A stretch of DNA of 33,773 nt from Candidatus Saccharimonadales bacterium (lineage in GTDB: Bacteria; Patescibacteriota; Saccharimonadia; Saccharimonadales; Saccharimonadaceae). The position numbers and the translations under genes were made by a program. Positions within the stretch are counted from its first letter, which is position 1. Each line of letters begins with the position of its first letter. A model generated the notes under the pieces. It was given only the letters and a program-made list of their open reading frames with translations. It ran no database searches and was not told the DNA's origin. Positions 1 to 33,773 of the stretch are shown in pieces. Where the stretch lies: the NCBI GenBank assembly GCA_035317825.1, contig DATHGB010000008.1, forward strand, positions 1 to 33,773, written 5' to 3'.

Positions 1-423
1 ACCTTCCATTGGAATTTCTATAAGGTCATCACAAGCATGCCGTAATTCATCTGTAATTCCTTCAACTTCTTCACCTAATAAAAGAACGGTTTTCTCGTGC
101 GGACGGTAATCCGGAAGCATGATTGATGAGCCATCTTGTTCTAGGCCTACAATCCGAAAACCTGCGTTTCGTAGCGATTCTAGATCAAGTGTCTCTTGGT
201 ACTCAAACGGTACTATTGCTTCTGCGCCAAGTGCGGTTTTATGTATTTGCGCAGTTAATTTATTGGAAATATGAGGTAAGCGGGTATCGTTCTTTACGGA
301 TGGATACGGCGTGTATCCGCTTAAGATGATTTTAGACACGCCAAATCCTTCACTAGTACGAAAAATCGCACCGACATTATGGGTCGATCGAATATTATGC
401 GCAATTACCACAATTTCAGACAT
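1..423 (-). CDS. SpoU/TrmH-family RNA 2'-O-methyltransferase (partial, C-terminus beyond the edge)
   Basis: The minus-strand frame opens at ATG 421-423 and is still open at base 1, giving 141 codons. SpoU methyltransferases transfer a methyl group from SAM to a ribose 2'-OH of tRNA or rRNA through a trefoil-knot (SPOUT) fold. The N-terminus HNIRSTHNVGAIFRTSEG (residues 9-26) is the family's motif 1 with its Asn and Arg. LLGEEVEGI (about 115-123) is motif 2, and IEIPMEG at the edge starts motif 3. The substrate (tRNA Gm18, rRNA or other) cannot be told from this fragment. The gene diverges from the pilus ATPase. Its start has no Shine-Dalgarno, and an extended -10 lies 7 nt upstream, so the mRNA is probably leaderless. 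The family call is firm. Confidence 0.93.
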   Translation of the reverse strand, partial: MSEIVVIAHNIRSTHNVGAIFRTSEGFGVSKIILSGYTPYPSVKNDTRLPHISNKLTAQIHKTALGAEAIVPFEYQETLDLESLRNAGFRIVGLEQDGSSIMLPDYRPHEKTVLLLGEEVEGITDELRHACDDLIEIPMEG

Positions 424-430
424 TACATCA

Positions 431-439
431 ATTGTACCA
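431..439 (-). promoter_or_regulatory. Extended -10 of the SpoU gene
   Basis: On the minus strand TGGTACAAT (TGn plus TACAAT) ends 7 nt before ATG 423. The predicted start of transcription falls on or next to the start codon. Confidence 0.65.
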
Positions 440-460
440 CTATAAAATCCATAAGCTTTT

Positions 461-469
461 TGCTATAGT
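461..469 (+). promoter_or_regulatory. Extended -10 of the pilus ATPase gene
   Basis: TGCTATAGT ends 9 nt before ATG 479, leaving at most a few nucleotides of leader and no Shine-Dalgarno. The 15-base string 461-475 recurs exactly at 3946-3960 as the rplS promoter. Confidence 0.65.
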
Positions 470-478
470 CAATAGGTA

Positions 479-2101
479 ATGGACGAAGACAAAATTCAGC
501 AGCGTCGCCGCGAACAAGATGAAAAAGCAACCCGTGAACGCGCGGCTATTTTAGGCATTCAATACCTCGATACGCGCGAAATAGAAAACAGCTTGCCACT
601 TACGAAAGACATTGTTTCTGTTCCTGATATGTACAAGGGGCACATCATTCCTCTTACGATGGGAAGTGAGGAAGCTATCTATCGTTTTGGAGTTACCAGC
701 CAAACTCCTCAGTCGTTGATTCAAAAAATGGCGACGGACTATAATGACGAAGGTAAAACAACACAATTTCTTTTGATTAGCGGTAGTGGGTTTAGGTCAT
801 TCATGTTGCGCTACGATCCACCAAAACAGGTTATTTATGACGACATTCAGATTGCCAAAGAGGGCGATAGCGATACGATAGCAGAAGTCAGCAAAACATT
901 AAATTCTGTTGGTAGCGACCTTGTTTTTGATTATTTGATCGATCAAGCGGATCGATTGGGCGCAAGCGATATTCACATCGAGAATGAGCGCACCGATATT
1001 AGAATTCGTATGCGTATTGATGGCGCCTTACACCCTGTTGCGCAGCTTGAAAAAGACCGCTATCGCGTTATCATGGGTGCGCTTGCATCCAGGGCGAACA
1101 TTTCAACCGCGGCAACCGATCCTCAGTCGGGACATATGCAAAAAGAAATTACACGCAGTGGTGCAACCCACCTTCTGAACCTGCGTGTCGAGACAGTGCC
1201 GACGATGTACGGGCAGGACGCAGTATTACGTCTGTTTAACTTTGATGAGAGTCTGTTGAATCTAGATCACCTCAGTATTCCTGAAAAACAACGTCACGAA
1301 ATTGATGAAGTCATTAGCCATCCTCGTGGAATGGTGCTGATGGTTGGACCGACTGGTTCGGGTAAATCGACCACTCTTTACAGCATGTTAAACGCGCTTA
1401 ATACCCCTGACCGTAAACTCATTACGCTAGAAGATCCAATCGAATACGGCCTGACGGGTATTTCACAGATTCCAATTGATACGACAGGTGGAAAAAGTTT
1501 TGCCGATGGACTGCGTGCGGTGCTCCGACTGGACCCTGATGTCGTGATGGTTGGTGAGATTCGCGACCAAGACACGGCCCGGACGGCTATCCAGGCTTCA
1601 ATTACGGGGCACTTGGTGCTTTCTAGCTTTCACGCTAACTCAACCAGCGCAGCTTTTAGCCGCATGATTGACCTTATCGGGGTTAACCCTATCTTTAGTT
1701 CGGCAATTCGTCTTGTGATTGCACAGCGGTTAGTGCGACGACTGTATGATTCAACGAAAGAAGAATACGAACCGGACGAAGCAACTAAGAACTATGTTAG
1801 GAAAGCCCTTGAAAACCTTCCGGAGGGCACCGACAAGCCAAACCTGGATAACTTCAAGCTATGGCGGCCAAAGCCTAGCGAGGACGCTCCATTTGGGTAT
1901 AAGGGTCGTATTGTCATTATGGAACAGATGGTTGTTGATGAAGAAATTCAAAAGTACCTTCGTGGTGATGTTAAAGATATTCACACCGAAGCAATTGAAA
2001 AAACAGCGACTGACGGTGGCATGCTAACGCTTTTGCAAGTAGGTGTACTTGCAGCTCTTCGAGGTGAAACAACCCTGGAAGAAATAAATCGCGTTATATA
2101 A
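479..2101 (+). CDS. GspE/PilB-family type II secretion / type IV pilus assembly ATPase
   Basis: A 540-residue secretion ATPase of the PilB/GspE group, the cytoplasmic motor that drives pilin polymerisation. The C-terminal RecA-like domain has Walker A GPTGSGKST (290-298), an Asp box ITLEDPIEY (about 315-323), Walker B LRLDPDVVMVGE (349-360) and a His box TGHLVLSSFHANS (377-389). The N2 domain with ASDIHIEN precedes it. The tetra-cysteine zinc site usual in PilB/GspE after the AQRLVRRL stretch is missing: the position reads RLYDSTKEEYEP, with no Cys. No other pilus gene is in the window, so it is a stand-alone copy here. The start at ATG 479 is set by the -10 just upstream. It is more likely PilB-like than PilT-like because of its length and N-terminal domain, but the exact paralogue is not certain. 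Confidence 0.93.
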   Translation: MDEDKIQQRRREQDEKATRERAAILGIQYLDTREIENSLPLTKDIVSVPDMYKGHIIPLTMGSEEAIYRFGVTSQTPQSLIQKMATDYNDEGKTTQFLLISGSGFRSFMLRYDPPKQVIYDDIQIAKEGDSDTIAEVSKTLNSVGSDLVFDYLIDQADRLGASDIHIENERTDIRIRMRIDGALHPVAQLEKDRYRVIMGALASRANISTAATDPQSGHMQKEITRSGATHLLNLRVETVPTMYGQDAVLRLFNFDESLLNLDHLSIPEKQRHEIDEVISHPRGMVLMVGPTGSGKSTTLYSMLNALNTPDRKLITLEDPIEYGLTGISQIPIDTTGGKSFADGLRAVLRLDPDVVMVGEIRDQDTARTAIQASITGHLVLSSFHANSTSAAFSRMIDLIGVNPIFSSAIRLVIAQRLVRRLYDSTKEEYEPDEATKNYVRKALENLPEGTDKPNLDNFKLWRPKPSEDAPFGYKGRIVIMEQMVVDEEIQKYLRGDVKDIHTEAIEKTATDGGMLTLLQVGVLAALRGETTLEEINRVI

Positions 2102-2110
2102 AAATTATTG

Positions 2111-2116
2111 TATAGT
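2111..2116 (+). promoter_or_regulatory. -10 box for the 2123 gene
   Basis: TATAGT, 9 nt after the stop of the ATPase gene and 6 nt before ATG 2123. The box lies inside the longer frame that would start at TTG 2108, which argues against that start and for a leaderless mRNA. Confidence 0.6.
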
Positions 2117-2122
2117 AGGGAT

Positions 2123-2761
2123 ATGGATAAAATCCTCTATATCGGTGGTGTAGCCAGTAACTCATATCAGATCAATAGGGTATCACGGGAGCTTTCTGAT
2201 CATTATGGTCTTAACGTCATAGGTCTATCTTTTAGCGAAGCGCAAAAAGATCAGGCATTGGTCGCAAGATTAGCCGCCGAATGTTTGGTTATTACCCATG
2301 CTGCCGGTATGTTGATGTTAAAATATGTCACCCCCAAAGAGCTCATTGCCGTTGCTCCCCCTATGCCAATCGGCGCACTACGCCTAATACGGAGGAACAT
2401 TCCTAAAACACTTGCTCTTAACAAAAGCCATGAAAAGCTACCTGAAAGACGTGAAAAAATTCGTCAATACAACCTGCATGCATTAAAAGAACATCTCACC
2501 AGGCCTATTTATAATGTGTTTCAAATCGGTAAGATCAGCGCGTTTAATGCTGCTCAAGAAGCGGTGACAATGGTAACAAACGGATCAAAAGTGACTCTTT
2601 GCTTTATGGATAATGAGCTTATTTTTCGAAACTCTGCAGACCACCACCATGTTGGAATCGCCAAAGAGCAGGGCGTAATCGTCCATGATAGCGTTAGCGG
2701 GCATCACGACGAATTCTTACTATACCCCTTGGATGTACTTAGGCAGATTAATCGACTATAA
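2123..2761 (+). CDS. Uncharacterised protein, possible alpha/beta-hydrolase fold without nucleophile
   Basis: A 212-residue cytoplasmic protein with no signal peptide. It is not confidently recognised. ILYIGGVASN near the N-terminus, CLVITHAAG (54-62) at the place of a nucleophile elbow, and GHHDEFLLYP near the C-terminus follow the order seen in small alpha/beta hydrolases (RBBP9/YdeN-like). The elbow, normally GxSxG, has Ala where the Ser should be, so if the fold is right the protein may be non-catalytic. A longer frame begins at TTG 2108, but a -10 box occupies that stretch, so ATG 2123 is preferred. It follows the pilus ATPase by 21 nt but appears to have its own promoter. Its end overlaps the convergent malic enzyme gene by 14 nt. 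Confidence 0.75.
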   Translation: MDKILYIGGVASNSYQINRVSRELSDHYGLNVIGLSFSEAQKDQALVARLAAECLVITHAAGMLMLKYVTPKELIAVAPPMPIGALRLIRRNIPKTLALNKSHEKLPERREKIRQYNLHALKEHLTRPIYNVFQIGKISAFNAAQEAVTMVTNGSKVTLCFMDNELIFRNSADHHHVGIAKEQGVIVHDSVSGHHDEFLLYPLDVLRQINRL

Positions 2762-3884
2762 CTCTTGCAATAGCGGGGACTAATCTTTCGTCGAATACCG
2801 ATGGGATGATATGTTCGGCGTCTACATCATCGACAAGGCTTGCGATAGCTTCGGCTGCGGCAATTTTATGCTGGTCGGTGATCTTTTTTACTCCGTTATC
2901 CAGCGCTCCGCGAAAGATACCAGGAAAAGCTGTCGCATTGTTCACTTGGTTTGGGAAATCGCTTCGTCCGGTAGCTATAACCGCAACACCTGCTTCTTTA
3001 GCATCGTCAGGCATGATTTCCGGTGTTGGATTAGCCATAGCAAACACGACAGGCTTATCGGCCATCCTTTTGATCATTTCTTTCGTGAGGAGCCCAGGTT
3101 TGCTGACGCCGATAAAAATATCCGCATCGGTGATCGCGTCATCTAACGAGCCAGAAGTAGACCCGTCAACATATTCAAGAAGCATTTTTTTCTCATCGTT
3201 TAAATCTACACGATCACTACTGATGACACCTTTACTATCAACAGCAACGATTTGCGGCTGCGCATATAGGTGAAGCAGTTTTGTGATAGCTGTACCGGCA
3301 GCGCCCGCGCCAATAATGACGATTTTTGTCTCGGCTAAATTCTTACCGACGACTTTCATTGCATTAATAAGTCCGGCGAGAGTGACAATGGCTGTACCAT
3401 GTTGGTCGTCGTGAAAAACAGGGATGTCTAACTCGGCTTTTAGACGCTCTTCGATTTCAAAACATTGTGGTGCGGCGATATCTTCTAGGTTAATTGCTCC
3501 AAAACTAGGGGCAATTGCCTTTACGGTCGCAATGATTTCATCCACGCTGTGTACATCAAGTATAATTGGCACACTGTCGATTCCCGCAAAGTGTTTAAAA
3601 AGAAGCGCTTTCCCTTCCATGACGGGCATAGAGCCTTTTGGCCCAATGTTTCCCAGGCCTAAAACGGCTGATCCGTCTGAAACAACGGCTACGAGGTTAT
3701 TCGTCCAGGTGTAAACAGGCAAAAGTGACGGGTCTTCGGCGATTGCACGGCTGACCGCAGCGACTCCAGGAGTGTAGTAACTGCTTAGTTTTTCTTTAGT
3801 AAGTTCATCTTTGTCACGAAGAGTCGTGGTAATTTTTCCTTTGTATCGTTTGTGGAGTTGTAGAGCTTGTTCATCGTAATTCAT
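2748..3884 (-). CDS. NAD(P)-dependent malic enzyme
   Basis: Converts malate to pyruvate and CO2 with reduction of NAD(P); cytosolic. The 378-residue length fits the short bacterial form without a phosphotransacetylase domain. Visible motifs are YTPGVAAVSRAIA (catalytic Tyr), VVSDGSAVLGLGNIGPKG, the metal-site stretch NLEDIAAPQCFEIE, FHDDQHGTA, and the Rossmann glycine motif IIGAGAAGTA. A frame seven codons longer (from 3905) exists, but an extended -10 lies at 3892-3900, so ATG 3884 (MNYDEQALQLHKRYKG) is the better start and matches the family N-terminus. With so few central-carbon genes visible, its role (pyruvate or NAD(P)H supply) is inferred from the family. Confidence 0.95.
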   Translation of the reverse strand: MNYDEQALQLHKRYKGKITTTLRDKDELTKEKLSSYYTPGVAAVSRAIAEDPSLLPVYTWTNNLVAVVSDGSAVLGLGNIGPKGSMPVMEGKALLFKHFAGIDSVPIILDVHSVDEIIATVKAIAPSFGAINLEDIAAPQCFEIEERLKAELDIPVFHDDQHGTAIVTLAGLINAMKVVGKNLAETKIVIIGAGAAGTAITKLLHLYAQPQIVAVDSKGVISSDRVDLNDEKKMLLEYVDGSTSGSLDDAITDADIFIGVSKPGLLTKEMIKRMADKPVVFAMANPTPEIMPDDAKEAGVAVIATGRSDFPNQVNNATAFPGIFRGALDNGVKKITDQHKIAAAEAIASLVDDVDAEHIIPSVFDERLVPAIARVIVD

Positions 3885-3891
3885 AGATCTT

Positions 3892-3900
3892 AGTATACCA
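3892..3900 (-). promoter_or_regulatory. Extended -10 of the malic enzyme gene
   Basis: Minus strand TGGTATACT, ending 7 nt before ATG 3884, with no Shine-Dalgarno. A leaderless mRNA is predicted. Confidence 0.65.
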
Positions 3901-3945
3901 AGCAATATAAAGTAGCGCTAAACCCTTTAAAAATCCCCAGATATA

Positions 3946-3954
3946 TGCTATAGT
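3946..3954 (+). promoter_or_regulatory. Extended -10 of rplS
   Basis: TGCTATAGT; the start of transcription is expected near 3961, giving a leader of about 36 nt with a weak GAGAGA Shine-Dalgarno before ATG 3997. Confidence 0.6.
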
Positions 3955-3996
3955 CAATAGCTGATTGTATTCATAAAACAGTAAAGCGAGAGAATA

Positions 3997-4413
3997 ATGA
4001 GTTTTGCACTAATTCAAAAGGTTAACGACGAGCAGAAAAAAGCTTCTGTTGTTGACGTACGTAGCGGCGACACCGTACGCGTTCACCAAAAAATTAAAGA
4101 AGGTAACAAAGAACGTATTCAGATTTTTGAAGGCGTTGTTATCCGTACTGACAACAAGCAGTCACACACATCACGGATTACCGTTCGTAAGATCGCTAGC
4201 GGTGTTGGCGTTGAAAAGAGTTTTCTCCTACACAGCCCACTTGTTGAAAAAGTTGAAATCGTTCGTCGTGCAAAAGTTCGCCGTAACTACCTTTCATTCC
4301 TACGTAACCGAAGCGGTAAAAGCGCTCGTCTTGTTGCGAAAAACTTTGACCGTGAAGGCGTAAACGCTGTCGAAGAAGTAAAAGAAGTAGAAGCACCAAA
4401 AGCTGCTGAATAA
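3997..4413 (+). CDS. rplS: 50S ribosomal protein bL19
   Basis: bL19 sits at the interface of the 30S and 50S subunits. The 138-residue product carries the family core: VRSGDTVRVHQKIKEG, RIQIFEGVVIR, SRITVRKIASGVGVEKSF, VEIVRRAKVRRNYLSFLR. It is longer than the usual ~115 residues because of an acidic, Lys/Glu/Ala-rich tail after the conserved Leu-Arg stretch (from about residue 115). It stands alone with its own promoter and a strong terminator. In many bacteria rplS lies next to rnhB, and here rnhB follows after one small reverse gene. Confidence 0.98.
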   Translation: MSFALIQKVNDEQKKASVVDVRSGDTVRVHQKIKEGNKERIQIFEGVVIRTDNKQSHTSRITVRKIASGVGVEKSFLLHSPLVEKVEIVRRAKVRRNYLSFLRNRSGKSARLVAKNFDREGVNAVEEVKEVEAPKAAE

Positions 4414-4429
4414 AAAGCATTTTCCCATA

Positions 4430-4465
4430 AAAACGCCCGGTCCTAGTGATCGGGCGTTTTGTTTT
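4430..4465. terminator. Bidirectional intrinsic terminator after rplS
   Basis: A 10-bp perfect stem, AAAACGCCCG (4430-4439) with CGGGCGTTTT (4451-4460), loop of 11, followed by GTTTT on the plus strand. On the minus strand the stem is followed by a TTAT stretch, so it can also end the 4531-4779 transcript. Confidence 0.9.
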
Positions 4466-4497
4466 GCATGAAAATCTCAACAGGGGTGCTCGTAGAT

Positions 4498-4533
4498 TAG
4501 TGGTTGCCCGCATCAGGCGGCGAGCAACCACTA
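4498..4533 (-). other. Hairpin over the stop codon of the small membrane protein gene
   Basis: TAGTGGTTGC (4498-4507) pairs with GCAACCACTA (4524-4533), and inside it CCGC pairs with GCGG. The arm contains the stop codon of the minus-strand gene. There is no U-tract, so it is more likely an mRNA 3'-end stabiliser or pause site than a terminator. Confidence 0.5.
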
Positions 4534-4779
4534 TTCAGTAGAGCGGTTAATTGAAATGATGAGCCAGGTAATGATAGCGCTTCCGACACCGTAAAGGAGT
4601 AACGCTATAAATACCAAAGGCGCAGTCGCCAGTAAAAGACATCCGGCTATTTTGTTCAGCCAGGTTGTCTCAAAAAACCAGGCATGCATGCTGCGATTTC
4701 CGTAGTGAAAATGGACCATCACCATATAAAGGAGGATAACGCAGGTAGCATACGCTTGAATTGCGATGACGTGTATCAT
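4531..4779 (-). CDS. Small two-helix membrane protein, unknown function
   Basis: An 82-residue product from ATG 4779. The start is set by a GGAGAGA Shine-Dalgarno and by an extended -10 at 4823-4831; the longer open frame (to 4887) would run through that promoter. Two hydrophobic segments are visible, IQAYATCVILLYMVMV near the N-terminus and CLLLATAPLVFIALLLYGVG in the second half, separated by a His/Trp/Arg-containing loop (HFHYGNRSMHAWFFE). No family was recognised. It is convergent with rplS (shared terminator) and divergent from the rnhB fusion. Confidence 0.6.
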   Translation of the reverse strand: MIHVIAIQAYATCVILLYMVMVHFHYGNRSMHAWFFETTWLNKIAGCLLLATAPLVFIALLLYGVGSAIITWLIISINRSTE

Positions 4780-4822
4780 CTTCTCTCCAACCTGTTGAGA
4801 GCGAGGCAAAAGCCTTAGTTTA

Positions 4823-4831
4823 CTTATAGCA
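4823..4831 (-). promoter_or_regulatory. Extended -10 of the small membrane protein gene
   Basis: Minus strand TGCTATAAG, with a start of transcription near 4816 and a leader of about 37 nt. It sits back to back with the rnhB -10 at 4839-4844. Confidence 0.5.
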
Positions 4832-4838
4832 CACCATG

Positions 4839-4844
4839 TACAAT
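4839..4844 (+). promoter_or_regulatory. -10 of the rnhB fusion gene
   Basis: TACAAT, preceded by TG and ending 6 nt before ATG 4851. There is no Shine-Dalgarno. This rules out the upstream in-frame ATG 4836 as a likely start. Confidence 0.6.
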
Positions 4845-4850
4845 AGAAGA

Positions 4851-5792
4851 ATGATTGTTGGGATTGACGAGGTTGGACGTGGCGCATGGGCAGGCCCGCT
4901 TGTTGTGGGTGCAGTGCTGCTAGGCAGCGAATCGATTGAAGGTCTAACTGATAGTAAGTTACTGTCTAAAAAAGCGCGCGAACGGTTAGATATCGAAATC
5001 CGGCAAAAAGCTGTAGGTGTTGGTATTGGCTGGGTGAGCGCTAAGGTAATTGATCGAATAGGGCTTTCCGAAGCGTTAAAATTAGCATCTCGTAAAGCGC
5101 TTGAGTGTATCAAAAATGAGTATCGCGAAATTATTATTGATGGGACGATAGCGTTGATTGATGATCCTAGGGTAACACTTATGAAAAAAGCCGACCTTTT
5201 AATTCCAAGCGTATCGGCTGCTTCAATCGTCGCAAAAGTAGCTAGGGATAATTATATGAAATACCTGGACGATGTATTTCCAGGGTATGAGTTTAGCGCA
5301 CACGTAGGATACGGGACCGCCATGCACAGGGGTGCTATTGAAGAACTAGGTGTGACACCCATCCATCGATTATCTTTTGCACCCCTTAAGAAATATTCCG
5401 TAGTAGATGTTTCCGCGAATGAAGGGGCACGAGGCATCTCGGCGCATGTGACAAGCAAACAGATCGGCAGTAGAGGAGAAGATACCGCTGCACGCTATTT
5501 ATGGCAATTGGGCCACAATGTTATTGATCGTAATTGGCGAACGAAATTCTGCGAGATTGATATTGTCTCGCAATTCGGCGATGCCGTTTATTTTACTCAA
5601 GTGAAATATCACAAAAACGACAAAGCGGGCGGAGGTCTGGCGGCGGTTACTCCTAAAAAGCAGCAACAAATGAAGTTTGCGGCGGAATACTATGCTCTTA
5701 AAAACAATCTAAAGAATACTAATTTGCGCCTAGCGGTTGTCCATGCATCTGGCGATCCGCCAAAAGTGAATACTTTTCTAGAGCTTGGCTAG
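4851..5792 (+). CDS. rnhB: RNase HII fused to a YraN (UPF0102) nuclease-like domain
   Basis: A 313-residue two-domain protein. Residues 1-190 are RNase HII, which cuts RNA at ribonucleotides embedded in DNA: MIVGIDEVGRGAWAGP opens with catalytic D6 and E7, IIIDG gives D97 and KKADLLIPS gives D115, completing the DEDD set, and SAASIVAKVARD follows. From about residue 203 a YraN-like domain begins (GSRGEDTAARYLWQLGHNVI). Its PD-(D/E)xK core reads EIDIV (D237) and FTQVK (Q250, K252), with Gln where most members have Glu. In many genomes rnhB and yraN are separate neighbours; here they are one reading frame with no stop or frameshift. The start at 4851 matches the family N-terminus and the -10 spacing. 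It overlaps the convergent aminopeptidase gene by 15 nt. Confidence 0.95.
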   Translation: MIVGIDEVGRGAWAGPLVVGAVLLGSESIEGLTDSKLLSKKARERLDIEIRQKAVGVGIGWVSAKVIDRIGLSEALKLASRKALECIKNEYREIIIDGTIALIDDPRVTLMKKADLLIPSVSAASIVAKVARDNYMKYLDDVFPGYEFSAHVGYGTAMHRGAIEELGVTPIHRLSFAPLKKYSVVDVSANEGARGISAHVTSKQIGSRGEDTAARYLWQLGHNVIDRNWRTKFCEIDIVSQFGDAVYFTQVKYHKNDKAGGGLAAVTPKKQQQMKFAAEYYALKNNLKNTNLRLAVVHASGDPPKVNTFLELG

Positions 5793-8303
5793 TGCCGCAC
5801 GCACTGCTGCCGCGTCGCGTTCAATAAGCTCGACACGACCTTCGATTTCGCTAATACCCATAGTAATAACACGGGTTAAAGCGGGCTCGTTTAACATTGG
5901 TGTAAAGAATGTACGATACTGTTCAAGTTGCTCATTGGTGACAAGGCTGGTTGCCGCATAGCGTGGAAAATCATCGTAGCTCTTGTCGCCACCAAAGGTT
6001 TGCTTGATCCATGACCAATTATCTTGGATCCATTGCCATGCTAGTTTGCGTCCGTCGCGGTTACGAATAAGCCAGACAAACCAACGAGCAACATCTTGGT
6101 GACGGACAATATCCTCGTCTTTTATTAGCCCAAGAAGCTGCACGATCTTTAGTGGATTCTTGGTTGAGGTCAACCCAAGTACGATGTCTTGTTTAAGGTC
6201 AACCGAAGATGTCTTTTTATATTCCTCTAAAAGCGTGTCAATGATGTTCTCGTCGTTGCCGTGACGAACCACAGCGCCAATAATAAGTGAACGAAGTTCA
6301 GCATCAAGCTGGTCAAGCGGGGTATTTTGGTATAGTTTGATAGCTGTTTGAATCGTGTCGGCATCTTCACCATAAAGCATCGTCCCAATGATAGTGGCGC
6401 GCATTTTGGTGTCACTTTCAGGCTCACCTTCTTTTTCTGTCCAGCCCAGACGAGCATATTGATTGCGTGCGAGGTCGGCTGCGAATCTCCGTAGTTTCTT
6501 TTCGCTTTGGTCGTCATTTTCGACGAATTTTTTAAGCTCACCGGTAGCAAGGGAAATAATATCCCACACTGCTTCAGTGTCTTCATTTCGGTACGCATCA
6601 AGAAGCAAGATTAGTTCTGCGCTGCTTACTTCACCTCCGCGTGCGAGTAATGTCTGTTCGTTCAGTAGCTGTAGCCTATCGACGGGTGTCATAGTTCCTT
6701 CTTTAATATCTGCTACAAGACGAGCAAGTGACGTGTCGTCGTAGTGCGTAATAAAGTGAGCAGAATTACCTCCGTTAAAGCGCACAGATGCTGGCTGTCG
6801 CAGGGTAATGGTTGTCTCTTGAGCTTCCAATAGCTCTGGCATTTCATTTGATGATGCATTAAGGGGGATAGGCCAAAGTTTATCAGAGGGTACGTGAGGC
6901 CCTACGAAGAATTGTTTTTGAGCTAGGTGTACTTGCCCGTCTTTATTGGTAACGTTAAGGACAGGATACCCCGACTGGGAAATCCAGGTATTCATGAAAG
7001 CTGTAATATCTTTACCGCTGGCCTTGCCTAACGCACTCCAAAGGTCGTTACCCTCGGTGTTGCCATAGGCGTGCTTGGCAAAGTAAGCTTTTAGGCCTGT
7101 TTGAAAGGCTTCGTGACCAATATACTGCTGAAGCATGCGAAGAAGCCGGGCGCCCTTGGCATACACGATTGCACCATCAAACAATGTACTAATTTCATCC
7201 GGGTGGTTGACATCAACCTGCACGGCTTGAACGCCGTCAATGCTATCGCGGCGAAGCGACATGATGCTTTCCATCGTTGCAAAATCCAACCAGACATTCC
7301 AGCTTGGTTCGAGCGCATCTACGGCAATGTATTCCATTAAAGTTGCAAAACTCTCGTTTAACCATAGGTTGTTCCACCACTTCATAGTGACAAGGTTGCC
7401 AAACCACTGGTGAGATAGTTCGTGTGCGATGACTGTGGCTATGTAATGTTTGCTGCTGACACTGGTTGTTTTGGGATCAGCTAGAAGGGCAATTTCCCTG
7501 TATGTAATTAGTCCCCAGTTTTCCATTGCGCCGCTACTAAAATCAGGAAGAGCCACATGGTCGGATTTTGGCAAAGGATACGGCGTATCGAAATACTCGT
7601 CAAAGAAATCAATTGTTCGGGTGGCAATATCTAGGGCGAAATCAAGGCTTTCAGGTGGTTGAGCTGGAGTAGCCCAGATATTTACTTCGACGCCACTTTT
7701 CGTCGAGGCAGTCTTTCTGTGCATCTCGCCAGTAACCCAGGCAAGTAAGTACGTACTCATTTTTGGTGTGGTTTCGAAACTCGTGACTAATTTTTCGTTT
7801 TCAATATTCTGCACTTTCACCGGCATATTGCCTAGAACAGTAACATTGTCTTCGGTGGTCAGAGTCACATCAAACGTTGCTTTAGCTGCTGGTTCGTCAA
7901 TACAGGGAAAGACTTCACGCGCATGGTGACTTTCGAATTGAGTTGCAAGAAGTTCTTTTTTAACACCGTCGTGTTCAAAATAGCATGGGTAAAGTCCGTG
8001 CATTGCGTCAGTAATCGTACCGTTAAAAGCAATGACGACGATGTGTTTACCCTCTGCGATGTCTGGATGGGTAATGACAAGCTCATCATTATCTGCTTGT
8101 TTGAATTCTGCTTCTTTGCCGTCAAAAGTCACGGATTGAATCACTAGATCTTTGGCGTGAACGCTGATCTTATCAGCAGCGAGCACTGAAGCACCTTCAA
8201 GGGTGACGATGCCGTCAAATGTCCGTGCTTGCCGCTCTAGATTAAGTGAAAGTTGATAATGTTCGGGAACGAATTGGTCTACGAGTCGAGATACTGTCTG
8301 CAT
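5778..8303 (-). CDS. M1-family zinc aminopeptidase (PepN/ERAP-like)
   Basis: Removes N-terminal residues from peptides; in a host-dependent cell this probably serves amino acid scavenging (inference). 841 residues, normal for M1 enzymes. An N-terminal beta domain (1-200) is followed by the exopeptidase motif GAMEN (258-262), zinc site HELSH (294-298) with the third ligand E317 in LWLNESFA, and an Ala/Glu-rich helical ERAP1-C-like domain to the end. No signal peptide or membrane segment is seen, so it is cytoplasmic or exported by an unseen route. The start at 8303 has no Shine-Dalgarno but has an extended -10 six bases upstream. It is divergent from the nuclease gene, with overlapping promoter regions. 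Confidence 0.96.
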   Translation of the reverse strand: MQTVSRLVDQFVPEHYQLSLNLERQARTFDGIVTLEGASVLAADKISVHAKDLVIQSVTFDGKEAEFKQADNDELVITHPDIAEGKHIVVIAFNGTITDAMHGLYPCYFEHDGVKKELLATQFESHHAREVFPCIDEPAAKATFDVTLTTEDNVTVLGNMPVKVQNIENEKLVTSFETTPKMSTYLLAWVTGEMHRKTASTKSGVEVNIWATPAQPPESLDFALDIATRTIDFFDEYFDTPYPLPKSDHVALPDFSSGAMENWGLITYREIALLADPKTTSVSSKHYIATVIAHELSHQWFGNLVTMKWWNNLWLNESFATLMEYIAVDALEPSWNVWLDFATMESIMSLRRDSIDGVQAVQVDVNHPDEISTLFDGAIVYAKGARLLRMLQQYIGHEAFQTGLKAYFAKHAYGNTEGNDLWSALGKASGKDITAFMNTWISQSGYPVLNVTNKDGQVHLAQKQFFVGPHVPSDKLWPIPLNASSNEMPELLEAQETTITLRQPASVRFNGGNSAHFITHYDDTSLARLVADIKEGTMTPVDRLQLLNEQTLLARGGEVSSAELILLLDAYRNEDTEAVWDIISLATGELKKFVENDDQSEKKLRRFAADLARNQYARLGWTEKEGEPESDTKMRATIIGTMLYGEDADTIQTAIKLYQNTPLDQLDAELRSLIIGAVVRHGNDENIIDTLLEEYKKTSSVDLKQDIVLGLTSTKNPLKIVQLLGLIKDEDIVRHQDVARWFVWLIRNRDGRKLAWQWIQDNWSWIKQTFGGDKSYDDFPRYAATSLVTNEQLEQYRTFFTPMLNEPALTRVITMGISEIEGRVELIERDAAAVRAALAKL

Positions 8304-8309
8304 ACATCT

Positions 8310-8318
8310 ATTGTAACA
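8310..8318 (-). promoter_or_regulatory. Extended -10 of the aminopeptidase gene
   Basis: Minus strand TGTTACAAT, with -10 TACAAT ending 6 nt before ATG 8303. A leaderless mRNA is predicted. It is separated by only a few bases from the nuclease -10 on the other strand. Confidence 0.65.
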
Positions 8319-8320
8319 AG

Positions 8321-8326
8321 TATAAT
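8321..8326 (+). promoter_or_regulatory. -10 of the secreted nuclease gene
   Basis: Consensus TATAAT ending 6 nt before ATG 8333, without a Shine-Dalgarno. It favours ATG 8333 over the longer frame that runs back into the aminopeptidase gene. Confidence 0.65.
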
Positions 8327-8332
8327 GAGATC

Positions 8333-9031
8333 ATGAAACGCGCTTACAAGATTAGGAGGTCAATCGCAGCTATTGTCGCGCTTGCAATTGCGGTCACTGT
8401 ATTACTGACGCACCCCGACTTGTACCAACCAGCTACGACGCCCGCTACTCCTGAAATATCAAAGGCTACTGGAGAGGCAATGACTATCCTCGACCAATTA
8501 GAAGTTAAGGGCCGTGCTCCAAAAACAAACTATAGCCGCGACCAGTTTGGCGATGGATGGGAGTCAAAGCAGGGATGTGATACGCGCAACATCATTTTGC
8601 ACCGCGACCTGGTGAACACTGCAACCAATACTGAGTGTAAAATAGTGAGCGGACTATTGCACGACCCGTATACAGGTAAAGACATACCGTTTGTAAGGGG
8701 CGATACAACGAGTGATGATGTTCAGATTGATCATGTCGTGGCGCTTAGTGATGCTTGGCAGACAGGTGCGCAACAATTATCCCCACAAGAACGTGTGAAT
8801 TTTGCGAATGACCCGCTCGAGCTTTTAGCTGTTGACGGTCGAGCTAATCAACAAAAATCTGACGGTGATGCAGCAACGTGGCTGCCGTCAAATAAAGCCT
8901 TTCGATGTCAGTATGTAGCCAGACAAATTGCCATCAAGAAGAACTATCGGTTATGGGTGAAACAAGCCGAAAAAGACGCGATGATATACGTACTTGCAAC
9001 TTGTCCTGGTCAGCTGCTGCCTACAAGCTAG
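8333..9031 (+). CDS. Secreted or membrane-anchored HNH nuclease (DUF1524/GmrSD-C-like)
   Basis: 232 residues from ATG 8333. A basic start and hydrophobic segment (IAAIVALAIAVTVLLTH, 11-27) form a signal peptide or anchor, so the enzyme acts outside the membrane. The body matches the secreted HNH nucleases common in Actinobacteria: QIDHVVALSDAW (131-142) with H134, then NDPLELLAV, and ANQQKSDGDAATWLP (171-185) with N172 and K175, which complete the HNH metal site. Cysteines at 82, 102, 192 and near the end could form disulfides. DNA or RNA degradation outside the cell would fit nucleotide scavenging or DNA uptake in a reduced genome (inference). It ends against the FKBP gene, sharing the CTAG at 9028-9031. 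Confidence 0.9.
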   Translation: MKRAYKIRRSIAAIVALAIAVTVLLTHPDLYQPATTPATPEISKATGEAMTILDQLEVKGRAPKTNYSRDQFGDGWESKQGCDTRNIILHRDLVNTATNTECKIVSGLLHDPYTGKDIPFVRGDTTSDDVQIDHVVALSDAWQTGAQQLSPQERVNFANDPLELLAVDGRANQQKSDGDAATWLPSNKAFRCQYVARQIAIKKNYRLWVKQAEKDAMIYVLATCPGQLLPTS

Positions 9032-9417
9032 GCAATTGCAACAAGTTCGATATCAAATACTAAATCTGAATTTGCAGGAATGTTTGGTGCGGGCGATTGC
9101 GATCCATAGGCCATTTCGGCAGGAATTATCAAACGGCGTGTTCCACCAACTTTCATACCAGGAACGCCTTGTTGCCAGCCTTTAATTACGCCTGTTAGCG
9201 GAAAAGTGATGGGACGGCCCATATCGTGCGAGCTTTGGAAAATAGTACCATCTGAGCACAGTGCGCCAGTATAATGAGCGGTAATTGTTGCTCCTGCCGG
9301 TACTTCATCGCCAGTACCTTCGACAGTGTCTAAAATTTCTAATTGTGTTGCTGATTTAACTGGTGCAAAACCAGTTAAATTTGTGCCTTCAAGTTGGGGT
9401 TGTTTGTCAGAATCCAT
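9028..9417 (-). CDS. FKBP-type peptidyl-prolyl cis-trans isomerase
   Basis: Catalyses cis-trans isomerisation of Xaa-Pro bonds during folding. 129 residues with one FKBP domain: ITAHYTGALCSDGTIFQSS, GRPITFPLTGVIKGWQQG (binding-pocket V-I and W), GMKVGGTRRLIIPAEMAYG and NSDLVFDIELVAIA. There is no signal peptide, so it is cytoplasmic. It starts at ATG 9417, six bases after a -10, without a Shine-Dalgarno. It is convergent with the nuclease gene. Confidence 0.95.
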   Translation of the reverse strand: MDSDKQPQLEGTNLTGFAPVKSATQLEILDTVEGTGDEVPAGATITAHYTGALCSDGTIFQSSHDMGRPITFPLTGVIKGWQQGVPGMKVGGTRRLIIPAEMAYGSQSPAPNIPANSDLVFDIELVAIA

Positions 9418-9423
9418 GCTTCT

Positions 9424-9432
9424 AGTTTAGCA
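9424..9432 (-). promoter_or_regulatory. Extended -10 of the FKBP gene
   Basis: Minus strand TGCTAAACT, ending 6 nt before ATG 9417. A leaderless mRNA is predicted. Confidence 0.6.
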
Positions 9433-9451
9433 CCAAGCTGATGATGTACGG

Positions 9452-9470
9452 TAAAATAGAGGTAGGAGGT
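9452..9470 (+). promoter_or_regulatory. -10 and Shine-Dalgarno for the coiled-coil gene
   Basis: TAAAAT at 9452-9457, then a strong TAGGAGGT ribosome site before ATG 9478. This is the leadered type, in contrast to the FKBP gene on the other strand. Confidence 0.5.
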
Positions 9471-9477
9471 AATAGTA

Positions 9478-9816
9478 ATGACTGTACAAAGTTCACGACA
9501 AGATGCAAATTCGTATCGTACGAGTGCCCAGTCTAAGCGCGATGAAGCGGCACAGCATATCCAATCCGCCGCAAACAGTACCGCAGCCGGTAATGCTAAT
9601 AATGCTCAAAGCGAAAATAACCGGGCAAACCAACTCAATACGGAAGCTGCCAACTTGGAACAAAAGGCTATGCAGATTGAGCGAGAAGCTCAGAATCAAG
9701 AGCAAAAAGCCAATAAAATCGAAGAACAAAAACAGGCATTACTAAAGCAGGCAAATCAGCTCGAGGATCAGAAAAATCAAATACTCGGAAATGGCAATTC
9801 TAATCCGCTAATTTAA
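9478..9816 (+). CDS. Small Gln/Asn/Glu-rich coiled-coil protein, unknown function
   Basis: 112 residues, very rich in Gln, Asn, Ala, Glu and Lys. No signal peptide or membrane segment is present. After an Asn/Ala-rich first half, a long heptad-like stretch runs from about 55 to 105 (ANLEQKAMQIEREAQNQEQK and on), typical of an extended coiled coil. No catalytic motif or known family was recognised. The strong Shine-Dalgarno suggests good expression. It precedes the DNA glycosylase gene by 10 bases, so the two may share a transcript. Confidence 0.7.
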   Translation: MTVQSSRQDANSYRTSAQSKRDEAAQHIQSAANSTAAGNANNAQSENNRANQLNTEAANLEQKAMQIEREAQNQEQKANKIEEQKQALLKQANQLEDQKNQILGNGNSNPLI

Positions 9817-9826
9817 TAATGTAATA

Positions 9827-10399
9827 ATGCTAGAATCATTTGATTTTTTGCGAAAATCTGCCCCAAAAGCTGCCGAAAGGCTGCTGGGCTGCCAACTTGA
9901 AGCTGAGGTGAATGGCCAACGGGCAGCTGTTAGGATTGTCGAGACCGAAGCCTACGATCAGACGGACGCAGCAAGCCATAGCTATAATGGCCGGACTAAG
10001 CGGACTGATATTATGTTTGCTCCTGCCGGCCATCTATATGTATATTTCACCTATGGAATGCATTATTGCTGCAATATTGTCGTTGGCGAAGAAGGATACG
10101 GGGCGGCAGTTTTAATTCGTGCTGTCGAGCCTGTAGAGGGTGAAGATGAACTTATTAAAAACCGTGACGGCAAAGGTGGTGTTGAAATTACGAATGGGCC
10201 GGCAAAGTTATGCCAAGCACTAGGTATTAATAAACGGATGAACGGGCACGATTTATCCAAAAAACCTTTAAGATTGCTGCCTTTGCCGGCGCTAGTTGAA
10301 AAAGATATTATAACGACAACTCGTGTCGGAATTAGCAAGGCAAAAGATGTCAAATGGCGCTTCTATATCAGGGGTAATTCATATATTTCAAAAAAGTAG
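9827..10399 (+). CDS. 3-methyladenine DNA glycosylase (AAG/MPG family)
   Basis: Removes alkylated and deaminated purines in base excision repair. 190 residues, near the usual bacterial length. RIVETEAYDQTDAASHSYNG (37-56) holds the catalytic Glu (VETEAY). GRTKRTDIMFAPAGHLYVYF, YGMHYCCNIVVG and AAVLIRAVEP follow in the family order, and NGPAKLCQALGI is the conserved NGPxxLxxALGI block. The start has no Shine-Dalgarno; a weak AATAAT lies six bases upstream. It is followed by a GC-rich orphan region with its own promoter. Confidence 0.95.
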   Translation: MLESFDFLRKSAPKAAERLLGCQLEAEVNGQRAAVRIVETEAYDQTDAASHSYNGRTKRTDIMFAPAGHLYVYFTYGMHYCCNIVVGEEGYGAAVLIRAVEPVEGEDELIKNRDGKGGVEITNGPAKLCQALGINKRMNGHDLSKKPLRLLPLPALVEKDIITTTRVGISKAKDVKWRFYIRGNSYISKK

Positions 10400-10409
10400 C
10401 TGAAAAAGC

Positions 10410-10438
10410 TTGACGATGTTACATAAAAGGCGTATAAC
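10410..10438 (+). promoter_or_regulatory. Strong promoter of the 10.4-10.7 kb orphan unit
   Basis: TTGACG (10410-10415), 17 bases, TATAAC (10433-10438). The start of transcription is expected near 10445. It drives a GC-rich region with no recognised gene. Confidence 0.65.
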
Positions 10439-10497
10439 ATCTAAAGACCCCTGCACCAACCGCAGTAACAACTACGATTGCACGGAAGGATCAGTTG

Positions 10498-10641
10498 ATG
10501 AAGACGGACTTGAGGTTGCCCGCGGGTAGTTGGCTCATCAAGCAGCACGGATCGTTGCCTACGACCCGCCATCTCCGACTGGGCACATCGCCTGGAACGA
10601 CGCCCACTACGCCCACCGCGACGGGCACGAGCTCTCGCTGA
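10498..10641 (+). CDS. Possible small orphan protein in a GC-rich unit
   Basis: A 47-residue frame from ATG 10498, preceded by a GGAAGGA Shine-Dalgarno at 10484-10490 and by a good promoter. The product starts MKTDLRLPAGSWLIKQHG and ends in a Thr/Pro/Ser-rich tail. A second frame, TTG 10530 to TAA 10733 (67 residues, with HIAWNDAHYAHRDGHEL), covers the same DNA but begins right after a TAG and has no Shine-Dalgarno. Neither matches a known family. The stretch is visibly richer in G and C than its neighbours. It could instead be a structured RNA. The gap 10400-10833 holds nothing else except the hairpins and the nusA control region. Confidence 0.3.
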   Translation: MKTDLRLPAGSWLIKQHGSLPTTRHLRLGTSPGTTPTTPTATGTSSR

Positions 10642-10677
10642 TTCCTTGCACGAGGCCTACCCCATTCGGGGCGCTAC

Positions 10678-10711
10678 CCGCTCACCTCCCTGTAACTCGG
10701 GAGGTGAGCGG
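10678..10711 (+). other. 13-bp perfect hairpin ending the orphan unit
   Basis: CCGCTCACCTCCC (10678-10690) pairs fully with GGGAGGTGAGCGG (10699-10711), loop of 8. A smaller CCCC-ATTC-GGGG hairpin lies just upstream. There is no U-tract, so it is not a classical terminator; it may stabilise the 3' end of an RNA. Confidence 0.6.
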
Positions 10712-10726
10712 TGGCGAACTTAACTA

Positions 10727-10755
10727 TTGCTAAAAAAACTGACGTGAATTATAAT
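10727..10755 (+). promoter_or_regulatory. nusA promoter
   Basis: TTGCTA (10727-10732), 17 bases, consensus TATAAT (10750-10755). The start of transcription is expected near 10762, giving a leader of about 70 nt. Confidence 0.75.
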
Positions 10756-10768
10756 AATGACAGTACAT

Positions 10769-10793
10769 TTCCGGCCGGCAGGTCGGAATTTTT
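10769..10793 (+). terminator. Intrinsic terminator in the nusA leader
   Basis: TTCCGGCC (10769-10776), loop GGCA, GGTCGGAA (10781-10788, one G-U pair), then five T. It begins only about seven bases after the predicted nusA start site. It can act as an attenuator for nusA and as a terminator for the upstream orphan unit. Confidence 0.75.
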
Positions 10794-10833
10794 GTTAGAA
10801 GATGCATTAAATTTGTGAAAAGGAGAAAATAAA

Positions 10834-11967
10834 ATGGAAGACATTAACATTAAACAACTTACCCTAGCGGTTCGAACAATCGCTGAGGAAAAAAACCTAC
10901 CAGAAGAAGTAGTTCTATCTGTTATTGAACAAGCAATCGCAGCTGCATGGCGTCGAGACAACGGTGAGCGCGATCAGGAAGTTCGTGCCGAACTAAATGT
11001 TAACGACGGTACGGCAAACGTATATGTTGCTCGTGAAGTCGTTGAAGAAGTTGGTTCTGACGCTGTTGAAATTAGCCTAGAAGACGCTCAAAAAGTTAAA
11101 AAAGACGCTGTTGTTGGCGATACTATCGAAGAAAAGCACGAAGTTGTCAGCTTTGGTCGCGTAGCCGCACAAACTGCTAAACAAGTTGTGTTACAACGCC
11201 TACGCGAAGCTGAACGCGAAGTCGTCCTAGAAGAATACGAAGACAAGATCGGTACCATCGTAACCGGTACTGTCCAGCGCGTTGAACCACGCGTTGTCCG
11301 CGTTGAACTTGGTAAAGCAACTGGTATTATTCCTCAAAGCGAACAGATCCAAGGCGAATTCTACAGCATTGGTTCACGTATCAAGGTCTTCATCAAAGAT
11401 ATCGAACGTGATAACCGCGGTCCACAGCTTATTCTTAGCCGTGGTAACGAAGCATTTGTTGAATTCCTCTTCCGTCAAGAAGTTCCTGAAATGGAATCTG
11501 GCGCTGTTGAAATTAAGGCTATCGCCCGTGAAGCTGGCCGTCGTACGAAGATTGCGGTTAACAGCACTGTTCCTGGTGTTGATCCAGTCGGTACATTTGT
11601 CGGTGGTCACGGAACACGTGTTCAGGCTGTCATGAACGAAATTGGCGATCAAGAAAAGATCGACATTGTTACGTTTAGTGATAACGCCGAACAATTTATT
11701 CGTAACGCACTTAGCCCAGCCGAAGTAGCTAGGGTTGAAATCGACGAAGCCGCAAAGCGTGCAAAGGTGTTTGTGAACGAAGATCAGCAATCAATTGCAA
11801 TTGGTCGCGGTGGTCAAAACGTTCGCCTAGCAAGCCGTCTAGCTGGTTACGAACTTGATATCGAAGCGACTCAGCCTACTGCTGAAAAAACCGCAGAGCC
11901 AAAAGCTCCTAAGAAGAACATCGAAGACAGCCTATTAAGCGCCGTCGAAGAATCAACTGAAGAATAG
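10834..11967 (+). CDS. nusA: Transcription termination/antitermination factor NusA
   Basis: Binds RNA polymerase and nascent RNA and modulates pausing, termination and antitermination. 377 residues in the normal order: N-terminal polymerase-binding domain (1 to about 125), S1 domain (about 130-200, GTIVTGTVQRVEPRVVRVEL), KH1 (about 225-290, with GVDPVGTFVGGHGTRVQ) and KH2 (about 295-350, with AIGRGGQNVRLAS). A short acidic tail replaces the extra C-terminal repeats of E. coli NusA. The start has a clear AAGGAG Shine-Dalgarno. The usual rimP and infB neighbours are absent, so it is a single-gene unit with its own attenuated leader. Confidence 0.98.
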   Translation: MEDINIKQLTLAVRTIAEEKNLPEEVVLSVIEQAIAAAWRRDNGERDQEVRAELNVNDGTANVYVAREVVEEVGSDAVEISLEDAQKVKKDAVVGDTIEEKHEVVSFGRVAAQTAKQVVLQRLREAEREVVLEEYEDKIGTIVTGTVQRVEPRVVRVELGKATGIIPQSEQIQGEFYSIGSRIKVFIKDIERDNRGPQLILSRGNEAFVEFLFRQEVPEMESGAVEIKAIAREAGRRTKIAVNSTVPGVDPVGTFVGGHGTRVQAVMNEIGDQEKIDIVTFSDNAEQFIRNALSPAEVARVEIDEAAKRAKVFVNEDQQSIAIGRGGQNVRLASRLAGYELDIEATQPTAEKTAEPKAPKKNIEDSLLSAVEESTEE

Positions 11968-11981
11968 TTGATAATCTCCAT

Positions 11982-12019
11982 CTCTATTCTAAAATTCGCT
12001 TATGAAGATTAGAATAGAG
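11982..12019 (+). promoter_or_regulatory. 11-bp inverted repeat embracing the redox-pair promoter
   Basis: CTCTATTCTAA (11982-11992) and TTAGAATAGAG (12009-12019), perfect, with 16 bases between. The right arm contains the -10 TAGAAT (12010-12015), which ends 6 nt before ATG 12022. It could be an operator or the 3' hairpin of nusA. Confidence 0.55.
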
Positions 12020-12021
12020 GC

Positions 12022-12645
12022 ATGACATTAGCAAAAAAACTCCAGCTGTTTTCTTGGGCTTTAGGCATTGCCGTAGTCGTACTGGCCTTAATCGCATGGG
12101 CACAGGTGAGGCTAACGGGTAGACCACTTACGCCTTATGATTTTTTCCCAGTGCTAGGACTTTCAGCGTTTGGTTTGATGTGGACACACTACGTAGTTGG
12201 TAGCGCCAGACGTTTGACTGGCGCGCCTGCCGAAGCACTGCGACAATACCTTGCCGTCACAAGGGCAATTGTCTTTGTTTTGATCTTGCTTCATCCGGGA
12301 ATCTTTTTAGTAAGTTTGTGGATTGATGGATTTGGGCTTCCGCCCTTTAGCTACTGGGAGCTATATACGGATTTGGCTGCTCGAACGGCACTGTTGCTGG
12401 GGAGTATAAGCCTAGTTATATTTTTGGCATTCGAACTTCGCCGTAAATTTCAGTTAACCCCGTGGTGGAAATATGTAGAGTATGCCAATATAGCTGCTAT
12501 GTTTGCAATTTTGTATCACGGGCTAACACTAGGCGCCGAACTTGGCCTATTTTGGTTTAGGACAATATGGTTTGTGTACGCGCTTACGCTTGTGGCTGCC
12601 GTGGTGTATAATCAGATTGAAAAGAGGAGGGCTACACATGAATAA
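12022..12645 (+). CDS. Ferric-reductase-like / cytochrome b-type six-helix membrane protein
   Basis: 207 residues with about six membrane segments. The histidines H56 (WTHYVVG), H91 (LLHPGIFL) and H166 (LYHGLTL) sit in helices, as expected for haem ligands of the ferric reductase-like/MsrQ/YedZ transmembrane family, which carries electrons across the membrane. No FAD or NAD domain is attached. The mRNA should be leaderless, with -10 TAGAAT six bases before the start. Its last 8 bases overlap the cupredoxin gene, so the two are translationally coupled and probably form one electron-transfer module. The exact substrate is unknown. Confidence 0.75.
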   Translation: MTLAKKLQLFSWALGIAVVVLALIAWAQVRLTGRPLTPYDFFPVLGLSAFGLMWTHYVVGSARRLTGAPAEALRQYLAVTRAIVFVLILLHPGIFLVSLWIDGFGLPPFSYWELYTDLAARTALLLGSISLVIFLAFELRRKFQLTPWWKYVEYANIAAMFAILYHGLTLGAELGLFWFRTIWFVYALTLVAAVVYNQIEKRRATHE

Positions 12646-13081
12646 AAAGACAACCATCTGGATAGTCGTGCTACTAATTATCGTCGCAGGCGCTGGGGCG
12701 TGGGTATACGGTGCCACTAAATCAGCTGATACAACATCAACGGCGCATGAAGATGATCAGAGCCATGCTGCTACTGATTCTCAGAGTGACACATCAGATA
12801 CGGCAGTGACCGCTGCTACCATTACTGCTACAAATGACGGTTTTACCCCTAATACGGTGACAGTGAAAAAAGGCCAGTCAATTAAAATTGTTAATAATTC
12901 ATCATCACCAATAGAATTTTCATCGGCTGATCACCCGACCCATTTAGAAGATCCCGAGCTAAATATGGCGACGTTGAAGCCAGGCGAGTCTGGCACGGTG
13001 ACTCCTGAAAAGGTTGGCACGCATGGATATCACGATCACCTGCATGCAGATCACACGGGTTCAATTACAGTTACGGAATAA
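12638..13081 (+). CDS. Membrane-anchored cupredoxin-like protein, His-rich
   Basis: 147 residues from ATG 12638 (Shine-Dalgarno GAGGAGG); a longer frame upstream has no such site. A single N-terminal membrane segment (IWIVVLLIIVAGAGAWVYG) anchors an external Ser/Thr/Asp/His linker, then a cupredoxin fold from about residue 57 (ITATNDGFTPNTVTVKKGQ). The metal loop reads GYHDHLHADHTGSITV. The usual type-1 copper Cys is absent and His occupies its place, with a further H-P-x-H (DHPTHLED) upstream. It therefore probably binds metal through histidines rather than as a blue copper protein. It is coupled to the ferric-reductase-like gene and followed by a strong terminator. Confidence 0.8.
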   Translation: MNKKTTIWIVVLLIIVAGAGAWVYGATKSADTTSTAHEDDQSHAATDSQSDTSDTAVTAATITATNDGFTPNTVTVKKGQSIKIVNNSSSPIEFSSADHPTHLEDPELNMATLKPGESGTVTPEKVGTHGYHDHLHADHTGSITVTE

Positions 13082-13093
13082 AAATCTAAATAG

Positions 13094-13130
13094 AATTAAA
13101 ACCGCCCTCATTTGTAGGGCGGTTTTAATT
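13094..13130. terminator. Bidirectional terminator between cupredoxin and the 22-residue gene
   Basis: AATTAAAACCGCCCT (13094-13108) pairs perfectly over 15 bases with AGGGCGGTTTTAATT (13116-13130), loop of 7. A/T-rich lower arms give U-runs in both directions. Confidence 0.9.
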
Positions 13131-13198
13131 TAGTTTGCAGACTTGTCTTTTTTAGGTTTTCGGACTTCTCTGCCTTTTTTACGGCCACCATCTGGCAT
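13130..13198 (-). CDS. 22-residue basic peptide gene
   Basis: ATG 13198 to TAA 13130-13132 encodes MPDGGRKKGREVRKPKKDK followed by SAN: 22 residues, about 40% Lys/Arg, with no membrane segment. An AGGAG Shine-Dalgarno (CTCCT on the plus strand, 13207-13211) stands at normal spacing, an extended -10 lies at 13237-13245, and the stop abuts a bidirectional terminator. The full set of expression signals argues that it is real despite its size. Function is unknown; an RNA- or ribosome-binding role is only a guess from the charge. Confidence 0.6.
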   Translation of the reverse strand: MPDGGRKKGREVRKPKKDKSAN

Positions 13199-13236
13199 AA
13201 TTTGATCTCCTGTGACTTCTTAGCGCTTGTGTTTCC

Positions 13237-13245
13237 ATTGTAACA
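13237..13245 (-). promoter_or_regulatory. Extended -10 of the 22-residue gene
   Basis: Minus strand TGTTACAAT, with a start of transcription near 13230, giving a 30-nt leader that carries AGGAG. Confidence 0.55.
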
Positions 13246-13278
13246 TTGAAATTGAATAGGAAGTAAATTTGAAGTAAT

Positions 13279-13284
13279 TATAAT
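13279..13284 (+). promoter_or_regulatory. -10 of the orphan lipoprotein gene
   Basis: Consensus TATAAT in an A/T-rich stretch; the -35 is unclear. The leader carries GAAGGAG before ATG 13337. Confidence 0.5.
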
Positions 13285-13336
13285 AATAAACTAAAATTGC
13301 AAGAGGCTACTATCACCGACCCGAAGGAGCCTACTG

Positions 13337-13735
13337 ATGTTCATGACAATGAGTGCTACTGTCGCGATTGCCGGATTCGTTCTAGCAGGAGCGGCTTCGT
13401 GCGAGGGAGACAACACGACCACGCCAAGCCCCGCTGTGACGCAACCTGCGCCAAAGGACGACAAGTCGGCCAATATTGTGGGCACGTTGACCTGCGAAGG
13501 CGAAAACCCAGATCCGCAAAGTGTCACAATAGGAACGTATCCGCATGATGCCGTAACACTGTACAACGACAAAGACCCGATCCGCCTGAAGTTCTCCATT
13601 AAGATGGAGAGCGGAGAGAAGTACAGCGTCCACTACTCCTGTGGCGACTCGGGTACTGCGGCATGTCCATCAGTAGATGGCTCATCACACACATTTCTCC
13701 TTAACGAGAAAGGTGTGTGCGAGGAGGTGAAATAG
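13337..13735 (+). CDS. Orphan lipoprotein
   Basis: 132 residues. A hydrophobic signal with lipobox (MSATVAIAGFVLAGAASC) puts the lipidated Cys at 22, so the protein is anchored outside the membrane. A Thr/Pro/Asp linker follows, then a small domain with four further Cys (LTCEGE, YSCGDSGTAAC, GVCEEVK) that could make two disulfides. No family was recognised. The Shine-Dalgarno AAGGAG is nine bases before ATG 13337; ATG 13343 is a possible alternative start. Codon third positions are richer in G/C than in the flanking genes. It stands alone and ends before a perfect hairpin. Confidence 0.7.
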   Translation: MFMTMSATVAIAGFVLAGAASCEGDNTTTPSPAVTQPAPKDDKSANIVGTLTCEGENPDPQSVTIGTYPHDAVTLYNDKDPIRLKFSIKMESGEKYSVHYSCGDSGTAACPSVDGSSHTFLLNEKGVCEEVK

Positions 13736-13745
13736 TGCCAAAAAT

Positions 13746-13779
13746 GCTGCTACCCTGTGTATTACGACTGGGTAGCAGC
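13746..13779 (+). other. 10-bp perfect hairpin after the lipoprotein gene
   Basis: GCTGCTACCC (13746-13755) pairs with GGGTAGCAGC (13770-13779), loop of 14, with no U-tract on either side. It also lies just after the end of the convergent SIMPL gene and may serve both transcripts. Confidence 0.55.
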
Positions 13780-13790
13780 AAGGCTCATGT

Positions 13791-14555
13791 TTATTTGACG
13801 TAGTATACAACACTTACTTGGTAGGATAGATCGTTCTCGCCGGGCTGTAGCGACAATTTACTTGGCTGGATCGAATCACTAGATACCCCCTCGCGTAGCA
13901 TAGGATATACTCCACCAAAGTTGCCTCCATCATTTACAGACTTAATTTCACCCAGATTAAATCCTAGGTTCTTTGCGGATTGTTCTGCTTTAGACCTTGC
14001 TTCTTTAGTAGCGTCGTCGCGTGCTTTGCCTTCAAGTTCCTTGCGCTTTGCGTCGCTAAACGCTAATTGTGGTGAAATGGCGCCAGTCGGAGAGGTATCT
14101 ACAAGGTAATCCTGTACCTTTTGGGCTAGATCCTTATCATTGACCGTTACCGTTAGACGCAATGTGTAAGTTGGCGTAGAAGAATCCTCTTTGTTATAGA
14201 TAGGATAATCATAGCCGTCAGAGTTAGTTTTGATTTTGTTATCGGCAACACCCAGGTCTTTGAGTTTCTTAACAATTTCTTCACTTTTCTTCGTAAGGTC
14301 GCCAAGAGCAGCTGCTTTATCTGCATTCTGGAAATCATATGACGGCGCGAAGACAAATTCATCCGGTACTGCTGTTACTTTTGCCTCACCTGTCACATCG
14401 ATAGTACGTGATTTGGCGTCAATACGGGGCTCCCATGGCCTCCAAAGAAGCAACATGGCAATAATGATCACGACAAGAAGGCCGATAATCATACGGTAAT
14501 CTAATTTGAGAGTGAGCGCGTCCTTGGACTTTTTAGCAGATACATCTGATTCCAT
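13791..14555 (-). CDS. SIMPL-domain (DUF541) membrane-anchored protein
   Basis: 254 residues. One membrane segment near the N-terminus (MIIGLLVVIIIAMLLLW, about 22-38) is followed by an external SIMPL domain beginning RTIDVTGEAKVTAVPDEF, with LTVTVNDKDLAQKVQDYL in the middle and a Lys/Ala/Glu-rich helix (KARDDATKEARSKAEQSA). SIMPL proteins form large periplasmic or extracellular oligomers; their biochemical role is unsettled. An extended -10 (TGCTACCAT at 14586-14594) and an AAGGAG site place the start at 14555. Confidence 0.88.
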   Translation of the reverse strand: MESDVSAKKSKDALTLKLDYRMIIGLLVVIIIAMLLLWRPWEPRIDAKSRTIDVTGEAKVTAVPDEFVFAPSYDFQNADKAAALGDLTKKSEEIVKKLKDLGVADNKIKTNSDGYDYPIYNKEDSSTPTYTLRLTVTVNDKDLAQKVQDYLVDTSPTGAISPQLAFSDAKRKELEGKARDDATKEARSKAEQSAKNLGFNLGEIKSVNDGGNFGGVYPMLREGVSSDSIQPSKLSLQPGENDLSYQVSVVYYVK

Positions 14556-14585
14556 TGTCGATAACTCCTTATGCTAGTTACGCTT

Positions 14586-14594
14586 ATGGTAGCA
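14586..14594 (-). promoter_or_regulatory. Extended -10 of the SIMPL gene
   Basis: Minus strand TGCTACCAT; the predicted leader is about 24 nt with AAGGAG at 14565-14570. Confidence 0.5.
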
Positions 14595-14628
14595 GATCCA
14601 GGTTTAGTTGTAAAAATCGCATATCCCA

Positions 14629-14659
14629 TTGACGTGTTTATGGTTACGAGCGCTATAAT
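14629..14659 (+). promoter_or_regulatory. Promoter of the structured leader upstream of the 14923 gene
   Basis: TTGACG (14629-14634), 19 bases, TATAAT (14654-14659). The spacing is slightly long. The start of transcription is expected near 14666. Confidence 0.5.
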
Positions 14660-14665
14660 AAAGAA

Positions 14666-14887
14666 GGTCATGTGAGTACTGGTGGAGAACCTTTTTACGT
14701 ACAGGCCTATTTAAACAAATAGTTGATACACACACTGGCTTTAAACAGCAAAGCGTCCCTGTCTAACTACATATTCAATCGCTACTTCAGACCCTAAACA
14801 GACATTAGGCGGTAATGTTCTGCAGTCTCGTAGCTTACTCATAAATCCGCAGCTGACCGATTTTCTTGTTGTCAGTTTTTTTATTTA
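14666..14887 (+). ncRNA. Candidate structured leader or small RNA ending in a terminator-like T-run
   Basis: This stretch holds no recognised gene. A 16-codon frame, GTG 14672 to TAG 14722 (STGGEPFYVQAYLNK), follows an AAGAAGG site and could be a leader peptide. Downstream are hairpins: CTATTT/AAATAG (around 14707-14722), a 9-bp bulged stem CAGA-CATTA/TAATG-T-TCTG (around 14800-14822), and CTGAC/GTCAG with a 13-14 base loop followed by six T (to about 14881). It resembles an attenuated leader of the 14923 gene or a free-standing RNA. No known RNA family was recognised. Confidence 0.35.
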
Positions 14888-14922
14888 TAAAATTCACACA
14901 ATCACCACTTAGGAGTAAGAAT

Positions 14923-15174
14923 ATGACAAAAACTATCACTATTAACAGTCCAGTCGCCGTAACCGCAATGGGCTTTGGCCGCGGAATGCGAGCATACCCT
15001 CGCCGAATTGAGTTTGGAGGCACAACCTACAACTTCATCGACGCAGGATTGCGTATGCTTATAGGAAAAGGGCAAAACCAAGCCCAGATCCTAACGATGA
15101 GCGACGGTGCTCATGATTATCACCTACGAAGCGATAATCACGGGGGTAGCTGGACGCTTCTAACTATCAGTTAG
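14923..15174 (+). CDS. Small uncharacterised protein
   Basis: 83 residues from ATG 14923, chosen because AGGAG stands just upstream; the longer frame from 14866 would cross the T-run. The product begins MTKTITINSPVAVTAMGFG and has a central basic/aromatic part (RRIEFGGTTYNFIDAGLR). There is no signal peptide or membrane segment. IEFGGTTYNFID and a C-terminal HDYHLRSDNHGGSWTLLTIS suggest a small beta-rich domain. No family was recognised. It is preceded by a long structured leader and followed by a good terminator. Confidence 0.65.
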   Translation: MTKTITINSPVAVTAMGFGRGMRAYPRRIEFGGTTYNFIDAGLRMLIGKGQNQAQILTMSDGAHDYHLRSDNHGGSWTLLTIS

Positions 15175-15190
15175 GGGAAAGTGAATGAGC

Positions 15191-15219
15191 AAAAGAGGGT
15201 CTATCTAGGCCCTCTTTTT
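15191..15219 (+). terminator. Intrinsic terminator
   Basis: AAAAGAGGG (15191-15199) pairs with CCCTCTTTT (15210-15218), loop of 10, ending in a run of five T. Confidence 0.9.
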
Positions 15220-15231
15220 GTATGGGGAAAG

Positions 15232-15240
15232 TGCTATAAT
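15232..15240 (+). promoter_or_regulatory. Extended -10 of the GlsB-like gene
   Basis: TGCTATAAT, a consensus extended -10, followed by a leader of about 30 nt with AAAGGAGGGG. Confidence 0.7.
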
Positions 15241-15275
15241 AAAGGTACAATAATAAATCCAAAGGAGGGGTTCAT

Positions 15276-15545
15276 ATGAATATCATTGGATGGATTGTAC
15301 TAGGTGGACTTGCGGGGTGGGTGGCCTCGATGATCATGGGCAATAACGCCCAGCAGGGGCTACTCGGTAATATCATTGTCGGTATTATCGGAGCATTCAT
15401 AGGTGGATTCGTCGTCAGTCTATTTGGCACCGAAGGCGTAACGGGCTTCAATATTTGGAGCTTCGTCGTAGCGGTACTCGGTGCGGTTATTGCACTCTGG
15501 ATCGTTAAAATGGCTCGCGGCGGCAGTAAAACGACAACTGTCTAA
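15276..15545 (+). CDS. GlsB/YeaQ/YmgE-family stress-response membrane protein
   Basis: 89 residues, three glycine-rich membrane helices: IIGWIVLGGLAGWVASMIMG, LLGNIIVGIIGAFIGGFVVS and SFVVAVLGAVIALWIVKMA, ending in a short basic tail. This is the pattern and length of the transglycosylase-associated GlsB/YeaQ/YmgE family, induced by general and acid stress in other bacteria; its biochemical role is not known. A very strong Shine-Dalgarno (AAAGGAGGGG) and consensus promoter suggest high expression. It heads a group with ChaB and an SDR oxidoreductase, both linked to stress elsewhere. Confidence 0.92.
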   Translation: MNIIGWIVLGGLAGWVASMIMGNNAQQGLLGNIIVGIIGAFIGGFVVSLFGTEGVTGFNIWSFVVAVLGAVIALWIVKMARGGSKTTTV

Positions 15546-15560
15546 TACTAACAAAGCGAC

Positions 15561-15599
15561 AACAAGAACTCCGCCCCAATTCGGGGCGGAGTTCTTGTT
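15561..15599 (+). terminator. 17-bp terminator-type hairpin
   Basis: AACAAGAACTCCGCCCC (15561-15577) pairs perfectly with GGGGCGGAGTTCTTGTT (15583-15599), loop AATTC. The U-tract is short (TTGTT). The right arm merges into the next promoter. Confidence 0.8.
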
Positions 15600-15604
15600 A
15601 TAAT
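15596..15604 (+). promoter_or_regulatory. Extended -10 of the ChaB-SDR unit, overlapping the hairpin
   Basis: TGTTATAAT; its first four bases are the end of the terminator stem. The start of transcription is near 15611, with Shine-Dalgarno CGGAGG before ATG 15642. Confidence 0.65.
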
Positions 15605-15641
15605 AGAAGTACAAGTAGAAGACTAAACGGAGGAAATTATC

Positions 15642-15875
15642 ATGCCATTTAACTCTACGAACGACTTGCCTGATTCGGTCAAAAATGTCCTTCCGGATCA
15701 TGCGCAGGACATCTATAAAGAAGCGTTCAATAGCGCTTACGACCAGTATAAAGATCCTGATGAAAGACGCGACGATGCTAGCCGTGAGGAAGTAGCACAC
15801 AGGGTAGCATGGAATGCGGTCAAACAGAAATACGAAAAAGGCGCGGATGATAAGTGGCATGAAAAGGATTCATAG
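15642..15875 (+). CDS. ChaB-family protein
   Basis: 77 residues, matching the ChaB fold along its whole length: [29 protein letters not shown], then [19 protein letters not shown] and a KW near the C-terminus. ChaB was named as a regulator of the ChaA cation antiporter, but the family is widespread beside stress genes and its mechanism is unclear. No chaA is present here. It is co-transcribed with the SDR gene 26 bases downstream. Confidence 0.93.
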
Positions 15876-15901
15876 AGACCACTGAACAAAAGGAGGGATA
15901 T

Positions 15902-16801
15902 ATGGCAAAGTTTAATCAATACACAATGCAAGACCCTGTGACACAGTATTCAAAGATGGATATACCCGAGCAACGACAGATCGAACCAGGTCTTGATGCT
16001 GAACTTATTCCAAAAGCAGATCACGGGGAAGAAACATACGAGGGCAGCGGACGATTAAAAGGCAGAAAAGCGCTGATCACTGGAGCCGATTCGGGTATTG
16101 GTCGCGCCGTAGCAATCGCTTACGCTCGCGAAGGTGCGGACATCGTACTTAATTACTTACCGAGCGAGGAAGCTGATGCCAAAGAAGTCGTTGCTTTGAT
16201 TGAAGCAGCAGGCCAAAAAGCGGTTGCGTGTCCTGGTGATATTAGTAATGAGGATTTTTGTAAACAATTAGTTAAAACTGCAGCAAAAGAACTCGGTTCA
16301 ATTGATATCTTAGTTAATAACGCTGGTAAGCAAATATACGTTGAGTCTCTAGAAGAGTTGACAACCGAGCAGCTACAGCAAACGTACACCGTGAATGTTT
16401 TTGCAATGTTTTGGATCACAAAGGCAGCCATAAAACATATGCCAAGGGGTGCGACGATCATCAACACGACGTCCATTCAGGCATATCAGCCGTCGAAAGG
16501 GTTGCTAGATTATGCCAGTACCAAAGCAGCAATAGCTAACTTTACTCATGGCCTAGGCAAGCAGCTGGCTTCAAGAGGTATTCGCGTAAATGGTGTGGCG
16601 CCAGGGCCAATATGGACTCCGCTTCAACCAAGTTATGGTCAGCCTATGGAAAAACTAACGAAGTTTGGCCAGAGCACTCCCCTCGGACGCGCGGGGCAGC
16701 CGGCTGAGCTAGCACCGACTTATGTCTTTTTGGCTTCGCAGGAATCAAGTTATATCACAGGGGAGATTATTGGAGTGACTGGCGGCAATCATCTGCCATA
16801 A
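15902..16801 (+). CDS. SDR-family oxidoreductase (general-stress / glucose dehydrogenase-like type)
   Basis: A 299-residue classical short-chain dehydrogenase with the N-terminal extension (1-50, with [11 protein letters not shown]) seen in the YghA/YhxC/GSP39-type subgroup. The cofactor motif TGADSGIG is at 60-67, LVNNAG at 137-142, and the catalytic triad is S191 (NTTSIQAY), Y204 and K208 (YASTK). It probably reduces or oxidises small carbonyl compounds with NAD(P); the substrate is not predictable. The start at 15902 has AAGGAGG. It completes a stress-type group with GlsB-like and ChaB proteins. Downstream lies a structured intergenic region. Confidence 0.93.
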
Positions 16802-16811
16802 GTAAGAGAAT

Positions 16812-16870
16812 GCACTAGCTTTCGTCCTCAAAGGACTTATTATCGTATTACATAAATACGGAGCTAGTGC
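16812..16870 (-). other. Three-way-junction element between convergent genes
   Basis: Outer stem GCACTAGCT (16812-16820) with AGCTAGTGC (16862-16870). Inside are two hairpins: GTCCT/AGGAC (16824-16828, 16832-16836, loop of 3) and CGTATT/AATACG (16844-16849, 16855-16860, loop of 5). Read on the minus strand, the order of stems and the GAAA between the second hairpin and the outer stem copy a type III hammerhead ribozyme, but the CUGAUGA strand is replaced by AUAAUAA, so activity is not expected. It may be a structured 3' untranslated region or a degenerate ribozyme. Confidence 0.5.
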
Positions 16871-16879
16871 GAGAGGATT

Positions 16880-16935
16880 GATGCGGGAGTGCGCCTCCGG
16901 TCACCGTATGGCAGCCGGGGCGCATCTCCACCACA
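16880..16935 (-). other. Long GC-rich bulged hairpin at the 3' end of the orphan gene
   Basis: TGATG pairs with CATCA, GGAG with CTCC, TGCGCC with GGCGCA and CCGG with CCGG, with single-base bulges and a 14-base loop. It lies directly after the TGA of the minus-strand orphan. No U-tract follows. Confidence 0.5.
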
Positions 16936-17292
16936 TCAGATGGGACTTGGTGTGATCAAGGTGATAGGCGATGATGTCTCCAGGATCTCACCGTCTTTGT
17001 CTAGGATCAACAGAAGCTGCCGATCAGGGTAGAGCTTGATGGTGGACGCCCGAGGGATGTCCTCGCGATTGACGCTCACCCTCTTGAGGGGGAAAGATAT
17101 CCAGAGTAGAGCATTCTGGTCTCCCGAGCTCGATTCCCTCAGCATCTGCTGGGGCATACCTTCTACCCAGAAGACCTCGTAGTCTTCGCCGCGTGCTGAG
17201 AAGGTTAAGACAGGGTTATTCCTGAACTCAGCACGTACGAGAGCTTCTACGAGCTCCGGGAGAGTGTCGCCCAATGCAATAGGGTCACCCAT
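16936..17292 (-). CDS. GC-rich orphan protein
   Basis: 118 residues from ATG 17292, chosen because of a GAGAGGA Shine-Dalgarno; a longer open frame to 17364 would read through the promoter and operator. The product (MGDPIALGDTLPELVEALVR at the start) is soluble, acidic, and contains a likely beta-rich centre (PVLTFSARGEDYEVFWVEG, IKLYPDRQLLLILDKDGEIL). No family was recognised. It ends in TGA, otherwise seen here only on the PBP and a doubtful ORF, and its codons are G/C-rich at third positions, so recent transfer is plausible. It has its own promoter with a double palindrome and is divergent from clpC. Confidence 0.65.
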   Translation of the reverse strand: MGDPIALGDTLPELVEALVRAEFRNNPVLTFSARGEDYEVFWVEGMPQQMLRESSSGDQNALLWISFPLKRVSVNREDIPRASTIKLYPDRQLLLILDKDGEILETSSPITLITPSPI

Positions 17293-17309
17293 GGTAATCC
17301 TCTCGTCTC

Positions 17310-17328
17310 TCACGTGACGATCACGTGA
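17310..17328 (-). promoter_or_regulatory. Double-palindrome operator or leader hairpin
   Basis: TCACGTGA-CGA-TCACGTGA: the same perfect 8-base palindrome twice, three bases apart, just downstream of the predicted start of transcription. As DNA it suits a dimeric repressor. As RNA the two copies fold on each other into an 8-bp hairpin next to the Shine-Dalgarno. Confidence 0.6.
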
Positions 17329-17335
17329 TACTACT

Positions 17336-17364
17336 ATTATGACAATTTGCGGTATGCTCGTCAA
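17336..17364 (-). promoter_or_regulatory. Promoter of the orphan gene
   Basis: Minus strand TTGACG (17364-17359), 17 bases, CATAAT (17341-17336) preceded by TGT. The start of transcription is expected at about 17329. Confidence 0.7.
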
Positions 17365-17385
17365 TTTGAAGAGGCTAAAAATAAA

Positions 17386-17412
17386 TTAGCACTCTCTTGA
17401 CCCGAGTGCTAA
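17386..17412 (+). promoter_or_regulatory. CIRCE operator (HrcA-binding site) upstream of clpC
   Basis: TTAGCACTC-N9-GAGTGCTAA, identical to the CIRCE consensus on both arms. It covers the -35 of the clpC promoter, the position expected for HrcA repression. Heat-shock control by HrcA is established for this element in other bacteria. Confidence 0.95.
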
Positions 17413-17425
17413 TTTTTCATACAAT
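17397..17425 (+). promoter_or_regulatory. clpC promoter P1
   Basis: TTGACC (17397-17402), 17 bases, TACAAT (17420-17425). The start of transcription is near 17432, giving a leader of about 60 nt with AAGGAGG at 17470-17476. Confidence 0.8.
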
Positions 17426-17456
17426 AGATAGAGTAGCACGAGAAAAACGAAAAAGC

Positions 17457-17485
17457 TTGCGCTGACTACAAGGAGGTTAGATAAT
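17457..17485 (+). promoter_or_regulatory. Possible second clpC promoter P2, leaderless
   Basis: TTGCGC (17457-17462), 17 bases, GATAAT (17480-17485), ending 6 nt before ATG 17492, the spacing seen at the leaderless genes of this window. The Shine-Dalgarno of the P1 leader is unusually far (15 nt) from the ATG. Confidence 0.5.
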
Positions 17486-17491
17486 AGAACT

Positions 17492-19972
17492 ATGGCAGAT
17501 GATTTCGCTGAATTTGTTTCACACTTAACGGACAATGCTCGTACTAGTTTGCAGCATGCAGATGCTATTGCACGCGGGTACGGAAGTGCGTATATCGGCA
17601 CTGAACACTTATTACTTGGTGTTCTTGCTCAGGGTTCCTCGGTCGGGGCGAAAGTACTCGCAGATGCAGGTATTACGCTTGATCGTGCCGAACTTGCTCT
17701 TAATTTAACCCCTCGTACTCTTGTTGTTAGCACTGGCGTGAAGGGCCTTTCTGAAACGGCCAAATTAACTCTAAAGATGAGCTGGGAAGTCGCTCAGGAA
17801 TTCCACCAAGAATTTTTAGGCACCGAGCACATTCTATACAGTATTCTTAGTCAGAAAAATGCCCGTGCAACGGTGCTTCTTCGCGATATGAATGTCGATG
17901 TAGCCGAACTGACGAGTGAACTAGAAGAATTCTTTGATCGTCAGCATAACGATTTTCATGATGGATCAGAAACCGGCCAAGATACCAAAACGAAAAAGAA
18001 GTCTGGTCGTGGTGGCGCGCTTGAAACATTCGGCACTGACCTGACTGCCAAAGCCAAAGAAGGTGATCTGGATCCTGTTATTGGTCGTGATGGCGAACAA
18101 GAACGCATGGTGACTATTCTAAGCCGGCGTACCAAAAATAACCCAGTACTCATTGGTGAGCCTGGCGTCGGTAAAACGGCAATCGTCGAAGGGCTTGCTC
18201 AACGTATCGCCCACGAGGATGTTCCCGATCATTTATTAGATAAGCGTGTCATCCAACTTGACCTTGCAGCGATGATTGCTGGTACTAAGTACCGCGGTGA
18301 ATTTGAAGAACGGCTTAAAAAAGTTGTTGATGAACTGAAATCCCAAAAGAACATCATTATATTTATTGATGAGCTCCATCTACTAGTCGGAGCTGGTGCT
18401 GCCGAAGGCGCACTCGATGCTGCCAATATGCTAAAACCTGCCCTAGCGCGCGGCGAACTTCATCTAATTGGGGCAACGACGCTTGACGAATACCGCAAAC
18501 ATATCGAAAAGGACAGTGCATTGGAGCGCCGGTTCCAATCAATTGTCGTACCAGAACCAAATCTAAAAGACACGATAGCTATCATGAAGGGTCTCCGTAG
18601 CTATTATGAAAAGCATCACGGAGTCACGATGAGCGACGAAGTACTCGAGGACGCTGTCTACATGGCTGATCGTTATGTTAGTGAACGGTTCATGCCGGAT
18701 AAAGCAATTGACGTGATTGATGAAGCAGCAGCGTTAGTTCGCGTAAGGTCAGGGCGTAAGCCTAGCAAAGTACGAGACTTTACTAAGCAGCTTAAAAACT
18801 TGAACGAGAAGATGGAAGACGCTGTAATAAATGAAGATTACGAACGCGCGGCTCTGTATAAGACTCGTATTAGTCAGATTAGCGTTAAGCTGGAAGAAAC
18901 AAAAGCCGACTTTGAGAAAAAGACGCCAATCAAGCTAAAGGATGACGATGTTGCACACGCGATTGCAACCATGACGGGTATTCCTGTAAAACGTGTCCAA
19001 AAATCTGAAGCAAAATTACTTCGTAACCTTGAAAAGCATTTAGGCAAATTCATTGTTGGACAAGACGAGGCAGTCGAGAAGGTTTCGCGAGCAATCCGCC
19101 GAAGCCGAAGTGGCGTCGCAAGCACAAAACGCCCAATCGGATCGTTTGTATTTATGGGGCCGACAGGTGTCGGTAAAACAGAGCTTGCTAAAGTACTCGC
19201 CCGTGAAGTATTCGGAAGCGACGATGCGCTAATCAAGATCGATATGAGTGAGTTTGGTGAAAAGCACAATACGAGTCGCTTGCTGGGTGCACCTGCTGGA
19301 TATGTAGGGTATGAAGATGGCGGTCAGCTAACAGATAAGATTCGTCGTCAGCCGTACAGCGTCGTGCTATTTGATGAGATCGAAAAAGCTCATCCGGAAG
19401 TATTCCAGATTCTATTGCAACTTCTTGAAGACGGTAAGCTAACCGATGCAAAGGGCCGAAGTGTTGATTTTGGTAACGCCATAATTATCTTGACCAGCAA
19501 CCTTGGCGCGGATCGTATGATGAAAGAATCTAGCCTTGGATTCCATGCGAAAAATAAATCTGATAGCAAAAAGCTTGATGTCGCGCATGAAGAAAACGCG
19601 GCTGCGGCAAACGAAGCACTCTCACGGATGATGCGTCCCGAGCTAATCAACCGATTTGATTCGGTGGTGACATTTAGGGCGCTTACACGCCGCGAAGTAA
19701 GTAAAATCTTCGATAATCTCATTGATGAACTGCAGCAACGCTTAATTCGTAAAGGAATTCATGTTACGATTAAAGCATCAGCTAAACGTTTGTTGATTGA
19801 TAAGGGTTACAACGAAAAGTTCGGTGCAAGGCCGCTTCGTAGAGCCATTCAAGATGAACTAGAACACCAAATTGCTGACGGAATCTTATCCGGCGAATAT
19901 GAAAAGGGTAGTGTTCTTGAAGTAAGCACAGGAAAGGGCCAAATCGTTATTAATGTCAGACACGAATCATAG
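17492..19972 (+). CDS. clpC: ATP-dependent Clp protease ATPase subunit ClpC
   Basis: A Hsp100 unfoldase that feeds proteins to ClpP. 826 residues: two Clp-N repeats (1-150), a Lys/Gly linker, AAA1 with Walker A GEPGVGKT (222-229) and Walker [10 protein letters not shown], a UVR-containing middle domain ([14 protein letters not shown], about 445-460) that marks ClpC rather than ClpB, AAA2 with GPTGVGKT (about 556-563) and [13 protein letters not shown], and a ClpB-D2 small domain. It is under CIRCE control. The ctsR-mcsA-mcsB genes that precede clpC in Firmicutes are absent, so HrcA is likely its heat-shock regulator. It overlaps the next gene by 20 nt and begins a block ending in radA and a YacL-like gene. 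Confidence 0.97.
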
Positions 19973-20951
19973 ATCCAGCGGTCATGTTTTAGGCATTGTA
20001 GCGGCAGTGCTGTCAGTTATGGCAGCACTTTTCCTGTTCGTGAATCGTCAATATGTCGTTGATCAGGTAAATGTTTGGCAGTATCAGCCTACAGACGCGG
20101 TGGTGCAGCTATCACAGCGTTCGGGCATGAGTGATACGGGAGAATTTTATTTTTATGCCAGCATTCCTTCGATTGAAAGTACTCAAGTTTTTAATGATAA
20201 ATGTGGTCGCAAAGAAGAATCAACTGCAATCTTAGGATGCTACACGACGCAAAGAATCTATATTTATGATGTCAAAGACGCTAAACTTGATGGAATCCGA
20301 GAGGTGACAGCGGCTCATGAAATGCTTCATGCCACGTACGAACGAATGAGTCCCGGTGAGCGAGCGAAGGTGGATACGCTTCTAGAGGCTGAATATGAAA
20401 AACTCAGAAACAATAAGGACTTGGCTGAACGGATGGCATTCTATGCTCGTACCGAACCAGGCGAAAGGGATAATGAACTTCATTCAGTTATTGGTACGGA
20501 AGTATCGTCAATCAGTCCTGAACTTGAAGCGCATTACGAAAAATATTTTACTGATCGTCAAAAAGTTGTCGCCTTACATGACAAGTACGCAAGTGTCTTT
20601 TTAGATCTGCAACGAAAGAGCAGCGAATTAGTGAGTGAGCTTAAGGCTCTGGGTGATTCAATTGAGGCAGACACGATTATCTATAACTCCGATGTCAGTA
20701 AGCTAAACCAAGATATCCAAAGCTTCAATAACCGTGCCAATAACGGAGGTTTTAGCAGTCAAGCGCAGTTTGAAGCAGAACGTGCTAATCTCGAAACGCG
20801 AACAAATCAGCTGAACAATCATCGGCAACAAATCAATACGGATGTATCCCGTTACGAGACGTTACGGCAGGAACTAGCATCGATTGCTAGTGAGTCCGAG
20901 GCCTTAAACCGTAGTATTGATAGTAGCCTGGCACCGGCGCCTAGTCTATAA
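19953..20951 (+). CDS. Membrane-anchored zincin-like protein with C-terminal coiled coil
   Basis: 332 residues. One N-terminal membrane segment (VLGIVAAVLSVMAALFLFV, about 12-30) is followed by an external domain with Cys84 and Cys96 and HEMLH at 122-126 in TAAHEMLHATYERMS. E145 follows with exactly 18 residues between, the HExxH-18-E spacing of gluzincin metalloproteases. From about 215 to 325 the protein is a long Gln/Asn/Glu coiled coil. No named family was recognised, so protease activity is an inference from the motif. It starts inside the clpC end (20-nt overlap), so it is translationally coupled to clpC. Confidence 0.8.
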   Translation: MSDTNHRSSGHVLGIVAAVLSVMAALFLFVNRQYVVDQVNVWQYQPTDAVVQLSQRSGMSDTGEFYFYASIPSIESTQVFNDKCGRKEESTAILGCYTTQRIYIYDVKDAKLDGIREVTAAHEMLHATYERMSPGERAKVDTLLEAEYEKLRNNKDLAERMAFYARTEPGERDNELHSVIGTEVSSISPELEAHYEKYFTDRQKVVALHDKYASVFLDLQRKSSELVSELKALGDSIEADTIIYNSDVSKLNQDIQSFNNRANNGGFSSQAQFEAERANLETRTNQLNNHRQQINTDVSRYETLRQELASIASESEALNRSIDSSLAPAPSL

Positions 20952-20952
20952 T
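20947..20952 (+). promoter_or_regulatory. -10 of radA over the stop codon of the zincin gene
   Basis: TATAAT whose first five bases include the TAA stop of the preceding gene; it ends 7 nt before ATG 20960. No Shine-Dalgarno is present. Confidence 0.5.
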
Positions 20953-20959
20953 AATCGTA

Positions 20960-22315
20960 ATGGCTAAAAGTAGAACTCAATTTATCTGTCAAAACTGTGG
21001 TGCTAGTTACCAGAAGTGGACGGGCAAATGTGATAACTGTGGTGAATGGAACACGCTTGTCGAGCAGGCTGTCGTCGGAACGGGCAAATCCGCTGTTTCA
21101 AAGAGTGCCACGAGTGGTCACGTTCTCACTCCGCAAACCATGAAATCCATTGCAATTGACGAAGGTCCAAATAGGATGACGACAGGCTATGAGGATCTTG
21201 ATATGGTTCTTGGCGGTGGAATTCTATCTGGCAGTGTTCTTTTGATGGCGGGTCAGCCCGGTATTGGAAAAAGTACATTGCTTTTGCAAGTTGCAAGTGA
21301 AGTCGGTAAGGTTCAACCGGTACTGTATGCGAGTGGTGAGGAATCTGCGAGCCAGGTGAAGTTGCGAGCTGAACGATTAGGGGCAAATACTCGCGAACAA
21401 CTTCATTTTGTGGCCAGCACAAGCGCCGATGATATTGCGGCAACAATACGTTCGGGCGTCTATAAACTTATTATCATTGATTCAATTCAGACACTGAGTC
21501 TCGACGAAATTACGTCTGCACCTGGGACGGTTAGTCAGATCACGAATAGTAGCAATGTGATTATTCGAGCCGCAAAAGAAGCGGGTGCTGCCGTTATACT
21601 CGTCGGGCATGTTACGAAAGAAGGCAGTATCGCCGGACCAAAAGTCCTAGAGCACCTAGTCGATGTCGTTCTGCAGTTTGAAGGTGATCGCTACGGTGGT
21701 TTTAAGGTGGTACGTGCTGCCAAGAATCGTTTTGGATCAACCAATGAGGCGGCTATTTTTGAGATGTACGAACAAGGCCTTCGTGTGGTTGAAAACCCTT
21801 CGGCGGCGCTCCTTGCAGAGCGGCAGAATGCTGACGGATCAGTGGTACTTGCGACACTTGAAGGTACGCGGCCGCTGCTAGTCGAAATCCAAGCGCTTGT
21901 AAATCCAACCAACTTCGGGTATCCTAAGCGTACAGCCTCGGGGTTTGACCTGAACCGACTTAATCTTTTGATCGCCGTTCTCGAAAGACGAACAAAACTG
22001 AATTTATCGGACAAAGATGTTTACATCAATGTTGTCGGAGGGCTGAAATTAAGCGATCCTGCGGCCGATTTGGCTATTTGTATGGCAATTGCCAGTGCAA
22101 GCGCGGGAAGACGTCTAGACGACGGTCTAGTGGTGTTTGGCGAAGTAGGACTAGGCGGAGAGATCCGTAGCGTCCATAGCGTTGATCGCCGCATCGCCGA
22201 AGCGAAAAAACTTGGCTTTACCAAAGCTATTGCCCCAAAAACCGCAGGCAAAGACTCATTCATAAAAGGTGTTGGCGATATGCGCCAGGCACTCATAGAC
22301 TACTTACAAAAATAG
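20960..22315 (+). CDS. radA: DNA repair protein RadA
   Basis: A branch-migration helicase acting in homologous recombination. 451 residues: zinc finger C10, C13, C24, C27 (FICQNCGASYQKWTGKCDNC), RecA-like domain with Walker A AGQPGIGKST (about 96-105), Walker B LIIIDSIQT, the RadA-specific KNRFG (about 255-259), and a Lon-like C-terminal domain (VYINVVGGLKLSDPAADLAI). Location after clpC and before the PIN/TRAM gene repeats the clpC-radA-(disA)-yacL order known from Firmicutes; disA is missing here. Confidence 0.98.
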   Translation: MAKSRTQFICQNCGASYQKWTGKCDNCGEWNTLVEQAVVGTGKSAVSKSATSGHVLTPQTMKSIAIDEGPNRMTTGYEDLDMVLGGGILSGSVLLMAGQPGIGKSTLLLQVASEVGKVQPVLYASGEESASQVKLRAERLGANTREQLHFVASTSADDIAATIRSGVYKLIIIDSIQTLSLDEITSAPGTVSQITNSSNVIIRAAKEAGAAVILVGHVTKEGSIAGPKVLEHLVDVVLQFEGDRYGGFKVVRAAKNRFGSTNEAAIFEMYEQGLRVVENPSAALLAERQNADGSVVLATLEGTRPLLVEIQALVNPTNFGYPKRTASGFDLNRLNLLIAVLERRTKLNLSDKDVYINVVGGLKLSDPAADLAICMAIASASAGRRLDDGLVVFGEVGLGGEIRSVHSVDRRIAEAKKLGFTKAIAPKTAGKDSFIKGVGDMRQALIDYLQK

Positions 22316-22330
22316 TAAAGGAAAAACATA

Positions 22331-23236
22331 ATGGAAATAACACAACTCTTCGTCGTCATTATAGCAATAGCTATCTTGGCAGAAGTAACCTACCTCGTCG
22401 TAAAATTACCTCGGCAAAACCTATCCCGCAAACAAGGACGACCAATTTTAGTTGATACATCGGTACTTATCGATGGCCGTATTTTAGCGGTTGCAGAATC
22501 TGGTTTTATCGGTGACACGCTCGTCATTCCACGAAGCGTTATCGGCGAACTACAATTTTTAGCAGATCACGCCGACCACGAAAAGCGAGCAAGAGCCCGT
22601 CATGGGCTCGATGTCGTGTCAACTCTTCAGCAAATGCCACAGGTGACCGTAGAGATACTACAAGACGGCAGTAAAGCCGAAGAAGGCGTCGACGAACGTT
22701 TACTAAAACTCGCGAAGCAATATAACGCTGCGGTATGCACGATTGACTACAATTTAAACAAAGTTGCGGTCGTTGAGGGAATTACCGTCCTTAATGTTAA
22801 CGAATTAGCCAAAAGCCTTCGAATGGCGTATTTGCCTGGCGAAAAAATGCTACTTGAACTCGTTCAAAAAGGTCAAGATAGTCACCAGGCTGTAGGCTAC
22901 CTAGCAGACGGAACAATGGTTGTTGTCGAGCATGCTTTCAAATACATCGGGCAGACTGTTGAAATTGAATTTATCCGAAGCTTGCAGACAGCTGCGGGAA
23001 AAATGATGTTCGCACGACGTGTTGAAAAACAACAGCCAAACGATAAACCGGCTATAAACAACAAACCTACTGGTAAAAAGCCTCAGCCAAAACCACTTGT
23101 TCGTGAACAAAAGCAGCCTCAACAGCAGCAACCTGCTAATAAGCAGCACCAGCCCAAACAAAGGCGTCCGAACAATAAGCCTCGCAGTTCAAGCGATCGC
23201 GAAGCCGCACTTATTGATCTTGTTGAAAAGTCATAG
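22331..23236 (+). CDS. PIN/TRAM-domain protein (YacL-like putative RNase)
   Basis: 301 residues. One N-terminal membrane helix (LFVVIIAIAILAEVTYLVV), a PIN domain from about 38 (ILVDTSVLIDGRI with its metal Asp, then VIPRSVIGELQFLADHAD and TIDYNLNKVA), then a TRAM domain (PGEKMLLELVQKGQDSHQAV and on). PIN domains are single-strand RNases; TRAM domains bind RNA. The protein resembles B. subtilis YacL but has one membrane helix and a Gln/Pro/Lys/Asn-rich tail of about 70 residues (from about 235), a likely disordered RNA-binding extension. It follows radA by 15 bases with an AAAGGA site. A bidirectional terminator closes the unit. Confidence 0.93.
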   Translation: MEITQLFVVIIAIAILAEVTYLVVKLPRQNLSRKQGRPILVDTSVLIDGRILAVAESGFIGDTLVIPRSVIGELQFLADHADHEKRARARHGLDVVSTLQQMPQVTVEILQDGSKAEEGVDERLLKLAKQYNAAVCTIDYNLNKVAVVEGITVLNVNELAKSLRMAYLPGEKMLLELVQKGQDSHQAVGYLADGTMVVVEHAFKYIGQTVEIEFIRSLQTAAGKMMFARRVEKQQPNDKPAINNKPTGKKPQPKPLVREQKQPQQQQPANKQHQPKQRRPNNKPRSSSDREAALIDLVEKS

Positions 23237-23255
23237 ACATAATCAATAACAACTA

Positions 23256-23286
23256 AAAAATGACCTCCGCTAGGGAGGTCATTTTT
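23256..23286. terminator. Bidirectional terminator
   Basis: AAAAATGACCTCC (23256-23268) pairs with GGAGGTCATTTTT (23274-23286), loop GCTAG. It separates the convergent PIN/TRAM and PBP genes. Confidence 0.92.
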
Positions 23287-23306
23287 AACGTCTAGGACGC
23301 CTGACG

Positions 23307-25970
23307 TCAGGGCGCTGTATACTGAAGTGAATTAGCTCCGGTGTAGTAGCCTTCATCCATTACTGTCGAGGCGACAGTATGTGCGTTCTTATCGTTAAAT
23401 TTATATGTTGCGTCGTATGTTCCGCTCGCGCTCGCTGGTAGAGTCGCGATCACGGTACCGTCTACTGATACTTGAATTTCTTTGAGGTTAAAGGTGCCTT
23501 TGACTGCACTGATGCTTATTTTGCCGCCGCTAACGCTGATTGTGCCAATACTAGGTTTGCTGTCGTCACACTTGTGCGCATCATCATCTTTCGTCGCGTC
23601 ATACCCATCTGGCGCAGTGTAGACATCAGTCTTTGTGACAGGATCGGTTGATTTGTTCACATCAACATCGATCTTTGCATCCGCTGGCGTACAGGCGGTA
23701 GCTTTCTTTTTTGAGACTTTATCAAATGTTATTTTTGCGTTTGCCTTACTTTGATTTTTGTCATACCAAGAAGGGTAAAGCTCGCCATTGATTTTCTGAA
23801 CCCCAGCCGGCTGCGTAAACCAATCATTAGGTTTCCATCTGCCATCCGTGCCGTATATGTCTTGGTGAACATAGCGCATCACCGCGTCGATAATTGGACC
23901 AGGCAAAGTCGAGTTACCACTTTTTAGAGGTGTCGTGTCTGGATTACCCAACCACACGCCCATCGTGACAGCGGGGCTATAGGTCATTTCCCAAAGGTCT
24001 TTGGCTTTGTCGCCACCAAAGTCAGACGTACCCGTCTTTGACGCTGTCTTAATGCCAGTGTTCCCGTAGCTAAGTCCCGTGGTGATGTTTCCGAATAGCG
24101 GACGCCTAGCATTTGCATCCGTCAGGATATCACTAAGGATATAGGTAACTTGAGGATCGATGACTTGTTTGCTTTCATCTTTCCATTTTTTAAGTACGTC
24201 GCCTTGGCTATTTTTAACTTCTAAAATACTCGTAGTTGGTTTATAGACTCCGCTTCGAGCTAACGTAGCGAAAGCGTTCACATGATCAATTTGACGAGTA
24301 CCACACCCACCAATTGCAGATGATAGATTGGCTTGAGCATCCGCACCCTGTGTACAGTATTGCGTATCCCCAGCAGCTCGTATCATTTCCCATGTAGGCT
24401 TAACACCCGAAGCGGCCATAGCTTTAATTGCCGGAATGTTACGCGAGGTAGCTAGGCTTTGACGGATGTTTATATTACCCCTAAAACCTTTGTCTGCGTT
24501 GTTTGGCGTGTAGTTGCCAGGGAACGTTGTTTTAGTATCGGAAAGAATCGAACCACTTCCGTAGTTTGGCTGACCTGCAGGTTTTTGCGAGAATAGCTCG
24601 GCATATACAAGTGGCTTAATGCTCGAACCTGGTTGAATGAACGCAAGCGCTGCGTTGTCTTGACCATATCCGGGGTAGTCAAAACTGCGACTTCCCATCA
24701 TTGCAATAATTTGACCCGTGGCATTGTCTTCTACTGTTCCAGCACCATTACTAAAGCCATTCACAGCAGGTGTAGATGAAGTAAACATTTTCGTCATTGC
24801 TTCTTCAAGCTTGTTCTGTACGCGGACATCGAGCGTTGTTTTGATAGTTAGTCCGCCACGTCCTACGGTTGCTTTGCCCAGTTCTTTTTCAAGATCACTC
24901 CGAACCATTTGCACGAAGTGGGGTGCTTTGATACCGTCAAACTGATCGGTGACAGATTTGATGTTATCAATGATCGGATATTTTTTTGCTTCATCAGCCT
25001 GTGCCTGGGTAATATACTTTTGCTCGACCATGCCATCAAGAACTTTATGTTGACGAGCAATAAGTGCTTCGTGCCCGGCAATATTATACGGATCATAAAG
25101 TCCTGGTTGATTAGGAATAGCAGCAAGAAGCGCAGCTTCGGGCAGTGTTAGGTCCTTTGACGACTTGCCAAAGTAGGTCTGAGCACCGGATTCTACGCCG
25201 TTACGCCGACCCCCGTATGGTGATTCATTAAGATAAAGATCAAGAATTTGCTCTTTGTTATACATACGTTCAACTTCGATAGCCAAGATCATTTCTTTGA
25301 TCTTGCGCGGAATTCCATTTAGTCCTCGCTTTTGAGCTTCATCTGCAAAGAATACCTGTTTGACTAGCTGTTGGGTTAGTGTGGATCCACCTTGGATGCT
25401 TCCACCGTTGGCATTGTTTGCGAGTGAGCGGAAAATGCCCGTCACGCTTACTCCGCCATGCTTATAAAAATCTTTGTCCTCAATCGCAATCGTAGCTTGT
25501 TTCATGTATTGATTGATATCTTTACCGTCAACAACGAGTTTGTAATCACCATCACCTTTGTCTTCCCAGAGAAGCTGGCCATTACGATCGTAGTATTTAG
25601 AAACCGTTGTCGTGACACGTTTTGCAAGCTCGCCTGGACGAATTGCGTCAAGATCTTTCCGGTAATAGGCAAATAGCGCACCAACGGCAAGAACCATCAA
25701 TAAGATACCGATACCGGCAACTTTGAGGGCCATGATGCCACCTTTCTTACTAAGCCAGTATCCCCAGAATCGTTTTGGGTGAAGTCGGTAAAGAATTCTT
25801 TTTAAGGGATGTTTTGGCAGGCTTGCAAGGTACTCGGCTTTTTTACGAGCGTTAGCATCCTTTTTAGTTTTGCGCTTGTGCGTTAAGTTCGAGTACACGC
25901 TCATGCTGCGTGATTTGTTTGGTTTTTTAGCCACGTCGTATTGTTTCCCATAAGCAGTATTACGCTCCAT
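23307..25970 (-). CDS. Class A penicillin-binding protein (transglycosylase/transpeptidase)
   Basis: Polymerises and cross-links peptidoglycan outside the membrane. 887 residues as framed. A Lys/Arg-rich cytoplasmic tail precedes one membrane helix (ALKVAGIGILLMVLAVGALF, about 81-100), GT51 with AIEDKDFYKHGGVS and GGSTLTQQLVKQVF, and the transpeptidase with GSSIKPLVYAE (SxxK), TSRN (SxN) and KTGTSDF (KTG). A Cys-containing linker and Ig-like C-terminal domain (GTISVSGGKISISAVKGTF) follow. The first ATG overlaps the -10 TATAAT, so if that promoter is used translation must begin later: GTG 25934 or, more likely, ATG 25904 (MSVYSNLTHKRK). It ends in TGA. Confidence 0.95.
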   Translation of the reverse strand: MERNTAYGKQYDVAKKPNKSRSMSVYSNLTHKRKTKKDANARKKAEYLASLPKHPLKRILYRLHPKRFWGYWLSKKGGIMALKVAGIGILLMVLAVGALFAYYRKDLDAIRPGELAKRVTTTVSKYYDRNGQLLWEDKGDGDYKLVVDGKDINQYMKQATIAIEDKDFYKHGGVSVTGIFRSLANNANGGSIQGGSTLTQQLVKQVFFADEAQKRGLNGIPRKIKEMILAIEVERMYNKEQILDLYLNESPYGGRRNGVESGAQTYFGKSSKDLTLPEAALLAAIPNQPGLYDPYNIAGHEALIARQHKVLDGMVEQKYITQAQADEAKKYPIIDNIKSVTDQFDGIKAPHFVQMVRSDLEKELGKATVGRGGLTIKTTLDVRVQNKLEEAMTKMFTSSTPAVNGFSNGAGTVEDNATGQIIAMMGSRSFDYPGYGQDNAALAFIQPGSSIKPLVYAELFSQKPAGQPNYGSGSILSDTKTTFPGNYTPNNADKGFRGNINIRQSLATSRNIPAIKAMAASGVKPTWEMIRAAGDTQYCTQGADAQANLSSAIGGCGTRQIDHVNAFATLARSGVYKPTTSILEVKNSQGDVLKKWKDESKQVIDPQVTYILSDILTDANARRPLFGNITTGLSYGNTGIKTASKTGTSDFGGDKAKDLWEMTYSPAVTMGVWLGNPDTTPLKSGNSTLPGPIIDAVMRYVHQDIYGTDGRWKPNDWFTQPAGVQKINGELYPSWYDKNQSKANAKITFDKVSKKKATACTPADAKIDVDVNKSTDPVTKTDVYTAPDGYDATKDDDAHKCDDSKPSIGTISVSGGKISISAVKGTFNLKEIQVSVDGTVIATLPASASGTYDATYKFNDKNAHTVASTVMDEGYYTGANSLQYTAP

Positions 25971-25977
25971 TATAGCA
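25969..25977 (-). promoter_or_regulatory. Extended -10 of the PBP gene
   Basis: Minus strand TGCTATAAT (consensus). It overlaps the first in-frame ATG, which makes that ATG doubtful. Confidence 0.65.
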
Positions 25978-26007
25978 TTTTTTTCGCATGCAAGGGGTTT
26001 ATTTTTC

Positions 26008-26016
26008 TGGTATACT
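26008..26016 (+). promoter_or_regulatory. Extended -10 of tyrS
   Basis: TGGTATACT, with a start near 26023 and a 24-nt leader with AGGAGA. The leader is too short for a T-box. Confidence 0.65.
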
Positions 26017-26046
26017 AGCCCCAGTAATAACAGATAGGAGACAGGA

Positions 26047-27261
26047 ATGACACTTTCCGAAGAACTGCAGTGGCGGGGATTTGTTAATCAAACCACGTTC
26101 AAAGATTTGACCGAACTAGACGGAACTCCTATTTCTTTCTATTGGGGCGTTGATCCAAGCGCAGACAGTATGACTATTGGTAACTTTGCGGCTGCAATGA
26201 TGGTTCGTCATTTTATTGATCACGGGCATAAAGCCTTTCTCCTAGTGGGCGGCGCGACCGGGATGATCGGCGACCCAGACGGTAAAGCTGATGAACGCAA
26301 TCTAAAAACACTCGATGAGATTGCTAAAAACAAAGCTGGCATCGCAGCTCAATACAGTCAGATTTTTAACGGCAAAGATTTTAAGATAGTTGATAACTAC
26401 GATTGGTTTCAAGGCATTGGCTACCTTGATTTTCTTCGCAACGTTGGTAAGCACGTTCCAATGAGTCAGATGCTCGGACGTGAATTCGTACAATCCCGGC
26501 TAGGCGAAAGCGGCGCAGGTATTAGTTACGCTGAATTTAGTTACTCGCTTATTCAGGGCTACGATTTCGTGCATCTTAATCGTGAATACGGTGTTACGCT
26601 GCAAGTTTGCGGTGCCGATCAATGGGGTAATTCAATTGCCGGAGTCGATCTTATTCGTCGGCTTGAAGGTCGTGAAGCACATGTATACTCAACGCCGCTG
26701 GTTATCAACAAGGCGACAGGAATGAAGTTTGGCAAGTCAGAAGGAGGTGCCGTCTGGTTGGATCCAAAAAAGACGAGCGTCTACAAGTTTTACCAGTTCT
26801 GGCTAAATGTCGATGACGAAGGCGCGATTGATTACGCGAAAATATTTACCCTACAAACGCGTGAACGAATCGAAGAGCTTGCCGCTGAGCAAAAGGCGAA
26901 TCCAGCACTGCGTCCTGTTCAGAAGGCGCTCGCTCGTGAGGTAACGACGCTTGTCCACGGCAAAGAGCGAATGGAATCTGTTGCGCGTGTTACGGACGTT
27001 CTTTTTGGAAGTGGTGACTTTAAGGAATTGCACGATGCCGATATTGAAGCGCTCGCAGGCGAGATTCCTGCTGTCGATGCTGGGAAAAGTGTCGTAGAAA
27101 TTTTGGTTGAATCTAATGTAGCCGCAAGTAACGGTGAAGCACGTCGTCTTATTTTGGGCGGGGCAATTACATTGAATGACGAAAAATTAAGTGATGACCG
27201 ACAGGTTAATGAACTTTCTCTTATTAAAAAAGGCAAAAACAACTTTATCCTAGTGCGCTAA
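26047..27261 (+). CDS. tyrS: Tyrosyl-tRNA synthetase
   Basis: Charges tRNA-Tyr. 404 residues: class Ic catalytic domain (1 to about 310) with FYWGVDPSADSMTIGNF, LLVGGATGMIGDP, SYAEFSYSLIQGYDF and QVCGADQWGNS, and the KMSKS-type loop KFGKS (227-231). An S4-like RNA-binding domain follows at the C-terminus (SNVAASNGEARRLILGGAIT). The HIGH signature, usually DSLHIGH, reads DSMTIGN here, so the first His is Thr and the last is Asn. The start has a good Shine-Dalgarno. It is divergent from the PBP gene. Confidence 0.97.
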   Translation: MTLSEELQWRGFVNQTTFKDLTELDGTPISFYWGVDPSADSMTIGNFAAAMMVRHFIDHGHKAFLLVGGATGMIGDPDGKADERNLKTLDEIAKNKAGIAAQYSQIFNGKDFKIVDNYDWFQGIGYLDFLRNVGKHVPMSQMLGREFVQSRLGESGAGISYAEFSYSLIQGYDFVHLNREYGVTLQVCGADQWGNSIAGVDLIRRLEGREAHVYSTPLVINKATGMKFGKSEGGAVWLDPKKTSVYKFYQFWLNVDDEGAIDYAKIFTLQTRERIEELAAEQKANPALRPVQKALAREVTTLVHGKERMESVARVTDVLFGSGDFKELHDADIEALAGEIPAVDAGKSVVEILVESNVAASNGEARRLILGGAITLNDEKLSDDRQVNELSLIKKGKNNFILVR

Positions 27262-27264
27262 ATT

Positions 27265-27273
27265 TGATATAAT
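27265..27273 (+). promoter_or_regulatory. Extended -10 of the phosphoglucomutase gene
   Basis: TGATATAAT; the same string is found on the minus strand before tRNA-Leu. The leader is about 28 nt with TAGGAGAA. Confidence 0.65.
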
Positions 27274-27307
27274 AAAATCTCGACATAAGCAAAATTTAGG
27301 AGAATCC

Positions 27308-29080
27308 ATGTCACAGACTGAAGTGATCCGCCAAAACCTTTCCACTGGAGCTGCGAAAAATGTTATCGCTTGGCTAGAAGAGCCAAAATACGAAGAATAT
27401 CGCGACGAATTACAAGAGTTAATCGACGCCGAAAAGTGGCAAGAACTCGAAGACGGGTTCTTTAAGGTACTTGAGTTTGGAACCGCTGGGCGCAGGGGTA
27501 CAACAGGTATCGGTTCGAATCGTATCAACAGAGTAACGATTGGAGAATCTGCGCAGGCTCTTTGCGTGTATGCGCACTCATTTGACGAAACAGCTCCTAA
27601 AAAAGGTATTGTGATTGCCTGTGACACGCGTCTTAGCTCTCCAGAGCTTAGCCAGTACGCGGCTCAAGTATGTGCCGCAAATGGCTTCAAGACCTATTTA
27701 TTTGAGAATTTTCGTTCGACGCCCGAACTTAGTTTCGCGGTACGAGAACTTAATGCTGCTGCCGGTATTGTTATCAGTGCCAGCCACAACCCTCCTATGG
27801 ATAATGGGTTTAAAGCGTACTGGTCAGATGGTGGTCAGCTCGTCTCTCCTCACGACAAAGGTGTTCTAGCAGTGGCTGAAGATCTACGCGAAATTCACAA
27901 AGTTGATTTTAGCGAAGCGATAAACGATGGCCTCATTGAAATTATTGGCAAAAAAGTTGACGATGCCTACATACGGGCAGTAGTGGATCAGGCCGAGGGG
28001 ACAGACAGAGACGTAAATATTGTCTATTCACCACTTCATGGTGCTGGACAGACCAGTGTTCTGCCATCTCTTCGTGCAGCCGGCTTCACTTCTATTTCAG
28101 TCGTACAAGACCAGATGACCCCTGACGGCAATTTTCCAACCATAGAAGGTAGTAGGGCTAACCCTGAAGACAAAGCCGCAAACGACCGCGCAATTGCTCA
28201 GATGGTGGCCGAAAAAGCAGATATCGCTATTACGAACGACCCAGATGCAGACCGCATTGGCGTTATGGTCCGTCAGGGAGATGATGTTAAATACCTCAGC
28301 GGTAACCAGTCGGCAGTACTTGCAGCGGATTTTGCTTTAAAACAAAAGCAGAAAAATGGGACGTTGACCCCAAAGCATTTTATTGCTAAAACGATTGTCA
28401 CGACTGATATGCTGACGGCGATTGCTGATAAATATGATATTAAAATGTATACGAACATGCTCATCGGCTTTAAATATATCGGCGCATTAGTGAAAGAAAA
28501 AGAAAACACCGATGAAATTTTTGTTATGGGCGGCGAAGAAAGCTATGGGCTAGTAAAAGGTACGTATGCCCGCGATAAAGACGGTGCAACAGGAGCGCTG
28601 CCACTTGCTGAATATGCAGCCGAACTCAAAAAAGAAGGCAAAACCCTTTACGATCGACTTATCGAACTCTTTTTGGAACACGGTCTTTACATGGAACACC
28701 TCAGCAATGCTTTTTTCAGGGGCGCGAGCGGCTTTGATACTATGCAATCCGTTATGGCTGATCTCCGAAAATCGCCACCAGCCGAAATTGGCGGTCATCC
28801 CGTCACCGCTATTCTTGACTACCAGAGTCTTGTTCGTCGTGATCTTACAATAGGTAAAGAGACGTCGATTGACTGTGTTGCCGGTAATGTTATCGTCCTG
28901 GAACTCGGCGAACCGCGTCGACGCGTGACGATCCGTCCAAGTGGAACCGAGCCGAAGCTTAAATTTTACTCGCAGTGGCATGAAGAAGCGGAAGAGGACA
29001 TTCCTGCTCAGTACGATCGCCTGAAAGACCAACTTGAAGAACTTGGTCGCGAGCTTGAAGGAATGCTGCTAGAAGATTAG
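27308..29080 (+). CDS. Phosphoglucomutase/phosphomannomutase (PGM2-like)
   Basis: Interconverts hexose 1- and 6-phosphates. 590 residues, the long form of the alpha-D-phosphohexomutase superfamily. FGTAGRRGTTGIGSNRIN marks the N-terminus, SASHNPP (157-163) holds the phosphorylated S159, NDPDADRIG is the metal loop, GGEESYGLVKG the sugar-binding loop and IRPSGTEPKLKFY the phosphate-binding loop. The length and GEESYG motif favour the PGM2/PgcA type over AlgC or GlmM. It would feed glucose-1-phosphate into envelope sugars or glycogen (inference). Confidence 0.95.
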   Translation: MSQTEVIRQNLSTGAAKNVIAWLEEPKYEEYRDELQELIDAEKWQELEDGFFKVLEFGTAGRRGTTGIGSNRINRVTIGESAQALCVYAHSFDETAPKKGIVIACDTRLSSPELSQYAAQVCAANGFKTYLFENFRSTPELSFAVRELNAAAGIVISASHNPPMDNGFKAYWSDGGQLVSPHDKGVLAVAEDLREIHKVDFSEAINDGLIEIIGKKVDDAYIRAVVDQAEGTDRDVNIVYSPLHGAGQTSVLPSLRAAGFTSISVVQDQMTPDGNFPTIEGSRANPEDKAANDRAIAQMVAEKADIAITNDPDADRIGVMVRQGDDVKYLSGNQSAVLAADFALKQKQKNGTLTPKHFIAKTIVTTDMLTAIADKYDIKMYTNMLIGFKYIGALVKEKENTDEIFVMGGEESYGLVKGTYARDKDGATGALPLAEYAAELKKEGKTLYDRLIELFLEHGLYMEHLSNAFFRGASGFDTMQSVMADLRKSPPAEIGGHPVTAILDYQSLVRRDLTIGKETSIDCVAGNVIVLELGEPRRRVTIRPSGTEPKLKFYSQWHEEAEEDIPAQYDRLKDQLEELGRELEGMLLED

Positions 29081-29111
29081 TGAGCTTGTCTCGATTTCAA
29101 AGACGATCTGC

Positions 29112-29120
29112 TGTTAGTAT
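29112..29120 (+). promoter_or_regulatory. Extended -10 of recG
   Basis: TGTTAGTAT, ending 6 nt before ATG 29127, without a Shine-Dalgarno. A leaderless mRNA is predicted. Confidence 0.6.
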
Positions 29121-29126
29121 AAGAAC

Positions 29127-31160
29127 ATGAATCTTGTATCTTCCTTGGAAAAGGTAAAAGGTGTAGGAGCCAAAACTGCCGAGCAGTTTGCTTTGGCTGG
29201 ACTTCATACCGTTGACGATCTTTTGAATTTCTTGCCGCGTACGCACGAGGATTTTTCGCAGATTGTTAAAATTGCCGATATCCATCCGGGCAAGATGACG
29301 ATCAAGGCACGCTGCGAAAAAATTAGTACGCGTCCCGTTAGGCGAGGCCTGCGAATTACAACGGCAACACTCGTTGATGATAGCGGTAAGCTGCAGGCAG
29401 TTTGGTTTAACCAGCCATACCGGACGACACAACTAGCATCAAGCGACGACGAATTCTTTTTTTCGGGTGAGTTTGAATTTAACTACAATAAATACCAGTT
29501 GACGAATCCTGGTGCTGAAAAAGTCAGTGACATGCCAGTTCAGACAGACCGTCTTTTGCCTGTCTATAGGGCGATCAAGGGTCTAAAAACACAGCTAGTA
29601 CGCAAGATTCTAGCTGAACTCCGGCCCTTAATCACCATGCTGCCCGAAACACTTCCAGAGAGAATTATTAAAGAAGAGAACCTTTTGTCGCGATCAGATG
29701 CGCTTTTGGGGATGCACTTTCCTAAAACGCCCGATGATATAACCAGAGCTCGCGAACGTCTCGCCTTTGAAGAGTTATTCCAACTTCTTTTGGCAAGCCA
29801 ATTCAATCGCCAAGACAATGCCAAATTGACAGGGTGGCATATTCCATTTAGCCAAAAAGTTGTGGCGGATTTTGTTTCAGAGCTTCCATTTGCATTAACG
29901 GGCGCTCAGCGTCTTGCTGCATGGGAAATTATCCAAGATTTTGAACGGAAAACACCAATGAACCGCTTACTTCAAGGTGATGTGGGATCGGGTAAGACCG
30001 TTGTCGCTGGCCTAGCCGCCCGTCAAGCCGCTCACGAGGGTTTCCAGACGGCACTAATGGCGCCAACCGAAATACTAGCATCACAACACGCCGAAACGCT
30101 GCGGAAGCTGTTGACGCCGTTTGGAGTTACTGTCGGACTATTGACCGGAAGCGTCAAGGGCGTTGCGCGAAAAACGCTATATGAACATATTAAAAACGGT
30201 GAGGTGCAGCTGGCCGTAGGAACGCATGCCCTTATTCAGGAAACGGTTGAATTTCATAAATTAGGATTTGTCGTTATAGACGAGCAACATCGTTTTGGCG
30301 TTGCCCAGCGCCAAGCGCTTCTCAAAAAAGGTGGCCATATGCCTCATATGCTGGCTATGACGGCAACGCCTATTCCCCGAAGCCTTGCGCTAACTGTTTA
30401 CGGAGAACTTGATGTCAGTATCTTGAACGAGCTACCAAAAGGACGTAAACCAATTGCTACGAAAATTTGGTCGCCTAACAGCCGGGCACAGTTATATGAA
30501 AAAATTGATGTCGAAATTAAATCTGGCCGTCAGGCGTATGTTATCTGTAGTTTGATCGACGAGAATCCTGATAATGAAGTGAAGAGTGTTACGGCAGAAT
30601 ACAAAAAGCTTCAGAACTCAATTTTTAAGCACCGTCGAATCGGACTGCTGCACGGTAAACTAAAATCCGAAGAAAAAGACGCCGTTATGAGTAAGTTTGC
30701 CAAGGGCGAGCTGGATATTTTGGTGAGTACGACAGTGGTTGAAGTTGGCGTGGATGTTCCCAATGCTACGGTCATGCTGGTTGAAGACGCCGATCGGTTC
30801 GGGCTTAGCCAATTACACCAGCTACGCGGTCGCGTGGGACGTTCACATCATCAAAGTTACTGCTACCTTGTAACGAGCGACAGCAGCAAACCAACCCAGC
30901 GCCTGCGTGAAGTTGAAAAATCTAACGACGGGTTTTACTTAGCCGAAGTTGACCTGCGGCTACGTGGTCCAGGTGAAATTTATGGCCGCGCACAACACGG
31001 TGCTCTTAATTTACAAATCGCAACTTTATCTGATACGAAACTCATTGCACGTGCCAGCAGGCAGGCCAAGAAGTTCGTGGAGGGCGCAGACGATCTGTTA
31101 CAATATAAACAATTGGCAGCGCAAGTGAAGTATTATCAGCGTTTGACCACATTAAACTAA
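29127..31160 (+). CDS. recG: ATP-dependent DNA helicase RecG
   Basis: Remodels stalled forks and branched DNA. 677 residues: wedge domain with OB fold (about 1-200, beginning KVKGVGAKTAEQFALAGL), then helicase motifs LQGDVGSGKT (about 282-291, Walker A), APTEILASQH, DEQHRFGVAQR (motif II, DEQH), AMTATPIPRSLALTVYGELD (motif III), VSTTVVEVGVDVPNATVM and QLRGRVGRS (motif VI), ending in the RecG C-terminal helix. All core motifs are intact. It is upstream of the phospholipase-like and rsmD genes in a tight array. Confidence 0.98.
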   Translation: MNLVSSLEKVKGVGAKTAEQFALAGLHTVDDLLNFLPRTHEDFSQIVKIADIHPGKMTIKARCEKISTRPVRRGLRITTATLVDDSGKLQAVWFNQPYRTTQLASSDDEFFFSGEFEFNYNKYQLTNPGAEKVSDMPVQTDRLLPVYRAIKGLKTQLVRKILAELRPLITMLPETLPERIIKEENLLSRSDALLGMHFPKTPDDITRARERLAFEELFQLLLASQFNRQDNAKLTGWHIPFSQKVVADFVSELPFALTGAQRLAAWEIIQDFERKTPMNRLLQGDVGSGKTVVAGLAARQAAHEGFQTALMAPTEILASQHAETLRKLLTPFGVTVGLLTGSVKGVARKTLYEHIKNGEVQLAVGTHALIQETVEFHKLGFVVIDEQHRFGVAQRQALLKKGGHMPHMLAMTATPIPRSLALTVYGELDVSILNELPKGRKPIATKIWSPNSRAQLYEKIDVEIKSGRQAYVICSLIDENPDNEVKSVTAEYKKLQNSIFKHRRIGLLHGKLKSEEKDAVMSKFAKGELDILVSTTVVEVGVDVPNATVMLVEDADRFGLSQLHQLRGRVGRSHHQSYCYLVTSDSSKPTQRLREVEKSNDGFYLAEVDLRLRGPGEIYGRAQHGALNLQIATLSDTKLIARASRQAKKFVEGADDLLQYKQLAAQVKYYQRLTTLN

Positions 31161-31164
31161 AAAT

Positions 31165-31974
31165 ATGTATTCTGGGACAACTTTTCGAACAAAATCGGGC
31201 CGCATGATGGGTGTGCACCAAAAAATTGACCGTGTCTCTCGCCGTCAGATTACAAAGTTCCTCCCAAAAAAGAACGAGTTTCCTCTGGTACACGACATTT
31301 TGCATTTCGAAGGAGCAAATGGCCCAGATGGCATTAAACGCAAAAGTCCAGGCCGTGACGAACCATGGCACTATATTGATCCAACCAATCCTGATGACAC
31401 GGCAATCGTAGGGATGATTAACGACCATATCATTAACTTGGCCGAAGCTCTAAAGTCGCATAATCATGAACGGGCCGCATTTGAAGCGGCGTGGATGGCG
31501 CATGCAATTGTTGATGGCCTGACGCCGGCACACCACTATCCACTGAGTGATAAAATCGAAGAATTATGGGGCAAATCCCACACGGAGCGTCTTACTATCC
31601 GGGATAAAAACCTTATCCGTGGCAAAAATAGACGCGATACTATTTCAAAAAACTGGCAATATTGGGGAAGTGGCGGTGTCTTCACGGCACACTTCATGTT
31701 TGAATTCGGCGTCGCGTCAACAATCGCGCCATTGAAGTTTGAAGAAGATTGTATTCATAACGATGATATCGTACAGCTAAACGAGCGCGGGTTCGAAACG
31801 CTTTTTCTTGAAGCCGTTCATAAAATCGATGATTTGAAAATGTACGATGAATTTGGCTATAAGGGATGGACCAGACAGCTTGCAAATCGCACCCGCCGAG
31901 TTTTAGTACCAGAAATGATCAGGCTGGTTGTGCTTGGCTGGTATCAGGCAGCCCTTTTGGCGGATAAAAAATAG
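31165..31974 (+). CDS. Uncharacterised His-rich protein, zinc-dependent phospholipase C / P1 nuclease-like
   Basis: 269 residues, no signal peptide, mostly helical. Histidines are clustered: LVHDILHFEG (H43, H47), PWHYID (H69), MINDHI (H88), and MAHAIVDGLTPAHHYPLSD with H113, D117, P121, H123. The last spacing (H-x3-D-x3-P-x-H) equals the skeleton of the zinc-dependent phospholipase C signature, which supports a trinuclear-zinc helical fold related to PLC and P1 nuclease; the rest is not recognised. Lack of an export signal is odd for that family. It lies 4 bases after recG and abuts rsmD, so it probably belongs to the recG unit, though a TAAACT stands six bases before the ATG. Confidence 0.7.
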   Translation: MYSGTTFRTKSGRMMGVHQKIDRVSRRQITKFLPKKNEFPLVHDILHFEGANGPDGIKRKSPGRDEPWHYIDPTNPDDTAIVGMINDHIINLAEALKSHNHERAAFEAAWMAHAIVDGLTPAHHYPLSDKIEELWGKSHTERLTIRDKNLIRGKNRRDTISKNWQYWGSGGVFTAHFMFEFGVASTIAPLKFEEDCIHNDDIVQLNERGFETLFLEAVHKIDDLKMYDEFGYKGWTRQLANRTRRVLVPEMIRLVVLGWYQAALLADKK

Positions 31975-32520
31975 ATGAACATCAGGATTATCAGCGGCAA
32001 GTTTGGTGGCCGCAAGATCGAAGCCCCTGATAATACGCGCACGCATCCTATGGGCGAGCGTATTCGTAACGCAATGTTTAATAGTATCGGTAGTGAAGTC
32101 GTCGGTACGGAAGTCCTGGACGCATTTGCCGGCACGGGCTCGATCGGGCTAGAGGCGTTAAGCCGCGGTGCTAAATCGGCGACGTTTATTGAACGTGATA
32201 CTATTGCTGCTAAAATTTTAGCAAAAAACGTGACAACACTTGCCGCCGAAGACCAAGTGACAATTATTCGCACGAGCGTTTTAAATTGGATTGAAAATAG
32301 CAATCCGGAGCAATTTGATCTGATCTTTGCAGATCCTCCGTATGATGATCCACAGTTTTCCACAGGCTTGCGTTTACTAGGACTATTAAAACCAGGTGGA
32401 CTTATGATATTATCACATCCAGGTGGAAGTGAGGTTCCGACCAAACCAGGAGTTGTTGTGGTGGACAATCGTAGTTATGGGAACGCAAACCTCACTTTCT
32501 ACCGCCGAGATGACGCTTAA
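31975..32520 (+). CDS. rsmD: 16S rRNA (guanine966-N2)-methyltransferase RsmD
   Basis: Methylates G966 of 16S rRNA using SAM. 181 residues, the normal length. MNIRIISGKFGGRKIEAP opens the protein, TRTHPMGERIRNAMFN follows, LDAFAGTGSIGLEALSRGA is the SAM motif I, and FADPPYDDP is the NPPY-type catalytic motif (DPPY). It starts directly after the stop of the preceding gene. Its own stop codon lies in the loop of a terminator. Confidence 0.96.
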   Translation: MNIRIISGKFGGRKIEAPDNTRTHPMGERIRNAMFNSIGSEVVGTEVLDAFAGTGSIGLEALSRGAKSATFIERDTIAAKILAKNVTTLAAEDQVTIIRTSVLNWIENSNPEQFDLIFADPPYDDPQFSTGLRLLGLLKPGGLMILSHPGGSEVPTKPGVVVVDNRSYGNANLTFYRRDDA

Positions 32521-32536
32521 AGCGTCTTTTTTATTT
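32512..32536 (+). terminator. Terminator overlapping the end of rsmD
   Basis: GACGC (32512-32516) pairs with GCGTC (32522-32526); the TAA is in the loop, and six T follow. Confidence 0.85.
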
Positions 32537-32550
32537 AGTCTAATCTTTTA

Positions 32551-32608
32551 TAAAAAAGCAGCCCCCGAAATTTCTTCCGGGGGAGCGATCATAACGTAGG
32601 ACTGTTAT
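32551..32608 (-). ncRNA. Candidate ~57-nt small RNA
   Basis: On the minus strand a consensus promoter (-35 TTGTAT, 17 bases, TATAAT) predicts a start near 32608. Only ~20 bases later an intrinsic terminator begins: CCCCCG (32583-32578) pairs with CGGGGG (32567-32562), followed by six T (32557-32552). A 14-codon frame from an ATG runs through the hairpin but has no Shine-Dalgarno, so an RNA product is more likely. No known family was recognised. Confidence 0.5.
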
Positions 32609-32614
32609 AACGTG

Positions 32615-32643
32615 ATTATAGCAGGAATATGGATTGAATACAA
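32615..32643 (-). promoter_or_regulatory. Promoter of the candidate small RNA
   Basis: Minus strand TTGTAT (32643-32638), 17 bases, TATAAT (32620-32615) preceded by TGC. This is one of the best promoters in the window. Confidence 0.7.
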
Positions 32644-32743
32644 GGAGAGATTGCCGCTTCACTTTGTTTCTTTCACTTCGCGACCCAGCACGCTGTTTGT
32701 TTACGGATAGATAGCGGAGGTTCAAGTTTGGTTTCGAGTGATC

Positions 32744-32780
32744 AAATAAAAAAGACGTCCTACGGATGTCTTTTTTATTT
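32744..32780. terminator. Terminator of tRNA-Leu, usable in both directions
   Basis: AAATAAAAAAGACGTCC (32744-32760) pairs with GGATGTCTTTTTTATTT (32764-32780), with one G-T/A-C mismatch and loop TAC. It follows the CCA end of the tRNA on the minus strand with a T-run. Confidence 0.88.
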
Positions 32781-32865
32781 GGTACGCGAGAGAGGACTTG
32801 AACCTCCACGCCCAAAGGGCACTAGCTCCTAAGGCTAGCGTGTCTACCAATTCCACCACTCGCGC
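32780..32865 (-). tRNA. tRNA-Leu (anticodon UAG), CCA encoded
   Basis: 86 bases on the minus strand with a long variable arm. The 5' acceptor GCGCGAG pairs with CTCGCGT (first pair G-U), followed by discriminator A and an encoded CCA. The D arm has GGTAGAC, the anticodon loop CCTTAGG gives UAG (reads CUN), the variable arm is TGCCCAAAGGGCG, and the T arm carries GGTTCAAGTCC. The class II shape and GGTGGAATTGGTAGACACG mark it as leucine. Confidence 0.95.
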
Positions 32866-32876
32866 TTACTCTGTAG

Positions 32877-32885
32877 ATTATATCA
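32877..32885 (-). promoter_or_regulatory. Extended -10 of tRNA-Leu
   Basis: Minus strand TGATATAAT, with a start about 5 bases before the mature tRNA. Confidence 0.65.
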
Positions 32886-32926
32886 AATAATATCCCATAG
32901 ATAAAGCTGTAAAATTATGACGCTTG

Positions 32927-32935
32927 TGCTATCAT
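32927..32935 (+). promoter_or_regulatory. Extended -10 of the FAD oxidoreductase gene
   Basis: TGCTATCAT; the leader is about 31 nt, with GGGAAAGGG before ATG 32973. Confidence 0.5.
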
Positions 32936-32972
32936 AAAGAAAACAGCCACAAGGGTTAGAGGGAAAGGGTAT

Positions 32973-33773
32973 ATGAGTAAGGTTGCTGCGTATCTGCAAG
33001 AGCATATTCTAGGTGAAGTAACGACAAATTCGGCAATATTAAACGCCATGAGTCATGACGGTAGTGTGCTTGAAATTACCCCTGAAATGGTAATTTACCC
33101 CAGGGTAACAAACGACATTCGTAAAGTTGCTCGTTTTGCGTGGCAGCTTGCTGAAAAGGGCCATGTTCTTCCTGTGACTACCAGGGGAAGTGGCAGCAGT
33201 ACAACGGGTGCGGCGATCGGCCGGGGTATTATTCTCGTCACGCCTGCCCATATGAACCGTATCTTTGAATTTGATGCCAAACAAAAACTTGTACGGCTGC
33301 AACCTGGAACGCCAGCCAGCACCGTTAATGAGGCATTATTACTTCACGGCACAGCTATCCCCGCACTCGTCGGTTTGTCGCAGCATACAACCATCGGCGG
33401 CGTCATTGCAAATGACAGCGTAGGTTTTTTATCGGGTAGTCGGGGTGATATAGGCGCGTGGGTTCATCAGTTGGAAGTAGTACTTGCTAACGGTGATGTT
33501 CTTCAAACGGGACGCATAAGCAAGCGGGAATTAAACAAAAAGAAAGGCCTTCAAACGTTTGAAGGCGAAATCTACCGCAGTCTTGATAACCTCATCGAGG
33601 ACAGCCAAGAAGTGATCAACGGCAAGCTACTGAGCGATATCCGCGACAATGTCGGCTATAGTCCGATCACAAGGGTCAAACGAAAAGATGGATCGTTCGA
33701 CCTAACTCCGCTTATCGTAGGAAGCCAAGGAACGCTTGGAATTATTTCAGAAATGATTATGAAGAACGAATTC
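32973..33773 (+). CDS. FAD-binding oxidoreductase, GlcD/D-lactate dehydrogenase-like (partial, C-terminus beyond the edge)
   Basis: 267 codons from ATG 32973, still open at the right edge. The FAD_binding_4 (PCMH) fold is clear: YPRVTNDIRKVARFAWQLAE, TTRGSGSSTTGAAIG (pyrophosphate-binding loop), LQPGTPASTVNEALL, HTTIGGVIANDSVGFLSGSR and PLIVGSQGTLGIISEM. Such enzymes oxidise 2-hydroxy acids such as lactate or glycolate and pass electrons to quinones or other carriers. The substrate domain is beyond the window, so the specificity is open. Confidence 0.93.
   Translation, partial: MSKVAAYLQEHILGEVTTNSAILNAMSHDGSVLEITPEMVIYPRVTNDIRKVARFAWQLAEKGHVLPVTTRGSGSSTTGAAIGRGIILVTPAHMNRIFEFDAKQKLVRLQPGTPASTVNEALLLHGTAIPALVGLSQHTTIGGVIANDSVGFLSGSRGDIGAWVHQLEVVLANGDVLQTGRISKRELNKKKGLQTFEGEIYRSLDNLIEDSQEVINGKLLSDIRDNVGYSPITRVKRKDGSFDLTPLIVGSQGTLGIISEMIMKNEF

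Follow-up and report, generated by a model that had tools for sequence, protein, structure and literature searches.

Phage "moron" genes are autonomous units that carry their own promoter and 3'-end signal, have a foreign composition and lie between unrelated genes. In prophages, hammerhead ribozymes flank single genes or occur in tandem, and Perreault et al. (2011, PMC3088659) suggested that their cuts divide phage transcripts into mRNAs the length of one gene. Among open-access papers, we found none that joins hammerheads with Patescibacteria/CPR.

Here we describe an RNA structure of 59 bases, found at the end of a gene that appears foreign to the ~1-Mb genome of a Candidatus Saccharimonadales bacterium. 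It occupies positions 16812-16870 of the minus strand of the window, i.e., the whole 33,773-nucleotide stretch of contig DATHGB010000008.1 that was analysed. Almost certainly, the element is a hammerhead ribozyme whose cutting residues are gone but whose fold is kept. The hammerheads considered here resemble those of prophages in being placed after single genes or in tandem. In contrast to those, they are found in the chromosomes of ~1-Mb genomes, behind GC-rich orphan genes and with a hairpin just upstream, and the window copy lacks the core. The gene in front of the element resembles a moron in its promoter-like site, 3'-end signal, foreign composition and unrelated neighbours; it differs in that its 3' end consists of a hairpin and a hammerhead instead of an intrinsic terminator, and in that no phage relative of the orphan was found.

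Results

The minus strand, read from 16870 to 16812, is GCACTAGCT C CGTATT TATGT AATACG ATAATAA GTCCT TTG AGGAC GAA AGCTAGTGC, and matches the plan of a type III hammerhead segment by segment, in layout, in segment lengths and in all three stems (Table 1). Stems III, I and II have 9, 6 and 5 bp (20 pairs in total, the U16.1-A15.1 pair being counted in stem III). GAAA is present with its A15.1-U16.1 pair, and the C at 16861 agrees with the rule that H17 is not G. The seven-base strand between stems I and II is the sole departure from the plan: CUGANGA is absent there and AUAAUAA stands in its place, with A at C3, G5 and G8 alike. Folding of 16800-16885 on the minus strand gave the hammerhead-like junction as both the minimum-free-energy and the centroid structure (-23.9 kcal/mol, z -3.8), and 0 of 200 shuffles folded as well; the fold is the second most stable among the 32 hammerhead sites described below. 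The preliminary description, made from the DNA letters, had proposed this three-way junction at the same place and strand, with the same stems, UH position, GAAA and replacement of CUGAUGA at C3, G5 and G8, and our analysis confirms it on each of these points. The plus strand also folds (-24.8, z -3.1), without hammerhead elements.

Table 1. Positions of the junction element, its parts and the associated orphan gene features in the window.
Feature	Position	Strand	Basis
Whole degenerate type III hammerhead (three-way junction)	16812..16870	-	folding, spacing descriptor, core-blind covariance model
Stem III 5' arm GCACTAGCT, last base = U16.1	16862..16870	-	sequence
C17, would-be cleavage position (H17)	16861..16861	-	sequence
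Stem I CGTATT/AATACG with loop; includes UAUGUA (loop I motif URUGUA)	16844..16860	-	
AUAAUAA where CUGANGA is expected (C3A, G5A, G8A)	16837..16843	-	
Stem II GTCCT/AGGAC, loop TTG	16824..16836	-	
GAAA (G12, A13, A14, A15.1)	16820..16823	-	
Stem III 3' arm AGCTAGTGC; first base = A15.1 of GAAA	16812..16820	-	
Strong hairpin, 25 bp, about -38 kcal/mol, at/after the orphan stop codon and before the junction	16879..16938	-	
Orphan ORF P0001, 118 aa, GC 0.54, GC3 0.65 vs 0.42 in neighbours, no family match	16936..17292	-	
Promoter-like TTGACG-N17-CATAAT, extended -10, upstream of the orphan	17336..17364	-	pattern match only

A descriptor of hammerhead spacing matched the window once, at this element. 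Order-1 shuffles of the window, 94.6 Mb in total, contained 81 loose layouts, two of them with at least 20 pairs, and none with at least 9, 6 and 5 bp in stems III, I and II. The chance expectation is therefore ~0.02 per 1.1-Mb genome, before the position of the element is weighed.

The Infernal search with Rfam Hammerhead_3 (RF00008) that had been suggested as a check did not report the window element, either at the gathering cut-off or at E<=10. This is as expected because C3, G5 and G8 are lost; the intact relatives likewise score under 48.5 bits with this model. We next used a core-blind covariance model. It was built from 18 intact hammerheads, the window element not among them, and both the seven-base strand and the loops were masked. 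The model matches 16816-16866 on the minus strand with 26.3 bits and, on a short calibration that makes its E-values rough, an E-value of 5e-6 for the window (~2e-4 when scaled to the genome), the next best match in the window having 0.14. This match identifies the element as a hammerhead relative rather than a chance repeat.

Relatives with an intact CUGAUGA, which the preliminary description proposed to look for, occur both in the window's own genome and more widely in the phylum; the absence of homologous junctions elsewhere, which it had named as refuting its reading, is thus not what we observed. The RF00008 search of 287 phylum genomes gave matches in 21 at E<=0.1, many with a textbook CUGAUGA core. 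The window's own genome carries an intact type III hammerhead (G000:C5:21273-21323; L022 1501-1551), which shares the loop I motif URUGUA and GTCC/GGAC-GAAA with the window element. URUGUA recurs in a few other intact copies, and GTCC..GGAC is the usual stem II of the intact relatives. The window element is like Hammerhead_3 in being open at stem III, with hairpins on stems I and II, the UH position, GAAA with A15.1-U16.1 and a GTCC/GGAC stem II; it differs in having AUAAUAA for CUGANGA, in escaping the Rfam model and in its expected lack of cleavage. No convincing second copy of the DNA turned up in the genome, nor did a single-sequence model find a convincing similar junction among 100 genomes of the family (best E 0.27).

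Published mutagenesis showed that substitution of C3, G5 or G8 each lowers hammerhead activity more than 100-fold, and that G5A is inactive (PMC4075628). With all three positions changed to A, self-cleavage of the window RNA is therefore not expected. A genome-wide search with the core-blind model, run through a coarse filter, missed the window element itself; its negative counts thus say little about degenerate copies, and a pattern survey was used instead. The pattern left C3, G5, N7 and G8 open and required a GTCC stem II, U4, A6 and A9. It matched 23 places over 380 genomes (5 for the reversed control pattern), and among the matches able to form all three stems the window element is the only one without an intact core. 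A pattern with AUAAUAA and GTCC..GGACGAAA gave 10 matches in ~85,000 species genomes, about the number expected by chance and none forming stems I and III, and 0 matches in viral contigs. Since no second folding AUAAUAA junction was found, the window element is a singleton and does not represent a family of such junctions, and its decay is for that reason not traceable through intermediates.

If three of the 59 positions were changed at random, the probability of hitting exactly C3, G5 and G8 would be 3e-5, and that of hitting the seven-base strand 1e-3; both figures are after-the-fact arithmetic, as the ancestral stems are not known and compensated changes are invisible. Slippage could have produced AUAAUAA in fewer steps, as it is a TAA repeat. 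That all three changes fall on catalytic bases and no pair is broken hints at constraint on the stems, short of proof.

The element lies between two convergent genes, 10 bp past the stop codon of an SDR dehydrogenase gene (plus strand, 15902-16801) and within the 3' UTR of the orphan (minus strand, 16936-17292), which bears out the location given in the preliminary description. A GC3 as high as that of the orphan occurs in 0 of 121 chunks of 118 codons from 21 neighbouring genes. No relatives of the orphan were found in 100 genomes, viral contigs or phages, and Pfam, PHROGs and PADLOC returned nothing for it. Two weak plasmid matches, inside a transposase gene, were judged to be chance. A structure prediction without alignment reached a pLDDT of 40 and was not used. 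A search for an empty site through the SDR neighbours showed none, because the SDR-clpC order is not conserved in relatives. The hairpin behind the orphan (z -3.8) ends 8 nt before stem III in its longest fold, compared with the usual 0-5 nt; no perfect stem abuts stem III in the window, and the hairpin lies beyond the 5-nt limit used below. A terminator search of both strands found only an internal match at stem II and none spanning the whole element. A perfect 12-bp inverted repeat, TTAGCACTC-N9-GAGTGCTAA, lies at 17383-17415, just upstream of clpC (17492); we take it to be the CIRCE operator consensus, suggesting that clpC is under HrcA control.

We compared 32 hammerhead sites of the phylum, a set that includes the window and some related loci and is thus not fully independent. 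The 330 bases upstream have a mean GC content of 52%, versus 42% downstream, and GC is higher upstream at 29 of the 32, the window included (Wilcoxon p 3e-6). All 32 sites have an ORF in the same sense, 40 codons or longer, that ends upstream. These ORFs are diverse: NUDIX, histidine phosphatase and MoxR-like ATPase proteins are found, with weak matches to DnaJ and a response regulator, and many have no known function. A stable hairpin is usually found between ORF and ribozyme (mean z -2.8 upstream versus -1.0 downstream), and by folding the last hairpin ends <=5 nt from stem III at 25 of 32 sites. Because random positions also score fairly often on this measure, a stricter one was adopted, a perfect stem of at least 6 bp ending at stem III. 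Such a hairpin occurs at 26% of the phylum sites and at 65% of 43 viral-contig sites, against 6% of random positions (Fisher p 4e-4 and 2e-23, respectively). In intact modules, the predicted cut would fall ~4 to 12 nt past the hairpin base at most sites. The viral contigs have no clear GC contrast around their hammerheads (p 0.05), as expected if phage genes lie on both sides. That intact hammerheads follow GC-rich orphan genes at their 3' ends is thus a wider pattern in the phylum, and the window orphan fits it.

Several individual loci deserve mention. In the window's own genome, the intact hammerhead follows a small ORF that looks membrane-like; it lies ~210 bp upstream of an EF-G-like gene. 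A tandem ORF array in another genome (L043 2100-5340, G264:C16) has a hammerhead after each ORF, and two further copies there, near 2120 and 3708, have a CCGATGA (U4C) core. In a third (L034 4600-8930, G305:C32), cassette-like genes are separated by imperfect palindromes, GTTCTAACATCC...GGATGTAGAAC, which recall the attC sites of integrons. A hammerhead ends some of these cassettes, and an ordinary terminator another. Elsewhere an intact hammerhead stops one base before the start codon of an rlmH-like gene (L032 6714-6768, G034:C1). Among viral contigs, nearly all genes of one from IMG/VR (L145 1890-4200) are followed by a hammerhead-like element that appears to be of type II, and in most of those tested among L084-L203 a hairpin abuts the type III stem III, ~30 nt past the ORF.

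Discussion

We conclude, with a probability of about 0.8, that the element descends from a type III hammerhead, is catalytically dead and forms the 3'-end part of a self-contained module that carries a foreign gene. Such a module would comprise a promoter-like site, a GC-rich ORF, a strong hairpin and a hammerhead. Where the module is intact, cleavage by the ribozyme would fall a few bases past the hairpin, so that the foreign mRNA would receive a defined 3' end, capped by the hairpin, with no need of a terminator or of host termination signals. The end left, a hairpin and a short tail, would be much like the product of an intrinsic terminator. In the window copy, cutting would have been lost, while the 20 pairs, the UH position and GAAA remain. 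Of the options raised in the preliminary description, that of a degenerate ribozyme is well supported, and that of a hammerhead-derived 3'-end structure is compatible with it.

Our analysis shows the junction layout, the homology to intact hammerheads, the foreign composition of the gene and the module layout common to the sites. Loss of cleavage would follow from the published mutagenesis, 3'-end formation is the function that we propose for the intact copies, and the window element may retain a structural role. The module may be decaying with its fold not yet broken, or the fold may still serve as, and protect, the 3' end of the orphan transcript. If still in use, the folded junction is perhaps also a 3' end for the convergent SDR gene. 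Tentatively, hairpin and hammerhead together could be a portable 3' end that replaces the terminator of genes acquired horizontally by the phylum, the window copy being one in which cutting was switched off and the fold selected as a protective structure, a ribozyme turned structural RNA; we consider this fuller account doubtful.

The best surviving alternative, itself unlikely, is a structural 3'-end element that is unrelated to hammerheads by descent, resembles them by convergence and acts as a bidirectional stabiliser or weak terminator for both convergent genes. Its place close behind the SDR stop codon and inside the orphan 3' UTR, the folding of both strands and the moderately U-rich minus-strand tail ATTCTCTTACTT are consistent with such an element; however, convergence would have to account for hammerhead spacing at every segment, GAAA, U16.1-A15.1, H17, the usual stem II and the loop I motif, as well as for the core-blind match, and no terminator-like site spans the whole element.

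We give still less weight to a DNA-level site of gene-cassette movement, at which the folded strand and not the RNA would matter. Hammerheads do stand at the 3' ends of foreign genes, and tandem gene arrays contain them as well. Yet the cassettes of G305 have separate imperfect palindromes between them, some without a hammerhead, and the intact relatives keep a ribozyme core, for which a DNA site would have no use.

Continued cleavage with the AUAAUAA core, in a hammerhead variant rescued by its strong stems and loop contacts, is also very improbable. All other elements are intact, the fold is among the most stable, and rare natural core variants are active (PMC3088659). Against this, activity falls more than 100-fold on substitution of any one of C3, G5 and G8 (PMC4075628), G8 is lost even under a shifted alignment of the junction strand, and no relative with an AUAAUAA core was found that could show purifying selection.

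A chance inverted repeat with two hairpins is the least credible reading: no identical or similar DNA was found elsewhere in the genome or family, but equal layouts are absent from the 94.6 Mb of shuffles, an independent core-blind model matches the element, and it stands in the expected place behind a GC-rich orphan.

The role of bacterial hammerheads is still open. Their consistent place behind single GC-rich orphans, with a hairpin before the cut, suggests a testable role, namely that ribozyme-made mRNA 3' ends travel with foreign genes. A natural copy in which the catalytic residues alone are lost is a ready-made control for this idea, one that would reveal if there is value in keeping the fold by itself.
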